DNA of 64,000 nucleotides from contig NZ_CP157874.1 of the NCBI RefSeq assembly GCF_040214835.1, positions 5,172,501-5,236,500 of the forward strand, read 5' to 3'. A program made the translations under genes and the position numbers. This document shows, one piece after another, positions 1 through 64,000 of this stretch. The notes beneath the pieces are model-generated. The model made no database searches. It was not told where the DNA came from and saw only the letters and a program-made list of their open reading frames with translations. This DNA comes from Pseudomonas asiatica. GTDB taxonomy: Bacteria; Pseudomonadota; Gammaproteobacteria; Pseudomonadales; Pseudomonadaceae. Numbering within the stretch: the stretch's first letter is position 1; every line of letters starts with the position of its first letter.

Positions 1-810
1 GTCGAGCGCGATGCCAAGGCCAAGATCATTGGCGCCCGCCTGAAGACCGACGGCCTGCCGGTGGAAATCGGTGGCACCGAGAAGATGTCGAAGTCGAAGA
101 ACAACGGCGTCGATCCGCAATCGATGATCGACCAGTACGGCGCCGACACCTGCCGCCTGTTCATGATGTTTGCCTCGCCGCCCGACATGAGCCTGGAATG
201 GTCCGACTCCGGCGTCGAAGGCGCCAGCCGCTTCCTGCGCCGCGTCTGGCGCCTGGCCCAGGCCCACGTGGCCCAAGGCCTGCCGGGCAAGCTGGATGTC
301 GCCACCCTGGACGACGCGCAGAAGGTCATCCGCCGCGCCATCCACGCCGCCATCAAGCAGGCCAGCACCGACGTAGGCCAGTTCCACAAGTTCAACACCG
401 CCATCGCCCAGGTGATGACCGTGATGAACGTGCTGGAAAAGGCCCCGCAGGCCACTGAACAGGACCGTGCCCTGCTGCAGGAAGGCCTGGAGGCCGTCAC
501 CCTGCTGCTGGCACCGATCACCCCGCACATCTCCCACGAGCTGTGGCAACAGCTGGGCCACCAGCAGGCCGTCATCGACGCCAGCTGGCCAGCCGTCGAC
601 GAGGCAGCCCTGGTACAGGACACCGTCACCCTGGTGGTGCAGGTCAACGGCAAGCTGCGTGGCCAGGTCGAAATGCCGGCCGCCGCCAGCCGCGAAGAAA
701 TCGAAGCCGCCGCGCGCAGCAACGAGAATGTCCTGCGCTTCATCGATGGCCTGACCATCCGCAAGGTCATCGTGGTACCGGGCAAGCTGGTCAACATCGT
801 CGCCAACTGA
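1..810 (+). CDS. leuS: Leucyl-tRNA synthetase, C-terminal part (5' end outside window)
   Basis: The reading frame is open from the first base, so this is the last 269 residues of a longer protein. Leucyl-tRNA synthetase charges tRNA-Leu with leucine in the cytoplasm. The class I signature [12 protein letters not shown], which binds ATP in the catalytic domain, lies near the visible start. It is followed by the helical anticodon-binding domain ([14 protein letters not shown]) and the small C-terminal domain ending in [17 protein letters not shown]. The next gene, lptE, starts 60 bases downstream on the same strand, and leuS-lptE-holA is a usual Pseudomonas order. The identification is firm; only the 5' truncation by the window edge is unusual. 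Confidence 0.97.
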
Positions 811-870
811 TGGCAACGCCCGCCCGCAGCCACTGCGGGCGGGCGAACAGGCCCACAAGGGAGCAACAAC

Positions 871-1476
871 ATGATCAAACGCAATTTGCTGGTAATTGGC
901 CTGGCGGTCATGCTCAGCGCCTGCGGTTTCCAGCTGCGCGGCACCGGCTCCACCGAACTGAGCGTGAAGGAAATGGACGTCAGCGCACGCAACGCCTACG
1001 GCCCGACCGTGGTCCAGCTGCGTGAAGTACTGCAGCGTAGCGGTGTCAACGTGCACGCTGGCGCACCGTACCGCCTGGTGCTGACCAACGAGCAGGAGCG
1101 CGAGCGCTCGGCGACCTACAACAGCGGCAACCGTACCGCCGAATACGAGCTGACCACCGTGCTGAACTACAGCATCCAGGGCCTGAACAACCTGGAGCTG
1201 ATGAGCGACAAGGTGGAAGTGCGCAAGATCTACTTGCGTGACGGCTCGAACATCACCGGCTCCGAGCAGGAAGCCAACCGCGCCCGCGAAGAAATGCGTC
1301 GCGACCTGGTCAACGCCATGGTCGTTCGTCTGCAAATGCTGACCCCGTCCCAGCTGGACGAGCTGCAGCGTCAAGCCGACGAGCGTGCCAAGGCCGAAGC
1401 CGCTGCGCTGGAGGCCGCTCGCCGCCAGCAGGCCGAGACGCCTCAGCAGTCGCCACTGGAAGTACCGGGCAACTAA
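871..1476 (+). CDS. lptE: LPS-assembly lipoprotein LptE
   Basis: This 201-residue protein has a lipoprotein signal ending in LSAC (Cys18), so it should be lipid-anchored in the outer membrane. The mature part begins GFQLRG, typical of LptE (formerly RlpB), the plug that sits inside the LptD barrel and inserts lipopolysaccharide into the outer leaflet. The last 40 residues or so are rich in Ala, Glu, Gln and Arg and look like a charged helical tail beyond the folded domain. The start has a GGGAGC ribosome-binding site. It lies between leuS and holA, the standard context. The call rests on context, lipobox and the N-terminal motif. Confidence 0.93.
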   Translation: MIKRNLLVIGLAVMLSACGFQLRGTGSTELSVKEMDVSARNAYGPTVVQLREVLQRSGVNVHAGAPYRLVLTNEQERERSATYNSGNRTAEYELTTVLNYSIQGLNNLELMSDKVEVRKIYLRDGSNITGSEQEANRAREEMRRDLVNAMVVRLQMLTPSQLDELQRQADERAKAEAAALEAARRQQAETPQQSPLEVPGN

Positions 1477-1482
1477 GCCCGA

Positions 1483-1506
1483 GCGGGGTGCCTTCGGGTG
1501 CCCCGC
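1483..1506 (+). other. UUCG-capped hairpin between lptE and holA
   Basis: A 10-base-pair stem (8 Watson-Crick pairs and 2 G-U pairs) closed by a TTCG tetraloop begins 6 bases after the lptE stop and ends 9 bases before the holA start. No T tract follows, so it is more likely an mRNA-stabilising or partial attenuating structure than a complete terminator. Confidence 0.5.
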
Positions 1507-1515
1507 CTGTTTCCC

Positions 1516-2553
1516 ATGAAGCTCGCCCCCGCCCAACTCAACAAGCACCTGCAAGGCGCCCTGGCACCGGTCTACGTGGTCAGCGGCGACGACCCGCTGC
1601 TGTGCCAGGAAGCCGCCGACGCCATCCGCAACGCCGCGCGCCAGCAGGGCTTCGACGAACGCCAGGTATTCAGTGCCGACGCCAATTTCGACTGGGGCAC
1701 CCTGCTCCAGGCTGGCGCCAGCCTGTCCCTGTTCGCCCAGCGCCGCCTGCTGGAATTGCGCCTGCCCTCGGGCAAGCCCGGTGACAAGGGCGCTGCTGCG
1801 CTGATGGAATACTGCGCCAACCCTGCCGAAGACACCCTGCTGCTGGTCAGCCTGCCCAAGCTCGACGGCAGTGCACAGAAGACCAAGTGGGGCAAGGCGC
1901 TGATCGAAGGCGCCCACTGCCAGTTCATCCAGATCTGGCCGGTGGATGTGCACCAGCTGCCGCAGTGGATCAACCAGCGCCTGCAGCAGGCCGGCCTGTC
2001 GGCACAGCGTGACGCCGTCGACCTGATCGCCGCACGCGTTGAAGGCAACCTGCTGGCTGCAGCGCAGGAAATCGAAAAGCTCAAGCTGCTTGCCGAAGGT
2101 AACCAGATCACCGTGGAGACCGTGCAGGCCGCCGTCGCCGACAGCGCCCGCTTCGATGTCTTCGGCCTGGTCGATGCCATTCTCAACGGCGAAGCCGCGC
2201 ATGCCTTGCGCATGCTCGAAGGCTTGCGCGGTGAAGGCGTTGAGCCACCAGTGATTCTCTGGGCCCTGGCCCGTGAGCTGCGCCAGCTGGCCGGGCTGGC
2301 CCAGCAGTTCAGCCAAGGTGTACCGCTGGACAAGGCCTTCAGCCAGGCCCGCCCGCCGATCTGGGACAAACGCCGGCCACTGGTCAGCAAGGCCCTGCAG
2401 CGCCTGTCGGCGCAGCGCTGGGCGCAGTTGCTGCAAGATGCCCAGCGTATCGATGCACAGATCAAGGGCCAGGCCGAGGGCTCGCCGTGGACCGGCCTGG
2501 CGCGCTTGTCGCTGCTGATGGCCGGCCAGCGCCTGGCACTGCCTCCCGAGTAA
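1516..2553 (+). CDS. holA: DNA polymerase III subunit delta
   Basis: HolA (345 residues) is the clamp-loader subunit that opens the beta sliding clamp during replication. The N-terminus MKLAPAQLNKHLQ and the following segment APVYVVSGDDPLLCQEAADAI are typical of the family, as is the gene position after lptE. The ATG at 1516 is chosen because it gives the conserved N-terminus; an in-frame GTG at 1498 lies inside the upstream hairpin and would add six unconserved residues. I see no clear Shine-Dalgarno sequence before the ATG, so translation may depend on the hairpin or on coupling to lptE. A REP pair follows the gene. Confidence 0.94.
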   Translation: MKLAPAQLNKHLQGALAPVYVVSGDDPLLCQEAADAIRNAARQQGFDERQVFSADANFDWGTLLQAGASLSLFAQRRLLELRLPSGKPGDKGAAALMEYCANPAEDTLLLVSLPKLDGSAQKTKWGKALIEGAHCQFIQIWPVDVHQLPQWINQRLQQAGLSAQRDAVDLIAARVEGNLLAAAQEIEKLKLLAEGNQITVETVQAAVADSARFDVFGLVDAILNGEAAHALRMLEGLRGEGVEPPVILWALARELRQLAGLAQQFSQGVPLDKAFSQARPPIWDKRRPLVSKALQRLSAQRWAQLLQDAQRIDAQIKGQAEGSPWTGLARLSLLMAGQRLALPPE

Positions 2554-2562
2554 CTGGGGCCG

Positions 2563-2650
2563 CTGTGGGAGCGGGCATGCCCGCGAATCAGGCGACACGG
2601 TGGATGGCACCGGCTTCGCCGGTGTTCGCGGGCACGCCCGCTCCCACAGG
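2563..2650. repeat. REP pair (family A, inverted)
   Basis: Two inverted copies of the P. putida-type REP (core CTGTGGGAGCGGG...CCCGCGAA) flank a short spacer containing a second small hairpin (CACCGGCTTCGCCGGTG). It fills the gap after holA and could end or stabilise its transcript. Confidence 0.9.
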
Positions 2651-2689
2651 GCTGCAATGCCCCAGCATCTCGACCATAAACACAATCAA

Positions 2690-2719
2690 TTGGCCCCACC
2701 CTGCCCCAAGCCCTACAGT
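2690..2719 (+). promoter_or_regulatory. Possible sigma-70 promoter of arfA
   Basis: TTGGCC and TACAGT are separated by 18 bases, about 35 bases before the arfA start. Both hexamers match the consensus only partly, so this is tentative. Confidence 0.3.
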
Positions 2720-2754
2720 GCGCCGCGAAACCCACCCAACCCGGGAACCCCGCC

Positions 2755-2919
2755 ATGAGCAAAAAGCCGAAAAAGCACGGCCCCAACAAGGCCAAGTCGA
2801 TCATCGCCCAACCGCTGTTCCGCTGCCGCCAGGAACAGCCGAACAAGGGCAAAGGCAGCTACCGCCGCGAAGCCTTCCAATCGAGAGATTGGGAGGCTTC
2901 CTACTTTTTGGCTGCATGA
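2755..2919 (+). CDS. arfA: Alternative ribosome-rescue factor ArfA
   Basis: A 54-codon gene. ArfA recruits release factor 2 to ribosomes stalled at the 3' end of mRNAs lacking a stop codon and acts as backup to tmRNA. The protein carries the family core: PLFRCR, then NKGKGSYRRE, then a WEAS segment. These match the conserved parts of E. coli ArfA as I recall it. A strong intrinsic terminator lies inside the frame (2869-2909), ahead of the TGA at 2917. Most transcripts should therefore end without a stop codon, and their product would be tagged by tmRNA and degraded unless tmRNA fails. That is the known autoregulatory logic of arfA. sltB3 begins 60 bases downstream. Confidence 0.9.
   Translation: MSKKPKKHGPNKAKSIIAQPLFRCRQEQPNKGKGSYRREAFQSRDWEASYFLAA
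2869..2909 (+). terminator. Intragenic terminator / RNase III-type hairpin inside arfA
   Basis: A 14-base-pair stem with one G-U pair and a GAGA loop (arms 2869-2882 and 2887-2900) is followed by CTACTTTTT. It lies before the arfA stop codon, so ending or cleaving the RNA here gives a non-stop message. Confidence 0.88.
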
Positions 2920-2979
2920 AAGCATCGAAAGCGCAGGCATGGTATGGTCATCACCTGACCTGCAATTCTGGATCTGTGA

Positions 2980-4296
2980 ATGCTCCTCAGTCTTCTCCCC
3001 CGCTGGAAAACCCGTCAGCTGATCGCGGCCTCCAGTTTCATCCTGCTCGTGGCCTGCGCAGAAAAGCCCACCGCCGCCGATGCCCTGCCGCTGGCCCCCG
3101 CCCAGCCCGCCCCGGTGGTGACCCTGCCCGGCACGACGCCCGACGCCAGCACTGAAATCCAGCCTCTGCAAACCTTCGCACAATGGCAAGCAGGCTTTCG
3201 CCAGCAAGCCCTGCAAGCCGGCATTTCGCAGGACACCTTCGACCGCGCCTTCCTCGGCGTCACCCCCGACATGGACGTGATCAAGGCCGATCGCAGCCAG
3301 CCGGAGTTCACCCGCCCGGTATGGGAATACCTCGAAGGCGCCCTGTCGCCCCTGCGTGTACGCAACGGCAAGAAGCTGCTGGAGCAGAACGCCGAACTGC
3401 TGACCCGCATCGAGCAACGCTATGGCGTCGATCGCCAGGTGCTGGTCGCGGTATGGGGCATGGAAAGCAACTTCGGCCAGTTCCAGGGCAACAAGTCGGT
3501 GATCCGCTCGCTGGCTACCCTGGCCTATGAGGGCCGCCGCCCGCAGTTCGCCCAGGACCAGCTGATCGCTGCGCTGCAGATCATCCAGCATGGCGATATC
3601 CAGCCTGAGGCAATGCGTGGCTCGTGGGCCGGCGCCATGGGCCAGACCCAGTTCATCCCGACCACCTACAACACCCATGCCGTGGACTTCGACGGCGATG
3701 GCCGACGCGACATCTGGAACAGCACGCCAGACGCCCTGGCCTCGACCGCGCACTATCTGCAGAGCTCGGGCTGGAAACGTGGCCAGCCGTGGGGCTTCGA
3801 GGTCCAGGTGCCGCCTGGCTTCGATTACTGGCAGGCCGATGGCGCCCTGCGCAAGCCGGTGAGCGAGTGGCTGGCGATGGGCGTGAAACTGCCTGCCGGT
3901 ACCCAGCTGCCAGTGGGCAGCAACCAGCTGTCTGCCGCCCTGCTGCTGCCAGCGGGCGCGCGTGGCCCGGCGTTCCTGGTGCTGGACAACTTCCGCGCCA
4001 TCCTCAAGTACAACAACTCGTCATCCTACGCGCTGGCGGTAAGCCTGCTGGGTGATCGCTTCACGGGCTGGGGCTTCATTGCCGGCAGCTGGCCGAAAGA
4101 AGACCTGCCGCTCAGCCGCAGCGAGCGCATGGAGCTGCAGAACCTGCTGAACAGCAATGGGCACGAAGCCGGCAATGCCGATGGCATCATTGGCGCCAAT
4201 ACCCGCAAGGCGATCCGCAATGCCCAGCAGGGGCTGGGGTGGCCGGCGGATGGGTATCCGACGCACAAGCTGCTCGAGAGCCTGCGTCAGCAGTGA
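2980..4296 (+). CDS. sltB3: Membrane-bound lytic murein transglycosylase B family (SltB3-type)
   Basis: This 438-residue lipoprotein (lipobox LVAC near residue 26) cleaves peptidoglycan glycan strands to give 1,6-anhydro-muramyl ends. The SLT_2 (MltB-family) domain spans about residues 60-360. Its catalytic glutamate is in GMESNFGQFQG, and GSWAGAMGQTQFIPTTY and a Ca-loop-like DFDGDGRRDIW follow. The last 70 residues are a peptidoglycan-binding type 1 domain (DGIIGANTRKAIR). Position after holA and arfA matches P. aeruginosa sltB3, on which the symbol is based. A second MltB paralogue without the lipobox is encoded at 9991-11001. ATG 2980 is the only start that keeps the lipoprotein signal. 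Confidence 0.9.
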   Translation: MLLSLLPRWKTRQLIAASSFILLVACAEKPTAADALPLAPAQPAPVVTLPGTTPDASTEIQPLQTFAQWQAGFRQQALQAGISQDTFDRAFLGVTPDMDVIKADRSQPEFTRPVWEYLEGALSPLRVRNGKKLLEQNAELLTRIEQRYGVDRQVLVAVWGMESNFGQFQGNKSVIRSLATLAYEGRRPQFAQDQLIAALQIIQHGDIQPEAMRGSWAGAMGQTQFIPTTYNTHAVDFDGDGRRDIWNSTPDALASTAHYLQSSGWKRGQPWGFEVQVPPGFDYWQADGALRKPVSEWLAMGVKLPAGTQLPVGSNQLSAALLLPAGARGPAFLVLDNFRAILKYNNSSSYALAVSLLGDRFTGWGFIAGSWPKEDLPLSRSERMELQNLLNSNGHEAGNADGIIGANTRKAIRNAQQGLGWPADGYPTHKLLESLRQQ

Positions 4297-4303
4297 GCAT
4301 TTT

Positions 4304-4423
4304 GGGGCCGCTGCGCGGCCCATCGCGACACAAGGCCGCTCCTACAAGCGATCGCGAACCATCGGGGTAACGCGGTCTCCTGTAGGAGCGGCCTTGTGTC
4401 GCGATGGGCTGCAAAGCAGCCCC
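4304..4423. repeat. REP pair (family B, inverted)
   Basis: Inverted copies of a second REP type (TGTAGGAGCGGCCTTGTGTCGCGAT) lie between the convergent genes sltB3 and ldcA. The outer side of each copy carries a small GGGCTGC/GCAGCCC-type hairpin. Confidence 0.88.
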
Positions 4424-4430
4424 GGCAATC

Positions 4431-5369
4431 TCAAGCCTGGAAAAGATCCTGCTCCAGCAGCAAGCTCTGCCGATCACTATCCAGCCTTACGCGAGCCCCC
4501 AAAGGCAAGCACACATTCGGGTCACAATGCCCACTGCGCCACCCGGCCAGCACCGGCACACCCAGCGGCGCGAAGATGTCCTCCAGCAGGGGCGTCAACG
4601 CCGCAGTGGTAATCCCGGCAAAGTCCCCCACCAGCACACCCTTCACCCCCTCCAGCTTGCCCGCCAGGCGCAGTTGGGTCAGCAAGCGATCCACCCGGTA
4701 CAGCGGCTCGTTGACGTCCTCGATGAACAGGATGCAACCCTGCGTATCCAGCTCGGCAATCGTCCCCAGCGTCGCGCCCAGCATCGACAGGTTGCCGCCC
4801 AGCAGCGGCCCGCTGGCCACCCCATGCAGCACGCTGCTCAAGGCGAAGTCAGCAGGGTGCACGATCTGCTCCCCTGCCCGCACATGCCCACCCAGCTGCG
4901 CCAGCAACGAAGTCTCGGTTGGCGGCAACTTGGCCCCCAGCAGGTCGGCATTGAGCATCCCGCCATGGAAGGTGAGCAGCCCGGTATGCCGGTAGATCGC
5001 CGTGTGCAGCGCGGTGATGTCGCTGTAGCCGATCAACGGCTTGGGGTTGCGCCGGATCAGTTCGAAATCGAGCTGGTCGAGCAGGCGCATGCTGCCGTAC
5101 CCCCCACGCATGCACAGAATGGCGTCGATGGCCGGGTCGGCAAAGGCCTCATGCAGGTCCTGCAACCGCTGCCGGTCCGGCCCCGCCAGATAGCCCTGGG
5201 CCTGAAGGGCACCCGGATAGATGCGGCAACTGTAGCCTCGATCAACGAACCACTGGTTGACCTTGTGCGTATCCAACCGCGCCGCGCCCGCCGGGGCGAC
5301 AATGGCAAAACAGGCATCACGCGGCAGCGCGGCGGGCAGGCTGGGTTGGAAGGTTTCGGCGCAATTCAT
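4431..5369 (-). CDS. ldcA: Murein LD-carboxypeptidase (peptidase family S66)
   Basis: LdcA (312 residues) removes the terminal D-Ala from murein tetrapeptides during cytoplasmic recycling. The sequence shows the S66 layout: FAIVAPAGA at the N-terminus, CMRGGYGSMRLLDQLD, then GYSDITALHTAIY containing the expected nucleophilic serine. The Glu region FIEDVNEPLYRVDR and the C-terminal His region GHCDPNVCLPLGA follow. No signal peptide is seen, in line with a cytoplasmic enzyme. ATG 5369 is preferred to an upstream in-frame ATG at 5402 because AAGGAG lies seven bases before it. It is convergent with sltB3, another wall enzyme. Confidence 0.92.
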   Translation of the reverse strand: MNCAETFQPSLPAALPRDACFAIVAPAGAARLDTHKVNQWFVDRGYSCRIYPGALQAQGYLAGPDRQRLQDLHEAFADPAIDAILCMRGGYGSMRLLDQLDFELIRRNPKPLIGYSDITALHTAIYRHTGLLTFHGGMLNADLLGAKLPPTETSLLAQLGGHVRAGEQIVHPADFALSSVLHGVASGPLLGGNLSMLGATLGTIAELDTQGCILFIEDVNEPLYRVDRLLTQLRLAGKLEGVKGVLVGDFAGITTAALTPLLEDIFAPLGVPVLAGWRSGHCDPNVCLPLGARVRLDSDRQSLLLEQDLFQA

Positions 5370-5397
5370 CGCGGCTCCTTGCAGCGCGTGTGGCACA

Positions 5398-5437
5398 AAC
5401 AAAAATGCCGATGCCGCCCTTCGGCGCGCATCGGCAT
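5398..5437 (-). terminator. Intrinsic terminator of the lipB-lipA operon
   Basis: A perfect 10-base-pair stem (5405-5414 with 5428-5437) is followed on the minus strand by TTTTTGTTTG. It lies about 20 bases after the lipA stop. Confidence 0.85.
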
Positions 5438-5456
5438 GCGTAGCTCTGTGCTTGGC

Positions 5457-6473
5457 TCAGAGCTTGATCTTGGCTTCGTGAGCCTGCTGGTCAGCGTGGT
5501 ACGAAGAACGCACCAGCGGGCCGGAAGCGACGTTCTTGAAGCCCATCTTGTAACCTTCCTCGGCGAACCAGGCGAAGGTGTCCGGGTGGACGAAACGCTG
5601 CACCGGCAGGTGGCTGCGCGACGGCTGAAGGTACTGGCCGAGGGTGAGCATGTCGATGTCATGCTCGCGCATGCGGTGCATCACTTCGATCACTTCCTCG
5701 TCGGTTTCGCCCAGGCCGAGCATCAGGCCCGACTTGGTCGGTACGTGCGGCACCAGCTGCTTGAACTTCTGCAGCAGGTCCAGCGACCAGTCGTAGTCCG
5801 AACCCGGGCGTGCGGCCTTGTACAGGCGCGGTACGGTCTCGAGGTTGTGGTTGAACACATCCGGCGGCTCTTGCGCGGTGATCTCCAGGGCAATATCCAT
5901 GCGCCCACGGTAGTCCGGCACCAGGGTTTCCAGCTGTACGCCCGGCGACAGCGCACGGATTTCGCGGATGCAGTCGGCAAAGTGCTGGGCACCACCGTCA
6001 CGCAGGTCGTCGCGGTCCACCGAGGTGATCACCACGTACTTCAGGCGCAGGTCGGCGATGGCGATGGCCAGGTTCTTCGGCTCGTCCAGGTCCAGCGGTT
6101 TCGGCCGGCCGTGGCCAACGTCGCAGAACGGGCAACGACGGGTGCAGATGTCACCCATGATCATGAAGGTGGCGGTACCACCGGAGAAGCACTCGCCCAG
6201 GTTCGGGCAGGATGCCTCCTCGCATACGCTGTGCAGCTTGTGCTTGCGCAGCAACTGCTTGATGCGGTCTACCTCGGGCGACACCGGGATACGCACGCGG
6301 ATCCAGTCGGGCTTCTTCGGCAGCTCTTCGGTGGGGATGATCTTCACCGGAATGCGCGCCACCTTTTCGGCACCACGCAGCTTGACCCCGGCTTCCACCT
6401 TCTTCGGCGCTGGGCGCGGGGTGGCATCCTGGGTAGGTATCAGGTTCGGCACGGCTTCTTGCACAGTTGTCAT
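5457..6473 (-). CDS. lipA: Lipoyl synthase (radical SAM)
   Basis: LipA (338 residues) inserts two sulfur atoms into octanoyl chains on E2 and GcvH proteins to make lipoate. The radical-SAM cluster motif is CTRRCPFC, and the auxiliary Fe-S cluster ligands are in [12 protein letters not shown]. The C-terminal segment [17 protein letters not shown] is also characteristic. The N-terminal 45 residues or so are a variable extension. The gene begins 2 bases after lipB stops, so the two consecutive enzymes of the pathway are translationally coupled. A strong terminator follows. No doubt about identity. Confidence 0.97.
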
Positions 6474-6475
6474 AT

Positions 6476-7123
6476 TCAGTCGATTCCGCCCGTGAGGGTC
6501 GTCTGCTCAGCGTAGTCGAGGTGCTTGACCAGCTGTCCGCGCAGCCTTGTCCTGACCTCGTCGAGTTCGATCGGACCTGCCAGGTCGCGCAGCTGGGTCA
6601 TCGCCAGCCCCGCATAGCCGCAGGGGTTGATTCGGCGGAATGGCGCGAGGTCCATGTCCACGTTCAGGGCAAGGCCGTGGAACGAACGGCCGTTGCGGAT
6701 TCGCAGGCCGAGGGAGGCGATTTTCGCTCCGTCGACATAGACGCCCGGGGCATCGGGCTTGGCCGCGGCCTGGACATCGTAACTGGCGAGCAGGTCGATG
6801 AGGGTCTGCTCGATACGGCTGACCAGCTCACGCACGCCAAAGCCCAGCCGGCGCACATCCAGCAGCAGGTAGGCCACCAGCTGCCCGGGGCCATGGTAGG
6901 TCACCTGGCCACCGCGATCGGTCTGCACCACCGGGATGTCGCCCGGCACAAGCAGGTGCTCGGCCTTGCCGGCCTGGCCCTGGGTGAAGACCGCGGGGTG
7001 CTCGACCAGCCAGACTTCATCCTGGCTGTCCGTGCTGCGCTGCTCGGTGAAGCGACGCATGGCCTCCAGCACCGGTTCGTAGGGCTGCAGGCCAAGCTCG
7101 CGAAAACCGAGGCAGGCGGACAT
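6476..7123 (-). CDS. lipB: Octanoyl-ACP:protein N-octanoyltransferase
   Basis: LipB (215 residues) transfers octanoate from acyl carrier protein to lipoyl domains, the step before LipA. Family motifs are visible: [18 protein letters not shown], the lysine region [12 protein letters not shown], and the acyl-thioester cysteine in INPCGYAGL. Its ATG overlaps the stop codon of ybeD by one base, and lipA follows after two bases, so ybeD-lipB-lipA form one unit on the minus strand. Confidence 0.97.
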
Positions 7124-7398
7124 CAGAGCACCATTTTCACGATGCCGGTAGCGCGCAGGGCGCTGTTGATATCGTGAAGCTGGTTCTCGCTTTCGGCAAC
7201 GATGTGCAATTGCACGGTGGTGTACTTGCCTTCCTTGCTCTGGCGCTCGGCCAGGGTGGAAAGGTCGACCTTAGCGTGCTTGCTCAGGATCTCGATCACC
7301 GTGTCCTTGAAGCCGACAACGGTGTCACCGATGACCTTGATCGGGTAATCGTCGCAGGGGAATTCGATCTTGTGCGACTTGACGTCTGGTTCGCTCAT
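7123..7398 (-). CDS. ybeD: YbeD family protein (DUF493)
   Basis: A 91-residue cytoplasmic protein of the DUF493/YbeD family, an ACT-like alpha-beta fold of unproven function. Typical segments are [15 protein letters not shown] near the N-terminus and [16 protein letters not shown]. It sits between dacA and lipB, a conserved neighbourhood from which a link to lipoylation has been guessed but not shown. Its TGA overlaps the lipB ATG by one base. Family assignment is secure; the role is unknown. Confidence 0.9.
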
Positions 7399-7428
7399 GG
7401 CGGAAACGGCCTCGTAAGCCGTGGCAAC

Positions 7429-7457
7429 AACAACGCCCCCGCAGGATACGCGGGGGC
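7429..7457 (-). terminator. Probable terminator after dacA
   Basis: An 8-base-pair GC stem (GCCCCCGC with GCGGGGGC) is followed on the minus strand by GTTGTTGTTG. The T-richness is modest, so partial read-through into ybeD is possible. Confidence 0.5.
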
Positions 7458-7471
7458 ATGCAGGTCACGTA

Positions 7472-8632
7472 TCAGTTGAACAACCCGTAGAAGAATAGAC
7501 GGATGCTATCCCACATACGGCGGAAGAAACCACCTTCCTCGACGCCATCGAGGGCGATCAGGTCGGCACTGTGAACCACTTTCTCGTCCAGTTTGACTTC
7601 CACTTTGCCGATCACGTCACCTTTGGCGATTGGCGCGGTGAGCTGCGGGTTCATGGTCATCGAAGCCTGAAGGCGCTTCAATTGGCCTTTAGGCATAGTC
7701 AGGGTCAGGTCGTTGGCCAGGCCGGCTTTCACTTCGCCAGTCGCGCCCTTCCAGACCGGCGACTTGGTCAGCTCGGTACCCTTCTGGTAGAAGGTCTGGG
7801 TTTCGAAGAAGCGGAAGCCGTAGGTCAGCAGCTTCTGGGTCTCGGCAGCACGCGACTGCTCGCTGTTGGTGCCGAACACCACGGCGATCAGGCGCTGGCC
7901 ATCGCGAACGGCCGAAGCCACCATGCAGTAGCCGGCTTCGTCGGTGTGGCCGGTCTTCAGGCCGTCGACGGTCTTGTCACGCCACAGCAGCAGGTTGCGG
8001 TTTGGCTGCTTGATGTTGTTCCAGAAGAACTCTTTCTGCGAGTAGATGGCGTAGTGGGCCGGGTCGACGTTGATGATCGCACGGGCCAGGGTAGCCATGT
8101 CGTGGGCCGACGAGTAGTGCTCCGGGTGCGGCAGGCCGGTCGGGTTCATGAAGTGGCTGTTGCCCATGCCCAGGTCGGCAGCGGTCTTGTTCATCATGTC
8201 GGCGAAGGCGTCTTCGCTGCCGGCGATGTGCTCGGCCAGGGCGACCGAGGCGTCGTTGCCGGACTGGATGATGATGCCGTGCAGCAGGTCGCTGACGGTC
8301 ACCTGGCTGCCCACCTTGATGAACATGCGCGAACCGCCGGTACGCCAGGCGTTTTCGCTGACGGTAACCGGGTCGTTTTCACCGATCTGGCCGCGACGGA
8401 TGTCCAGGGTGGCGATGTAGGCCGTCATCAGCTTGGTCAGGCTGGCTGGCGGCAGGCGCTCGTCACCGTTGTTCTCGACCAGCACGTTGCCGCTGGACGC
8501 ATCCATGAGTACGTAGGACTTGGCTGCCAGTTGCGGTGGCGCCGGCGTCATCTGCTCAGCCGCGAAGGCGGCAGGCGTGATCATCAGCAGTACGGGCAGG
8601 CAAAGTCGTTTGGCAAGGTTGGTGATGTTCAT
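7472..8632 (-). CDS. dacA: D-alanyl-D-alanine carboxypeptidase (PBP5/6 type)
   Basis: This 386-residue low-mass penicillin-binding protein trims the terminal D-Ala from murein pentapeptides in the periplasm. It has a cleavable signal (AAFAAEQM), the active-site SLTKLM (SxxK), SGNDAS (SxN) and LKTGHT (KTG). The C-terminal PBP5 beta domain ends in the amphipathic anchor FFRRMWDSIRLFFYGLF, which holds it to the outer face of the inner membrane. Length and motif order are normal. It lies between rlpA and ybeD as in P. aeruginosa, where the homologue is called dacC. The long upstream gap implies its own promoter. Confidence 0.95.
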   Translation of the reverse strand: MNITNLAKRLCLPVLLMITPAAFAAEQMTPAPPQLAAKSYVLMDASSGNVLVENNGDERLPPASLTKLMTAYIATLDIRRGQIGENDPVTVSENAWRTGGSRMFIKVGSQVTVSDLLHGIIIQSGNDASVALAEHIAGSEDAFADMMNKTAADLGMGNSHFMNPTGLPHPEHYSSAHDMATLARAIINVDPAHYAIYSQKEFFWNNIKQPNRNLLLWRDKTVDGLKTGHTDEAGYCMVASAVRDGQRLIAVVFGTNSEQSRAAETQKLLTYGFRFFETQTFYQKGTELTKSPVWKGATGEVKAGLANDLTLTMPKGQLKRLQASMTMNPQLTAPIAKGDVIGKVEVKLDEKVVHSADLIALDGVEEGGFFRRMWDSIRLFFYGLFN

Positions 8633-8989
8633 CCGTCTCTCGAAAATCGCTAATGGTCTGATGTTCCCTGGGCAAGATCATGTGCCCAGCGCCAGTCAGT
8701 CTAGTTTTTGTGGCCGTAGGCCAGGCTCGCAAAGTGCGGCTTTATGTCGCTGCGAGCAAAAGCCGACATTGTACATGCCCGCGCCCGGCAATTCATGACA
8801 AAACCGACAGTTTAACGGTTGCCTTGAATGGGAACGCGGTCATTGTAGGAGCGGCCTTGTGTCGCGATCGGGCTGCAAAGCAGCCCCAGCCACTTTTGCA
8901 TTCATGCAGAAATCCTGGGGCCGCTGCGCGGCCCTCTCGCGACACAAGGCCGCTCCTACAGAAAGCGCATCAAGGCTGGAGCTCCACTG
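8633..8989. other. Intergenic region between dacA and rlpA
   Basis: Apart from the REP pair at 8844-8961, this 357-base gap contains no credible reading frame. On the minus strand a TACAAT (plus-strand ATTGTA, near 8770) could be the -10 of the dacA promoter, but no good -35 is seen. Confidence 0.4.
8844..8961. repeat. REP pair (family B, inverted)
   Basis: Two inverted TGTAGGAGCGGCCTTGTGTCGCGA copies are separated by about 40 bases, with the usual GGGCTGC-AAA-GCAGCCC companion hairpin. It lies just after the rlpA stop on the minus strand. Confidence 0.88.
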
Positions 8990-9991
8990 TCAGTCAGCTG
9001 TGACCAGCTTGGCCTGCCCAAGGTTCGCCAGGCGGATGCTGTCCTGCGCTTGCTGGATCTCGCCCTGGCTGTTGATCGGCCCAAGGCGCACGCGGTGCAG
9101 GGTCTGCTGGTTGCGCACGATCGAGCTGATGAACACTGGCGCGCTGACCATGCTGCTGAGCTTGGAGCGCAGCAGTTCGGCGGCGTCCGGGTTGGCGAAG
9201 GCGCCCACCTGCAGGAAGCTGCCGCCACTGCCGGCCGGCACGTTGTTGCCAGCCACCTGCACCGGCACCACCGGCGCCGCATGCTGCTGGGGCGGCGGGG
9301 TCCATTGCTCGACGCGCCCGGTACTGGCCGGGATTGCCTGGGTCTGGGCCACCTGCGGCTCTTTCAGCACCATCGGCGGCGTCTGGCCACGCTGGGCCCA
9401 CCATTGCTGCGGGTCGATGCCTTCGACGCGCACGTGCGCGGTACCGATCTCGGCATAACCGAGCTTTTTCGCCGCGGCATAGGACAGGTCGATGATGCGG
9501 TCCGAATAGAACGGCCCACGGTCGTTCACCCGCAGGATCACGCTGCGGCCGTTGGCCAGGTTGGTCACCCGCACGTAGGCCGGCAGCGGCAGGGTCTTGT
9601 GCGCCGCGCTCATGCCGTACAGGTCATACAGCTCGCCGTTGGCGGTGTTCTGGCCGTGGAACTTGGTGCCGTACCACGACGCGGTGCCCTCCGCGCGATA
9701 GTTGCGCGAGTCCTGCATCGGGTAGTAGGTCTTGCCCAGCACCGTGTACGGGTTGGCCTTGTAGTTGCCGGTGTGCACGGTTGGCGTGGCGTCGGGGATC
9801 TTGTTCACATCCACGTCCCACCACGGCGCGCCGTCCTTGTGCGCCCGGTTGATGTCCAGGCCCGGCTGGGTGCGCACCACGTTGCCACTGCTTTGCTGGG
9901 ACGGGCGGTTGGACGAACAGCTGGCCAGCACCACGCCGACGGCGAGGCAGGTGAGCAGCTTGAAAGAGTTGCCAGAGAAGATTGCGCGCAT
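8990..9991 (-). CDS. rlpA: Septal ring lytic transglycosylase RlpA
   Basis: A 333-residue outer-membrane lipoprotein (lipobox LASC) that cleaves denuded glycan strands at the division septum. The double-psi beta-barrel domain occupies about residues 100-195, with GTASWYGTKFHGQNTANGE and RVNDRGPFYSDRIIDLS carrying the conserved acidic residues. The C-terminal SPOR domain (from about residue 260, SFLQVGAFANPDAAELL) binds denuded septal peptidoglycan. Its ATG overlaps the mltB stop by one base, so it ends the mrdA-rodA-mltB-rlpA unit. Confidence 0.95.
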   Translation of the reverse strand: MRAIFSGNSFKLLTCLAVGVVLASCSSNRPSQQSSGNVVRTQPGLDINRAHKDGAPWWDVDVNKIPDATPTVHTGNYKANPYTVLGKTYYPMQDSRNYRAEGTASWYGTKFHGQNTANGELYDLYGMSAAHKTLPLPAYVRVTNLANGRSVILRVNDRGPFYSDRIIDLSYAAAKKLGYAEIGTAHVRVEGIDPQQWWAQRGQTPPMVLKEPQVAQTQAIPASTGRVEQWTPPPQQHAAPVVPVQVAGNNVPAGSGGSFLQVGAFANPDAAELLRSKLSSMVSAPVFISSIVRNQQTLHRVRLGPINSQGEIQQAQDSIRLANLGQAKLVTAD

Positions 9992-11001
9992 TACTTGACG
10001 CCCCGTGCTTGAACCAGCTGTTCCGATAGCTGATGCACCGCCATGGCATACATCACGCTGCGGTTGTAGCGAGTGATCGCGTAGAAGTTCTTCAGGCCCA
10101 TCCAGTACTCGGGGCCATTGTCGCCCTCGAGACGGAAGGCGGTAACCGGCAGATCATCGCGCAGCGAATCATGGACCGACCAGCCAAGCGTGCGCAACTC
10201 CCCAACGGTTTTTACCGGTTCGATGCCGGTAGTCAGGCCTTCGTCGGCGCGCCCACCGTCCACCCAGGCGCGGCTGACCACACCTTCGCCGGCCACCCAG
10301 CCGTGGCGCTTGAAGTAGCTGGCCACGCTGCCGATGGCATCGTCCGGGTTGTTCCAGATATTGATGTGGCCGTCGCCGTCGAAGTCCACCGCGAAGTTGC
10401 GGAAGCTGCTCGGCATGAACTGCGGCAGGCCCATGGCGCCGGCGTAAGAGCCCTTGAGCGTCAGCGGGTCGAGCTGCTCCTCACGGGCCAGCAGCAGGAA
10501 CTCGCGCAGCTCCTTGCGGAAGAATTCGGCCCGTGGCGGGTAGTCGAAGCCCAGTGTCGACAAGGCATCGATCACCCGGTAGTTGCCGGTGTTGCGGCCA
10601 AAGAAGGTTTCCACGCCGATGATGGCGACGATGTACTGCGCCGGTACGCCGTATTCCTGCTCGGCACGGGCCAGCACCGCCTCGTGCTGGCGCCAGAAGT
10701 CCACACCACGGGCGATGCGCGCGTCGGTGATGAACATCGGCCGGTAGTCCTTCCACGGCTTTACCCGTTCGGCCGGGCGCGAAATGGCGTCGAGGATCGA
10801 CTGTTTGCGCTGCACCTCACTGAACACACCCATCAGCTGCTCAGGGGCAAAGCCATGGTCGCGGCTCATTTCGCCAACGAACTGGGCCACCTGGGGCGAG
10901 CCTTGGTAATCGCCGGCATGGGCCAGCTGTACAGCGCCGAACAGGCCCACCGCGCCGATCCACGGCGCACAACGGGCAGCCCAGTTACGCACTGCTTGCA
11001 T
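9991..11001 (-). CDS. mltB: Lytic murein transglycosylase B (SltB1/MltB-type)
   Basis: This 336-residue lytic transglycosylase cleaves murein glycan strands. The catalytic glutamate is in GVETFFGRNTGNYRV, followed by GSYAGAMGLPQFMPSSF and the DFDGDGHINIW loop. The N-terminus has a plain signal peptide (AVQLAHA) with no lipobox cysteine at the cleavage site, so the mature enzyme is predicted soluble and periplasmic. ATG 11001 is preferred because AAGGTGA lies about eight bases before it; reading further upstream would enter an unrelated frame of rodA. It starts 17 bases after rodA. The homologue in P. aeruginosa is usually called sltB1. Confidence 0.92.
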   Translation of the reverse strand: MQAVRNWAARCAPWIGAVGLFGAVQLAHAGDYQGSPQVAQFVGEMSRDHGFAPEQLMGVFSEVQRKQSILDAISRPAERVKPWKDYRPMFITDARIARGVDFWRQHEAVLARAEQEYGVPAQYIVAIIGVETFFGRNTGNYRVIDALSTLGFDYPPRAEFFRKELREFLLLAREEQLDPLTLKGSYAGAMGLPQFMPSSFRNFAVDFDGDGHINIWNNPDDAIGSVASYFKRHGWVAGEGVVSRAWVDGGRADEGLTTGIEPVKTVGELRTLGWSVHDSLRDDLPVTAFRLEGDNGPEYWMGLKNFYAITRYNRSVMYAMAVHQLSEQLVQARGVK

Positions 11002-11018
11002 GAAATTCTTCACCTTAT

Positions 11019-12161
11019 TCAAACCTGAGCGATCCATTTGCGGTGCGTGTGGATCGACATCAGAACGCCAAACGCTGACAGCAGCGTCACCAACGAAGTT
11101 CCGCCATAGCTGATGAAGGGCAGCGGCACGCCCACCACGGGCAGAAGGCCGCTGACCATACCGATATTGACGAACACGTATACAAAGAAGGTCATGGTCA
11201 GGCTGCCCGCCAGCAGCTTGCCGAACAGGGTCTGCGCCTGGGCGGTGATCATCAGGCCACGGCCGATCAGCAGCAGGTAGACGATCAGCAGCAGGCAGAT
11301 GCCGACCAGGCCGAATTCCTCGCCGAGCACGGCAATGATGAAGTCGGTGTGGCTTTCCGGCAGGAAGTCCAGGTGCGACTGGGTGCCGAGCAGCCAGCCC
11401 TTGCCGAACACACCGCCCGAGCCGATCGCCGCCTTCGACTGGATGATGTTCCAGCCAGTGCCCAACGGGTCGCTTTCCGGGTCGAGGAAGGTCAGTACCC
11501 GCTGCTTCTGGTAGTCGTGCATGACGAAGAACCACATCGCCACCGCCACTGGCACCGCAGCCGCCAGCACGCTGAGGATCCAGCGCCAGCGCAGGCCGCC
11601 CATGAACAGCACGAAAGCCCCGGAGGCGAGGATCAGGAGCGCCGTGCCCAGGTCGGGCTGGCGCACGATCAGGATGAACGGCACACCGATCAGCACCAGG
11701 CTGATCGCCACATGCTTCAGATGCGGCGGCAACGTGCGCTTGGACAGGTACCAGGCGATGGTCGCCGGCATGATGATCTTCATGAACTCCGAGGGCTGGA
11801 AGCGGATCACCCCGGGGATGTTGATCCAGCGCGTGGCGCCCATGGCGTTGTGGCCCATCACGTCCACCACCACCAGCAACAGCACCCCGGCCAGGTAGGC
11901 CAGCGGCACCCAACGGGCCATGAAGCGCGGCTCCAGCTGGGCGATGATGAACATCGACACCAGGCCGATGCCGAACGAGGTGGCCTGCTTGAGCAGCAGG
12001 TCCCAGTTCTTGCCACTGGCCGAGTACAGGACAAACAGGCTGCCGGCCGCGAGGGTCAGCAGAATGATCAGCAAAGGGCCGTCGACGTGGATGCGCTGCA
12101 GAAAGCTGGCGCGCCGACGCATCACATCCTCGCTGGAGAGCATGCGATCGAAATTGTTCAT
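11019..12161 (-). CDS. rodA: Peptidoglycan glycosyltransferase RodA
   Basis: RodA (380 residues) is the SEDS-family polymerase that extends glycan strands in the elongasome, working with PBP2. About ten membrane segments are visible. The C-terminal hallmark GVPLPFISYGGTSLVTLL and the motif WNIIQSKAAIGSGG, common to SEDS proteins, are present. Start ATG 12161 overlaps the mrdA stop by one base (TGATG); a GTG one codon upstream is less likely. The one-base overlap should give balanced amounts of the two partner enzymes. Confidence 0.96.
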   Translation of the reverse strand: MNNFDRMLSSEDVMRRRASFLQRIHVDGPLLIILLTLAAGSLFVLYSASGKNWDLLLKQATSFGIGLVSMFIIAQLEPRFMARWVPLAYLAGVLLLVVVDVMGHNAMGATRWINIPGVIRFQPSEFMKIIMPATIAWYLSKRTLPPHLKHVAISLVLIGVPFILIVRQPDLGTALLILASGAFVLFMGGLRWRWILSVLAAAVPVAVAMWFFVMHDYQKQRVLTFLDPESDPLGTGWNIIQSKAAIGSGGVFGKGWLLGTQSHLDFLPESHTDFIIAVLGEEFGLVGICLLLIVYLLLIGRGLMITAQAQTLFGKLLAGSLTMTFFVYVFVNIGMVSGLLPVVGVPLPFISYGGTSLVTLLSAFGVLMSIHTHRKWIAQV

Positions 12162-14050
12162 CACAGGGCTGATTCCTGGGTAACGGTGGCAGGCGCGAAC
12201 TCGGGCTTGAGCCGGCCGTTTTCGTCAAGCAGCCAGGCGTCCATCACCTGACGCACCACCGGGGCGGCGACGCCCGAGCCGGACTCACCGTTCTCGACCA
12301 TCACCGAAACCACGATCTTCGGGTCCTCGGCCGGGGCGAAGGCGACGAACAGAGCGTGGTCGCGGTGGCGCTCCTGGAGCTTGTTGCGGTCGTACTTCTC
12401 GCCCTGCTTGATCGCCACCACCTGGGCGGTACCGCTCTTGCCGGCAATGCGGTACTGCGAGCCGATGGCCGCCTTGCGTGCGGTACCGCGGGCGTTGTGC
12501 ATCACCTGCTCCATGCCATGGGTGACCTTGGCCCAGTCGGACTTGTCACGCAGCACGATGTTTTCCATGGGGTTGTCGTCTACCGGCGGCAGGCCTTCGA
12601 TGGTCTTGGCCAGGTGCGGGCGGTTCCACACACCCTTGTTGGCGATCAGCGCAGTGGCCTGGGCCAGTTGCAGCGGCGTGGTCTGCATGTAGCCCTGGCC
12701 GATGCCGAGGATCAGGGTTTCGCCGGGGAACCAGGCCTGGCGGCGAGTGGCGCGCTTCCATTCGCGCGACGGCATCAACCCGGCAGACTCCTCGAACATG
12801 TCGAGGGAAACCCGCTGGCCGATGCCGAACTTGTTCATGTAGCTGGACAGCCGATCGATGCCCATCTTGTGGGCAAGGTCGTAGAAGTAGGTGTCGTTGG
12901 AGCGCATGATCGCGGTGTCCAGGTCGACCCAGCCATCGCCCGAGCGGTTCCAGTTACGGTATTTGTGGTCATAGTTGGGCAGCTGGTAGTAGCCCGGGTC
13001 GAACACCCGGCTGCCGGCATTGACCACGCCGCTGTCCAGGCCGGCGATGGCCACCGCCGGCTTGATGGTCGAACCTGGCGGGTACAGGCCGCGCAGCACG
13101 CGGTTGAACAGCGGTCGGTCGATCGAGTCGCGCAGTTCGGCATAGGCCTTGAAGCCGATGCCGGTGACGAACAGGTTGGGGTCGAAGCTGGGCTGGCTGA
13201 CCATCGCCAGCACCTCGCCGGTACGCGGGTCGAGCGCCACCACCGCGCCACGCCGGCCACCCAGGGCGGCCTCGGCGGCCTCCTGCAGCTTGATGTCCAG
13301 GCTCAGCACGATGTCCTTGCCCGGTTTCGGGTCGGTACGCTTGAGCACCCGCAGCACACGGCCACGGGCGTTGGTCTCGACTTCCTCGTAGCCCACCTGG
13401 CCATGCAGGTCGGCTTCGTAGAAGCGTTCGATGCCGGTCTTGCCGATGTGGTGGGTACCGCTGTAGTTCACCGGGTCGAGGGTTTTCAGCTCTTTCTCGT
13501 TGATCCGCCCCACATACCCCACCGAATGGGCGAAGTGTGCGCCCTGCGGGTAATGGCGCACCAATTGGGCCACCACTTCCACGCCCGGCAGGCGGAACTG
13601 GTTCACCGCCACGCGGGCGATCTGCTCTTCGTTGAGTTCGAACAGGATCGGCACCGGCTCGAACGGCCGGCGGCCCTGGCGCATGCGCTTCTCGAACAGG
13701 GCGCGGTCGTCGGGCGTCAGTTCCAGCACTTCGACGATGGTATCCAGCACTTCCTGCCAGTTACCCGCACGTTCGCGGGTCATCGAAAGGCTGAAGCTGG
13801 GCCGGTTGTCGGCGACGATCACCCCGTTGCGGTCGAAGATCAGCCCGCGGGTCGGCGGGATCGGCTGCACATGCACCCGGTTGTTCTCCGACAGCGTCGA
13901 GTGATAGTCGTGCTGGATGACCTGCAGGTAGTACAGCCGCGCGATCAGCACGCAAATGAGCAGCATGATCGCCACTGCGCCGACCACGACGCGGTTGCGC
14001 ACCAGGCGGGCGTCTTTCTCGTGGTCCTTGAGACGGATCGGCTGCGACAT
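12161..14050 (-). CDS. mrdA: Penicillin-binding protein 2 (elongation transpeptidase)
   Basis: PBP2 (629 residues) cross-links peptidoglycan during rod elongation. It has a short cytoplasmic tail, one membrane anchor (VVGAVAIMLLICVLIARLYY), the dimerisation domain and the transpeptidase domain with STIK (SxxK), SND and KSGTAQ motifs in the right order. Next to it are rodA (its partner) and rlmH. The start ATG 14050 lies 16 bases after rlmH. Length is normal for the family. In P. aeruginosa the gene is named pbpA. Confidence 0.96.
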   Translation of the reverse strand: MSQPIRLKDHEKDARLVRNRVVVGAVAIMLLICVLIARLYYLQVIQHDYHSTLSENNRVHVQPIPPTRGLIFDRNGVIVADNRPSFSLSMTRERAGNWQEVLDTIVEVLELTPDDRALFEKRMRQGRRPFEPVPILFELNEEQIARVAVNQFRLPGVEVVAQLVRHYPQGAHFAHSVGYVGRINEKELKTLDPVNYSGTHHIGKTGIERFYEADLHGQVGYEEVETNARGRVLRVLKRTDPKPGKDIVLSLDIKLQEAAEAALGGRRGAVVALDPRTGEVLAMVSQPSFDPNLFVTGIGFKAYAELRDSIDRPLFNRVLRGLYPPGSTIKPAVAIAGLDSGVVNAGSRVFDPGYYQLPNYDHKYRNWNRSGDGWVDLDTAIMRSNDTYFYDLAHKMGIDRLSSYMNKFGIGQRVSLDMFEESAGLMPSREWKRATRRQAWFPGETLILGIGQGYMQTTPLQLAQATALIANKGVWNRPHLAKTIEGLPPVDDNPMENIVLRDKSDWAKVTHGMEQVMHNARGTARKAAIGSQYRIAGKSGTAQVVAIKQGEKYDRNKLQERHRDHALFVAFAPAEDPKIVVSVMVENGESGSGVAAPVVRQVMDAWLLDENGRLKPEFAPATVTQESAL

Positions 14051-14066
14051 CGGACTGCTTACAGGC

Positions 14067-14534
14067 TCATTTATGGTAAGGATGCCCGGACAACACGGTC
14101 CAGGCGCGGTAGATCTGCTCGCCGATGAGTATCCTTACCAATGGGTGCGGCAAGGTCAGCGGCGACAGCGACCAGCGTTGCTCGGCGCGCGCACAGACCT
14201 CGGGCGCCAGGCCTTCCGGGCCGCCCACCATCAAATTCACCGTGCGCGCATCCAGGCGCCAGCGGTCCAGCTCGGTCGCCAGTTGCTCGGTACTCCAGGG
14301 CTTGCCATGGACCTCGAGGGTGACGATGCGTTCCCCTGGCTGAACCTTGCTCAGCATGGCCTCGCCCTCCTGACGGATCAGGCGGGCGACGTCGGCATTC
14401 TTGCCACGAGTGTTCAGCGGGATTTCCACCAGCTCCAGCGACAGCTCGGCAGGCAGGCGCTTGGCATATTCATGCCAGCCTTCCTCGACCCACTTCGGCA
14501 TGCGCGAGCCGACCGCGATCAGGCGCAGACGCAC
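14067..14534 (-). CDS. rlmH: 23S rRNA pseudouridine-1915 N3-methyltransferase
   Basis: RlmH (155 residues) is a SPOUT methyltransferase that modifies pseudouridine 1915 of helix 69 in 23S rRNA on whole 70S ribosomes. The N-terminus [16 protein letters not shown], the SAM-binding loop VGGPEGL and the C-terminus [19 protein letters not shown] are diagnostic. It starts 9 bases after rsfS, another ribosome-associated factor, and leads into mrdA. Confidence 0.97.
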
Positions 14535-14543
14535 AGCGCTTCC

Positions 14544-14963
14544 TTATTCCCGGTCCTTGAGCTTGTCGGAGTACTCGTGGGCATGGTCCGGGCTGTGGTG
14601 CTTGCCATCGGCAGCACGGCTTTGCTCGGCACCCTGCCACAGGCGCTCCAGGTCGTAGAACTGGCGGGCAGCGGCGGTCATCATGTGCACGATGACGTCG
14701 TTCAGGTCCAGCAGCACCCAGTCGCTGTCGCCCTTGCCTTCTTCGCCCAGTGGCTGGGCACCCTTGGCCTTGACCGCTTCGCGGACCTTTTCCAGCATCG
14801 CGTTGATCTGGCGGTTGGAGGTACCGGTGGCAATGATCATGTAGTCGGTCAGGCTGTGCTTTTCGCGCACGTCGATGACCTGGATGTCCTGGGCCTTGAC
14901 GTCTTCCAGCGCTGCCTTGGTCAGGGCGACCAGTTCTTCGCCGTGGATTTTCTGCTTGGTCAT
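14544..14963 (-). CDS. rsfS: Ribosomal silencing factor RsfS
   Basis: RsfS (139 residues) binds ribosomal protein uL14 and blocks subunit joining when nutrients run out. The conserved segment IDVREKHSLTDYMIIATGTS and the C-terminal DLNDVIVHMMTAAARQFYDLE are clear. ATG 14963 gives the usual MTKQKI start; 19 further in-frame residues upstream are not conserved. The ribosome-binding site is weak (ACGAG). It follows nadD by 43 bases, a nearly universal pairing. Confidence 0.95.
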   Translation of the reverse strand: MTKQKIHGEELVALTKAALEDVKAQDIQVIDVREKHSLTDYMIIATGTSNRQINAMLEKVREAVKAKGAQPLGEEGKGDSDWVLLDLNDVIVHMMTAAARQFYDLERLWQGAEQSRAADGKHHSPDHAHEYSDKLKDRE

Positions 14964-15006
14964 ATAAAACTCGTTCAACTCGTTGGATGAGGCGCCAGAG
15001 GCACCG

Positions 15007-15666
15007 TCAGTTAGGTGCACGATACAGTTCGTGCGCCTCGATGTAGGCCAGTACGGCGTCCGGCACCAGGAACCTCACCGATTTGCCGCTGGCCAGCAGC
15101 TGTCGGATCTGTGTAGCCGACACCGCAAGCGGCGTCTGCCAGACGAACGAAATGTTTCCCGCCGGGCCGGACATGGCGGTGGGATCGCTCTCCGAGCGCG
15201 CAGCCAGCAGGTTGCGCAGCTCGTCAGGGGGTTCTACGTCGGCATCCGGGCGTTGCAGCACCAGGATGTGACAGTGTTGCAGCAATTCTTCCCAGCGGTG
15301 CCAGCCGGGCAAGCCACAGAAGGCATCCCAGCCCAGCACCAGGAACAGCTGGTCGTTGGCGCCCAGTTCGGCGCGGATCGATTCCAGCGTGTCGATGGTG
15401 TACGACGGCTTGTCGCGCGCCAGTTCGCGGGCATCCACGCTCAGGCAGGGCACGCCCTGCACGGCGCCCTGCACCATGGCCAGGCGGTCCTGCGCGGCCA
15501 CCTGCGGGGTGTCGCGGTGTGGCGGCCGGGCGTTGGGCAGCAGGCGCAGCTCATCCAGCCCCATGAACTCGGCCACTTCCAGCGCGCTGCGCAGGTGGCC
15601 GATGTGCACGGGGTCGAAGGTGCCGCCAAGAATGCCGATGCGCCGGACTGCCTGGGCCTTGCTCAA
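15007..15666 (-). CDS. nadD: Nicotinate-nucleotide adenylyltransferase
   Basis: NadD (219 residues) makes deamido-NAD from nicotinate mononucleotide and ATP. The nucleotide-binding motif [15 protein letters not shown] and the second motif SATQIRQLL are present. The start appears to be TTG at 15666, one base after the proA stop, with CAGGAG inside the end of proA as ribosome-binding site; no ATG lies before the conserved N-terminus. This suggests translation coupled to proA. Confidence 0.94.
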
Positions 15667-15667
15667 C

Positions 15668-16939
15668 TCAGCAGGACTCCTGGCCGCGCAGCTGGCCGTC
15701 GCCGATCACTACGTACTTCTCGCAAGTCAGGCCTTCCAGGCCGACCGGGCCACGGGCATGCAGCTTGTCGGTGGAAATGCCGATTTCCGCACCCAGGCCG
15801 TACTCGAAGCCGTCGGCGAAGCAGGTCGGGGTATTGAGCATGACCGACGCCGAGTCGACCTCGGCCATGAACTGGCGGGCTTCACCCTGGTGTTCGCTGA
15901 TGATCGAATCGGTGTGGTGCGAGCCATAGTAGTTGATGTGCTCGATGGCCTGGTCCAGACCGTCGACCACACGGATCGACAGGATCGCATCGAGGTACTC
16001 GGTGTGCCAGTCGGCCTCGGTGGCCGGCTTGGCGTCGATGATCGCCCGGGTGCGCTCGCAGCCACGCAATTCGACGCCCTTCTCCTGGAAGCGGCGGGCC
16101 ATTTCCGGCAGGAAGCGCTCGGCCACCTGCTGGTCGACCAGCAGCGTTTCCATGGCGCCACAGATGCCGTAGCGGTAGGTCTTGGCGTTGAACGCCACGC
16201 GCCAGGCCTTGTCCAGGTCGGCGTGCTGGCTGACGTAGACGTGGCAGATACCGTCCAGGTGCTTGATCACCGGCACGCGGGCATCGCGGCTGATGCGTTC
16301 GATCAGGCCACGGCCACCGCGCGGCACGATGACGTCGACGAATTCCGGCATGCTGATCAGCGCGCCCACGGCTTCGCGGTCGGTAGTCTCGACCACCTGC
16401 ACCACGGCTGCCGGCAGGCCGGCGGCGGCCAGGCCACGCTGGATGCAAGTGGCGATGGCGCGGTTGGAGTGGATGGCTTCGGAGCCGCCGCGCAGGATAG
16501 TCGCGTTACCCGACTTCAGGCACAGGCTGGCGGCATCGATGGTCACGTTCGGGCGCGACTCGTAGATGATCCCGATCACCCCCAGCGGCGTGCGCATCTT
16601 GCCAACCTGGATACCGGATGGGCGGTAGCTCATGTCGCGGATGGCACCGACCGGGTCCGGCAGGCTGGCCACCTGCCGCAGGCCGGTGATCATGCCGTCG
16701 ATACGCGCCGGGGTCAGCGCCAGGCGGTCGAGCAGCGCCGGTTCCAGGCCGTTGGCACGGCCGGCGGCCAGGTCCAGCTCGTTGGCAGCGGTCAGCTCGG
16801 CACGAGCGGCGTCCAGTGCATCGGCGGCAGCTTGCAGGGCGCGGTTCTTCTGCGCGGTGCTGGCACGACCGATCACCCGGGAAGCCTCACGGGCAGCGCG
16901 ACCCAGGCGGGTCATATAGTCAAGAACGGACTCAGTCAT
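15668..16939 (-). CDS. proA: Gamma-glutamyl phosphate reductase
   Basis: ProA (423 residues) reduces gamma-glutamyl phosphate to glutamate semialdehyde in proline synthesis. It is an aldehyde-dehydrogenase-fold enzyme: cofactor region [20 protein letters not shown], the catalytic cysteine in [14 protein letters not shown], and the C-terminal region [20 protein letters not shown]. It is the first gene of the minus-strand run proA-nadD-rsfS-rlmH-mrdA-rodA-mltB-rlpA. No proB is next to it here. Confidence 0.97.
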
Positions 16940-17269
16940 GGGTTCGGTGTCTTGGCGAAGGGGAAATCGGCTGATTATAACTGCCGCGCAGGTGTACGCC
17001 CAGCGGCGGGTGGCGGATGGTAGAAAATGGCTGGGGGCATTGTGTAGGAAAGATGTAACCGGGGTTATCGAAACTTCTATCTCCTGTCAGGGCCCTTTCG
17101 CGGGTAAACCCGCTCCTACAGGGATTGCACAAGGCCTGGGACCTCCAAGGTACCTGTGGGAGCGGGCGAGCCAGCGAAAGGGCCGACACTGCCAACATCC
17201 CACCCGATTCAGCCTAGATTAAGCCATTCATTGTTATCATCCCCGCCTTCCCAACCGCGAACCGCCCGC
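16940..17269. other. Divergent intergenic region between proA and mpg
   Basis: A 330-base gap between divergent genes. It holds a REP pair (17090-17188) and must contain promoters for both genes, but I find no convincing hexamer pair and no small gene. Confidence 0.5.
17090..17188. repeat. REP pair (family A, inverted, diverged)
   Basis: One copy has the TCGCGGGTAAACCCGCTCC core with a CTACAG rather than CCACAG end. The partner has GGGCGAGCCAGCGAAAG, in which the central stem is broken by a substitution. Confidence 0.82.
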
Positions 17270-17938
17270 ATGCCAGCCTTGCCCGACAGCTTTTTCGACC
17301 GCGACGCCCAGACCCTGGCCAAGGCCCTGCTGGGCAAGGTCATCCGCCATCGCCACGGCGACCTGTGGCTGGCCGCGCGCATCATCGAGACCGAGGCCTA
17401 CTACCTCACCGACAAGGGCAGCCACGCCTCGCTCGGCTACACCGAAAAACGCAAGGCGTTGTTCCTCGATGGCGGGCACATCTATATGTACTACGCGCGC
17501 GGCGGCGACTCGCTGAACTTCAGCGCCCACGGGCCGGGCAACGCGGTGCTGATCAAGTCGGCCTATCCTTGGCAGGACGCCCGCTCGGGGCCGAACAGCC
17601 TGGCGCAGATGCAACTGAACAACCCCGATGCCAGCGGCAACCTCCGCCCGGCCGAGCGCCTGTGCGCCGGCCAGACCTTGCTGTGCCGGGCCCTGGGCCT
17701 GAAGGTGCCGCACTGGGACGCCCGGCGTTTCGACGCCGAGCGCCTGTACGTGGAGGATTGCGGCAACGCCGTGCCACGGGTGATCCAGGCCGCCCGCCTG
17801 GGCATCCCGCATGGCCGCGACGAGCATCTACCCTACCGTTTCGTCGATGCCGAATACGCCCGTTTCTGCACGCGGAACCCGTTACGTCGTGGCCAAGTCG
17901 AAGGCCGCGACTTCTTCATTCTCGAACAAGGAAGCTGA
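17270..17938 (+). CDS. mpg: 3-methyladenine DNA glycosylase (AAG/Mpg family)
   Basis: A 222-residue base-excision repair enzyme that removes alkylated purines. It has the AAG fold signature: LLGKVIRH, then the catalytic glutamate in RIIETEAYYLTDKGSHAS, then HIYMYYARGGDSLNF. ATG 17270 yields the usual MPALPDSFFDRDAQ start. It stands three bases before a DedA-PAP2 gene and is probably co-transcribed with it. This is the mammalian-type glycosylase family, not AlkA or Tag. Confidence 0.94.
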   Translation: MPALPDSFFDRDAQTLAKALLGKVIRHRHGDLWLAARIIETEAYYLTDKGSHASLGYTEKRKALFLDGGHIYMYYARGGDSLNFSAHGPGNAVLIKSAYPWQDARSGPNSLAQMQLNNPDASGNLRPAERLCAGQTLLCRALGLKVPHWDARRFDAERLYVEDCGNAVPRVIQAARLGIPHGRDEHLPYRFVDAEYARFCTRNPLRRGQVEGRDFFILEQGS

Positions 17939-17941
17939 ACC

Positions 17942-19258
17942 ATGGGCCAATGGCTCGACAGCCTGACCGGCTGGCTCAGCGCCAACCCGCAGTGGCTTGG
18001 CCTGGCAATTTTCCTGGTGGCCTGCATCGAGTGCCTGGCCATTGCCGGCATCATCGTGCCAGGCACCGTGCTGCTGTTCGCGGTCGCGGTACTGGCCGGC
18101 AGCGGCGCCTTCAGCCTGGGCGAAACGCTGCTGCTGGGCTTTCTCGGCGGCCTGGTGGGCGATGCCTTGTCGTACACGGTGGGCAAGTACTTCCACCAGA
18201 ATATCCGTCGCCTGCCCCTGCTGCGCCACCATCCGGAATGGATCGGCAGTGCCGAGGCCTACTTCCAGCGCTACGGCATCGCCAGCCTGCTGGTAGGGCG
18301 CTTCATCGGGCCGCTGCGGCCAATGCTGCCGATGGTCGCCGGCATGTTCGACATGCCACTGCCGCGCTTCATCGCCGTCAGCCTTGTGGCCGGTGCCGGC
18401 TGGGCGGTGGCCTACCTGCTGCCCGGCTGGGCCACCGGCGCGGCCATGCGCCTGCCCTTGCCGGAAGGCTTCTGGCTGGATGCCGGGATCATCGCCGGCA
18501 CCCTGGCAGTCATCATCGGGCTGAGCCTGAACACCAGCATTCGCGATCAACGCCACGGCACCCGGCTGATCGCCGGCATGAGTTTCCTGGCCTTGGCCGG
18601 GGTCTTCCTCGGCTGGCCCTACCTGCACGAATTCGACCAGGGCGTGATGACACTGGTGCAGGAACACCGCAGCCAGGCCATCGATGGAGCCGTGGTGCTG
18701 GTGACCCGGCTGGGCGATTTCCGCACCCAGTTGTTCCTCGGCGGCCTGCTGACGGGCCTGCTGCTGCTTGCCCGGCAGTGGCGGCATGCCATGTTCGCTG
18801 CGGGCGCGCTGATGGGTACTGCGCTTGCCAACGGCACGCTGAAGTGGCTGTTCGCCCGGGCCCGCCCGGAAGTGCTGAGTGACCCGCTGACCAGCTACAG
18901 CATGCCCAGCGGGCACAGTTCGGCGTCGTTTGCGTTCTTTCTGGTGATGGCGGTGCTGGCCGGGCGCGGGCAACCGCCGCGGATGCGCCTGACCTGGGTG
19001 ATGCTGGGCTGTATTCCAGCGCTGGCGATTGCCCTGTCACGGGTGTACCTGGGGGCGCACTGGCCGACCGACATCCTCGCTGGGGCCTTGCTGGCGTGCT
19101 GTGTGTGCGCGCTCAGCCTGGCACTGGTGCAGCGTCACCAGACCCTGCCGGCCTTGCCGCTGCGGGTGTGGTGGCTGGTGTTGCCGGCGTGTGTCGCGTT
19201 GCTGGCGTTCTTTGCCATGCATGCGCTGCCGCAGGCTTTGCTGCGGTATCAATATTGA
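17942..19258 (+). CDS. DedA-family / PAP2 phosphatase fusion membrane protein
   Basis: A 438-residue polytopic protein with two recognisable halves. Residues 1-200 are a DedA/SNARE-associated domain (VPGTVLLFAVAVLAGSG, FQRYGIASLLVGRFIGPLRP), a family linked to lipid-carrier flipping. Residues 210-438 are a type 2 phosphatidic acid phosphatase with all three active-site motifs: KWLFARARP (about 301), SMPSGHSSASF (about 320) and SRVYLGAHWPTD (about 366). A combined carrier-lipid flippase/pyrophosphatase role in recycling undecaprenyl phosphate is an attractive inference. Starts 3 bases after mpg. Confidence 0.9.
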   Translation: MGQWLDSLTGWLSANPQWLGLAIFLVACIECLAIAGIIVPGTVLLFAVAVLAGSGAFSLGETLLLGFLGGLVGDALSYTVGKYFHQNIRRLPLLRHHPEWIGSAEAYFQRYGIASLLVGRFIGPLRPMLPMVAGMFDMPLPRFIAVSLVAGAGWAVAYLLPGWATGAAMRLPLPEGFWLDAGIIAGTLAVIIGLSLNTSIRDQRHGTRLIAGMSFLALAGVFLGWPYLHEFDQGVMTLVQEHRSQAIDGAVVLVTRLGDFRTQLFLGGLLTGLLLLARQWRHAMFAAGALMGTALANGTLKWLFARARPEVLSDPLTSYSMPSGHSSASFAFFLVMAVLAGRGQPPRMRLTWVMLGCIPALAIALSRVYLGAHWPTDILAGALLACCVCALSLALVQRHQTLPALPLRVWWLVLPACVALLAFFAMHALPQALLRYQY

Positions 19259-19265
19259 TACCGCC

Positions 19266-19371
19266 TGTACCGGCCTCTTCGCGGGTAAACCCGCTCCCAC
19301 AGGTACTGCATCAAGCCTTAGAACGGCGCTATCTCTGTGGGAGCGGGTTTACCCGCGAAAAGGCCGGCACT
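19266..19371. repeat. REP pair (family A, inverted)
   Basis: Two well-conserved inverted copies (CCGGCCTCTTCGCGGGTAAA form and its complement) lie between the convergent DedA-PAP2 gene and the LON-domain gene. Confidence 0.92.
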
Positions 19372-19386
19372 GGCAACCCATCACTA

Positions 19387-19977
19387 TCAGGCAAACAATT
19401 CACCCTGAATCCGCTCCAGCAGCTTCTGGATTTCCCCCAACCGCTCCTGTGGCGAGTCGAGGGTCAGCAAATCCAGCTTGTCCTCTTCCATGAACGGCAG
19501 CAGGTACGCCAGCTGGTTGGCCAGCGCCTGGCGCCCGTCAACCGGGCGCGGCATGTCCAGGGCTTCGACCATCGGGTGTTCACCCAGGGCCACCAGCAAC
19601 GCCAGCAGGTCTTCGTCCGCCTCGAGCAACGGGCTGTCCGCCTGCTCCGCCAGCCATTGCACCTGCCCCACCAGCAACTGGTCCTTCTGCACCTCGGTGC
19701 TTTCCAGGTTGAAGCGCCGCACACCTTCGACGCGGATACCCAGCAAGCCGTTATCCTGCTGCACGAAGTCACGGATCACCGCCTCGCAGCCGATCGAGGC
19801 AACCACCGGCGGCGCCTTGCCGACCTGCTCGCCTTCCAGGATGCACACCACACCAAAACCTTCGCCCCGTTTCATGCAGCGCCCGATCATGTCCAGGTAG
19901 CGTGCCTCGAAAATCTGCAAATCGAGGAAACAACCAGGAAACAGCACGGTATTGAGGGGAAACAGCGGTAGCGTCAT
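19387..19977 (-). CDS. LON peptidase substrate-binding domain protein
   Basis: This 196-residue protein corresponds to the N-terminal domain of Lon protease alone (LPLFPLNTVLFPGCFLDLQIFE, then a GVRRFNLE segment). No ATPase or protease domain is present. Such free LON domains may bind peptides, but no function is established. ATG 19977 is chosen because GAGGA lies six bases upstream. It starts 9 bases after the lrgB stop, so it is the third gene of the lrgA-lrgB unit. Confidence 0.88.
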   Translation of the reverse strand: MTLPLFPLNTVLFPGCFLDLQIFEARYLDMIGRCMKRGEGFGVVCILEGEQVGKAPPVVASIGCEAVIRDFVQQDNGLLGIRVEGVRRFNLESTEVQKDQLLVGQVQWLAEQADSPLLEADEDLLALLVALGEHPMVEALDMPRPVDGRQALANQLAYLLPFMEEDKLDLLTLDSPQERLGEIQKLLERIQGELFA

Positions 19978-19986
19978 CACAAGTCC

Positions 19987-20703
19987 TCAAGCCACCAGGC
20001 TGACCGCCAGCGGCAGGAACACCGCCGTGGCCACCCCCATCAGGCTCATCGCCAGCGCGGCAAAGGCGCCGCATTCGTCACTTTCCTGCAGGGCCACCGA
20101 AGTGCCCACCGCGTGCGCGGTCACGCCCAGAGACATGCCGCGCGCCTCGGGGCTATGCACGCCAAAACGGCTCAGCAGCGCCGGGCCGAAGATTGCCCCG
20201 ATCACCCCGGTAATCAGCACGAACACTGCCGCCAGGGCCGCCACGCCGCCAATCTGCTCGGCCACCAGCATGGCGATCGGTGAGGTCACCGATTTCGGCG
20301 CCATGGTCATCAGGATCATGTGCTCGGCACCGAACCACCAGCCCAGCATCAGGCAGCACAGCGTGGCGAACAGGCCTCCGACTACCAGCGTAGTAAATGT
20401 GGGCCAGAACAGCTGCCGGATACGCCGCAGGTTGAGGTAGAGCGGCACCGCCAGAGCCACGGTGGCAGGCCCCAGCAGGATGTTCATGATTTCGGTGCTC
20501 TTGCGGTATTCGCTGTAGTCGATGCCACACACCAGCAACACGCCGATCACCAGCAGCATCGACACCAGTACCGGCTGCAGGAAGATCCAGCGGGTCTTCT
20601 CGTAGGCCGCCAGCACCACCTGGTAGGCCCCAAGCGTGATGCCGATACCGAACAAGGGATGATGAACGACCGCATTCAGTGCGCCTTGCCAGTCGAGCAT
20701 CAT
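19987..20703 (-). CDS. lrgB: LrgB/CidB family membrane protein
   Basis: A 238-residue polytopic protein of the LrgB family, with the hallmark MAPKSVTSPIAMLVAEQIGG and the C-terminal GVTAHAVGTSVALQ. Family members act with LrgA/CidA holin-like proteins in murein hydrolase control or in export of small metabolites; which applies here is not evident. Its first ATG overlaps the lrgA stop by four bases (ATGA), so both are translated together. Confidence 0.9.
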   Translation of the reverse strand: MMLDWQGALNAVVHHPLFGIGITLGAYQVVLAAYEKTRWIFLQPVLVSMLLVIGVLLVCGIDYSEYRKSTEIMNILLGPATVALAVPLYLNLRRIRQLFWPTFTTLVVGGLFATLCCLMLGWWFGAEHMILMTMAPKSVTSPIAMLVAEQIGGVAALAAVFVLITGVIGAIFGPALLSRFGVHSPEARGMSLGVTAHAVGTSVALQESDECGAFAALAMSLMGVATAVFLPLAVSLVA

Positions 20704-21062
20704 GGCTGCTCCTCGCGCCGGCCCTGGCGGTGGATGAGCTTTTGCATCAACACGCCGACGAACACCAGGGTCACCAGGCAGGAGATCAGCAAGGCACCGG
20801 CAATGGCCCAGAAGTCCGCGGCGATATCCCTGGCATACACCATCACCCCCACCGCAGGCGGCACCAGCAACAGCGGCAGGTAGCGCAGCAGGCTGCTGGC
20901 GGCCTCGTTCAGCGGCTTGCCCACCTCACCACGGGCCATGAGGAAGAACAACAGCAGCAACAGGCCGATGATCGGCCCCGGCAAAAACGGCACCAACAGG
21001 TGGTTGATTGCCGTCCCCAGCAGCTGGAACAGCACCAGCCAGGTCAAACCACGCAACAGCAT
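20700..21062 (-). CDS. lrgA: CidA/LrgA family holin-like protein
   Basis: A 120-residue protein with about four membrane segments and the family motif LPGPIIGLLLLLFFL. It belongs to the CidA/LrgA holin-like group and pairs with LrgB. Of two in-frame ATGs, 21062 is preferred because GAGGGAG lies six bases before it; ATG 21068 directly abuts that sequence. A perfect TATAAT lies about 30 bases upstream on the same strand. Confidence 0.87.
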   Translation of the reverse strand: MLLRGLTWLVLFQLLGTAINHLLVPFLPGPIIGLLLLLFFLMARGEVGKPLNEAASSLLRYLPLLLVPPAVGVMVYARDIAADFWAIAGALLISCLVTLVFVGVLMQKLIHRQGRREEQP

Positions 21063-21088
21063 AAGCATCTCCCTCGGGCATGGCCGCC

Positions 21089-21094
21089 ATTATA
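21089..21094 (-). promoter_or_regulatory. Candidate -10 box of the lrgA-lrgB operon
   Basis: A perfect TATAAT on the minus strand would put the start of transcription about 20 bases before the lrgA start. No clear -35 hexamer lies at the usual distance, so an activator may be needed. Confidence 0.45.
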
Positions 21095-21205
21095 AGCACG
21101 TGCCGCCATATACCGATATTCGTCGAAAAGCGCGCAACTTGACTGAAACGGTTCGCCGTGCTGATCTTGCACTTTCGTACCAACTGACAACCTGGAGAGT
21201 CCGCG

Positions 21206-21661
21206 ATGCCCCATGTACCGGTTACAGAGCTTTCGCAGTACGTTGGTAAGGAACTGGGCCGCTCGGCCTGGCTGAAGATCGACCAGCAGCGCATCAACCT
21301 GTTCGCCGAAGCCACGGGCGATTTCCAGTTCATCCATGTCGACCCGGAAAAGGCGGCGAAAACCCCGTTTGGCAGCACGATCGCCCACGGTTTCCTGACG
21401 TTGTCGCTGATTCCCAAGCTGATCGAGGACATCCTGGTCCTGCCGGAAGGGCTGAAGATGGTGGTGAACTACGGACTGGACAGCGTGCGGTTCATCCAGC
21501 CGGTCAAGGTCGATAGCCAGGTGCGGCTGAAGGTGGACCTGGCCGAGGTGACCGAGAAGAAGCCGGGGCAATGGTTGCTCAAGGCGATTGCCACGCTGGA
21601 GATCGAGGGAGAAGAGAAACCTGCTTATATAGCTGAGTCGCTTTCACTCTGTTTTGTCTGA
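21206..21661 (+). CDS. MaoC-family (R)-specific enoyl-CoA hydratase-like protein
   Basis: A 151-residue single hot-dog-fold protein of the MaoC/NodN type. The active-site motif of R-hydratases is present as ATGDFQFIHVDPEKA, followed by GSTIAHGFLTLSLIP. The likely reaction is hydration of a trans-2-enoyl thioester; the substrate is not evident. It is divergent from lrgA, with a 143-base shared regulatory gap, and has a good ribosome-binding site (TGGAGAG). A REP pair follows. Confidence 0.88.
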   Translation: MPHVPVTELSQYVGKELGRSAWLKIDQQRINLFAEATGDFQFIHVDPEKAAKTPFGSTIAHGFLTLSLIPKLIEDILVLPEGLKMVVNYGLDSVRFIQPVKVDSQVRLKVDLAEVTEKKPGQWLLKAIATLEIEGEEKPAYIAESLSLCFV

Positions 21662-21674
21662 TGCACCACAGTTT

Positions 21675-21761
21675 CTGTGGGAGCGGGCAAGCCCGCGAAG
21701 CAAGCACCGCGGTGGATGGCACGGGCTTCGCCCGTGTTCGCGGGCGCGCCCGCTCCCACAG
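21675..21761. repeat. REP pair (family A, inverted) with flanking 7-base inverted repeat
   Basis: Inverted family A copies with a central hairpin in the spacer (CACGGGCTTCGCCCGTG). They are bounded by ATGCACC on the left and GGTGCAT on the right, which extend the symmetry beyond the usual element. Confidence 0.88.
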
Positions 21762-21910
21762 GGTGCATGCCAGGATTTCAATGTTGTGCAAGGCAGTAGC
21801 CCCAACGATGTCCGTGCCTGGCCTCCTCTACAAACCCACCGCACTCGCGTAAACTGCCAGCCTTCGTGCAGCCTAGGGCTGCCCCTGTCGATTTACCAAA
21901 GGTGCCCGCC

Positions 21911-22789
21911 ATGCCCTGGCTGCAAGTACGCCTGGCCATCAGCCCGGAACAAGCCGAAACCTACGAAGATGCCCTGCTCGAAGTGGGTGCCGTCTCGGTC
22001 ACGTTCATGGACGCCGAGGATCAACCGATCTTCGAGCCAGACCTCAACACCACCCCGCTGTGGTCGCACACCCACCTGCTGGCCCTGTTCGAGGCCGATG
22101 CCGACCCTGAGCAGGTATTCGCCCACCTGCGCCTGCTGACCGGCGCCGAGCTGCCCGAGCACCAGGCCGAGGTGATCGAGGACCAGGACTGGGAACGCAG
22201 CTGGATGGACAACTTCCAGCCGATGCGCTTCGGCCGCCGCCTGTGGATCGTGCCCAGCTGGCACGAGGCCCCGGAACAGGACGCGGTGAACCTGCTGCTC
22301 GACCCGGGCCTGGCATTCGGCACCGGCACCCACCCGACCACCGCCCTGTGCCTGGAATGGCTCGACGGTCAGCAACTCGAAGGCACCCAGGTGCTGGACT
22401 TCGGCTGCGGCTCGGGCATTCTGGCCATCGCCGCGCTGCTGCTGGGCGCCCGTGAGGCGGTCGGTACCGACATCGACGTGCAGGCCATCGAGGCTTCGCG
22501 CGACAACGCCCAGCGCAACGGCATCGCCGATGAGAAGCTGGCGCTGTACCTGCCCGAGCACATGCCGGCCATGCAGGCCGACGTGCTGGTCGCCAACATC
22601 CTCGCTGGCCCGCTGGTGTCGCTGGCACCGCAACTGTCCGGCCTGGTCCGCCCAGGTGGCCTGCTGGCGCTGTCGGGCATCCTCGCCGAGCAGGGTGAGG
22701 AAGTGGCCGCGGCCTATGCCGCCGACTTCGAGCTGGACCCGATCGTCGTGCGCGACGGCTGGGTGCGCATCAGTGGTCGCCGCCGTTAA
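21911..22789 (+). CDS. prmA: Ribosomal protein L11 methyltransferase
   Basis: PrmA (292 residues) trimethylates ribosomal protein L11. The N-terminal L11-binding domain begins [20 protein letters not shown]. The SAM-binding domain has [28 protein letters not shown] and a C-terminal [12 protein letters not shown] 21911 gives the conserved start. It leads into the zinc-ribbon gene 42 bases on and then dusB-fis, the usual order in Pseudomonas. Confidence 0.96.
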
Positions 22790-22831
22790 GCGGGCCTAGA
22801 ATACTTTTCTGCACAGCTCCCGGATTGCCGC

Positions 22832-24193
22832 ATGACCGACAGTTTCGTCACCCAGTGCCCGCATTGCCAGACCAGCTTTCGCGTCACCCACCACCAGTTG
22901 AGCGTGGCCCGCGGTGTAGTGCGCTGCGGCCACTGCCTGCAGGTGTTCAACGCCGCCAAGCAGCTGCTGGAGCAGAACCGCGCCGGCGGAGCCAGCGCAC
23001 CTGCGGTGCCGGCACCGATGCCTGCCGCCCCTGCCGAGCCGCTGGCCGAACCGGTGATCGCACCCGAGCCTGTCGCCAGCGAACCCGGCACCACCCCGGA
23101 CGAGGACTGGGCGCTCACCAACCAGGCGTTGGACGCGCTCGACCTCGACATGGAACTGGAGCGCCTGGAGCGCCGCGGCCAACCGGCCACGGCTCGCCCG
23201 GCCAGCCAGGATGACGGTCTGCAGGCGCGGCGTGACGAACTGCACCCGGACGAACATGCCGACGACCTGTTCGGTACGGCTACCGATGAACCGTTCGAAC
23301 CGCAACCGGCGATAGAAACCGCGCCCGTGCTGCGGGAGCCGGAGCCCTTGGAGCTGGACCTGGAGCCCGCCCCGGGCGAGCGTACCGAGCCGACGTTAGG
23401 CGGCAATCTGGACCTGGACATCGACGACGAGCCACCGGTACACCGTGCCGTCGAAATCGATGACCACCCCGAATTCAACGAACCGCTGCGTGCCAGCGAT
23501 GATGAAGCCCCGGTACAGGGCCTGAGCGCCCGCGACGACGAGCCGCTGGAGCTGCACCTGTCTGCGCGCGATGACGAGCCTGTCGAGCCGCTGCCCGGCG
23601 AACGCCTGGAACCAGGCCTTGCCGGCAAAGCCGAGCGCCCGGCGCGCAAGGAGCCGCTGGTCGACGTCGTCGACGACCCGCTGCAACTGGGCTGGGAAAA
23701 GCCCGCACCCAACTGGGGCAAGCGCCTGCTGTGGGGCTTCCTGACCCTGCTGGCCGCTGGCTTGCTGGCGTTCCAGTACGTGTGGTTCCACTTCGACGAA
23801 ATGGCCCGCCAGGACCAGTACCGGCCGCTCTTCCAGCAAGTCTGCCCGTTGGTCGGCTGCGAAGTGCCGACCCGCGTCGATATCGCCCGAATCAAGAGCA
23901 GCAACCTGGTGGTACGCAGCCACCCGGACTTCAAGGGCGCACTGATCGTCGATGCGATCATCTACAACCGCGCGCCGTTCGCCCAGCCGTTCCCGCTGCT
24001 GGAACTGCGCTTCGCCGACCTCAATGGCCAGCTGATCGCCAGCCGGCGCTTCAAGCCCAGCGAATACCTGTCCGGCGAACTGGCCGGGCGCGGCGAAATG
24101 CCCAGCCAGACCCCGATCCACATCGCCCTGGACATCCTCGATCCGGGGCCGAAGGCCGTTAACTACAGCCTGAGCTTCCGCTCGCCGGAATAA
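22832..24193 (+). CDS. Zinc-ribbon and DUF3426 domain membrane protein
   Basis: A 453-residue protein in three parts. An N-terminal MJ0042-type zinc ribbon (CPHCQTSFRV with RCGHCLQVFN) is followed by a long acidic low-complexity linker (about residues 50-285, rich in Glu, Asp, Pro and Ala). Then come one membrane helix (LLWGFLTLLAAGLLAFQYVW) and a C-terminal DUF3426 domain ending in DPGPKAVNYSLSF. The topology suggests a cytoplasmic zinc ribbon and a periplasmic DUF3426 domain. The function is not known. It is a fixed neighbour of prmA in gammaproteobacteria. Confidence 0.85.
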   Translation: MTDSFVTQCPHCQTSFRVTHHQLSVARGVVRCGHCLQVFNAAKQLLEQNRAGGASAPAVPAPMPAAPAEPLAEPVIAPEPVASEPGTTPDEDWALTNQALDALDLDMELERLERRGQPATARPASQDDGLQARRDELHPDEHADDLFGTATDEPFEPQPAIETAPVLREPEPLELDLEPAPGERTEPTLGGNLDLDIDDEPPVHRAVEIDDHPEFNEPLRASDDEAPVQGLSARDDEPLELHLSARDDEPVEPLPGERLEPGLAGKAERPARKEPLVDVVDDPLQLGWEKPAPNWGKRLLWGFLTLLAAGLLAFQYVWFHFDEMARQDQYRPLFQQVCPLVGCEVPTRVDIARIKSSNLVVRSHPDFKGALIVDAIIYNRAPFAQPFPLLELRFADLNGQLIASRRFKPSEYLSGELAGRGEMPSQTPIHIALDILDPGPKAVNYSLSFRSPE

Positions 24194-24201
24194 CTACCAA
24201 C

Positions 24202-24290
24202 CCTGTGGGAGCGGGCGTGCCCGCGATCACGGGCGAAGCCCGTGCCATCCATTGCGCCGCCTGCTTCGCGGGCCCGCCCGCTCCCACAGG
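24202..24290. repeat. REP pair (family A, inverted)
   Basis: Inverted copies separated by a spacer with ATCACGGGCGAAGCCCGTG. It lies after the zinc-ribbon gene and about 160 bases before dusB. Confidence 0.87.
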
Positions 24291-24448
24291 GGCCGCGCAA
24301 GGTCCTGGATCCTCCCCCCATACCAAATGTCATAAGCCGACAACTGTTCAGATTTTATCCAAATCCATCTTTATCCGGTCACCGAGAGCGGGTATCATGC
24401 CAACCCTTTTTCGAACTCCAAGATTCGGCCCCACAACAGGGATCACCT

Positions 24449-25462
24449 ATGTCGGCGGTACGCATCGGCCCATACACACTACGTAACAACCTGATCCTCG
24501 CGCCCATGGCCGGGGTCACGGACCAGCCTTTCCGTACACTTTGCCAGCGCCTGGGCGCCGGCATGGTGGTGTCGGAAATGGTCTCCAGCGACATGAGCCT
24601 CTGGAACAGCCGCAAGTCGAGCCTGCGCCGCATCCATGAAGGTGATCCCGAACCACGCTCGGTACAGATCGCCGGTGGTGATGCGCAGATGATGGCAGCG
24701 GCGGCAAAGGCCAACGTCGAAGCTGGCGCCCAGATCATTGATATCAACATGGGCTGCCCGGCAAAAAAAGTCTGCAACAAAGCCGCAGGCTCTGCTTTAT
24801 TGAGAGATGAAGCCTTGGTCAGCGAGATTCTCCACGCCGTGGTCGGCGCCGTGGACGTCCCGGTGACCCTGAAGATCCGCACCGGCTGGGACCGGGCGAA
24901 CAAGAACGGCCTGAACGTGGCGAGGATCGCCGAGCAGGCCGGCATCCAGGCGCTGGCGGTGCATGGCCGCACACGCGCCGACCTGTACACCGGCGAAGCC
25001 GAATACGACACCATCGCTGCCATCAAGCAGGCGGTGTCGATCCCGGTTTTTGCCAACGGCGATATCACCTCGCCAGAAAAGGCCCGGGCGGTGCTGGACG
25101 CCACCGGGGTAGACGGCCTGTTGATCGGCCGGGCCGCCCAGGGGCGGCCATGGATCTTTCGCGAGATCGAGCATTACCTGCGCACTGGCGAACACCTGCC
25201 AGCGCCGCAGCTGGACGAAGTGGAACGCATCCTGCTGGAGCACCTGGCCGCGCTGCATGCCTTCTATGGCGATGTGATGGGCGTACGTATCGCCCGCAAG
25301 CACGTTGGCTGGTACCTGGCAACACGACCCGGCGGCAAGGAGTTTCGCTCCCGGTTCAACGCTTTGGAAGACACACAAGCGCAGTGCGCCAACGTTCGCG
25401 CGTTTTTCAGCGAACGTCGACAGAGCCTTGAGACAGAGGACGGACAAGGGGTGGCCGCATGA
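24449..25462 (+). CDS. dusB: tRNA-dihydrouridine synthase B
   Basis: DusB (337 residues) is a flavin enzyme that reduces uridine 17 in the D-loop of tRNA. FMN-binding and catalytic segments are visible: [16 protein letters not shown], the active cysteine in [19 protein letters not shown], and [14 protein letters not shown] 24449 gives the expected [13 protein letters not shown] start, with AGGGAT upstream. Its stop overlaps the fis start by four bases (ATGA), the classical dusB-fis operon in which fis depends on dusB for expression. Confidence 0.96.
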
Positions 25463-25779
25463 CGATGATGACCGAGACATTTGTGAGTGGAACAACGCCC
25501 GTGAGCGACAACGCCAACCTGAAACAGCACCTCAACACGCCGAGCGAAGAGGGCCAGACCCTTCGCGACAGCGTCGAGAAGGCGCTGCACAACTACTTCG
25601 CCCACCTGGAAGGCGCGACCGTGACGGACGTGTACAACCTGGTGCTCTCCGAAGTCGAGGCGCCCCTGCTCGAAAGCGTGATGAACTACGTGAAGGGCAA
25701 CCAGACCAAGGCCAGCGAGATGCTCGGGCTGAACCGAGGCACCCTGCGCAAGAAGCTCAAGCAGTACGACTTGTTGTAA
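25459..25779 (+). CDS. fis: DNA-binding nucleoid protein Fis
   Basis: Fis (106 residues) bends DNA and regulates stable RNA genes, recombination and chromosome compaction. The C-terminal helix-turn-helix [20 protein letters not shown] and the helix before it ([18 protein letters not shown]) are highly conserved. Three in-frame ATGs (25459, 25465, 25468) cluster at the start; the first forms the ATGA overlap with dusB. A terminator follows 17 bases after the stop. Confidence 0.96.
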
Positions 25780-25796
25780 GCCAGAATCCCAACCAG

Positions 25797-25830
25797 AAAA
25801 GGCGGCTCCCTGAACAGAGGCGCCTTTTTT
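25797..25830 (+). terminator. Intrinsic terminator of dusB-fis
   Basis: AAAAGGCG pairs with CGCCTTTT around a 16-base loop, and the stem runs into TTTTTT. It ends the dusB-fis message about 30 bases before purH. Confidence 0.8.
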
Positions 25831-25860
25831 GCTGACTCCACCGCGTTATTGGAACCCGAA

Positions 25861-27468
25861 ATGACCGACCAGACTACCCGCCTGCCAGTCCGCCGCGCCC
25901 TGATCAGCGTCTCCGACAAGACCGGTATCCTCGAATTCGCCCGTGAGCTGCAGCAGCTCGGTGTCGAGATCCTGTCCACCGGCGGCACCTACAAGCTGCT
26001 CAAGGACAACGGCGTCAACGCGGTGGAAGTGGCCGACTACACCGGCTTCGCCGAAATGATGGATGGCCGGGTCAAGACCCTGCACCCGAAAATCCACGGT
26101 GGCATCCTCGGCCGTCGCGGCACCGACGACGCCATCATGAACGAGCACGGCATCAAGCCGATCGACCTGGTAGCAGTCAACCTGTACCCGTTCGAAGCCA
26201 CCATTTCCAAGCCTGGCTGTGATCTGCCGACCGCCATCGAGAACATCGACATCGGCGGCCCGACCATGGTCCGTTCGGCTGCCAAGAATCACAAGGACGT
26301 GGCCATCGTGGTCAACGCCAGCGACTACGCCGGCATCGTCGAAGGCCTCAAGGCCGGTGGCCTGACCTACGCCCAGCGCTTCGACCTGATGCTCAAGGCG
26401 TTCGAACACACCGCCGCCTACGACGGCATGATCGCCAACTACATGGGCACCATCGACCAGGCCAAAGAGACCCTGAGCACTGAAGGCCGCAGCGAATTCC
26501 CGCGCACCTTCAACAGCCAGTTCGTCAAGGCCCAGGAAATGCGCTACGGCGAGAACCCGCACCAGAGCGCGGCGTTCTACGTGGAAGCGAAAAAAGGCGA
26601 AGCCAGCGTTTCCACCGCCATCCAGCTGCAGGGCAAGGAACTGTCGTTCAACAACGTGGCCGACACCGACGCCGCACTGGAGTGCGTGAAGAGCTTCGTC
26701 AAGCCGGCCTGCGTCATCGTCAAGCACGCCAACCCATGCGGCGTGGCCGTGGTACCTGAAGACGAAGGCGGCATCCGCAAGGCCTACGACCTGGCCTATG
26801 CCACCGACACCGAGTCGGCGTTCGGCGGCATCATCGCCTTCAACCGCGAGCTGGACGGCGAAACCGCCAAGGCCATCGTCGACCGCCAGTTCGTCGAAGT
26901 GATCATCGCGCCGAAAATCTCCCAGGCTGCCCGCGACGTGGTTGCCGCCAAGCAGAACGTACGCCTGCTGGAATGCGGCGAGTGGCCAGCCGAGCGCGCT
27001 GCCGGTTGGGACTTCAAGCGCGTCAACGGTGGCCTGCTGGTGCAGAGCCGCGATATCGGCATGATCACTGCCGATGACCTGAAGATCGTCACCAAGCGCG
27101 CGCCGACCGAGCAAGAGATCCACGACCTGGTGTTCGCCTGGAAAGTGGCCAAGTTCGTCAAGTCCAACGCCATTGTCTACGCCAAGCAGCGCCAGACCAT
27201 CGGCGTCGGCGCCGGCCAGATGAGCCGCGTCAACTCCGCGCGCATTGCTGCAATCAAGGCCGAGCATGCCGGCCTGCAGGTGCAGGGCGCAGTCATGGCG
27301 TCGGACGCGTTCTTCCCGTTCCGTGACGGCATCGACAATGCGGCTAAAGTGGGTATCAGCGCCGTGATCCAGCCGGGTGGTTCGATGCGTGATGCCGAGG
27401 TGATTGCTGCCGCTGACGAAGCCGGCATCGCCATGGTCTTCACCGGTATGCGCCACTTCCGCCACTAA
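25861..27468 (+). CDS. purH: Bifunctional AICAR formyltransferase / IMP cyclohydrolase
   Basis: PurH (535 residues) carries out the last two steps to IMP. The N-terminal IMP cyclohydrolase domain shows [17 protein letters not shown] and [15 protein letters not shown]. The larger AICAR transformylase domain shows [11 protein letters not shown], the catalytic KHANPCG and [13 protein letters not shown] 25861 is the natural start; a TTG four codons upstream is not needed. purD follows on the same strand across a REP pair, placing the fifth, ninth and tenth steps of purine synthesis side by side. Confidence 0.97.
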
Positions 27469-27494
27469 ACAGATGCAGGGCCGATCGCCGGCCC

Positions 27495-27614
27495 TTGTAG
27501 GAGCGGCCTTGTGTCGCGATAGGGCCGCAAGGCGGCCCCGGCAATTTCTGCTGCGAAGCTGAAAACCTGGGGCCGCTACGCGCCCCTTTCGCGACACAAG
27601 GCCGCTCCTACAGG
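27495..27614. repeat. REP pair (family B, inverted) between purH and purD
   Basis: Two inverted family B copies with GGGCCGC-type companion hairpins. As it lies between two genes of one pathway on one strand, it could lower or stop transcription between them. Confidence 0.88.
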
Positions 27615-27650
27615 AAGCGGGATCGGCCAGACAGAATTCGAGGTTTTGAC

Positions 27651-28946
27651 ATGAAAGTTTTGATCATCGGCAGCGGCGGCCGTGAGCACGCCCTGGCCTG
27701 GAAAGTCGCCCAGGACCCACGCGTGGAGAAAGTCTTCGTTGCCCCGGGCAACGCCGGCACCGCCATTGAAGCCAAGTGCGAGAACGTCGCCATCGACGTG
27801 TGCGCCCTGGAGCAACTGGCTGACTTCGCCGAGAAGAACGTCGACCTGACCATCGTCGGCCCGGAAGCACCGCTGGTCATCGGCGTGGTCGACCTGTTCC
27901 GCAGCCGCGGCCTGGACTGCTTCGGTCCGACCAAGGGCGCAGCCCAGCTGGAAGGCTCCAAGGCCTTCACCAAGGACTTCCTGGCGCGTCACAAGATCCC
28001 GACCGCCGACTACCAGAACTTCACCGAAATCGAACCGGCGCTGGCCTACCTGCAGGAAAAAGGCGCGCCGATCGTGATCAAGGCCGACGGCCTGGCCGCG
28101 GGCAAGGGCGTGATCGTCGCCATGACCCTGGAAGAAGCCGAAGCCGCCGTGCGTGACATGCTGGCCGGCAACGCCTTCGGCGATGCGGGCTCCCGCGTGG
28201 TGATCGAGGAGTTCCTCGACGGCGAGGAAGCCAGCTTCATCGTCATGGTCGACGGCCAGAACGTGCTGCCCATGGCCACCAGCCAGGACCACAAGCGCGT
28301 CGGCGACCAGGACACCGGCCCGAACACCGGCGGCATGGGTGCCTACTCCCCTGCCCCGGTGGTCACCGCCGAAGTGCACCAGCGCGTGATGGACCAGGTG
28401 ATCTGGCCGACCGTGCGCGGCATGGCCGAGGAAGGCAACGTCTACACCGGCTTCCTCTACGCCGGCCTGATGATCGACAAGGCGGGCAACCCCAAGGTCA
28501 TCGAGTTCAACTGCCGCTTCGGCGACCCTGAGACCCAGCCAGTCATGCTGCGCCTGGAGTCGAGCCTGGTGCTGCTGGTCGAGGCCGCATTCGCCAAGGC
28601 GCTGGACAAGGTCGAAGCACAGTGGGACCCGCGCCCGAGCCTGGGCGTGGTACTGGCTGCCGGCGGCTACCCGGGCGACTACGCCAAGGGTGACGTGATC
28701 AATGGACTGGACGCTGCCGCGAAGATCGAAGGCAAGGTGTTCCACGCCGGTACTGCGCTCAAGGATGGCAAGGTGACCACCAACGGCGGCCGCGTGCTGT
28801 GTGCCACCGCCATGGGCAGCACCGTTGCCGACGCGCAGCAGCAGGCTTACCGCCTGGCCAAGGAAGTAAGCTGGAACGGCAGCTTCTACCGCACCGACAT
28901 CGGCTACCGGGCCATCGCCCGCGAGTGCGGTGAGCACCAGCAGTAA
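27651..28946 (+). CDS. purD: Phosphoribosylamine-glycine ligase
   Basis: PurD (431 residues) joins glycine to phosphoribosylamine using ATP. ATP-grasp features are seen: VLIIGSGGREHALAWK at the N-terminus, VGPEAPLVIGVVD, KADGLAAGKGVIVA and FNCRFGDPETQ. It lies directly upstream of the retS kinase gene, as in P. aeruginosa. Length is normal. Confidence 0.97.
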   Translation: MKVLIIGSGGREHALAWKVAQDPRVEKVFVAPGNAGTAIEAKCENVAIDVCALEQLADFAEKNVDLTIVGPEAPLVIGVVDLFRSRGLDCFGPTKGAAQLEGSKAFTKDFLARHKIPTADYQNFTEIEPALAYLQEKGAPIVIKADGLAAGKGVIVAMTLEEAEAAVRDMLAGNAFGDAGSRVVIEEFLDGEEASFIVMVDGQNVLPMATSQDHKRVGDQDTGPNTGGMGAYSPAPVVTAEVHQRVMDQVIWPTVRGMAEEGNVYTGFLYAGLMIDKAGNPKVIEFNCRFGDPETQPVMLRLESSLVLLVEAAFAKALDKVEAQWDPRPSLGVVLAAGGYPGDYAKGDVINGLDAAAKIEGKVFHAGTALKDGKVTTNGGRVLCATAMGSTVADAQQQAYRLAKEVSWNGSFYRTDIGYRAIARECGEHQQ

Positions 28947-29090
28947 GTTGTACCGGGCTGCCGCAGCGCGCTCCAGCACCTTGCGCCTGCGGCATCCGGC
29001 TCGTCGACAGGGCCCCGAGGGGCCTTGCCTTCGACTTGGCGCGCCGCGCATAGTTAATACCCGGCACCTTGGCTAAGAAGGGATTTCGTA

Positions 29091-31862
29091 GTGCGTCGGC
29101 TTCGGATTGCCTCAGCTCTGATCGTCAGCTTGCTGACCTTGCTCTGCATGTTCCCGGCTGCGGCCGAACATGACGGAGGCTGGGCCGTTCTGCTCGACGA
29201 ACAGGCCAACCTGCAACTGAGCGACGTGCGCTCCGAGCGTTACCGCAACCAGTTCAGCCCGCTGGTACTCGCCGACCTGGATGCCGCCCCCGCGGAACAG
29301 GCCCTGTGGCTGCACTACCGCCTGGAGCCCGGCGAGCAGGAACAACTGCTGCGGGTTTTCGCCCCAGACCTTTCTGGCCTGGACCTCTACGCCCTCGAGG
29401 GCGACCAGCTTCTGCGTCAGCTGCACCACGGGCGCCAGGCCGGCAATGCCAGCCCGACCCTGCGTGGCAGCGACCATGTACTGCCCCTGCCCAACAGCAA
29501 GCAACCCCTGGATATCTACCTGCGCCTGGTTTCCGAGCACCAGCTGCGCCCGGCCATCAGCCTGGAGCCTGCGGCCGTGGCAGCCTCCGACCAGCGCCAG
29601 CCACTGCTGTTCGGCATGCTGTTCGGCGGCCTGGTGATGCTGATCATGCACAACCTGATCCGCTTCCTCTACAGCCGCTCCAGCACCACCCTGATCCTGG
29701 CGCTGTACCACGGCCTGATGCTGCTCAGCGGCCTGATCCTGCTGAACCTCAGCGGCCCCTGGTGGCACGTGTGGCACAGCGCGCAGACGCCCGCCGCATA
29801 CCTGACGCTGGTCCTGGCCGGCCTGGCCGGGCTGTGTTTCACCCAGCATTTCTTCTCGCCATGCAACTCGCCACGGCTCAACCGCCTGCTGCAGGGCGAG
29901 ATGCTGGTGGTCGGGTTGAGCGGGTTGGTGCTGCTGTTCGTCGACACCCTGCCCCTGAACCTGATGACCTACGCCCTGATGGCCCTGGGCAGCGTGAGCA
30001 TGCTGCTGGTCAGCAGCTACCACTGGTACAAGGGCTATGCCCCCGCACGCCTGTTCAGCCTGGCCATGGTGGTGTTCAACCTCGGTGGGCTGGTGCTGCT
30101 GCCAGCGCTGCTGGGCCTGACCCGTACTTCGACGCCCTGGCTGCTGTGCATCCTGCTGGGGCTGACCGTGGCCAGCGGCCTGCTGCTCAACCTGGCAGTC
30201 AGCGAACGCCTGCGGCGCATGAGTGAAGAGCGCTTCAGCGCCAGCCGCGCCCTGGCTGCCAGCGATGCCGAAATCAACGCCAAGGCCGAGTTCCTGGCCA
30301 AGATCAGCCACGAAATCCGCACCCCCATGAACGGTGTGCTGGGCATGACCGAGCTGCTGCTGGGCACGCCGCTGTCGGTCAAGCAGCGCGACTACGTGCA
30401 GACCATTCACAGCGCCGGCAACGAACTGCTCACGCTGATCAACGAGATTCTCGACATTTCCAAGCTGGAATCCCGGCAGATCGAACTCGATGACGTGCAG
30501 TTCGACCTCAACGCGCTGATCGAAGATTGCCTGAACATCTTCCGTGCCAAGGCCGAACAGCAGAACATCGAACTGATCAGCTTCACCCAGCCGCAGGTAC
30601 CACGGGTGATCAGCGGCGACCCGACGCGCCTGCGCCAGGCCTTGTCGAGCCTGCTGGAGAATGCCCTGAAAAACACCGACCAGGGCGAGATCCTGCTGGT
30701 AGTGGCGCTGGACCAGCGCGGCGAGGTACCGCGCCTGCGCATCGCCGTGCAGGACAGCGGCGAACCGTTGCCCGCCGCTGACCGCGAAGCCCTGCTGCAG
30801 GCCGAGTTGCACAGCCACCACTTCCTGTCCAGCAACAAGCTGGGCGGCCACCTGGGGCTGGTCATCGCCAAGCAGCTGATCGGCCTGATGCAGGGTGAGT
30901 TCGGCATCAAGAGCAGCACCGGCATGGGCAACACCCTGTGGCTGACGCTGCCGCTGGACCCTTCGCGCCTGGAACAGCCACCGGCCGACCTGGACAGCCC
31001 GCTGCGCGATGCTCGCGTACTGGTGGTGGACGACAACGACACCTGCCGCAAGGTGCTGGTACAGCAGTGCAGTGCCTGGGGCATGAACGTCAGCGCGGTC
31101 CCGTCGGGCAAGGAAGCGCTGGCCCTGCTGCGCACCAAGGCCCACCTGCGCGACTACTTCGATGCCGTGCTGCTGGACCAGAACATGCCAGGCATGACCG
31201 GCATGCAGCTGGCCGCCAAGATCAAGGAAGACCCGAGCCTGAACCACGACATCCTGGTGGTGATGCTCACGGGCATCAGCAACGCGCCGAGCAAGGTCAT
31301 TGCGCGCAACGCCGGGGTCAAGCGGATCCTCGCCAAGCCGGTGGCCGGCTACACGCTGAAAACCACCCTGGCCGAAGAACTGGCCCAGCGCGGCCGCGAG
31401 CAAGCCATACCAGCCAGTTTGCCCGGCATCCCCCAGGCACTGGACCTGCCCGGCGATTTCCGCGTGCTGGTCGCCGAGGACAACAGCATCTCGACCAAGG
31501 TGATCCGCGGCATGCTCGGCAAGCTCAACCTCGAGCCCGACACCGCCAGCAATGGCGAAGAGGCCTTGCAGGCGATGAAGGCGCAGCGCTATGACCTGGT
31601 GCTGATGGACTGCGAAATGCCGATACTGGACGGCTTCTCGGCCACCCAGCAGCTGCGCGCCTGGGAAGCGGCCAACCAGCGCCAGCGCACCCCGGTGGTG
31701 GCGCTGACCGCGCACATACTTGCCGAACACAAGGAACGCGCCCGCCTGGCGGGCATGGACGGGCACATGGCCAAACCGGTGGAACTGTCGCAGTTGCGAG
31801 AGCTGATCCAGTACTGGGCCAATCACCGGGAAGCCAAGGTGGATCCGGTGCATAGTTCCTGA
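29091..31862 (+). CDS. retS: Hybrid sensor histidine kinase RetS
   Basis: A 923-residue hybrid kinase. Order: signal peptide, periplasmic 7TMR-DISMED2 sensor (about 25-165), seven-helix 7TMR-DISM membrane region (about 170-375), histidine kinase core with the H-box FLAKISHEIRTPMNG (His407), ATPase domain, and two receiver domains. Phospho-acceptors are predicted at Asp696 (VLLDQNMPG) and Asp840 (VLMDCEMPI). In P. aeruginosa, RetS heterodimerises with GacS and switches between acute virulence and biofilm life; the same organisation and purH-purD-retS order support the name. The start appears to be GTG 29091 with AAGAAGG upstream. The glycan ligand suggested for the sensor is known only from P. 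aeruginosa. Confidence 0.9.
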   Translation: MRRLRIASALIVSLLTLLCMFPAAAEHDGGWAVLLDEQANLQLSDVRSERYRNQFSPLVLADLDAAPAEQALWLHYRLEPGEQEQLLRVFAPDLSGLDLYALEGDQLLRQLHHGRQAGNASPTLRGSDHVLPLPNSKQPLDIYLRLVSEHQLRPAISLEPAAVAASDQRQPLLFGMLFGGLVMLIMHNLIRFLYSRSSTTLILALYHGLMLLSGLILLNLSGPWWHVWHSAQTPAAYLTLVLAGLAGLCFTQHFFSPCNSPRLNRLLQGEMLVVGLSGLVLLFVDTLPLNLMTYALMALGSVSMLLVSSYHWYKGYAPARLFSLAMVVFNLGGLVLLPALLGLTRTSTPWLLCILLGLTVASGLLLNLAVSERLRRMSEERFSASRALAASDAEINAKAEFLAKISHEIRTPMNGVLGMTELLLGTPLSVKQRDYVQTIHSAGNELLTLINEILDISKLESRQIELDDVQFDLNALIEDCLNIFRAKAEQQNIELISFTQPQVPRVISGDPTRLRQALSSLLENALKNTDQGEILLVVALDQRGEVPRLRIAVQDSGEPLPAADREALLQAELHSHHFLSSNKLGGHLGLVIAKQLIGLMQGEFGIKSSTGMGNTLWLTLPLDPSRLEQPPADLDSPLRDARVLVVDDNDTCRKVLVQQCSAWGMNVSAVPSGKEALALLRTKAHLRDYFDAVLLDQNMPGMTGMQLAAKIKEDPSLNHDILVVMLTGISNAPSKVIARNAGVKRILAKPVAGYTLKTTLAEELAQRGREQAIPASLPGIPQALDLPGDFRVLVAEDNSISTKVIRGMLGKLNLEPDTASNGEEALQAMKAQRYDLVLMDCEMPILDGFSATQQLRAWEAANQRQRTPVVALTAHILAEHKERARLAGMDGHMAKPVELSQLRELIQYWANHREAKVDPVHSS

Positions 31863-31877
31863 TCTGAGGCGCCTGTG

Positions 31878-31977
31878 CCGGCCTCTTCGCGGGTGAACCC
31901 GCTCCCACAGGGATAGCATTGCCTTCAGGCCTTATGCAGTACCTGTGGGAGCGGGTTCACCCGCGAAAAGGCCGGTA
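31878..31977. repeat. REP pair (family A, inverted)
   Basis: Inverted TCGCGGGTGAACCCGCTCCC copies between retS and marC, both reading to the right. Confidence 0.92.
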
Positions 31978-32039
31978 CAGGCTATCAACAGAATCTGCTG
32001 ATAAACTCTGCCCAGCCATAACTGCCTGGACTAGCCCCC

Positions 32040-32636
32040 ATGCTCCATGAGTTGTTCAGCGTCTACCTGAAAATGCTCGTGCTCTACAGCCCGTTCTTCG
32101 TGCTGTCGTGCTTCATCAGCCTGACCCGCGGACACTCCAGCAAGGAGCGCAAGCAGCTGGCCTGGAAGGTGGCCATCGCCGCGCTGATCGCCAGTGTCCT
32201 GCTGTACCTGTTCGGGCGGGCGATCTTCGGCATCTTCGGCATCACCGCCGACGCCTTCCGCATCGGCGCCGGCAGCGTGCTGTTCATCTCGGCACTGGGC
32301 ATGGCCCAAGGCAAGTCCGCGGTACAGGCCGACAACGTGCAGCAGGATGTCACCATCGTGCCGCTGACCATCCCGCTCACCGTCGGCCCCGGCACCATCG
32401 GTGCACTGCTGGTGATGGGCGTCGGCCACCCGCACTGGGACGACAAGCTGTTGGCCATCATCAGCATCGCCCTGGCCAGCTTTACCGTCGGCCTGGTGCT
32501 GTACCTGTCACACCGTATCGAGCGCATCCTCGGTGACCAGGGCCTGCAGATCGTCAGCCGGCTGATGGGGCTGTTCGTCTGCGCCCTGGCTGCACAAATC
32601 ATCTTTACCGGTATCAAAGGCTACCTGGCGCCCTGA
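32040..32636 (+). CDS. MarC family integral membrane protein
   Basis: A 198-residue protein with six membrane segments, matching the MarC/UPF0056 family (LYSPFFVLSCFISLT, PLTIPLTVGPGTIGALLV, and a C-terminal RLMGLFVCALAAQIIFTGI). Despite its name the family has no proven role in antibiotic resistance. Its 3' end overlaps the end of the convergent unknown gene by 23 bases, which hints that the latter was joined here later. Confidence 0.88.
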   Translation: MLHELFSVYLKMLVLYSPFFVLSCFISLTRGHSSKERKQLAWKVAIAALIASVLLYLFGRAIFGIFGITADAFRIGAGSVLFISALGMAQGKSAVQADNVQQDVTIVPLTIPLTVGPGTIGALLVMGVGHPHWDDKLLAIISIALASFTVGLVLYLSHRIERILGDQGLQIVSRLMGLFVCALAAQIIFTGIKGYLAP

Positions 32637-33297
32637 CCATCGCCGCATTGAGGTCGAACCGATACTCCCCCTGCGCATCCTTGGTTTTCATCAATGCCTG
32701 CAGTTCATCTCGCTGGTGTTGGAAGCGCCCGTTATCCAGCTGCAAGGAAACGCCATTGAACCCGGCTTCGCCCTCCAGCGCCTTTTCGACCAACAGCATG
32801 TCCTGAGAGATGCCGGCGATCGGCTTGTCGAATTGCAGGGTGATACTGCAAAGGTCGAGCGCCGGCCCCGGCTTGAGCAGGCCAAGCTCGATCACCAGCT
32901 GCGAACCCTGCGTGCTGAACTTCAGCTGGTGGCGAAAACCTTCGATCGATCGGCCCAGGCCGCTTCTTACTGCAGCCAGCACGGCTTCATGACGGATCGA
33001 GCGCATCTTCAGCCACGCCTCGAGCGGCTGTATCTGCGCGCTGCGCGCGGGTTGCCCCAACTGTTTCAGGTCATGCGTACTGGCCAGCTTGATCCAGCCC
33101 AGTTGCCGATATGCCTCGCGATAGGCGTCATACCAGGCTTCATAGTTGTCAAAGCGTGACCCCGCATTCCTGTTGGCCACCAACTGGGCGTAAAGGATGG
33201 AGTCGAAGGCAGCCTGGCGTTGAATCTGGCCAGTGTCCGCGCGATACAGTAATGCCGTCCCGCCAATCAACATCAGTTGTTCAGCTGTTCTGTCCAT
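32614..33297 (-). CDS. Unknown protein A of a two-gene cassette
   Basis: A 227-residue protein I do not recognise. No signal peptide or membrane helix is seen. Residues 30-68 (AFDSILYAQLVANR, then YEAWYDAYREAYRQLGW) resemble residues 34-71 of the neighbour at 33357-34037 (AFHFATLVADK, then EWYDRFIDVMRDLGF). The C-terminal part (FNGVSLQLDNGRFQHQRDEL) also parallels its partner, so the two are probably paralogous along their length. A CGAGG ribosome-binding site precedes ATG 33297. It is the second gene of the pair, 59 bases behind its partner with a hairpin between. The 3' end runs 23 bases into marC. Base composition is below that of the flanks. Confidence 0.8.
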   Translation of the reverse strand: MDRTAEQLMLIGGTALLYRADTGQIQRQAAFDSILYAQLVANRNAGSRFDNYEAWYDAYREAYRQLGWIKLASTHDLKQLGQPARSAQIQPLEAWLKMRSIRHEAVLAAVRSGLGRSIEGFRHQLKFSTQGSQLVIELGLLKPGPALDLCSITLQFDKPIAGISQDMLLVEKALEGEAGFNGVSLQLDNGRFQHQRDELQALMKTKDAQGEYRFDLNAAMVRAPGSL

Positions 33298-33327
33298 TGC
33301 GTTGCCTCGTCACAAAGAGCCGAACAA

Positions 33328-33350
33328 GGCGGCGTTGCAACAACGCCGCC
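33328..33350 (-). other. Perfect 10-bp hairpin between the two unknown genes
   Basis: GGCGGCGTTG and CAACGCCGCC form a perfect stem around a 3-base loop. On the minus strand it is followed by TTGTTCGGCTCTTTG, only weakly T-rich, so it may be an attenuator giving less of gene A than gene B. Confidence 0.55.
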
Positions 33351-33356
33351 CTGCAA

Positions 33357-34037
33357 TCAGATGTCGTACTGGAGAACGTTCTCGACGCTGCGCACGCCGA
33401 GTTTGTTTTCCACGGTTTCGCGGACCTTGTCGTAGACGAAAGTGTTGAGGGTGAGCACAGCCATGCCGGCGTAGTACTCGGTCTTTTCCAGCTTCCACTG
33501 GATACCCAGGATGTCATCATCCAGTTGTGGGGCAGACGCCTGGATGCAGTTCACCACCATGACTACATCGTTGTTGTCGGTTTCGACGCAGGCGGCCATC
33601 CCGACCATGCCCCTGACCTTGTTCTTGCGCTTGTGATCGACCACCTTGAGGTCGTTTTCGACGGTGGTGAGTTTGTCGAAGGCCGCCTTGGCCAGCACAC
33701 CCAACTTGGTACCACCCAGCACCGCATTACCGACCGCACCAATCGCCCGTACAGCGACAGCACCTATGGTGACAGACAGGTCGGCAGAGGTTTCCAGCTC
33801 GAAGGTGCGACGAGGGATGGTAAAACCAAGATCACGCATGACATCGATGAACCGGTCATACCACTCCCTGCTCTGTTTTTCGGCATCGAAGGACTTGTCA
33901 GCCACCAAGGTGGCAAAGTGGAAGGCATTCTTCACATCGTGGCGGCTTTGCGCCGACATGCCTGCGCCGCAGGCCAGCAGGTTACCTTCAACCAGGATGG
34001 CTGTGTCAGTTGCAGTGACTTGTGTTTCTGTGGACAT
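33357..34037 (-). CDS. Unknown protein B of a two-gene cassette
   Basis: A 226-residue protein I do not recognise. It lacks a signal peptide. Three parts can be seen: an N-terminal segment with the pair signature (AFHFATLVADK then EWYDRFIDVMRDLGF, residues 38-71), a hydrophobic Ala/Gly/Val stretch (residues about 88-121, including IGAVAVRAIGAVGNAVLGG), and a C-terminal part (YYAGMAVLTLNTFVYDKV) that parallels protein A. The hydrophobic stretch could be a buried helix pair or a membrane-inserting segment; this is inference. TAGGAG precedes ATG 34037 at good spacing, and a stem-loop lies just upstream. One 60-base line inside it (33601-33660) has 34 G+C, against 41 for 34801-34860 in cobJ. Confidence 0.8.
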   Translation of the reverse strand: MSTETQVTATDTAILVEGNLLACGAGMSAQSRHDVKNAFHFATLVADKSFDAEKQSREWYDRFIDVMRDLGFTIPRRTFELETSADLSVTIGAVAVRAIGAVGNAVLGGTKLGVLAKAAFDKLTTVENDLKVVDHKRKNKVRGMVGMAACVETDNNDVVMVVNCIQASAPQLDDDILGIQWKLEKTEYYAGMAVLTLNTFVYDKVRETVENKLGVRSVENVLQYDI

Positions 34038-34053
34038 GTGGAAACTCCTAGAT

Positions 34054-34079
34054 GGTTACCCCTCGAGTGAGGGGCAACC
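34054..34079 (-). other. Stem-loop in the 5' leader of unknown gene B
   Basis: An 11-base-pair stem with a 4-base loop lies 17 bases before the start codon. The one non-Watson-Crick position is a G-U pair in minus-strand RNA but an A-C mismatch in plus-strand RNA, so the structure fits a minus-strand transcript. It ends just before the TAGGAG ribosome-binding site. Confidence 0.55.
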
Positions 34080-34130
34080 AACTTAGCCAGCGCGCCCAGG
34101 ATGCAACGCGCTGAAGGGTTTCCGGTGCAA

Positions 34131-35828
34131 CTAGTCGGCCGACGGGTACCAACGCGGCGTGTAGGCCCACACCCCACCCGAGAGGCGAGGAAACACGCAG
34201 GTTGTAGATGAGCCGACCAGCACCATGGTGCGCATGTCGACCATTTCCGGCAGCAGCTCGGCCAATGTGACGACCTTCAGCGTCTGCCCCGGCCTACCGA
34301 TGTCACGGCCAAGGACTACAGGCGTGTTCCCCTCGCGGTGCCGACGCACGACCTCCAGCGCTACCCCGAGCTGGTGCGGCCTTGCCTTGGAAATCGGGTT
34401 GTAGAACGCCAGCACCAGGTCGGCCTGGGCCGCCAGGTCCAAGCGCTTTTCAATGATCGACCACGGCTTGAGGTTGTCCGACAGCGACATCACGCAGAAG
34501 TCATGCCCCAGCGGCGCGCCCGCCTGGGCGGCGGTCGCGAGCGAGGCCGACACCCCCGGCAGGATCTCGAGATCCACCCGGTGCCAGGCCGGGTCAGTGG
34601 ACTCGTGCAACGCTTCAAGTACCGCAGCTGCCATGGCGAACACACCCGGGTCGCCCGACGACACCACCACAACCGAACGGCCCTGGGCTGCCAGTTCGAA
34701 AGCATGCCGGGCACGCTGCATCTCTTCACGGTTGTCGGTGCAGTGCAGCACTTGGTCGTCACGGAACGGGCCGGCCATGCGCACGTAGGTTTCGTAACCG
34801 AGCACATCTTCGGCCCGCGCAAGCTCGGCCTTGACCGCCGGCACCATCAGCTCGGCTGCACCCGGCCCCAGGCCGATGACCGCCAGACGACCCCGACGAC
34901 GACCGATCTGCGCCACCTCGACCGGGGCAGGCGCCACCGCGATGACCACGTCTGCCACCTCGATCAGCTGCGCAGCAGGCAATGCCGCAGCAACCATCCC
35001 GGCCAGATCATGCGTCCTGGCAGCAAAGCGCAAGGCAATCCCCAGGGCCTGTGCGGCCTCGTGCAGGGCATTGTCGGCCATGGCTTGCTCGTCGGCCAGC
35101 AGGCAGGCCACTGCAGGCTCGGCGATGCCGGCCTGCTGCAATGCCGCACGGATACTGGCCAGGCTGCCGCCAGCAACACCCACTACCACCGAACGCGGGT
35201 GGATCAGCAGCTCGTCGCGGCTGGCCGGGCGGGCCTGGTGCCCCACATGGATGGTACGCCGAGCCGCCTCGCTGGCAGGCAACTGTGCCTGTTGCAGCCA
35301 CGGCGCGTCACCTTCGATGCGCACCGCCTCGCCAGCCAGCAGGTCGGAGACAAAGCGCTTGCCTTGCTCGATATCCGCCAGCGCATAGCCCTGTGGCGGG
35401 TTCAGCAGACAGGTGCCGAAACGCAGCTCGCCACTGGTGGTGATGGCCGCAGCAACGCCCAGTGCTTCAGCGATTTCGCGCGCCATCACGTTCACACCGC
35501 CAAGGCCACCAAGCAACGGCACTACGGCACTGCCGTCTTCGGCCACGGCCAGTACCGGTGGCTCGACACCTTTCTCGCTGAGCAGGCTGGCCAGGCTGCG
35601 GATGACGATACCCGCCGCGCACAGGGCGATGATCGGCGTGTTCTGCTGGTACAGCCCACGCAGGGTATCGCCGAACGCGGTGTAGCAAAGGTCGGCACCC
35701 TCGACCCGGCCTTCCAGGCCATGGATCGATGCTTGTGGATAACGCTGCTGGATACGCTGCGCCGTGGCCAGGCTGCCCTGGCCAAGGATGACGATCGCCG
35801 GTGCCTGGTGCATGTTCAGCCCTGCCAT
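34131..35828 (-). CDS. cobJ: CbiG-CobJ fusion: precorrin-3B C17-methyltransferase
   Basis: A 565-residue fusion. Residues 1 to about 300 are CbiG-like (cobalt-precorrin-5A hydrolase family: [57 protein letters not shown]). From about residue 312 comes the SAM-dependent tetrapyrrole methylase CobJ ([46 protein letters not shown]), which methylates C17 and contracts the ring. Such fusions are common in Pseudomonas. The start could be ATG 35828, overlapping cobI by 13 bases, or ATG 35813 with AGGG seven bases upstream. It is the last cob gene of the minus-strand operon cobG-H-I-J; the two unknown genes follow 93 bases later on the same strand. Confidence 0.93.
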
Positions 35829-36550
35829 TTTTCACCCGGCACGATGATCAGCGAGAAGTACGGCGACGACTGTGGGTCGACCTGGTCCAGCGGCACGATC
35901 TTCTGGTTGGCCATGGTCGCCCGCTCCACATACAGCGCGCGCCCGTCCAGGCCCAGTTCGGCCAGCACTTCGCGCACCTTGGGGAAGTTGCGCCCAAGCT
36001 TCATGATCACCGCCGCGTCGGCGTCGGCCAGGCGACGCTTGAGCTCCTCGGCCGGCAACACGCCAGACAGCACCGACAGGCTCTGGTTGCGGTACACCAG
36101 CGGCGCGCCCAGTACCGAGGCACCACCGAGCATCGAGCAGACGCCGGGGATCACTTCGGCCTCGTAGCGCTGCGCCAGGCGGTCGTGCAGGTACATGTAG
36201 GAACCATAGAAGAACGGGTCGCCTTCACAGATCACCGCCACGTCGCGGCCGGCATCCAGATGCTCGGCTACCTGCACGCTGGCCTCGTCGTAGAAGTCGC
36301 TGATCACCTGTTCATAGGACAGCGGCGCTGGCAGCGCTTCGGTGGTTACCGGGTAGACCAGCGGCAGCAAGGTCTGCTCGGGCTGCAGGTGCGCCTCGAT
36401 GATGCCGAAGGCGTTGCCGCGCTTGCCCTTGGCCACGAAGTAGCCGACCACGGGCGCTTCACGCAGCAGGCGCAGGGCCTTGAGGGTAATCAGTTCAGGG
36501 TCGCCAGGGCCCACGCCCAGGCCCAGCAGACGTCCACGCGGCGCCATCAT
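35816..36550 (-). CDS. cobI: Precorrin-2 C20-methyltransferase
   Basis: CobI (244 residues) adds the C20 methyl group to precorrin-2, the first corrin-specific methylation. Family motifs: [19 protein letters not shown] at the N-terminus, [18 protein letters not shown], and [16 protein letters not shown]. Two ATGs in tandem (36550, 36547) start the gene; the first overlaps the cobH stop as ATGA. It also overlaps cobJ. Confidence 0.95.
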
Positions 36551-37173
36551 TCCACCTCCGTGGCGAGGGCGTTGACCGCAGCGGCGGCCATCGCGCTGCC
36601 GCCCAGGCGGCCTTGCATGATCACGAACGGCACGCCACGGCTGTCGGCGGCGAGCATCGCCTTGGACTCGGCGGCACCGACGAAGCCGACCGGGAAGCCG
36701 AGGATCAGTGCTGGTTTCGGGGCGCCGGCGTCGAGCATTTCCAGCAGGTAGAACAGCGCGGTAGGCGCGTTGCCGATCACCACCACACTGCCTTCCAGGT
36801 ACGGTCGCCACAACTCCAGGGCCACGGCGGAACGGGTGTTGCCGGCGTCTTTCGCCAGGCCCGGTACGCTCGGGTCGCGCAGGGTGCAGATGACCTTGTT
36901 GTCGGCGGGCAGGCGGGCGCGGGTAATGCCCTCGGCGACCATGTGCGCATCGCACAGGATCGGCGCGCCGTTCAGCAACGCCTCGCGCCCGGCCCGGCCG
37001 GCGCCTTCGGAGAACTGCAGGCCATCGATGGCGTCGACCATGCCACAGGCGTGGATCACGCGCACGGCGAGCTTTTCGAGGTCTGCGGGGATCCGCTCGA
37101 GTCGGGCTTCCTCGCGGATGATCCGGAAGGAATTGCGATAGATCTCCTGACCATCGCGGATGTAGTCAATCAT
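36547..37173 (-). CDS. cobH: Precorrin-8X methylmutase
   Basis: CobH (208 residues) moves the C11 methyl group to C12, giving hydrogenobyrinate. Typical parts are [16 protein letters not shown], the active-site region [16 protein letters not shown], and [20 protein letters not shown] 37173 lies inside the end of cobG (8-base overlap); in-frame residues upstream of it belong to cobG coding DNA and are not conserved. Confidence 0.95.
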
Positions 37174-38497
37174 CAAGGTGCTCCGTCGGCAGGTCGAGCA
37201 TGGCGCCTGCTTCATTCAAGGTAAGGTCGGTGGCGCGCAGGGCGCCGAAGCCCGGCAGGCGCGCATCACGCAGGTACAGGTCGTAACGGCCCGGCGCACG
37301 GGCCAGCAGGGTGGCCGGGGCAACATGGGCCATGGCGCAGGATCGGGGGCAACCGGACAAGTGCACGCTACCGGGCACGCCAGGGCCGAGCAGTGCAGCC
37401 AGGGTGACGGCGTCGGCCTTGGTCTCGCCCAGAGCCTTGGCACAGCCACTGGCGCCGGTACAGGCGCTTATGCGTGCCAGTGGCTCATGGTCGTGGCATA
37501 GCAGGCCCAGTGCGGACAATCCGGCCTGGGCGTGATCGATGTGTTGCGCTTGCAGGTTGGTCAGCACCAGGCTTTGCCAGGGGCTCAGGCGCAGGCTGCC
37601 ATCGCCATGTTCACGGGCAACGCGCGCAGCGCCACGCAGCATGGCCGGAGTCAGGCGCCCCTGCGGCGGGGCAACGCCCAAGGCGACGCCCTGCACCTGG
37701 GGCAGAACGCCCAGCCACGAGACGTTGCAGGGTGCACGCCGCCATGCGAGCACGGCGGCATCGCGGCGGATGGCCAGGCCGAGCCCGTCGATGAAATCGG
37801 TTGCCGAACACACCTCGAGCAACTGGCGCATGCGCGACTGTGCCGGGGTGACCAGGTCGAGGAAGCGCTCCAGCACCGCACGCACCAGTGCCAGGCCTTG
37901 TTCCGCCGGCACCGCGCCGAGCACCTGGCCGTTTGCCGGGCAACCCGCCAGGCCGAACGCCAGCCAGGTCTGCTGCTCCAGGCGCAGGGTCGACAGCCAC
38001 AGGTCATGGGGGTGTTCGAGCATGGCCAGGTTTTCGCCGGCATCCAGCTGCACGGCGAACTTGGCCGACAACTGGTGAAAACGCGGGGTGCCTTCCAGCA
38101 GGTCGAGGATCTGCCCGGCCAGCGGCCGAGCGTCCAGCAGCATCGCCGGGTCATGCCCGGCCAGCGGGCTGAGCATCAGGTTGCGCACATCGTCACCGGC
38201 GGCATCACGTGGGCCCAGGCCGGCTGCGAGCAGTGTCTCGACCAGGCCGCGATGCTCGCTGCCGATGCCGCGAATCTGCAGGTTGCCGCGGTTGGTGGCC
38301 TCGATCACGCCACCGGCGAAACGCTCGGCAGCCGCCGCCACTGCGTCGGCCTGGTCGGCCAGCAGCAGGCCGCCCGGCAGCTTGATGCGGCAGATGCCGC
38401 CATCACGGGCACTGACGATGCGCCACAACCCCGGGCAGGCCGAGGGACGGGGCGATACATGGGAGGCATGGGCCTGGGTCAAAGGGGCGTCCGGCAA
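37166..38497 (-). CDS. cobG: Precorrin-3B synthase
   Basis: CobG (443 residues) uses oxygen to make precorrin-3B and is the marker of the aerobic cobalamin route. It belongs to the sulfite/nitrite reductase-like family. The iron-sulfur cysteines are in CTGASGCAKALG and LSGCPRSCAMAH, and two half-domain repeats are visible. No ATG lies before the conserved N-terminus; the best start is TTG 38497, with only a weak ribosome-binding site, so the exact start is uncertain. It is the first gene of the minus-strand cob operon, divergent from cobL. Confidence 0.92.
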   Translation of the reverse strand: MPDAPLTQAHASHVSPRPSACPGLWRIVSARDGGICRIKLPGGLLLADQADAVAAAAERFAGGVIEATNRGNLQIRGIGSEHRGLVETLLAAGLGPRDAAGDDVRNLMLSPLAGHDPAMLLDARPLAGQILDLLEGTPRFHQLSAKFAVQLDAGENLAMLEHPHDLWLSTLRLEQQTWLAFGLAGCPANGQVLGAVPAEQGLALVRAVLERFLDLVTPAQSRMRQLLEVCSATDFIDGLGLAIRRDAAVLAWRRAPCNVSWLGVLPQVQGVALGVAPPQGRLTPAMLRGAARVAREHGDGSLRLSPWQSLVLTNLQAQHIDHAQAGLSALGLLCHDHEPLARISACTGASGCAKALGETKADAVTLAALLGPGVPGSVHLSGCPRSCAMAHVAPATLLARAPGRYDLYLRDARLPGFGALRATDLTLNEAGAMLDLPTEHLDD

Positions 38498-38612
38498 TCT
38501 GTGAAAATGCGCTTGAGTGTAGAAGGCGCGGTATTATGCCTGCTTTGTCCGGCGGCATGAAAAGCCGGTGGTCGAGCATCATCGACGATCGAGTAGAAAT
38601 TCAGGACCGCGT

Positions 38613-38719
38613 CGCCTTCTTCGCGGGCATGCCCGCTCCCACAGGATCACCGCTGCCCTCAACGGCTGCGCTGTACCTGTAGGAGCGGGCGAGCCCGCGA
38701 AGGGGCGCGCAGCGGCCCC
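38613..38719. repeat. REP pair (family A, inverted, diverged) in the cobG-cobL divergent region
   Basis: Copies with GGCATGCC and GGCGAGCC centres. The right copy starts TGTAGGAGC as in family B but has a family A core, so it looks intermediate. The rest of the 243-base gap between cobG and cobL holds no recognisable gene and no B12-box sequence. Confidence 0.82.
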
Positions 38720-38740
38720 AAAAATGGCGGAATGAAATAC

Positions 38741-39952
38741 ATGGCACCCTGGCTGACAGTTGTAGGTATCGGCGAAGACGGCTTCAGCGGCCTGGGCAAG
38801 CAGGCCCGGCGCGCGCTGCTGGGCGCTGCGCGGATCTTCGGCAGCCCGCGCCAGCTGGCCTTGCTGCCACGCTGCGTGGCCGGCGAACGGCTGGGCTGGC
38901 CAAGCCCGTTCTCGCTGGCCCCGGTACTGGCCCTGCGCGGCCAGCCGGTATGCGTGCTGGCCAGCGGCGACCCGATGTTCTACGGCGTCGGCGCCAGCCT
39001 GGCGCGCCAACTGCCCGCCGCTGAAATACGCGTGCTGTCGATGCCCTCCTCCTGCGCCCTGGCCGCAGCCCGCCTGGGCTGGCCACTGCAGGACGTGCAG
39101 GTGGTATCGCTGGTCGCTCGGCCCCTGGCAGCGCTCAATGCCCACCTGCACAGCGGCGTGCGCCTGCTGGTGCTGAGCAACGACGGCGACAGCCCGGCAG
39201 CAATTGCCACGCAGCTGCGCGAGCGGGGCTTCGGGCCAAGCCGCCTGCGGGTCTTCGAACACTTGGGTGGCGTGGACGAACGTGAGTTGGCCGGCACCGC
39301 CCAGGACTGGCCGCACAGCGACGTCGCCGCGCTCAACCTGGTAGCCATCGAGTGCCTGGCCACACCCGAGGCGCCGCGCCTGCACCGGCTGGCCGGGTTG
39401 CCGGACAGCGCCTTCCGGCATGACGGCCAGCTGACCAAACGCGATGTCCGCGCCATCACCCTGGCCCGCCTGGCACCACAGCCCGGCGAGTTGCTGTGGG
39501 ACGTGGGTGCCGGCTGCGGCTCGATCGGCATCGAATGGATGCGCGCCCACCCGGCCTGCCGCGCCTTGGCCATCGAGGCCGACGAAGGCCGCCTGGGCTT
39601 CATCGAACACAACCGTGATGCGCTGGGTGTACCCGGCCTGCAACTGGTCCGGGGCAAGGCACCGGCGGCGCTGGAGGGCCTGGAGCAACCGGATGCTGTC
39701 TTCATCGGTGGCGGCGTCACCCGCGAAGGTGTGCTTGACCTGTGCTGGGCAAACCTGCGCCCCGGCGGCCGGCTGGTAGCCAATGCGGTGACCCTGCAAA
39801 GCGAACTGGCCCTGGCGCATTTCCGTGAACGCCATGGCGGCGAGCTGACCCGCATCCATGTCGCCCATGCCCAGCCATTGGGCGCGTTCGACACTTGGCG
39901 CCAGGCGCTGCCGATCACCTTGCTGGACGTGGTGAAACCCGCCGATGCGTGA
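38741..39952 (+). CDS. cobL: Precorrin-6Y C5,15-methyltransferase (decarboxylating)
   Basis: CobL (403 residues) fuses a CbiE-type methylase (about 1-205; [35 protein letters not shown]) to a CbiT-type methylase (about 240-403; [32 protein letters not shown]). Together they methylate C5 and C15 and remove a carboxyl group. ATG 38741 is preferred to ATG 38732 because the CGGA ribosome-binding sequence touches the first ATG but is well spaced from the second. The gene overlaps cbiD by 8 bases. Confidence 0.94.
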
Positions 39953-41039
39953 AGAAACCCGCGAACAGCCCGCCCCCCTGCGCAGCGGCCTGACCACCGG
40001 CAGCTGCGCCACCGCCACCAGCCTGGCGGCAGCACGCTTGCTGCTCGGTGGCGAGAGCAACGACGCCGTCAGCATAACCCTGCCCAAAGGCAAGGTGGTG
40101 CAGATGCGCCTGGAGTTCTGCCGCCTCACCGGCCAAGGTGCCGAAGCGGGCACGCTCAAGGACGCCGGCGACGACCCGGACGTGACCCATGGCGCCCTGC
40201 TCTATAGCCAGGTGCGCCTGCTGGCCGAACCGGGCATCCGTTTTGTCGCCGGCACCGGCGTCGGCACCGTGACCCGCCCGGGGCTGGTGCTGGCGGTGGG
40301 TGAGCCGGCCATCAACCCGGTGCCACGGCGCATGATCAGCGAACACCTGCAACGCCTGGCGGACGAATGCAGCTACTCCGGTGGCTTCGAGGTCACGGTC
40401 AATGTGCAGGGCGGCGAGCAACTGGCCCTGAAGACCATGAACCCGCGCCTGGGCATTCTCGGCGGGCTGTCGATCCTCGGCACCAGCGGCATCGTGCGGC
40501 CGTTTTCCTGCGCGGCCTACATCGCCTCGATCCACCAGGGCATCGACGTCGCCCACACCAACGGCTACACGCATATCGCCGCATGCACCGGCAACGCCAG
40601 CGAAGACACCATGCGCCGCGTCTATGGCCTGCCGGAAATAGCCCTGATCGAAATGGGCGACTTCGTCGGTGCGGTGCTCAAGCACCTGCGCAAGGTGCCG
40701 GTGCCACGCCTGACCCTGTGCGGCGGTTTCGGCAAGATCAGCAAACTGGCTGCCGGGCACATGGACCTGCATAGCCGCCACTCCAGCATCGACCTGCCGC
40801 AACTGGCCGGCTGGGCAGCGGACATCGGCGCCGACGAGGCGCTGCAAGCATCGATCATTACTGCCAACACCAGCCAGCAGGCCCTGGCACTGGCCCATGC
40901 AGCCGGCATCCCCTTGGGTGACGCGGTGTGCGCCCACGCCCTGGCCTTCGCCCGCAGCGTGGTGCCAGCGCAGGTGCAGGTGGAAGTGTTCGCCATCGAC
41001 CGCCAGGGTGGCATCGTCGGCCGGGCGGGTGTGCAATGA
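39945..41039 (+). CDS. cbiD: Cobalt-precorrin-5B C1-methyltransferase
   Basis: CbiD (364 residues) methylates C1 in the anaerobic route. Here it stands in an otherwise aerobic gene set, where it is thought to replace CobF. Markers are [19 protein letters not shown] near the N-terminus and [19 protein letters not shown]. It overlaps cobL by 8 bases and cobK by 4 (ATGA). Confidence 0.94.
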
Positions 41040-41761
41040 ACGGGCGCATCCTGCTGCTGGGCGGCGTCACTGAAGCCCTGGCCATCGCTCGCCGCCTGGG
41101 CCCGCAGCACGTCTACAGCCTGGCAGGCATCGGCCGGGTGCCGCAGGACCTGCAATGCCAGGTTCGGGTCGGCGGCTTTGGCGGTGCCGAAGGGCTGGCC
41201 AGCTACCTGCACGAGGCAGGCATCACGTTGCTGATCGATGCTACCCATCCCTATGCCGCACAGATCAGCCGCAATGCGGCCAACGCCGCACGCATGGCCG
41301 GTATCCCGTGCTGGGCCTTGCGCCGCCCGGCCTGGCAGGCGCAAACGGGGGACGACTGGCGCGAGGTCGAGGACTGGGCGGGGTTGATCGAGGCACTCAA
41401 GCCGTTTCGCAGGCCATTGTTCACACTGGGGCGTGAGCCGCTGCAACATCTGGACGAGATACCGCCGGAGCAGTTCTGGACCTTGCGTGCGCTGGAGGCG
41501 TGCCCTGGCAATGATCGCTGCGAAGTGATTGGCGCGCGCGGGCCGTTCCATATCGAGGATGAGCGGGCGTTGTTCCAGCGCCGCAAGATCGATGTACTGA
41601 TCAGCAAGAACAGCGGCAGCGTGGCGACCGAACCGAAGCTGGAAGTGGCGCGGGAGCTGGGGATACCCGTGCTGATCCTGAAGCGACCGGCTTTGCCGGA
41701 TGTGGACCGGGCATTCGACTCGCCAGCCGACCTGGCTGCGGCACTCGACCTGCGCGGATAA
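41036..41761 (+). CDS. cobK: Precorrin-6A reductase
   Basis: CobK (241 residues) reduces precorrin-6A with NADPH. The N-terminal [17 protein letters not shown] and the conserved [18 protein letters not shown] identify it; the C-terminal [19 protein letters not shown] is also typical. ATG 41036 forms an ATGA overlap with cbiD. It ends the plus-strand cob operon and is followed by a REP pair. Confidence 0.95.
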
Positions 41762-41788
41762 CAAATTCCGAAAGCGCACCGCAGATCC

Positions 41789-41876
41789 CTGTGGGAGCGG
41801 GTTTACCCGCGAAGAAATCAACGCTGTGCATGGCACCGGCTTCGCCGGTGTTCGCGGGTGAACCCGCTCCCACAGG
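41789..41876. repeat. REP pair (family A, inverted)
   Basis: Inverted copies with a CACCGGCTTCGCCGGTG spacer hairpin, as in the pair after holA. Confidence 0.9.
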
Positions 41877-42014
41877 GGACGCGGCAACTTTCATGTATTT
41901 GCACAAGATAGTTGCTCCTACAGCCATTTCGGACTTTTCTTGCAAACCATGAAGTGGCCATGTGCCGCACTGCTACCTTAAACTCGGCACTCCCTCCCGG
42001 AAGGCGCTACCCAT

Positions 42015-42452
42015 ATGGAAATGCAATGGTGGATCTGGCTGGTCTTCGGCATCGCGCTGATCCTGCTCGAACTGGTCCTGCCGACGTTTTTCATCCTCTG
42101 GTTCGGCATCGGCGCCGTGCTGGTGTCGCTCATTTCGCTGGCCGCCCCCAGCCTGCAACTGGACATGCAGGTGCTGCTGTGGGTGCTGATGTCGTCAGTT
42201 ACCACGGCACTGTGGTTCAAGCTGTTCCGGCGCAAGCAACCAGACGTGCGCTGGACCGCCGAAAGCGTGATCGGTGAAGTAGGGCTGCTGACTGCTGGTG
42301 TTTCGGAGTTCCAGAAAGGCCGTGTGCGCTTCCAGAAGCCTATCCTCGGCAGCGAGGAATGGACCTGCGTCGCCAACAGCGAGATCGCGGCCGGCGAGCG
42401 GGTACGCCTGACCGCCATCGAAGGGAACACCGCCCGGGTCATCCGGGCCTGA
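42015..42452 (+). CDS. NfeD family membrane protein
   Basis: A 145-residue short NfeD protein. It has two or three membrane helices (WWIWLVFGIALILLELVL, FFILWFGIGAVLVSLIS, MQVLLWVLMSSVTTALWF) and a C-terminal OB-fold domain (about 80-145, GEVGLLTAGVSEFQKGRVRF). NfeD proteins pair with stomatin-like proteins in membrane microdomains; the partner gene starts 26 bases downstream. Confidence 0.9.
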   Translation: MEMQWWIWLVFGIALILLELVLPTFFILWFGIGAVLVSLISLAAPSLQLDMQVLLWVLMSSVTTALWFKLFRRKQPDVRWTAESVIGEVGLLTAGVSEFQKGRVRFQKPILGSEEWTCVANSEIAAGERVRLTAIEGNTARVIRA

Positions 42453-42478
42453 ATCCGCACTAAAAGGAATTTCGCATC

Positions 42479-43333
42479 ATGACCAGCCTCATCGTCGTCG
42501 TCGCCATCGCCCTGTTCGTCCTGATCACCGTGTTCAAGGGGGTGCGCATCGTGCCCCAGGGCGAGGAATGGGTCGTCGAGCGCCTGGGCCGCTACCAAAG
42601 CACCCTCAAGCCCGGCCTGAACATCGTCATCCCGTACATGGACGTGGTCGCCTACCGCCTGCCGACCAAGGACATCATCCTCGATGTGCAGCAGCAGGAA
42701 ATCATCACCCGGGACAACGCGGTGATCGTCGCCAACGCCCTGTGCTTCGCCAAGGTGGTCGACCCGCAGAAGGCCTCCTATGGCGTGCAGGACTTCTCGT
42801 TCGCCGTCACCAGCCTGACCATGACCTCGCTGCGCGCCATCGTCGGCGCCATGGACCTGGACGAAGCGCTGTCCAGCCGCGAGCAGATCAAGGCACGCCT
42901 GCGCGAGGCGATGTCCGAGCAGACCGAAGACTGGGGCGTGACCGTACGCTCGGTGGAAATCCAGGACATCAAGCCCTCGGAGAACATGCAACTGGCCATG
43001 GAGCGCCAGGCGGCAGCAGAGCGTGAGCGCAAGGCCGACGTGACCCGAGCCGAAGGGGCCAAGCAGGCGGCGATCCTGGAAGCAGAAGCACGCTTGCAGG
43101 CTGCCAGGCTGGATGCCGAAGCGCAGATCAGCCTGGCCGAGGCCTCGGCGCGGGCGATTACGCTGGTCAAGGACGCGGTCGGCAACGAGACCGTGCCGGC
43201 GATGTACCTGCTGGGCGAGCGCTATGTGGGGGCGATGGAGAACCTGGCGGGCAGCAGCAATGCCAAGGTGGTGGTGCTGCCGGCGGACCTGCAGGAGACC
43301 GTGCGTGGGCTGATGGGCCGCAACAAGGCTTGA
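42479..43333 (+). CDS. qmcA: SPFH/stomatin-like (Band 7) protein, QmcA-type
   Basis: A 284-residue protein with one N-terminal membrane helix, an SPFH domain (VPQGEEWVVERLGRYQSTL, LPTKDIILDVQQQEIITRDN) and a coiled-coil tail rich in Ala, Glu, Lys and Arg (about 180-235). It forms oligomeric scaffolds in the inner membrane. The pairing with NfeD is widely conserved. The symbol follows the E. coli homologue and is by similarity only. Confidence 0.88.
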   Translation: MTSLIVVVAIALFVLITVFKGVRIVPQGEEWVVERLGRYQSTLKPGLNIVIPYMDVVAYRLPTKDIILDVQQQEIITRDNAVIVANALCFAKVVDPQKASYGVQDFSFAVTSLTMTSLRAIVGAMDLDEALSSREQIKARLREAMSEQTEDWGVTVRSVEIQDIKPSENMQLAMERQAAAERERKADVTRAEGAKQAAILEAEARLQAARLDAEAQISLAEASARAITLVKDAVGNETVPAMYLLGERYVGAMENLAGSSNAKVVVLPADLQETVRGLMGRNKA

Positions 43334-43339
43334 TAATGC

Positions 43340-43442
43340 TGGGGGCGCTTTGCGCCCCATCGCGACACAAGGCCGCTCCTACAGGTTACCCGCTGCCCCT
43401 GGGCCGGTGATAATCCTGTGGGAGCGGGCGTGCCCGCGAAGC
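43340..43442. repeat. Mixed REP locus: one family B and one family A copy
   Basis: A family B copy with its GGGGGCGC-TTT-GCGCCCC companion hairpin (43340-43382) is followed by a single family A copy (about 43415-43442). This is the only locus here that joins the two types instead of pairing like with like. Confidence 0.85.
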
Positions 43443-43549
43443 AGGCGACACCGCTTCAACAGCATGCCTGCGTCACTTCACCGCACCCCGCCATTTTTAC
43501 CTATACTCCGCCTTACAATACCCACCACGATTCCTGACCGGATCTCTCC

Positions 43550-43939
43550 ATGCCCCCACGTCGGCACATCGCCTGGATAGCCTGCCTTGCAGTGCTGTTC
43601 AACCTGCTGGCCATGCCGCTGTCTTCCGCCGCGCCCAAGGGCCCGGCCGAGCAGCTGCTGTGGGGGGCCTTCTGTTCCAGCATGGCCAACAAGGCCAAGG
43701 TCGACGTCCAGGCCCTGGCCAAGATCGACCTCGGCCCGCAAACCGACGACAGCGCCAGCATGATGAATTGCTGGTGCTGCTCCGGTGCCGCGCCACTGCT
43801 GGCCCTGCCCGGTTACCCGCCGCAGCTGCACAACCCGCCGATACTGCTCGCCGGCCTGCTGCCGCCACCCGCCGACTACCACGCCACGCCGCGCCAACTC
43901 TGGCCGGCGCTCAATCCCCGTGCCTCTCCGCTGGCCTGA
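43550..43939 (+). CDS. DUF2946 domain protein (copper-locus protein 1)
   Basis: A 129-residue protein with an N-terminal membrane/signal segment (IAWIACLAVLFNLLAMPLSSA) and a cysteine cluster MMNCWCCSGAAPLL. It fits the DUF2946 family, whose members sit beside copper chaperones and TonB-dependent copper receptors. The cysteines could bind copper; that is inference. It heads the copper locus, 48 bases before the PCuAC gene. A TATACT near 43502 may be part of a promoter, without a good -35. Confidence 0.8.
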   Translation: MPPRRHIAWIACLAVLFNLLAMPLSSAAPKGPAEQLLWGAFCSSMANKAKVDVQALAKIDLGPQTDDSASMMNCWCCSGAAPLLALPGYPPQLHNPPILLAGLLPPPADYHATPRQLWPALNPRASPLA

Positions 43940-43986
43940 GTTCTTCACGCTGTCTGCCTGAACCTGAACAGAAACGGAGATTCACC

Positions 43987-44472
43987 ATGCTCAAGCACGC
44001 CCTCGTCATGGCCGCCCTGCTGCTGCCCGGCGCCTTTGCCAATGCCCACGAATACAGCGTGGGTGACCTGCACATCGCCCACCCCTGGTCACTGCAGCTG
44101 CCCCCCAACGCCCCCAACGTCGCGGCGTATTTCGTGGTGCACAACAATGGCCAGGCCGACGACCGCCTGCTCGGTGTCGACAGCCCCATCAGCGATGACG
44201 CACAACTGCACGAGCATGCCATGAGCGCCAGCGGTGCCATGAAGATGCAGCAGGTGCCCAGCGTGGTGGTGCCCGCAGGCAAGGACCTGACCTTCGCCCC
44301 CAGCGCCTACCATGTGATGCTGATGCAGCCCAAGGACCGCAGCCTGCTCAGCGACGGCAAGCGCTTCCCGTTGACCCTGCACTTCGAAAAGGCCGGCGAT
44401 ATCACCGTCGATGTGGCCGTGCAGAAGCAGGCGCCGACGGACCAGCCGCAAGCCCACGAACACGCGCACTGA
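43987..44472 (+). CDS. Periplasmic copper chaperone PCu(A)C
   Basis: A 161-residue secreted protein (signal ending AFANA|H) of the PCuAC family, which binds Cu(I) in the periplasm and delivers it to cytochrome oxidase or other targets. Ligand residues fit the family pattern: H75/H77 and M79 in HEHAM, M87, and H109-x-M111 in YHVMLM, with 21 residues between M87 and H109. The tail HEHAH may be an extra metal site. It lies between two DUF2946 genes, with GGAGA upstream of ATG 43987. Confidence 0.9.
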   Translation: MLKHALVMAALLLPGAFANAHEYSVGDLHIAHPWSLQLPPNAPNVAAYFVVHNNGQADDRLLGVDSPISDDAQLHEHAMSASGAMKMQQVPSVVVPAGKDLTFAPSAYHVMLMQPKDRSLLSDGKRFPLTLHFEKAGDITVDVAVQKQAPTDQPQAHEHAH

Positions 44473-44495
44473 TCACTCGCTGAAAGGCACTCGCC

Positions 44496-44927
44496 ATGAG
44501 CCTGCCGCGCAACAGCATCAGCCGTACCACCCGCCCTGACCGCAGGCGCGCCGGTGGCGGATGGCTGAGCCTGTTCGCCATGTGGATGATCTTCATCGGC
44601 CCGCTGATTTCCCAGTCGATGCCGATGGACCACCACGCCGGCATGAGCATGCCGATGAACATGCCGATGGCCACCGCCCATCAGCATGGCGGCGACCCCC
44701 ATCACGGCCAGGCTGGCGATGGCCAGCTGCATGTGATGTGGGAAAAGTGCGGTTACTGCAGCCTGTTGTTCAACTGCCCGGCCCTGCCCCAGGCCCTCAG
44801 CCCGCTCAGTGCCGGCAGCGTCGTACCCACCACCCACCTGTTCGCACCCACGCGCCAGGGCCATGCCCGGCAGGCTGTATTCCCCGGCGCGCGCAGCCGC
44901 GCCCCACCTTCCTCGATCAACGTCTGA
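44496..44927 (+). CDS. DUF2946 domain protein (copper-locus protein 2, Met/His-rich)
   Basis: A 143-residue protein with one N-terminal membrane segment (WLSLFAMWMIFIGPLISQ). A striking Met/His-rich stretch follows, with HHAGMSMPMNMPMATAHQHG and DPHHG parts, then a cysteine motif KCGYCSLLFNCP. Such clusters bind Cu(I) or Cu(II) in periplasmic copper proteins. It is similar in design to the protein at 43550-43939. Function beyond probable copper handling is unknown. Confidence 0.8.
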   Translation: MSLPRNSISRTTRPDRRRAGGGWLSLFAMWMIFIGPLISQSMPMDHHAGMSMPMNMPMATAHQHGGDPHHGQAGDGQLHVMWEKCGYCSLLFNCPALPQALSPLSAGSVVPTTHLFAPTRQGHARQAVFPGARSRAPPSSINV

Positions 44928-44995
44928 ACCCACATTTTTTGCGCACGGAGCCAGGAGGCTTCGCGCTGACTCATGACTGATCGACTGGAATCATT

Positions 44996-47044
44996 ATGTC
45001 CGGCTGCACCCCTGTTTTTTCCTTGTCCCTGCGTGGGACCATCGCCGCCGTGTGCGGCTCGCTGCTCGCGCCCGTGGCCCTGGCCGCCGACCCAGGCCAT
45101 GAAGGCCATGCACACGATGCCCCCGAGCTGAGCCCGACGGTGATCACCGCGGTGGCCCCGAGCTCGCCGCTGACCGTGGTCACCAACCCGAAAGACCCGC
45201 GCCAGCCGGTGCCGGCCAGCGATGGCGCCGACTACCTGAAGACCATCCCCGGCTTCTCGGCCATCCGCGCCGGCGGCACCAACGGCGACCCGGTACTGCG
45301 CGGCATGTTCGGCTCGCGCCTGAACTTCCTCACCAATGGCGGCCTGATGCTGGGCGCCTGTCCCAACCGCATGGACGCCCCCACGTCGTACATTTCGCCG
45401 GAAACCTACGACCGCCTGACCGTCATCAAAGGCCCGCAAAGCGTGATCTGGGGCCCGGGCGGCTCGGCGGGCACCATCCTCTTCGAGCGCGAGCCGGAAA
45501 AGTTCGGCACCCTCGGCAGCCGGGTCAATGCCAGCCTGCTGGCCGGCTCCAACGGCCGCTTCGACAAGGTGCTGGACACTGCCGTCGGCAACGACCAGGC
45601 CTACGCCCGCTTCGTCGGCAACCAGTCGCGCTCGGACGACTACCACGACGGCGGTGACAACACCGTGCCGTCACGCTGGGACAAGTGGAACGGCGATGTC
45701 GCTCTCGGCTGGACCCCCGACCAGGACACCCTGCTGGAACTCACCGCCGGCAAGGGCGATGGCGAGGCCCGCTATGCCGGCCGCGGCATGGACGGCTCGC
45801 AGTTCAAGCGCGAAAGCCTGGGCCTGCGTTTCGAAAAGTCCAACCTCGGCGAGGTGCTCGACAAGGTCGAGGCGCAGGTCTACTACAACTACGCCGACCA
45901 CGTGATGGACAACTACAGCCTGCGCACGCCTTCGGGCAGCGGCATGATGGGCATGCCGATGGTCAGCAACGTCGACCGCCGCACCATGGGCGCACGCATC
46001 AAGGCCACCTGGCGCTGGGCTGATGTTCAACTGATCGGCGGCATCGACGCGCAGACCAACGAACATCGCAAGCGCGGTGGCATGGGTGTGGACGCGCACA
46101 AGGGCAAGGCCTGGACCAAGGACGCCGATTTCCACAACTACGGTGCCTTTGGCGAGCTGACCTGGTACGTCAGCGGCGAGGACCGGTTGATCAGCGGTGC
46201 CCGCCTGGACCGCGCCTCGGCCCGCGACTTCCGCGCGACCAGCGCCACCAACGGCAACACCCGCGCCGACACCCTGCCCAGCGGTTTCATGCGCTACGAG
46301 CACGACCTGGCTGCGCTGCCAGCCACCACCTACATCGGCCTCGGCCATGCGCAACGCTTCCCCGACTACTGGGAGCTGTTCTCGGCGGGCGGCCCCACCG
46401 GCTCGGTCAATGCCTTCGACAGCATCAAGCCGGAGAAAACCACCCAGCTCGACTTCGGTGTCCAGTACCGCGACGAGCGCATGGAAGCCTGGGCTTCCGG
46501 CTACGTGGGGCAGATCCGCGACTACATCCTGTTCGACTACCAGGGGATGAGCTCCCGGGCGCGCAATATCGACGCCCGCATCATGGGCGGCGAACTGGGC
46601 GCGGCCTACCAGCTGACGGAAAACTGGAAGGCCGACGCAACGCTGGCCTACGCCTGGGGCAAGAACAGCAGTGACGGAACAGCACTACCGCAAATGCCGC
46701 CCCTGGAAAGCCGCCTGGGCCTGACCTACAGCCGCGATGTGTGGAGCGTCGGCGCACTGTGGCGGCTGGTGGCGGCGCAGAACCGCATCGCCGAGAACCA
46801 GGGCAACGTGGTCGGCAAGGACTACGACAAGAGCGCCGGCTTCGGCGTGTTCTCGCTCAATGGCGCCTACAAGGTAAGCAACCACCTCAAGCTCAGCGCA
46901 GGGGTCGACAACCTGTTCGACAAGACCTACGCCGAGCACTTGAACCTGGCCGGGAACGCCGGGTTCGGCTACCCGGCTACCGATCCACAGCCGGTCAACG
47001 AGCCAGGCAGGACCTTCTGGACCAAGGTCGACTTCAGCTTCTGA
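44996..47044 (+). CDS. oprC: TonB-dependent copper receptor (OprC/NosA type)
   Basis: A 682-residue outer-membrane receptor: signal peptide (APVALA|A), a His-rich mature start (GHEGHAHD), plug domain and a 22-strand barrel ending in WTKVDFSF. The plug carries LGACPNRMDAPTSY, with Cys122 and Met126 in the CxxxM arrangement known to bind copper in P. aeruginosa OprC. It imports copper or supplies it for copper enzymes. The chaperone gene upstream and PepSY gene downstream support this. The ribosome-binding site near ATG 44996 is weak (TGGAA). Confidence 0.92.
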   Translation: MSGCTPVFSLSLRGTIAAVCGSLLAPVALAADPGHEGHAHDAPELSPTVITAVAPSSPLTVVTNPKDPRQPVPASDGADYLKTIPGFSAIRAGGTNGDPVLRGMFGSRLNFLTNGGLMLGACPNRMDAPTSYISPETYDRLTVIKGPQSVIWGPGGSAGTILFEREPEKFGTLGSRVNASLLAGSNGRFDKVLDTAVGNDQAYARFVGNQSRSDDYHDGGDNTVPSRWDKWNGDVALGWTPDQDTLLELTAGKGDGEARYAGRGMDGSQFKRESLGLRFEKSNLGEVLDKVEAQVYYNYADHVMDNYSLRTPSGSGMMGMPMVSNVDRRTMGARIKATWRWADVQLIGGIDAQTNEHRKRGGMGVDAHKGKAWTKDADFHNYGAFGELTWYVSGEDRLISGARLDRASARDFRATSATNGNTRADTLPSGFMRYEHDLAALPATTYIGLGHAQRFPDYWELFSAGGPTGSVNAFDSIKPEKTTQLDFGVQYRDERMEAWASGYVGQIRDYILFDYQGMSSRARNIDARIMGGELGAAYQLTENWKADATLAYAWGKNSSDGTALPQMPPLESRLGLTYSRDVWSVGALWRLVAAQNRIAENQGNVVGKDYDKSAGFGVFSLNGAYKVSNHLKLSAGVDNLFDKTYAEHLNLAGNAGFGYPATDPQPVNEPGRTFWTKVDFSF

Positions 47045-47102
47045 CAACAACAACGGGCGCGGCGCAGGTCGCGCCCATCTGCTGGTCAAACAGGAGGTTC
47101 CC

Positions 47103-48470
47103 ATGAGAGGAACACGCATCAATTTCTACAACCTGGCCTGGCGTTGGCACTTCTATGCGGGGCTGTTCGTGGCCCCGTTCATGATCCTGCTGGCAATCAC
47201 CGGGATCATCTACCTGTTCAAGCCGCAGCTCGACCCGCTGCTGTACCGCGAGCTGATGGTGGTCGAAGCCGGCCACCACCGACAGGGCGCGGACACGATG
47301 CTGGCCGAGGTGCGCAAGGCCTACCCCAAGGGCCACGTTGGCCAGTACCTGCCGCCGCTAGACGCCGAACGCAGCGCACAATTCGTGGTGCATGACGCCG
47401 GGCGTGAACTGAACGTGTTCGTCGACCCCTATAGCGGCAAAGTCCTCGGCGAACAGGATGGCAAGCAGAACCTGCAGGCCATCGCCCGCGCCCTGCATGG
47501 TGAACTGATGGTCGGCACGGTCGGTGACCGCCTGGTAGAACTGGCCGCGGGCTGGGGCATCGTGCTGGTGGTGTCGGGCCTGTACTTGTGGTGGCCACGC
47601 GGGCGCAATGGTGCTGGCGTGCTGTGGCCACGGCTGTCGGCACGCGGCCGACTGTTCTGGCGCGACCTGCATGCGGTGACCGGTTTCTGGGGCTCGGCCT
47701 TGTTGCTGCTGATGCTGGTCAGCGGCATGACCTGGACCGGCCTGTGGGGCAAGCAGTACGCCGACTTGTGGAACCGCTTTCCGGCAGCCATGTGGAACGA
47801 CGTGCCCAAGTCGGACCAACAGGCGGGTGAACTCAACAGCGCGCACCGCCAGACCGTGCCCTGGGCGATGGAAAACACGCCGATGCCGCAGTCTGGTGCA
47901 CACGCCGAACATGCCGGGCATCACATGATGTCGAGCGCGCCGGCAGCGCCACAGATAAGCCTGCAGCAGGTCGAAGACATCGCTACCGCGCGCCAGGTCG
48001 AACCGGGTTACAGCATCACCGCGCCGACCACGGCCGATGGGGTGTTCACCATCGCCGTATTCGCCGACGACCCGCGCAACGACGCCACCCTGCATGTCGA
48101 CCAGTACACCGGCAAGGTGCTGGCCGATGTGCGCTGGCAGGACTACAGCCCGGTCGCCCGTGCCACCGAGCTGGGTGTGATGCTGCATGAAGGCAAGATG
48201 TTCGGGGCGTTCAACCAGATCATCATCCTGCTGGTGTGCCTGATGATCTTGCTGGGCTCGGTGAGCGGGCTGGTGATGTGGTGGAAGCGCAGGCCGGCCG
48301 GCGGGCTGGGTGTGCCGCCGCTGCGCCATGACCTGCCGCGCTGGAAAGTAGCGGTGGGGGTGATGCTGGTGCTGGGGTTGATGTTCCCGCTGGTGGGGGT
48401 GTCGATGGTGGTGATGTGGCTGGTGGATAGCCTGGTGGTGAGGCGCGGCCGGGTGCTGGCCAGCGCTTGA
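47103..48470 (+). CDS. PepSY-associated transmembrane protein
   Basis: A 455-residue inner-membrane protein of the PepSY_TM family, with about four membrane helices and PepSY domains in the periplasmic loops (LNVFVDPYSGKVLGEQDG, ATLHVDQYTGKVLADVRW). A His/Met-rich loop, HAEHAGHHMM, is present near residue 265. Relatives beside TonB receptors are thought to reduce or move the imported metal. It is 58 bases after oprC, with AGGAGG upstream of ATG 47103, and probably acts on copper. Confidence 0.87.
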   Translation: MRGTRINFYNLAWRWHFYAGLFVAPFMILLAITGIIYLFKPQLDPLLYRELMVVEAGHHRQGADTMLAEVRKAYPKGHVGQYLPPLDAERSAQFVVHDAGRELNVFVDPYSGKVLGEQDGKQNLQAIARALHGELMVGTVGDRLVELAAGWGIVLVVSGLYLWWPRGRNGAGVLWPRLSARGRLFWRDLHAVTGFWGSALLLLMLVSGMTWTGLWGKQYADLWNRFPAAMWNDVPKSDQQAGELNSAHRQTVPWAMENTPMPQSGAHAEHAGHHMMSSAPAAPQISLQQVEDIATARQVEPGYSITAPTTADGVFTIAVFADDPRNDATLHVDQYTGKVLADVRWQDYSPVARATELGVMLHEGKMFGAFNQIIILLVCLMILLGSVSGLVMWWKRRPAGGLGVPPLRHDLPRWKVAVGVMLVLGLMFPLVGVSMVVMWLVDSLVVRRGRVLASA

Positions 48471-48483
48471 GCCTTGCTTCGTC

Positions 48484-48592
48484 TGTGCCGGCCCCTTCGC
48501 GGATAAACCCGCTCCCACAGTTTCTGCGCCAAGCCTGAGGGCAGCGCGGTCCCTGTGGGAGCGGGTTCACCCGCGAAGAGGCCCGCACAGGC
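48484..48592. repeat. REP pair (family A, inverted)
   Basis: Inverted copies after the PepSY gene; the left copy has GGATAAACCC in place of GGGTAAACCC. Confidence 0.9.
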
Positions 48593-48707
48593 ACAACACT
48601 GCTCCCCAAAAGTCGAGTCGATCTGTCGCGCCCCGAACTGGAACGCGCGTGTTAGCCTAGCCGGCTACCTCTGACAAGACGACCGACTGTCCAACGGAAT
48701 GCAGCCT

Positions 48708-50114
48708 ATGACGCAAACCTCACCCACAGCGCCAGATGAACAGCATCTGCAGCGCAACCTGACCAACCGCCACATCCAGCTGATCGCCATCGGTGGCGCG
48801 ATCGGTACCGGCCTGTTCATGGGCTCGGGCAAGACCATCAGCCTGGCCGGGCCGTCGATCATCTTCGTCTACATGATCATCGGCTTCATGCTGTTCTTCG
48901 TCATGCGCGCCATGGGCGAACTGCTGCTGTCGAACCTCAACTACAAGTCCTTCATCGATTTCTCCGCCGACCTGCTCGGCCCCTGGGCGGGCTACTTCAC
49001 CGGCTGGACCTACTGGTTCTGCTGGGTAGTCACTGGCATCGCCGATGTGGTCGCGATCGCGGCCTATACGCAGTTCTGGTTCCCCGAACTGCCGCAGTGG
49101 ATACCGGCGCTGACCTGCGTAGGGCTGCTGCTGTCGCTGAACCTGGTGACGGTGAAGATGTTCGGTGAAATGGAGTTCTGGTTCGCCCTGATCAAGATCG
49201 TCGCCATCATCGGCCTGGTCGTCACCGGCCTGTACATGGTCATCACCGGCTTCACCTCGCCCAGCGGGCGCACCGCGCAACTGGCCAACCTGTGGAATGA
49301 CGGTGGCATGTTCCCCAATGGCCTGATGGGCTTCTTCGCCGGCTTCCAGATCGCCGTGTTCGCCTTCGTCGGCATCGAGCTGGTAGGCACCACCGCCGCC
49401 GAAGCGAAGAACCCGGAACGCACCCTGCCACGGGCGATCAACTCGATCCCGGTACGGATCATCGTGTTCTACGTGCTGGCGCTGATCGCGATCATGGCCG
49501 TGACCCCATGGCGCGACGTGGTGCCAGGCAAGAGCCCGTTCGTGGAGCTGTTCGTGCTGGCCGGCCTGCCTGCGGCGGCGAGCATCATCAACTTCGTGGT
49601 GCTGACCTCGGCGGCCTCGTCGGCCAACAGCGGCGTGTTCTCCACCAGCCGCATGCTCTACGGCCTGAGCCAGGAGGGTGACGCACCCAAGGCCTTCGAG
49701 AAACTGTCGAGCCGCTCGGTACCAGCCAACGGCCTGTACTTCTCCTGCACCTGCCTGCTGCTGGGCGCAGTGCTGATCTACCTGGTGCCGAACGTGGTCG
49801 AGGCATTCACCCTGGTCACCACCGTTTCGGCGGTGCTGTTCATGTTCGTCTGGACACTGATCCTGCTGTCGTACCTGAAGTACCGCAAACACCGCGCGGC
49901 ACTGCACCAGGCCTCGAAGTACAAGATGCCGGGCGGGCGCTTCATGTGCTACGTGTGCCTGGTGTTCTTTGCCTTCATCCTGGTGTTGCTGAGCCTGGAG
50001 GACGATACCCGTGCGGCGTTGCTGGTGACGCCGATCTGGTTCGTGCTGCTGGCGGTGACCTATCAGGGTGTGCGCAGCAAGCGCCATCCGCGCACGGCTG
50101 TGCGTAACGGCTGA
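48708..50114 (+). CDS. cycA: D-serine/D-alanine/glycine permease
   Basis: A 468-residue amino-acid permease with 12 membrane helices. It is very close to E. coli CycA over its whole length (for example NLTNRHIQLIAIGGAIGTGL, WFCWVVTGIADVVAI, SSANSGVFSTSRMLYGL, LEDDTRAALLVTPIWF). It brings glycine, D-serine and D-alanine into the cell with protons. ATG 48708 is preferred over the in-frame ATG 48699 because the GGA sequence is at a workable distance. It is not obviously linked to the urt genes that follow. Confidence 0.92.
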   Translation: MTQTSPTAPDEQHLQRNLTNRHIQLIAIGGAIGTGLFMGSGKTISLAGPSIIFVYMIIGFMLFFVMRAMGELLLSNLNYKSFIDFSADLLGPWAGYFTGWTYWFCWVVTGIADVVAIAAYTQFWFPELPQWIPALTCVGLLLSLNLVTVKMFGEMEFWFALIKIVAIIGLVVTGLYMVITGFTSPSGRTAQLANLWNDGGMFPNGLMGFFAGFQIAVFAFVGIELVGTTAAEAKNPERTLPRAINSIPVRIIVFYVLALIAIMAVTPWRDVVPGKSPFVELFVLAGLPAAASIINFVVLTSAASSANSGVFSTSRMLYGLSQEGDAPKAFEKLSSRSVPANGLYFSCTCLLLGAVLIYLVPNVVEAFTLVTTVSAVLFMFVWTLILLSYLKYRKHRAALHQASKYKMPGGRFMCYVCLVFFAFILVLLSLEDDTRAALLVTPIWFVLLAVTYQGVRSKRHPRTAVRNG

Positions 50115-50122
50115 TGGCCTCG

Positions 50123-50141
50123 GGGGCTGCTTTGCGGCCCC
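50123..50141 (+). terminator. Hairpin after cycA, REP-companion type
   Basis: GGGGCTGC-TTT-GCGGCCCC, a stem of eight pairs including one G-U, 8 bases after cycA. It has no T tract. It equals the companion hairpin found at family B REPs, here without the REP core. Confidence 0.45.
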
Positions 50142-50234
50142 AATCCTGTGCACACAAATCCATCAGGCACCAACCTGGATCCAACCAACGCCCCAACACC
50201 TCGCACAACCCCTCTATTGCGCACCTTCCGCCGT

Positions 50235-50252
50235 TAGGCACACCCCTTGCAA
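50235..50252 (+). promoter_or_regulatory. Sigma-54 promoter of urtABCDE
   Basis: TAGGCACACCCCTTGCAA matches the sigma-54 consensus (TGGCAC-N5-TTGC) with GG and GC exactly ten bases apart. Predicted transcription would start near 50262, about 40 bases before urtA. This fits nitrogen control of urea uptake through NtrC, though I see no clear NtrC site. Confidence 0.72.
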
Positions 50253-50300
50253 CGCCCCTCCCCGCTTGCCCAACACATAAAAACTCAGCGGAGAGAGCAC

Positions 50301-51566
50301 ATGAAGCGACGCAGTCTGATCAAGGCCTTCACCCTTAGCGCATCGATTGCCGCAATGGGCCTGAGCTGGAGCATCCAGGCCGCCGAAACCATCAAGGTCG
50401 GCATCCTGCATTCGCTGTCGGGGACCATGGCCATTTCCGAGACTTCGCTCAAGGACATGGCGCTGATGACCATCGAGCAGATCAACGCCAAGGGCGGCGT
50501 GAACGGCAAGCTGCTCGAACCGGTGGTGGTCGACCCGGCCTCCAACTGGCCGCTGTTCGCTGAAAAGAGCCGACAGCTGCTGACCCAGGACAAGGTGGCA
50601 GTGGTGTTCGGCTGCTGGACCTCGGTATCGCGCAAGTCGGTACTGCCAGTGTTCGAGGAACTGAACGGCCTGCTGTTCTACCCGGTGCAGTACGAAGGTG
50701 AAGAGATGTCGCCAAACGTGTTCTACACCGGCGCCGCGCCCAACCAGCAGGCCATCCCGGCCGTGGAGTACCTGATGAGCGAGGACGGCGGCAGCGCCAA
50801 GCGCTTCTTCCTGCTGGGCACCGACTACGTCTACCCGCGCACCACCAACAAGATCCTGCGTGCCTTCCTGCACAGCAAGGGCGTGGCCGACAAGGACATC
50901 GAAGAGGTGTACACGCCGTTCGGCCACAGCGATTACCAGACCATCGTCGCCAACATCAAGAAGTTCTCCGCCGGCGGCAAGACCGCGGTCATCTCCACGG
51001 TCAACGGCGACTCCAACGTGCCGTTCTACAAGGAGCTGGCCAACCAGGGCCTGAAGGCCACCGACGTGCCGGTGGTGGCGTTCTCGGTGGGCGAAGAAGA
51101 ACTGCGCGGCATCGACACCAAGCCGCTGGTGGGCCATCTGGCGGCGTGGAACTACTTCGAGTCGGTGGATAACCCGGTCAACCAGAAATTCGTCGCCGAC
51201 TGGAAGGCCTACGCCAAGGCCAAGGGCCTGCCAGGCGCGGACAAGGCGGTGACCAACGACCCGATGGAGGCCACCTACGTGGGCATCCACATGTGGGCGC
51301 AGGCGGTGGAGAAAGCCAAGTCCACCGATGTCGACAAGGTGCGCGAGGCACTGGCCGGGCAAAGCTTCGAGGCGCCGTCCGGTTTCACCCTGACCATGGA
51401 CAAGACCAACCACCACCTGCACAAGCCGGTGATGATCGGCGAGATCCAGGATGACGGGCAGTTCAGCGTGGTGTGGGAAACCGAGCAACCGCTACGGGCG
51501 CAGCCATGGAGCCCGTTCATTCCCGGCAACGACAAGCGCCCTGATTACGCCGTGAAAGGCAACTGA
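50301..51566 (+). CDS. urtA: Urea ABC transporter, substrate-binding protein
   Basis: UrtA (421 residues) captures urea in the periplasm. The signal region KRRSLIKAF resembles a twin-arginine motif. The mature protein shows the Leu/Ile/Val-binding-protein fold with urea-specific parts (VGILHSLSGTMAISETSLKD, VFGCWTSVSRKSVLPVFEE, LFYPVQYEGEE). ATG 50301 with GGAGAGAG upstream gives the usual start. First gene of the operon; a REP element separates it from urtB. Confidence 0.95.
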   Translation: MKRRSLIKAFTLSASIAAMGLSWSIQAAETIKVGILHSLSGTMAISETSLKDMALMTIEQINAKGGVNGKLLEPVVVDPASNWPLFAEKSRQLLTQDKVAVVFGCWTSVSRKSVLPVFEELNGLLFYPVQYEGEEMSPNVFYTGAAPNQQAIPAVEYLMSEDGGSAKRFFLLGTDYVYPRTTNKILRAFLHSKGVADKDIEEVYTPFGHSDYQTIVANIKKFSAGGKTAVISTVNGDSNVPFYKELANQGLKATDVPVVAFSVGEEELRGIDTKPLVGHLAAWNYFESVDNPVNQKFVADWKAYAKAKGLPGADKAVTNDPMEATYVGIHMWAQAVEKAKSTDVDKVREALAGQSFEAPSGFTLTMDKTNHHLHKPVMIGEIQDDGQFSVVWETEQPLRAQPWSPFIPGNDKRPDYAVKGN

Positions 51567-51573
51567 GTGCACT

Positions 51574-51677
51574 GGGGCTGCTTTGCAGCCCATTCGCGGG
51601 TGAACCCGCTCCCACAAATTCGGTGCAAGGTTCGAAACCTGTGCGATCCCTGTGGGAGCGGGTTTACCCGCGAAGAA
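51574..51677. repeat. REP pair (family A core with a family B companion hairpin) between urtA and urtB
   Basis: The left copy joins GGGGCTGCTTTGCAGCCC, normally seen with family B, to a family A core (TCGCGGGTGAACCCGCTCCC). The right copy is an ordinary family A element. It sits inside the urt operon. Confidence 0.85.
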
Positions 51678-51705
51678 TCCACCGCTGTATTCCAGGATTG
51701 CTCGC

Positions 51706-53193
51706 ATGCTTAGACTCCTGTTAACCCTTCTCCTGCTGATGCCCTTGGCAACCCAGGCCAGCGAGGGCGAATTCTTCCTCGCTGCCAAGCCCGCCGAGCA
51801 AGCCCGCCTGCTCGAAGGCTGGGCCGCGCAACCCGATGCCGCCCGCCTGCCGCTGCTGGACAACCTGCGCCAAGGCCGCATCGCCGGCGACGACACGCGC
51901 AAGGTGCGCCTGAACAACCGCCTGCGTGGCCTGATCGACAATGCCCTGGCCAGCCACCAGTTGCTCAGCGACAACAGCGACATCCGCCTGGCCGCTGCCC
52001 AACAACTACAGAAAAGCGCGCAACCGGCGCAAATGGCCTTCCTCGACCGGCGCTTCGCCAGCGAACCGGATGCCGCCGTGCACGCCGCCCTCGGCCTGGC
52101 CCTGGCCAACCTGCAACTGGGCGCCAGCGAACCAGCGGTACGCCTGGCTGCCGTGCGCCTGCTCGGCGAAACCGGTGACCCGCTGGCCCGCACCCGCCTC
52201 GAAGCCTTGCTGCAACCCAACGCGGAAACCGACCCGGGCGTGCGCACCGCCGCCGAAACCAGCCTGGCCCAGGTGCAGCGCAAGCTGCTGGTGGGCGAAC
52301 TGCTCGGCCAGGCCTTCAGCGGCCTGTCGCTGGGCTCGATCCTGCTGCTGGCAGCCCTTGGCCTGGCCATCACCTTCGGCCTGCTCGGGGTGATCAACAT
52401 GGCCCACGGCGAGATGCTGATGCTCGGCGCCTACAGCACCTACATGGTCCAGGTACTGCTGCAGCGCTACGCCCCCGGCGCCATCGAGTTCTACCCGCTG
52501 ATCGCCCTGCCGGTGGCGTTCATCATCAGTGCCGGGGTCGGCATGGCGTTGGAGCGCACGGTAATCCGCCACCTGTATGGCCGCCCACTGGAAACCCTGC
52601 TGGCGACCTGGGGCATCAGCCTGATCCTGATCCAGGCCATCCGCCTGCTGTTCGGCGCGCAGAACGTCGAAGTCAGCAACCCGGCCTGGCTGTCGGGGGG
52701 CATCCAGTTGCTGCCCAACCTGGTGCTGCCATACAACCGCCTGGTGATCATCGGCTTCGCCCTGGCCGTGGTACTGCTCACCTGGCTGCTGCTCAACCGC
52801 ACACGGCTGGGCCTGAACGTGCGCGCGGTCACCCAGAACCGCAACATGGCCGCCTGCTGCGGCGTTTCCACCGGGCGCGTAGACATGCTCGCCTTCGGCC
52901 TCGGCTCGGGCATCGCCGGGCTAGGCGGCGTGGCCCTGAGCCAGGTCGGCAACGTCGGCCCGGACCTGGGCCAGAGCTACATCATCGACTCGTTCCTGGT
53001 GGTGGTGCTCGGCGGCGTCGGCCAGTTGGCCGGCAGCCTGTGGGCAGCCTTCGGCCTTGGCATCGCCAACAAGCTGCTGGAGCCGCAGATCGGCGCCGTG
53101 CTCGGCAAGATCCTCATCCTTGCGTTGATCATTCTGTTCATCCAGAAGCGCCCGCAAGGCCTGTTCGCCCTCAAGGGACGGGTAATCGACTGA
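51706..53193 (+). CDS. urtB: Urea ABC transporter, permease subunit UrtB
   Basis: UrtB (495 residues) is one of two permeases of the urea importer. After a signal-like segment, residues 20-200 form an extra helical domain with short repeated motifs (VHAALGLALANLQLG, VRLAAVRLLGETGDPLAR), typical of long UrtB forms. Residues 205-495 are the LivH-type permease (GLSLGSILLLAALGLAITFG, VINMAHGEMLMLGAYS). ATG 51706 lies about 30 bases after the REP. Its TGA shares the A with the urtC ATG. Confidence 0.94.
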   Translation: MLRLLLTLLLLMPLATQASEGEFFLAAKPAEQARLLEGWAAQPDAARLPLLDNLRQGRIAGDDTRKVRLNNRLRGLIDNALASHQLLSDNSDIRLAAAQQLQKSAQPAQMAFLDRRFASEPDAAVHAALGLALANLQLGASEPAVRLAAVRLLGETGDPLARTRLEALLQPNAETDPGVRTAAETSLAQVQRKLLVGELLGQAFSGLSLGSILLLAALGLAITFGLLGVINMAHGEMLMLGAYSTYMVQVLLQRYAPGAIEFYPLIALPVAFIISAGVGMALERTVIRHLYGRPLETLLATWGISLILIQAIRLLFGAQNVEVSNPAWLSGGIQLLPNLVLPYNRLVIIGFALAVVLLTWLLLNRTRLGLNVRAVTQNRNMAACCGVSTGRVDMLAFGLGSGIAGLGGVALSQVGNVGPDLGQSYIIDSFLVVVLGGVGQLAGSLWAAFGLGIANKLLEPQIGAVLGKILILALIILFIQKRPQGLFALKGRVID

Positions 53194-54272
53194 TGAACCA
53201 GCCACTGCTTGTCACCGCTACGCAAAAGGCCGGGCCACGCCTGACCCTGGCCATCGGCGCCGTCGTCGTCCTGCTGCTGGTGGCCCTGCCGCTGCTGTCG
53301 CTGCTGCCGGCGGACCATGCCCTGCAAGTGTCGGCCTACACCCTGACCCTGGTCGGCAAGATCCTCTGCTACGCCATCGTCGCCCTGGCCCTGGACCTGG
53401 TCTGGGGCTACGCCGGGCTGCTGTCGCTGGGCCACGGGCTGTTCTTCGCCCTCGGTGGCTACGCCATGGGCATGTACCTGATGCGCCAGGCCGCCGGTGA
53501 CGGCCTGCCAGGGTTCATGACCTTCCTGTCGTGGAGCGAGCTGCCCTGGTACTGGGCCGGTACCCAGCATTTCGCCTGGGCCCTGTGCCTGGTGGTGCTG
53601 GCGCCCGGGCTGCTGGCGCTGGTGTTCGGCTGGTTCGCCTTCCGCTCGCGGATCAAGGGCGTGTACTTCTCGATCATGACCCAGGCGCTGACCTTCGCCG
53701 GCATGTTGCTGTTCTTCCGCAACGAAACCGGCTTTGGCGGCAACAACGGCTTTACCAGCTTCCGCACCATCCTTGGCTTCGACATCGCCGCCCAAGGCAC
53801 CCGCGCGGTGCTGTTCCTGCTCACCGTCGGCCTGCTGCTGGCCAGCCTGTACCTGTGCTGGCGCCTCACCCGCAGCAAGTTCGGCCGCCTGCTCACCGCC
53901 GTGCGCGACGCCGAAAACCGCCTGATGTTCTGTGGCTACGACCCACGCGGTTTCAAGCTGCTGGTGTGGGTGCTAAGCGCCGTACTGTGCGGCCTGGCCG
54001 GTGCGCTGTACGTACCGCAGGTGGGCATCATCAACCCCAGCGAGATGTCGCCGACCAACTCCATCGAAGCCGCCGTGTGGGTGGCCCTGGGCGGACGCGG
54101 CACCTTGATCGGCCCGCTGCTCGGCGCCGGCCTGGTGAATGGCATGAAAAGCTGGTTCACCGTGGCCTTCCCGGAGTTCTGGCTGTTCTTCCTCGGCGCG
54201 TTGTTCATCCTCGTCACCCTGTACCTGCCCAAGGGCGTGGTCGGCCTGTTGAAGAAAAGGAGCCAGCCATGA
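53193..54272 (+). CDS. urtC: Urea ABC transporter, permease subunit UrtC
   Basis: UrtC (359 residues) is the LivM-type partner permease, with about ten membrane helices. Typical parts are ALDLVWGYAGLLSLGHGLFF, NNGFTSFRTILG and VGIINPSEMSPTNSIEAAVW. The start ATG 53193 overlaps the urtB stop by one base, and its own end overlaps urtD (ATGA). Confidence 0.95.
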   Translation: MNQPLLVTATQKAGPRLTLAIGAVVVLLLVALPLLSLLPADHALQVSAYTLTLVGKILCYAIVALALDLVWGYAGLLSLGHGLFFALGGYAMGMYLMRQAAGDGLPGFMTFLSWSELPWYWAGTQHFAWALCLVVLAPGLLALVFGWFAFRSRIKGVYFSIMTQALTFAGMLLFFRNETGFGGNNGFTSFRTILGFDIAAQGTRAVLFLLTVGLLLASLYLCWRLTRSKFGRLLTAVRDAENRLMFCGYDPRGFKLLVWVLSAVLCGLAGALYVPQVGIINPSEMSPTNSIEAAVWVALGGRGTLIGPLLGAGLVNGMKSWFTVAFPEFWLFFLGALFILVTLYLPKGVVGLLKKRSQP

Positions 54273-55126
54273 GAGGCGTGCCCCCGGTCCACCCGGAATT
54301 CATGCTCGAACCGGTGTTCGACAACCTCGGCGCCGGCCGCGACGCCATCGGCCTGGGCCACAGCCGCAAGGCCGGCCTCGATACCCGCCATGGCACGGTG
54401 CTGAGCCTGGAAGACATCAGCGTCAGCTTCGATGGCTTCAAGGCGCTGAACGCGCTGAACCTGTACATCGGCGTGGGCGAACTGCGTTGCATCATCGGCC
54501 CCAACGGGGCCGGCAAGACCACGATGATGGATGTGATCACCGGCAAGACCCGGCCCGACAGCGGTACGGCCTATTTCGGTGACACCCTCGACCTGACCCG
54601 CATGAGCGAATACCAGATCGCCCAGGCCGGCATAGGCCGCAAGTTCCAGAAGCCCACGGTGTTCGAGGCGCTGACGGTGTTCGAAAACCTGGAGCTGGCG
54701 CTGAAGACCGACAAGTCGGTATGGGCCAGCCTGGCAGCGCGCCTGGGTGGTGAGCAGCGCCAGCGCATCGAGGAGGTGCTGGGCACCTTGCGCCTGCTGC
54801 CGCTGGCCCAGCGCCAGGCGGGCTTGCTGTCGCATGGGCAGAAGCAGTTCCTGGAGATCGGCATGCTACTGGTGCAGGAGCCGCAACTGCTGTTGCTGGA
54901 CGAGCCGGTGGCGGGCATGACCGATGCCGAGACCGAGTTCACTGCCGAGCTGTTCAAGGGGTTGGCTGGCAAGCATTCGCTGATGGTGGTGGAGCATGAC
55001 ATGGGGTTTGTCGGCAGCATTGCCGACCATGTGACCGTGCTGCACCAGGGCAGCGTGCTGGCGGAAGGGTCGCTGGAGCAGGTGCAGGCGGATGAGCGGG
55101 TGGTCGAGGTGTATCTGGGCCGCTAG
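54269..55126 (+). CDS. urtD: Urea ABC transporter, ATP-binding protein UrtD
   Basis: UrtD (285 residues) is an LivG-type ATPase. It shows Walker A IGPNGAGKTTMMD, the signature LLSHGQKQFLEIGM, Walker B LLLLDEPVAGM and the switch His in VVEHDM. The first 40 residues or so are an extension before the ATPase fold. Ribosome-binding site AAGGAG precedes ATG 54269, which overlaps urtC by four bases. A REP pair separates it from urtE. Confidence 0.95.
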   Translation: MRGVPPVHPEFMLEPVFDNLGAGRDAIGLGHSRKAGLDTRHGTVLSLEDISVSFDGFKALNALNLYIGVGELRCIIGPNGAGKTTMMDVITGKTRPDSGTAYFGDTLDLTRMSEYQIAQAGIGRKFQKPTVFEALTVFENLELALKTDKSVWASLAARLGGEQRQRIEEVLGTLRLLPLAQRQAGLLSHGQKQFLEIGMLLVQEPQLLLLDEPVAGMTDAETEFTAELFKGLAGKHSLMVVEHDMGFVGSIADHVTVLHQGSVLAEGSLEQVQADERVVEVYLGR

Positions 55127-55140
55127 ACATTGAAACCTGT

Positions 55141-55245
55141 GCCGGCCTCTTCGCGGGTAAACCCGCTCCCACAGGTACGGCACAGGCCTGAAGAGCTGCG
55201 CGGTCCTTGTGGGAGCGGGTTTACCCGCGAAAGGGCCGGCACAGG
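55141..55245. repeat. REP pair (family A, inverted) between urtD and urtE
   Basis: Two standard inverted family A copies fill the 145-base gap between two genes of the same ABC transporter. Confidence 0.92.
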
Positions 55246-55271
55246 CAAAGCAGATTTCCCAGGAACCACAC

Positions 55272-55970
55272 ATGCTGAAAATCGACACCCTGCACCAGTA
55301 CTACGGCGGCAGCCATATCCTCCGGGGCCTGTCCTTCGAAGCCAAGGTCGGCGAAGTCACCTGCCTGCTGGGCCGCAACGGCGTGGGCAAGACCACCCTG
55401 CTGCGCTGCCTGATGGGCCTGGTTCCGGCGCGCGACGGCAACATCGAATGGGAAGGCAAGCCGATCACCAACCTCAAGCCCCAGCAACGGGTCCACGCCG
55501 GCATCGCCTACGTGCCCCAGGGCCGCGAGATCTTCCCGCGCCTCACCGTCGAGGAAAACCTGCTGATGGGCCTTTCGCGCTTCCCCGCCCGTGAAGCTCG
55601 GGAAGTACCGCCCTTCATCTACGAACTGTTCCCCGTGCTGGAACAGATGAAACAACGCCGTGGCGGTGACCTGTCCGGCGGCCAGCAGCAACAGCTGGCG
55701 ATCGGCCGCGCCCTGGCCAGCCGCCCGCGCCTGCTGATCCTCGACGAGCCCACCGAGGGCATCCAGCCTTCGGTGATCAAGGAGATCGGCGCAGTCATCC
55801 GCCGCCTCGCCGAGCGTGGCGACATGGCAATCCTGCTGGTGGAGCAGTTCTACGACTTCGCCGAGGATCTGGCCGACCAGTATCTGGTGATGGCCCGTGG
55901 CGAGATCATCCAGCGGGGCCTCGGTGAAAACATGCAGGCCGAAGGTGTGCGCGGGCTGGTAACCATTTAA
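55272..55970 (+). CDS. urtE: Urea ABC transporter, ATP-binding protein UrtE
   Basis: UrtE (232 residues) is the LivF-type ATPase. It has Walker A LGRNGVGKTTLLR, signature DLSGGQQQQLAIGRAL and Walker B LLILDEPTEGIQPS. ATG 55272 follows CCAGGAA and gives the usual MLKIDTLHQYYGGSH start. Last transporter gene; an acetyltransferase gene follows after 31 bases, as is common upstream of urease genes in pseudomonads. Confidence 0.95.
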   Translation: MLKIDTLHQYYGGSHILRGLSFEAKVGEVTCLLGRNGVGKTTLLRCLMGLVPARDGNIEWEGKPITNLKPQQRVHAGIAYVPQGREIFPRLTVEENLLMGLSRFPAREAREVPPFIYELFPVLEQMKQRRGGDLSGGQQQQLAIGRALASRPRLLILDEPTEGIQPSVIKEIGAVIRRLAERGDMAILLVEQFYDFAEDLADQYLVMARGEIIQRGLGENMQAEGVRGLVTI

Positions 55971-56001
55971 TCTGCAAGCAACAACCCTGCGAGACGCTGT
56001 C

Positions 56002-56517
56002 ATGAGTCATGAAATCCGCGACGCCCTGCCTATCGACGTGCCGGGCATCCTCGACATCTACAACGACGCGGTGCGCAACACCACGGCGATCTGGAACGAA
56101 ACCCCAGTGGACCTGGCCAACCGCCAGGCCTGGTTCGATGCACGTGCGCAGCAGGGTTACCCGATCCTGGTGGCGGTGGATGAGAGCGGGGTGCTGGGCT
56201 ATGCGTCGTTTGGCGACTGGCGGCCGTTCGAGGGCTTTCGCAACACCGTGGAACATTCGGTTTATATCCGTAGCGATCAGCGTGGCAAGGGGCTGGGGCC
56301 GGTGCTGATGGCGGCGCTGGTCGAGCGTGCGCGCGCGTGTGGCAAGCATGTGATGGTGGCGGCCATCGAGAGCGGCAATGCAGCGTCGGTGCGCCTGCAC
56401 GAGCGGCTGGGCTTCGTGGTGACCGGGCAGATGCCGCAGGTGGGGGTGAAGTTTGGCCGGTGGCTGGACTTGACCTTCATGCAGCTGGTGCTGAACCCGG
56501 GGGCAGAACCAAGCTGA
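56002..56517 (+). CDS. GNAT acetyltransferase (phosphinothricin / methionine sulfoximine type)
   Basis: A 171-residue N-acetyltransferase. The acetyl-CoA site is RSDQRGKGLGPVLM, and the N-terminal IRDALPIDVPGILDIYNDAV plus EHSVYI are typical of the Pat/Bar/MddA group. Members acetylate methionine sulfoximine, methionine sulfone or phosphinothricin, which are glutamine synthetase inhibitors; that suits a place in a nitrogen locus. The exact substrate cannot be read from the sequence. It is probably co-transcribed with urtE. Confidence 0.87.
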   Translation: MSHEIRDALPIDVPGILDIYNDAVRNTTAIWNETPVDLANRQAWFDARAQQGYPILVAVDESGVLGYASFGDWRPFEGFRNTVEHSVYIRSDQRGKGLGPVLMAALVERARACGKHVMVAAIESGNAASVRLHERLGFVVTGQMPQVGVKFGRWLDLTFMQLVLNPGAEPS

Positions 56518-56532
56518 ATTTGATTTTGCCTG

Positions 56533-56633
56533 TACTGGCCTCTTCGCGGGTAAACCCGCTCCCACAGGTACTGCACACATCTCAGGAATCGTGCGATCCC
56601 TGTGGGAGCGGGTTCACCCGCGAAGAGGCCGGG
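56533..56633. repeat. REP pair (family A, inverted)
   Basis: Inverted family A copies between the convergent acetyltransferase and cbpM genes. Confidence 0.92.
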
Positions 56634-56643
56634 CCTGCAAACC

Positions 56644-56949
56644 TCACATCTGGGTAAACCTGCCCAACCGCTGCCTCAGCATGTTGTTCTCGCTGCGCAG
56701 CTGCTGCACTTCCTGCAGCAGCTCCAGCGCCAGCGCCACCCCTTCCCACTCCAGTTCCAGCTCCTGATGCAGCTTCGCCGCACGTTTGGCCAACAACGGC
56801 GCCTGATCGTCGAACAACCAGTCCTCCGGCGTTCGGCCGGAAGGTTCGACAATGCCGTGCTCGACGATTTCGATCACGCAGTCAGCCGTGATATCGGCCT
56901 CCTGACACAAGGTACGCATGTCCAGTTGAACGATCAGGGTGCTGCTCAT
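56644..56949 (-). CDS. cbpM: Chaperone modulatory protein CbpM
   Basis: CbpM (101 residues, the same length as in E. coli) binds the J domain of CbpA and inhibits it. It has a MerR-like helical start (VQLDMRTLCQEADIT, IVEHGIVEPSG) and a C-terminal coiled coil (ELLQEVQQLRSENNMLRQRL). ATG 56949 is chosen because GGAG lies nine bases upstream; a GTG two codons earlier overlaps the cbpA stop. It follows cbpA directly. Confidence 0.92.
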   Translation of the reverse strand: MSSTLIVQLDMRTLCQEADITADCVIEIVEHGIVEPSGRTPEDWLFDDQAPLLAKRAAKLHQELELEWEGVALALELLQEVQQLRSENNMLRQRLGRFTQM

Positions 56950-56951
56950 GA

Positions 56952-57905
56952 TCACTTACTCCATTGTGTCCTCGGGTTGAACGCAGCCTTCTCGGAAAGC
57001 TTGGTCCACAATTCGCGGGCAGACTCGTCGGATGCTGGCGGCATGACCACTTTCAGTTGCGCGTAAAGGTTGCCGCGCTCGCCACTCTTGTTGGCCAGGC
57101 CCTTGCCCGGCACGCGCAGGCGCTGGCCGCTCTGGCTGTCGGGGCGGATGGTGAGGTTGATCTTGCCGTCCAGGGTCGGCACGGCCACCTTGGCGCCCAG
57201 TGCTGCCTCCCACGGTGCCAGCGGCACGGTGATGATCAGGTCATGACCTTCGACATCGAACAGCGGGTGCGGTGCCATGCGAATGGTCAGGAACAGGTCG
57301 CCATTGGCCCCGCCACCACTGCCCGGCGCGCCCTGGCCCTTGAGGCGGATGCGCTCGCCGTCGGTCACCCCTGCCGGGATCTTCACGTTCAGGGTCTTGG
57401 TAGTGAAGCCGGTGCGCTGGCCCATGGCATTGGTCTGCGGCACCTGGAAGCTGATCTGCTTGGACTCCTTGCTCAGGGTCTCTTCAAGGAATACCGCCAG
57501 TTCTAGCTCCACGTCCTGCCCCCGCCTGCCGGCGCTGCGTTGCTGCTGGCGGGCACCACCGAACGGGTTGCCACCCCGGCTACCAAAGATCGAGCTGAAA
57601 AAGTCAGAAAAATCACCGCCTTCGAAACCACCGCCACCGCCGCGGCTTTCCCAGCCCGGTGGTGCCTGGAACGGCCGGCCATGCTGGCCGCCGTACTTGC
57701 GGATTTCGTCGAATTCGGCACGTTTCTGCGCGTCGCCCAGCACTTCGTAGGCCTCGTTGGCCTCCTTGAATTTTTCCTCGGCGTCGCGCTCCTTGCTGAC
57801 ATCGGGGTGATACTTGCGCGCCAGCTTGCGGTACGCGGCCTTGATCGCCTTGTCGTCCGCCGTGGGCTCTACGCCGAGTATCTTGTAATAGTCTTTGAAG
57901 TCCAT
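56952..57905 (-). CDS. cbpA: Curved DNA-binding protein CbpA, DnaJ-like co-chaperone
   Basis: CbpA (317 residues) is a class B J-domain protein that works with DnaK and also binds bent DNA. The J domain (1-70) includes the HPD motif in [12 protein letters not shown] Gly/Phe-rich linker follows, then two C-terminal beta domains ([39 protein letters not shown]) without the zinc finger of DnaJ. It heads a two-gene operon with its inhibitor cbpM, behind a sigma-32-like promoter, and is divergent from an Hsp70-like gene. Confidence 0.95.
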
Positions 57906-57943
57906 CTATGGATCACCAATGTGAATGTGCGTGTTGCAAAAGA

Positions 57944-57971
57944 AAATAGGGGTCAAGCATAGCCTTTCAAG
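57944..57971 (-). promoter_or_regulatory. Sigma-32 (heat-shock) type promoter of cbpA
   Basis: On the minus strand CTTGAAA (57971-57965) and CCCTATTT (57951-57944) are 13 bases apart. This is close to the sigma-32 consensus CTTGAAA-N13-17-CCCCATNT. It would start transcription about 30 bases before cbpA. Confidence 0.68.
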
Positions 57972-58007
57972 ACCGCCTTGGGTTTGCTCCATGGCAGACG
58001 ACCGGTC

Positions 58008-58035
58008 TTGATTCTGTAGCCAACTGGCATACACT
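58008..58035 (+). promoter_or_regulatory. Candidate sigma-70 promoter of the Hsp70-like gene
   Basis: TTGATT and TACACT lie 16 bases apart, ending 34 bases before the start codon. Each hexamer matches four of six consensus bases. Confidence 0.5.
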
Positions 58036-58069
58036 GCGCGGCCGTTTTGCCTCCGGAAGCTCATTCCCC

Positions 58070-59341
58070 ATGTCTGACGTATCCCCGGCCCGCGCCCTGG
58101 GCATCGACTTTGGCACCTCCAACTCCACGGTCGGCTGGCACCGCCCCGGCGTCGAGTCGCTGATTGCCCTGGAAGACGGCAAGATCACCTTGCCCTCGGT
58201 GGTGTTCTTCAACATCGAGGAGCGTCGCCCGGTATATGGCCGCCTGGCACTGCACGAGTACCTGGAAGGCTACGAAGGCCGCCTGATGCGTTCGCTGAAA
58301 AGCCTGCTGGGTTCCAAGCTGATCAAGCACGACACCAGCGTGCTGGGCAGCGCCCTGCCATTCAAGGACCTGCTGGGCATGTTCATCGGCGAGCTGAAAA
58401 AACGCGCCGAGGCCGCTGCCGGGCGCGAGTTCGAGCAGGTGGTGCTGGGCCGCCCGGTGTTCTTCGTCGACGAAGACCCGGCCGCCGACCAGGAGGCCGA
58501 GGACACCCTGGCCGAAGTGGCGCGCAAGATCGGCTTCAAGGATGTGTCGTTCCAGTACGAGCCGATTGCCGCGGCCTTCGACTACGAGTCGAGCATCAGC
58601 CGCGAAGAGCTGGTGCTGATCGTCGACATTGGCGGGGGTACCTCGGACTTCACCCTGATCCGCCTGTCGCCCGAGCGCCACCTGGTGGCCGAGCGCCAGA
58701 GCGACATCCTCGCCACCGGCGGCGTGCACATTGGCGGTACCGACTTCGACAAGCAGCTGAGCCTGCAGGGCGTGATGCCGCTGTTCGGCTACGGCAGCCG
58801 CATGAAGAGCGGCGCGCTGATGCCGACCAGCTATCACCTCAACCTCGCCACCTGGCACACCATCAACGCCCTGTACTCGCAGAAGTCGCAGCTGGCGCTG
58901 GGCAGCATGCGCTATGACATCGAGGACACGCTGGGCATCGACCGCCTGTTCAAGCTGATCGAAGAGCGTGCCGGGCACTGGTTGGCGATGGAAGTGGAGG
59001 CCAGCAAGATCGAGCTGACCGAGCAGCAGAGCCGCCACGTCGACCTAGGCCGCATCGAGCGCGATCTGGGCGTGGACCTGTCCCGAGCGCTGTTCGAGGG
59101 GGCTATCGAAGGGTTGCTGGAGCGGGTGCGTGGTAGCGTGAGCGAACTGCTGGTCAAGGCTGGAGTGAGCGAAACACAGGTCGATACGGTCTTCTTCACC
59201 GGCGGTTCCAGCGGGATTCCGGCGCTGCGCAACAGCGTGTCGGCGATGCTGCCGAATGCGCGGCATGTGGAAGGCAACATCTTTGGCAGCATTGGTAGCG
59301 GGCTGGCCATCGAGGCGCGCAAGCGTTACGGCGTAGCCTGA
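58070..59341 (+). CDS. yegD: Hsp70-family protein, YegD type
   Basis: A 423-residue protein with the Hsp70/actin-like ATPase fold: phosphate 1 loop GIDFGTSNSTVGW, phosphate 2 loop VDIGGGTSDFTL and adenosine loop TGGSSGIPALR. The full substrate-binding domain of DnaK is absent, as in E. coli YegD, whose function is not settled. It is divergent from cbpA-cbpM over a 164-base gap, so a J-domain protein, its modulator and an Hsp70 relative share one control region. Confidence 0.9.
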   Translation: MSDVSPARALGIDFGTSNSTVGWHRPGVESLIALEDGKITLPSVVFFNIEERRPVYGRLALHEYLEGYEGRLMRSLKSLLGSKLIKHDTSVLGSALPFKDLLGMFIGELKKRAEAAAGREFEQVVLGRPVFFVDEDPAADQEAEDTLAEVARKIGFKDVSFQYEPIAAAFDYESSISREELVLIVDIGGGTSDFTLIRLSPERHLVAERQSDILATGGVHIGGTDFDKQLSLQGVMPLFGYGSRMKSGALMPTSYHLNLATWHTINALYSQKSQLALGSMRYDIEDTLGIDRLFKLIEERAGHWLAMEVEASKIELTEQQSRHVDLGRIERDLGVDLSRALFEGAIEGLLERVRGSVSELLVKAGVSETQVDTVFFTGGSSGIPALRNSVSAMLPNARHVEGNIFGSIGSGLAIEARKRYGVA

Positions 59342-59359
59342 GCCATCCCTTTCACCTGT

Positions 59360-59460
59360 GCCGGCCTCTTCGCGGGTAAACCCGCTCCCACAGGGTCCCC
59401 GCAAGTCTTGAGAGAAGTGGCGAACCTGTGGGAGCGGGTTTACCCGCGAAGAGGCCGGTA
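59360..59460. repeat. REP pair (family A, inverted)
   Basis: Near-perfect inverted family A copies between the convergent yegD and AI-2E family genes. Confidence 0.93.
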
Positions 59461-59475
59461 CTGGTCAATAAAGAA

Positions 59476-60483
59476 TCAGACCAGTTCGGCCCGCTTCAGC
59501 TCACTCTTCAGGTAGGCATAGTAGATCGGCCCCGCCACCACCCCCGGCAGCCCGAACGCCGCTTCGAACACCAGCATCGCCAGCAGCAGTTCCCACGACT
59601 TGGCACTGATCTGCCCGCCCACGATCCGTGCGTTGAGGAAGTACTCGACCTTGTGGATGACGATCAGGTAACCCAGCGCCGCCGCCGCCACCCAGATCGA
59701 CAGCGACAGGCCGACGATGGTGATCAGGGTATTCGACATCAGATTGCCGATCACCGGCAGCAGGCCCAGCAGGAAGGTCAGCACGATCAGCGTCTTGGTC
59801 AGCGGCAGGTGCACATCGAACATCGGCAGCACCACGGCCAGGAAGATGCCGGTGAAGGTGGTGTTGAGCAGCGAAATCTTGATCTGCGCGAAGACGATGT
59901 TGCGAAACGCCTGCACCAGCAGGCTCAGGCGCTCGAACAGCGCCGCCGCCAGCGGCTTGCGCCGGGAGATGTCGGGGATGCGCTGCAAGGCGACGATGGC
60001 GCCCAGGATCATGCCGATCAACAGGGTGACGAACATGTGCGCCATGCCCTTGCCCACCAGCTGCAGGTCGCTCAGGTGGCTCTTGATCCAGTCACCGATG
60101 GCCACCTTGAACTCCGCCGCACTGGCCGGCAGGTAGCCTTCGATGAACGGCGGCAGCTGCCCGCGGGCGCGCTCCACCAGGGCCATGAACTTGTCCAGCG
60201 AAGCCCCGGGGTTTTCCGCCTCGTGCAGCAAAAAGCTGAAAGCACCGGCAAACAGCAGGGTCAGGGTGCTGACCACCAGCGTGCCGAGCAGCGCTACAGC
60301 CAACCAGCGGGCGCGCTGCCCGGCAATCAGCGGCTGCAGCCGCGGCGTGAGCATGTTGACCAGCTCGAACACCAGCAGGCCGGCCAGCAGGCTCGGCAGC
60401 AATTTCAGGGGCAACGCCAGCAACAGGCCGGCAAACACGATGATCCAGCTGGCCAGGGTGACCTGGCGGGGGGTGAAGGTCAT
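59476..60483 (-). CDS. AI-2E family transporter
   Basis: A 335-residue polytopic protein of the AI-2E transporter (UPF0118) family, with about eight membrane helices and the C-terminal signature region FGLPGVVAGPIYYAYLKSEL. Members include quorum-signal exporters and Na+/H+ antiporters, so the substrate is open. It is on the minus strand, 71 bases after psiF, with a hairpin in the gap. Confidence 0.88.
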   Translation of the reverse strand: MTFTPRQVTLASWIIVFAGLLLALPLKLLPSLLAGLLVFELVNMLTPRLQPLIAGQRARWLAVALLGTLVVSTLTLLFAGAFSFLLHEAENPGASLDKFMALVERARGQLPPFIEGYLPASAAEFKVAIGDWIKSHLSDLQLVGKGMAHMFVTLLIGMILGAIVALQRIPDISRRKPLAAALFERLSLLVQAFRNIVFAQIKISLLNTTFTGIFLAVVLPMFDVHLPLTKTLIVLTFLLGLLPVIGNLMSNTLITIVGLSLSIWVAAAALGYLIVIHKVEYFLNARIVGGQISAKSWELLLAMLVFEAAFGLPGVVAGPIYYAYLKSELKRAELV

Positions 60484-60494
60484 ACAGCCTCAAC

Positions 60495-60525
60495 GGCAGA
60501 CAACGGGAAAGACCCGCAGTCTGCC
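60495..60525 (-). terminator. Interrupted hairpin after psiF
   Basis: GGCAGAC pairs with GTCTGCC and an inner CGGG pairs with CCCG, with a two-by-two internal loop. No T tract follows, so it may attenuate transcription between psiF and the transporter gene. Confidence 0.4.
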
Positions 60526-60554
60526 AGCCTTACGTCTGCAGGCATAGGCGCAGG

Positions 60555-60842
60555 TCATTTCTTCTTCAGGCAGTCGCTCATGAACGCTTTGCGCTCGTCA
60601 CCCTTCAGGGCCTTGGTGGTGGCGTCGGCGTTGCAGGTTTTCATCTTTTCTTGCTGGGATTGCGGCACATCCTTCTTCAGGCAGGTGCTCATGAAGGCTT
60701 TGCGCTCATCGCCCTTGAGGGCCTTGGCGGTGGCGTCGGCGTTGCAGGTTTTCATCTTTTCCTGCTGCGCGGTATTGGCGGCGAAGCCTTGGGCGCTGAA
60801 CAACACCGCCAACACCAGTAAGGGGATTTGCAGCACTTTCAT
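60555..60842 (-). CDS. psiF: PsiF repeat family protein
   Basis: A 95-residue secreted protein: signal peptide (LFSAQGFA|A) and two nearly identical 37-residue units, each with KMKTCNADA, KALKGDERKAFMS and CLKK. The unit is the PsiF repeat, named for a phosphate-starvation-induced E. coli gene of unknown function. Each unit holds two cysteines that may form disulfides in the periplasm. AAGGAG lies eight bases before ATG 60842. Confidence 0.92.
   Translation of the reverse strand: MKVLQIPLLVLAVLFSAQGFAANTAQQEKMKTCNADATAKALKGDERKAFMSTCLKKDVPQSQQEKMKTCNADATTKALKGDERKAFMSDCLKKK
60561..60767. repeat. Tandem 111-bp direct repeat inside psiF
   Basis: Two copies, offset by 111 bases (37 codons), encode the two PsiF units. 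Long identical runs such as TTCTTCAGGCAG and the 17-base GGCGTCGGCGTTGCAGG show recent or maintained duplication. Confidence 0.85.
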
Positions 60843-60904
60843 GGAGTAGTCTCCTTGGCTCCGCGCCCGATGCACGGGGGTCGAGCTGAGTGTAGCCAAG
60901 AATT

Positions 60905-61693
60905 TCAACGCCCTGCCCGTGCCTGGCGGCGGTATTGCTCGGGCGTGCACTGGGCCTGGCGCTGGAACATGGCGATGAACGCCGAGGCGCTGCTGTAGCC
61001 CAGGTCGAAGGCGATGGCCTGGATCGGCTGGCCGGCCTCCAGCGCTTCGATGGCGCGCAGAAAGCGCAGGCGCAGGCGCCATTCGCCAAAACTGATGCCC
61101 AGTTCACGCAGGAACTGGCGGGCCAGGGTACGTTCGCTGACATGCACCTTGGCGGCCCAGTCGGCTAGCGGGCGGTTGTCGCCCGGCTCGGCACCGAGGG
61201 CATCGAGCACCTGGCGCAAGCCTTCGCTGTGGGCAAACGGCAGGTAGCAGGCCTGGGTGGGCGCCAGCAGCAACTGGTCGAGCAGCACTTGCACCAGGCG
61301 CTGGTCGCGCTCGCCCTCGGCCACCCGCAGGTCGCGCCGGGCGAAGTCGGCGAGGATGGCCTTGAGGATGTCGCTGATCATCAGGCTGCACGGTTGCTGC
61401 GGCAGTGCGGCGCACAGGCTGCGGTCCAGGTAGACCGAACGGTAGACGATGGCCTGCGGGTTGTAGCAGCCATGCTCGGTGTCGGGCGGCACCCACACGG
61501 CGTATTGCGGCGGCGACAGGAAGTGCTGGCCAGCGACCTCCAGGTGCATCACGCCGTGGGCGGTGTAGTTGAGCTGGCCCCAGGCGTGGCGATGCAGGGC
61601 GCTGCGGGTGTCGGCACCGAACTCGTCGTGGCGGAAGTACACCGGGGCCGGGAGCCGGGTGAATTGGGGAATGTCGAGGTATTTGCGCGGCAT
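60905..61693 (-). CDS. AraC-family transcriptional regulator
   Basis: A 262-residue regulator with an N-terminal cupin sensor (LHRHAWGQLNYTAHGVMHLEV, WVPPDTEHGCYNP) and a C-terminal pair of helix-turn-helix motifs (VHVSERTLARQFLRELGISF, AFDLGYSSASAFIAMFQR). ATG 61693 gives the natural length; upstream in-frame codons run into a REP. It is divergent from the EamA permease gene and may control it; this is inferred from position, and a REP pair lies between. Confidence 0.9.
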   Translation of the reverse strand: MPRKYLDIPQFTRLPAPVYFRHDEFGADTRSALHRHAWGQLNYTAHGVMHLEVAGQHFLSPPQYAVWVPPDTEHGCYNPQAIVYRSVYLDRSLCAALPQQPCSLMISDILKAILADFARRDLRVAEGERDQRLVQVLLDQLLLAPTQACYLPFAHSEGLRQVLDALGAEPGDNRPLADWAAKVHVSERTLARQFLRELGISFGEWRLRLRFLRAIEALEAGQPIQAIAFDLGYSSASAFIAMFQRQAQCTPEQYRRQARAGR

Positions 61694-61768
61694 GCTGTCT
61701 GCTTTGCGGGGTGGGTTGTCTGGATAGGAGTATAGGCTTGTAGACAGACAGTTGATAATGGCTGTCAT

Positions 61769-61891
61769 CGGGGCCTGCTGCGCAGGCCATCGCGACACAA
61801 GGCCGCTCCTACAGGGACCCGCGTTGTCTTCCGGGCCTGCGCGATACCTGTAGGAGCGGCCTTGTGTCGCGATGGGCTGCAAAGCAGCCCC
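61769..61891. repeat. REP pair (family B, inverted)
   Basis: Inverted family B copies with GGGCTGC-AAA-GCAGCCC on the right side. It fills most of the divergent gap between the AraC and EamA genes. Confidence 0.88.
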
Positions 61892-61920
61892 AATCCAAGC
61901 CCCAACGAGTAACCTGCTAC

Positions 61921-62793
61921 ATGAACTACCTGTTCCCCCTGACCGCCATCCTGATATGGGCCGGCAACACCGTGGTCACCAAGATGTCCGCCGGCGCCAT
62001 CCACCCCGCCGAAATCGGCTTCTACCGCTGGCTGCTGGCCGCGCTGTTGTTCACCCCGTTCCTGCTGCCCGCCGTGTGGCGCAATCGCGCGGCCATTCGC
62101 CCGCACCTGGGCAAGGTTTTCGTGCTGGGCATGCTGGGCATGGCGCTGTACCAGAGCCTGGCCTACTTCGCCGCCGGCATCACCAGCGCCACCAACATGG
62201 GCATCATCCTCTCGCTGATGCCACTGATGTCTCTGGCACTGTCCATCGCCTGGCTGGGCCAGCGCCTGAGCTACGGCGCCCTGCTGGGCGCGCTGGTGTC
62301 ATTTTTCGGCGTGCTTGAAGTGGTCAGCGCCGGCCACCCCGCCAGCCTGTTGCAACAAGGCCTGAACAGCGGCGACCTGCTGATGCTGGTGGCCACACTG
62401 GCCTACGCGCTGTACAGCTTCCTGCTGAAGAAATGGCAGCTGCGCCTGCCGCCGATGCAGCTGCTGTACCTGCAGGTGCTGGTAGCCATCGTCGTGCTGC
62501 TGCCGCTGTTCGTGCTGTCGGACAAGACTGGCCTGAACAGCCGCAACATCGGCCTGGTGCTGTACGCCTGCGTGCTGGCCTCGATGATCGCGCCCCTGGT
62601 ATGGATGCAGGCCGTGCACCGCCTGGGGCCCAGCCGCACCACGCTGTTCTTCAACCTGCTGCCGCTGGTCACGGCACTGATCGCCGCCGTGATGCTCGAC
62701 GAGCAGCTGGCCCGCTATCACCTGGTCGGCGGCCTGCTGACCCTGGCGGGCGTGGTGCTGGCCGAGCGCTGGACCACACCGATCCGTCGTTAG
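61921..62793 (+). CDS. EamA (DMT superfamily) permease
   Basis: A 290-residue membrane protein with ten predicted helices in two EamA halves: FPLTAILIWAGNTVVTKMSA starts the first, GDLLMLVATLAYALYSFLLK the second. Family members export amino acids or other metabolites; the substrate is unknown. ATG 61921 follows the REP by 30 bases. Its stop overlaps the end of the convergent lipase gene by four bases. Confidence 0.9.
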   Translation: MNYLFPLTAILIWAGNTVVTKMSAGAIHPAEIGFYRWLLAALLFTPFLLPAVWRNRAAIRPHLGKVFVLGMLGMALYQSLAYFAAGITSATNMGIILSLMPLMSLALSIAWLGQRLSYGALLGALVSFFGVLEVVSAGHPASLLQQGLNSGDLLMLVATLAYALYSFLLKKWQLRLPPMQLLYLQVLVAIVVLLPLFVLSDKTGLNSRNIGLVLYACVLASMIAPLVWMQAVHRLGPSRTTLFFNLLPLVTALIAAVMLDEQLARYHLVGGLLTLAGVVLAERWTTPIRR

Positions 62794-63680
62794 AGCCCTG
62801 CCGCCTTGAGCCGGGCGGCATGTTCGGTGAACAGTCGCACCGGTTCGGCACCCTTGCCCACCGCACCAAGCGACTGGTTGACGATATCCAGGTGGTCGAG
62901 CGGGTAATCGTCGCCGATCACCTGCCCCAGGTGCGAACTGAAGCGCCCGACCATACCGTCGCAATGGCCCTTTTCCTTGACGAAACTGCGCGCGAACAGG
63001 CGGCAGAAGTGGCTGCTGCCGTCGAAACGGTTGCGCCGCTGGTCGGTCAGGCCGGGCTGCAAGGTGCCTGACCAGGAGTAATAGCGCACGCCATCGACCT
63101 CATAGGCCCCTTCCCCACCCCAGGTGTCTGGCAACCCCTGTGGATAAGCCTGGTTGAACAGCGCCACCCCGGCGCTGGTCAACGACTGGTGCGAGGCGTG
63201 TACATCCACCGGCAGCGGGTCGCGGCGCCAGCCGGTTTCCAGCCACACCAGCAGCACGGCCAAGCCATGCAGCACAGCCTTCAGGATGCGCCCCTGCGGG
63301 GAATCGCCCGGTGCCGTACGCTCCAGGTAGTCGGCCAGTTCCGAGCCATGGTTGGGCCCCGCCACCGAGGTGACCGAAGCCACCCGACCGGGCCGCCTGG
63401 CAGCCGCGTAGCGCGCGCTCAGGGCACCCTGGCTGTGGCCGATGAGGTTGACCTTTTCCGCTCCGGTGCGCAGGCAGATGTCTTCGATGATGGCCAGCAA
63501 CTGCTCGCCGCGCACCTCGCTGGAATGCAGTGGCGAAACCTGCACCGGGAACACCTGCGCCCCGCCCTTGCGCAGGGCCGGCACGATGCCGAACCAGTAG
63601 GGGTAGAGCACTACCCGGACAAAACCGAGCATGCCCGGCACCAGCACCAACGGGTATCGCGTGGCCAATTCCTGCTGCAT
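62790..63680 (-). CDS. Alpha/beta-hydrolase related to family I triacylglycerol lipases
   Basis: A 296-residue esterase/lipase. The catalytic serine is in IGHSQGALSARYA, the acid in CDGMVGRFSSHLG and the histidine in LDHLDIVNQSLG; the acid and His segments follow the Ca-binding layout of Pseudomonas true lipases. It differs in having LVPGMLGF where secreted lipases have an HG oxyanion motif. No signal peptide follows ATG 63680, and a longer form from ATG 63737 adds 19 residues that also do not form one. It may therefore be intracellular. No foldase gene is beside it. Confidence 0.87.
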   Translation of the reverse strand: MQQELATRYPLVLVPGMLGFVRVVLYPYWFGIVPALRKGGAQVFPVQVSPLHSSEVRGEQLLAIIEDICLRTGAEKVNLIGHSQGALSARYAAARRPGRVASVTSVAGPNHGSELADYLERTAPGDSPQGRILKAVLHGLAVLLVWLETGWRRDPLPVDVHASHQSLTSAGVALFNQAYPQGLPDTWGGEGAYEVDGVRYYSWSGTLQPGLTDQRRNRFDGSSHFCRLFARSFVKEKGHCDGMVGRFSSHLGQVIGDDYPLDHLDIVNQSLGAVGKGAEPVRLFTEHAARLKAAGL

Positions 63681-63803
63681 TGCCCCAGCCCCTTTCCGTG
63701 GACGACCGGCCAACACTACAGCGGCCTTGATGACCATCGCAATCGAACTCCCGGCGCGCGCTGCGGTTCCAAACCACACATACCCTTTGCAAGGAGCGGG
63801 ACC

Positions 63804-64000
63804 ATGTACAAGCAGACCCTGGCAATCCTTCTGGCAAGCGCCACCCTCGCCGCCTGCGGCAGCCGCCCGGAAAACCCGGTGGACTACGTCACCTACCGCG
63901 ACGAGCCGCTGGTCAAGCAGGTGGAAAAAGGCATGACCATGCAGAAAGTCATCGCCATCGGCGGCAGCCCGTCCAACGTGATCGACCTCCCCCATGGCGG
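63804..64000 (+). CDS. osmE: OsmE-like outer-membrane lipoprotein (3' end outside window)
   Basis: The first 65 codons of a lipoprotein, with signal ending LAAC and a mature part VKQVEKGMTMQKVIAIGG that matches the SmpA/OmlA-OsmE fold. E. coli OsmE is an osmotically induced lipoprotein with a similar KKGMS...IAGKPSS stretch. A strong ribosome-binding site (AAGGAG) lies before ATG 63804. The name is by similarity of a fragment, so it is provisional. It is divergent from the lipase gene. Confidence 0.78.
   Translation, partial: MYKQTLAILLASATLAACGSRPENPVDYVTYRDEPLVKQVEKGMTMQKVIAIGGSPSNVIDLPHG

Follow-up and report, generated by a model that had tools for sequence, protein, structure and literature searches.

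Two unnamed genes lie between marC and cobJ on the Pseudomonas asiatica chromosome. What kind of proteins do they encode, and what might these proteins do together? The genes were analysed in a 64,000-nucleotide stretch of contig NZ_CP157874.1 (the window) and compared with their relatives across the genus. We lean towards the reading that the two genes, B and A, belong to an unnamed Pseudomonas family of Cyt/Evf fold arranged as a tandem array, in which B would act on membranes and A would be a soluble modulating partner.

Two paralogous genes between marC and cobJ

An earlier, sequence-only reading had proposed two open reading frames of 227 and 226 aa, flanked by marC and cobJ. Both frames were found there, and family models identified the flanking products as a MarC-family protein and CobJ.

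32614–33297, minus strand: gene A (slot 2), 227 aa, paralogue of B, predicted Cyt/Evf-like fold
33357–34037, minus strand: gene B (slot 1), 226 aa, first gene of the array, predicted Cyt/Evf-like fold

B starts 93 bases past the cobJ stop on the same strand. Both genes have the orientation of cobJ and converge on marC, the 3′ ends of A and marC overlapping by 23 bases. Upstream of marC lies a kinase gene with the domain order DISMED2-7TM-HisKA-HATPase-REC-REC (family models), which we take to be of the RetS type. Between the kinase gene and marC, a palindromic repeat (window 31861–31994), presumably of the REP type, gave spurious Rfam matches on both strands. By eye, neither A nor B has an obvious signal peptide.

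The N-terminal signature ascribed to both proteins was recovered by BLASTP (27% over 60 aa, E = 8e-4), and when the sequences of A and B were compared directly, likeness was visible in this N-terminal stretch of ~60 residues only. Narrow profiles of A and B aligned over 61 columns (66%). Broad clade profiles from the genus-wide family aligned over 215 columns (99.3%, E = 6.9e-21), indicating that the homology extends over the full length and bearing out the proposal that A and B are diverged paralogues. The clade profile of a third type, C, aligned with both the A and the B profiles. In a tree of 190 sequences, some deep nodes of which have low support, A-type (n = 62) and B-type (n = 67) genes fell into separate groups matching their position in the array and C-type genes into two groups (n = 21 and n = 18), 22 sequences being unplaced.

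Distribution and composition of the array

Close relatives formed 68 protein clusters for B and 51 for A; where the record gave an organism, this was Pseudomonas or a compost metagenome, and the products are termed hypothetical or uncharacterised proteins. At E ≤ 0.001, matches to the B profile were present in 154 of 298 Pseudomonas genomes, a count that includes the genome of the window. Among 321 genomes drawn from the class, a diverse family profile matched three, the window's own and two of another family. The members in that other family (L199, L200 and L202, in G381 and G505) were the sole matches among the 320 other genomes.

Of 149 genus genomes, 136 had a marC that could be located, and 120 of these regions were surveyed. 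At least one family member lay near marC, on the strand opposite to it, at 80 of the 120 loci; the other 40 had none, so the pair is not universal at this junction, a point on which the earlier reading had called for a check. The share of 80/120 would drop with 13 further distant regions, because the 12 most distant surveyed regions were all without an array. One member was present at 27 loci (one of these being a fragment in L075), two at 13, three at 37 and four at 3; paralogous arrays of two to four genes in the same direction thus occupied 53 of the 120 loci, the fold having been predicted for A and B only. The first gene of the array was B at 70 of the 80 loci, an unplaced type at eight and C2 at two. 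A-type genes were present at 49 of the 120 loci, with B directly before A at 48 of them, as expected from the suggestion of a two-component set; at the single exception, an unplaced first gene occupies the position of B. Intact B stood alone at 26 of the 120 loci, plus one fragment. The cluster is old and unnamed, and many Pseudomonas species have it at the same chromosomal position.

The window's genome contains five family members: B, A, a second pair and a lone C-type gene. The second two-gene set (G000:C1:335568-336683, L207) adjoins genes that by eye are carnitine-dehydrogenase-like, and an AraC-type regulator. The lone C-type gene (G000:C1:1886908-1887513; L206 6654-7520) scored 163 bits against the C2 clade and might substitute for the C absent from the cassette.

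Variation at the marC–cobJ site

Among 17 close-relative loci, the order B-A-C was found at 16 and B-A at one.

32600–32670, no strand assigned: A/marC junction, where the third gene C (~640 bases) sits in relatives; absent in the window

By blastn, ~640 bases lay between A and marC in L001 (same contig as L070), L002, L003, L006 and L010, and the window and L069 were without this stretch. Because these bases of its relatives are absent, the window's B-A pair is read as a reduced form; the two-gene cassette described earlier is present here but is not the usual form. The accompanying idea of a strain-variable insertion held in part. Some loci have the array and others do not, and in five from the P. 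putida group no more than 9–12 bases separate marC from cobJ. Arrays are nevertheless found at this site across the genus, and the truncated B in L075 marks at least one absence as a loss. On a tree of array presence (70 of 99 present), 18 changes were counted, whereas 300 shuffles averaged 25.4 and never fell below 20, and at 14 loci the array lay on the kinase side of marC, not the cobJ side; both results come from older array labels, which missed third genes overlapping the preceding gene. In L004, L015, L016, L054, L059 and L062, where no marC was recognised by the script, the array directly adjoins the kinase gene.

Other genes also occur here. A large ORF, of 2,335–2,409 aa when whole and with TcdA/TcdB-type domains (PF12919 and PF12920 in L107), lies beside marC at 27 of the 120 loci (L098, L103, L107 and others), 19 of which also have Cyt/Evf-like family members. 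It is in pieces in L106 and L133, and a second partial match was seen in L110, L131 and L134. An SMI1/KNR4 protein lies at the marC–cobJ junction in L097 (8499–9086), and an ATPase-like protein in L116 and L130 (8793–9995), with sub-threshold AAA matches in L116 and a like appearance by eye in L130. The junction looks like a hot spot for variable genes.

Such a setting would also suit a bacterial conflict system kept at a variable site, in which one paralogue is a membrane toxin against bacteria and is neutralised by the other. The paralogous partners in fixed order agree with this reading, as do the SMI1/KNR4-type protein in L097 and the other variable genes elsewhere. A toxin needing A for immunity is, however, hard to square with B alone at 26 of 120 loci. 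Relatedness to immunity or injection systems, raised by the sequence-only reading, was not borne out, all PADLOC, PHROGs and NCBIfam matches being weak or sub-threshold (best E = 0.007) and none of weight. The leads dropped were CIS1_fam (15 bits against a cut-off of 220, E = 0.02), PtuA (E = 0.011), DrmC (E = 0.008) and two PHROGs for B (E = 0.007 and 0.024). We hold a conflict system to be improbable, the least probable of the readings weighed here, and continue with that of a membrane-active B and a soluble A.

The lower G+C content remarked on earlier was confirmed for both genes (A 0.589, B 0.564, against 0.668 in cobJ and 0.654 in the RetS-type kinase gene), and the mean G+C of the family genes was below that of the kinase gene at 78 of 78 loci compared. 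Identity to the window had a median of 97 for the kinase, 96 for marC, 92 for cobJ, 83 for B and 73 for A (19–22 loci per gene; among the 22, L070 and L072 repeat contigs of L001 and L006). Purifying selection acts on both A and B (dN/dS 0.08–0.26, 11 relatives). In 10 of the 11 relatives (not L069) their dN and dS exceeded those of all three flanking genes, dS sometimes barely, which fits exchange of diverged alleles, fast evolution or both.

Predicted fold of A and B

The structural model of A reached a pLDDT of 75.9 and a pTM of 0.79, and that of B a pLDDT of 58 and a pTM of 0.62. For both proteins Foldseek ranked Evf (PDB 2w3y) first, and Evf and Bacillus thuringiensis (Bt) Cyt entries filled ranks 1–8. 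The best 11 VIA matches of A were volvatoxin A2, Bt Cyt1A/Cyt2B, Evf and Dickeya CytC, and the best 10 of B were Bt Cyt1A/Cyt2B, volvatoxin A2 and Evf, each set being followed by a gap to the next fold. A and B are thus predicted to share the Cyt/Evf/volvatoxin cytolysin fold, a single alpha-beta cytolysin domain, the prediction being well supported for A and weaker for B. Modelled singly, the paralogues did not give unrelated folds, and the earlier guess of a toxin finds its counterpart in a toxin-like predicted fold.

Family searches of A and B, as the earlier reading had advised, returned nothing above threshold. For PF01338 (the Cyt toxin family) there was no match over the Pfam cut-off in A or B; a search of 149 genus genomes gave 0/149 over the cut-off and chance-level matches only; of the 20 listed, one lay within the G116 array. 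Searching PDB sequences with profiles A1, A2 and A3 found no useful relative; the best match of A3 was a designed repeat protein (E = 3.4e-6), and no single stretch passed alone. An SMK_beta_su match (E = 0.006) was below its cut-off and was not relied on; the SMK yeast killer toxin is said, in the available text, to resemble volvatoxin A2 and Cyt (PMC13211469). A distant member of 249 aa (L019) gave an off-target NCBIfam match to proline-tRNA ligase (21.8 bits against a cut-off of 437).

The fold match could be an artefact of weak models, the proteins having another alpha-beta fold and an unrelated function. The pLDDT of B, the low TM-scores and the lack of a PF01338 sequence match are in keeping with an artefact. 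Against it, two separate models and two aligners rank the same families first with a gap to the rest, and the pTM of A is 0.79. We consider an artefact unlikely and retain the Cyt/Evf-like fold as the working prediction.

Comparison with known Cyt-fold systems

Evf resembles A and B in ranking first for both and in its chain of 261–267 residues, and A and B have no obvious signal peptide; identity to them is 10–11%. Accounts available to us describe Evf as a single gene, whereas Pseudomonas arrays have up to four paralogues. Evf carries palmitate on Cys209, which it requires to be infective and to persist in the insect gut, and its mode of action is given as unknown in the available part of the text (PMC5780409); it is regulated by Gac/Rsm (PMC7315124, in part). 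The Bt proteins Cyt1A and Cyt2B (PF01338) share the predicted fold with A and B, but not a sequence match over the Pfam cut-off. Volvatoxin A2/A1 (PDB 1pp0, 1pp6 and 1vcy) is fungal, is ~6% identical to A and B and was not among the best 50 Foldseek matches of A; A1, at 44.8 kDa, is about twice the size. According to the available text, volvatoxin A2 forms pores, and A1 inhibits and regulates A2 (PMC9230820).

In Dickeya dadantii, the likeness of cytABCD is that of adjacent Cyt-fold paralogues in a Gram-negative genome; the available parts of two papers describe a four-gene cyt cluster with three products toxic to aphids and no secretion signal detected (PMC5390079, PMC3265518). The 2015 Cyt toxin phylogeny called the family "of limited taxonomic occurrence", and the word Pseudomonas is absent from its available text (PMC5390079). 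Likewise, the available parts of PMC6027264, PMC13076323, PMC5742162 and PMC4179158 do not link Pseudomonas to Cyt-fold proteins, and no description of the B-A-C family was found in the open-licence PMC literature, which leaves out patents and most subscription papers. The binary nematicidal protein of P. protegens was set aside as differing, with subunits of 114 and 258 aa carrying signal peptides, one of them likely an ADP-ribosyltransferase (PMC5601331, in part).

A hydrophobic segment in B and a conserved cysteine

33717–33773, minus strand: hydrophobic segment of B, residues 89–107, mean hydropathy 1.73; putative membrane-inserting part

When the comparison was confined to the stretch between the N-terminal and C-terminal parts, 19 consecutive residues with a mean hydropathy of ≥1.2 were found in 63 of 67 B-clade proteins, 5/62 of the A clade, 0/39 of the C clade and 1/22 unplaced members. 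Over whole proteins at ≥1.6 the contrast was smaller (32/67 of the B clade, 17/62 of the A clade). The hydrophobic segment is therefore mainly a feature of the B clade, suggesting that B is the inserting part and A and C are its partners.

In one strand, 58 of 67 B-clade proteins and 38 of 39 from the C clade share a conserved cysteine, as do 5 of 22 unplaced ones, but A does not; it is at most a candidate counterpart of Evf Cys209. This residue bears on another explanation, that these Cyt/Evf-fold proteins bind lipids or fatty acids and serve colonisation or housekeeping, and are not lytic toxins. An acyl chain would be held in a pocket, as in Evf, and would aid persistence on a host surface or in the gut without killing. 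That the top Foldseek match of both proteins is Evf, which bears a palmitate (PMC5780409, in part), speaks for this, and purifying selection and the occurrence of B relatives in 154 of 298 genus genomes fit a common ecological trait. The cysteine speaks for it too, being frequent in the B and C clades, though rare in unplaced members and lacking in A. Against it, this cysteine is at most a candidate for the position of Cys209, and conflict is a better fit for the fast divergence, the variable occurrence and the toxin-like neighbours at the site. We regard a purely lipid-binding role as possible though doubtful, and keep to a membrane-active B with a modulating A.

The leader of B and the B-A hairpin

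34038–34130, minus strand: structured leader of B, from the cobJ stop to the B start; predicted three-way junction, 18 P. putida-group sequences
34114–34123, minus strand: conserved GGAAACCCUU strand (anti-SD), predicted to pair with the Shine-Dalgarno (SD) region
34045–34049, minus strand: Shine-Dalgarno AGGAG of B, predicted paired (probability 0.77 in the window)
33324–33354, minus strand: strong B-A hairpin (z = −3.65)

The leader and inter-gene hairpin noticed by the sequence-only reading were both supported by folding. The cobJ–B interval folded at −49.7 kcal/mol (z = −5.57) and the B-A spacer at z = −3.65, and in neither case did any of 200 shuffles reach such a fold; the closing helix of the leader joins GGAAACCCUU and the SD region. 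Most B-A spacers among the relatives compared have similar hairpins, and that of the window showed no terminator pattern. Searches for sigma-70 promoter and terminator patterns found none, and an Rfam search gave spurious matches only.

The SD was paired at ≥0.6 probability in 17 of 18 P. putida-group leaders, and the minimum-energy folds of L007, L012 and L017 were unlike the rest. RNAalifold returned the same three helices for the 18 leaders with a slightly unfavourable covariation term (0.15). Paired cells made up 89.1% on the leader structure, against 38–49% when it was slid. Six pairs were changed on both sides (reached in 4 of 500 shuffles), against seven in the −1 slide control and none in the SD helix; the covariation score was reached by 5 of 500 shuffles. 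Covariation over the whole leader is thus moderate; that of a single stem taken by itself did not decide the matter. The leader model R1 has one match in the genome of the window. Among 119 genus genomes it matched five, but four of these are the window or contigs of training sequences (L001, L004 and L006), only G057 being new; a match at E = 0.29 coincides exactly with the leader of L086. Five of ten leaders from other branches paired the SD at ≥0.6 and five did not, so a wider conserved switch is not supported. Across 102 first-gene leaders, including the 17 close-relative loci, the median fold z was −1.75 and 55 were below −1.5, which is weaker evidence.

Proposed function and its meaning

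Most likely, the pair in the window is the two-gene version of a multi-component, membrane-active system with the Cyt/Evf fold. The computed basis of this explanation is homology, the array, a fold predicted in two models made separately, and the predicted leader structure; from it we infer membrane action of B, a partner role for A and C, a target and leader control. It is preferred because A loci depend on B (48 of 49) while B stands alone at 26 of 120, because A and B diverge fast relative to their flanks (identity 83 for B and 73 for A, against 92–97) at a dN/dS of 0.08–0.26, and because the Dickeya cyt cluster, volvatoxin A1/A2 and the gut role of Evf offer precedents by analogy. The array, lying between the RetS-type kinase/marC and cobJ, would ancestrally have been B-A-C. 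B, the sole carrier of the hydrophobic segment, would bind a lipid membrane and insert into or perturb it; A, and C where present, may be soluble partners tuning or targeting B, much as volvatoxin A1 does A2. The target would probably be a eukaryotic cell, such as an invertebrate gut cell or a grazing protist, and the leader may keep translation of B low until a signal opens it.

A bolder version is offered tentatively: a tripartite Cyt-fold system in which B inserts, A and C tune or target it, and the P. putida-group leader hides the ribosome site until a host-associated signal arrives. The family, so far unrecognised, would then add a fourth cytolysin-fold clade to those of Cyt, Evf and volvatoxin, one passed down inside a single genus instead of being scattered.

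If the predicted fold is right, the genus Pseudomonas has a widespread putative membrane-active family, split into inserting and non-inserting paralogues, and the question of partners for Cyt-fold proteins becomes testable in a soil bacterium. Such a family could explain part of the dealings of pseudomonads with insects, nematodes or amoebae.
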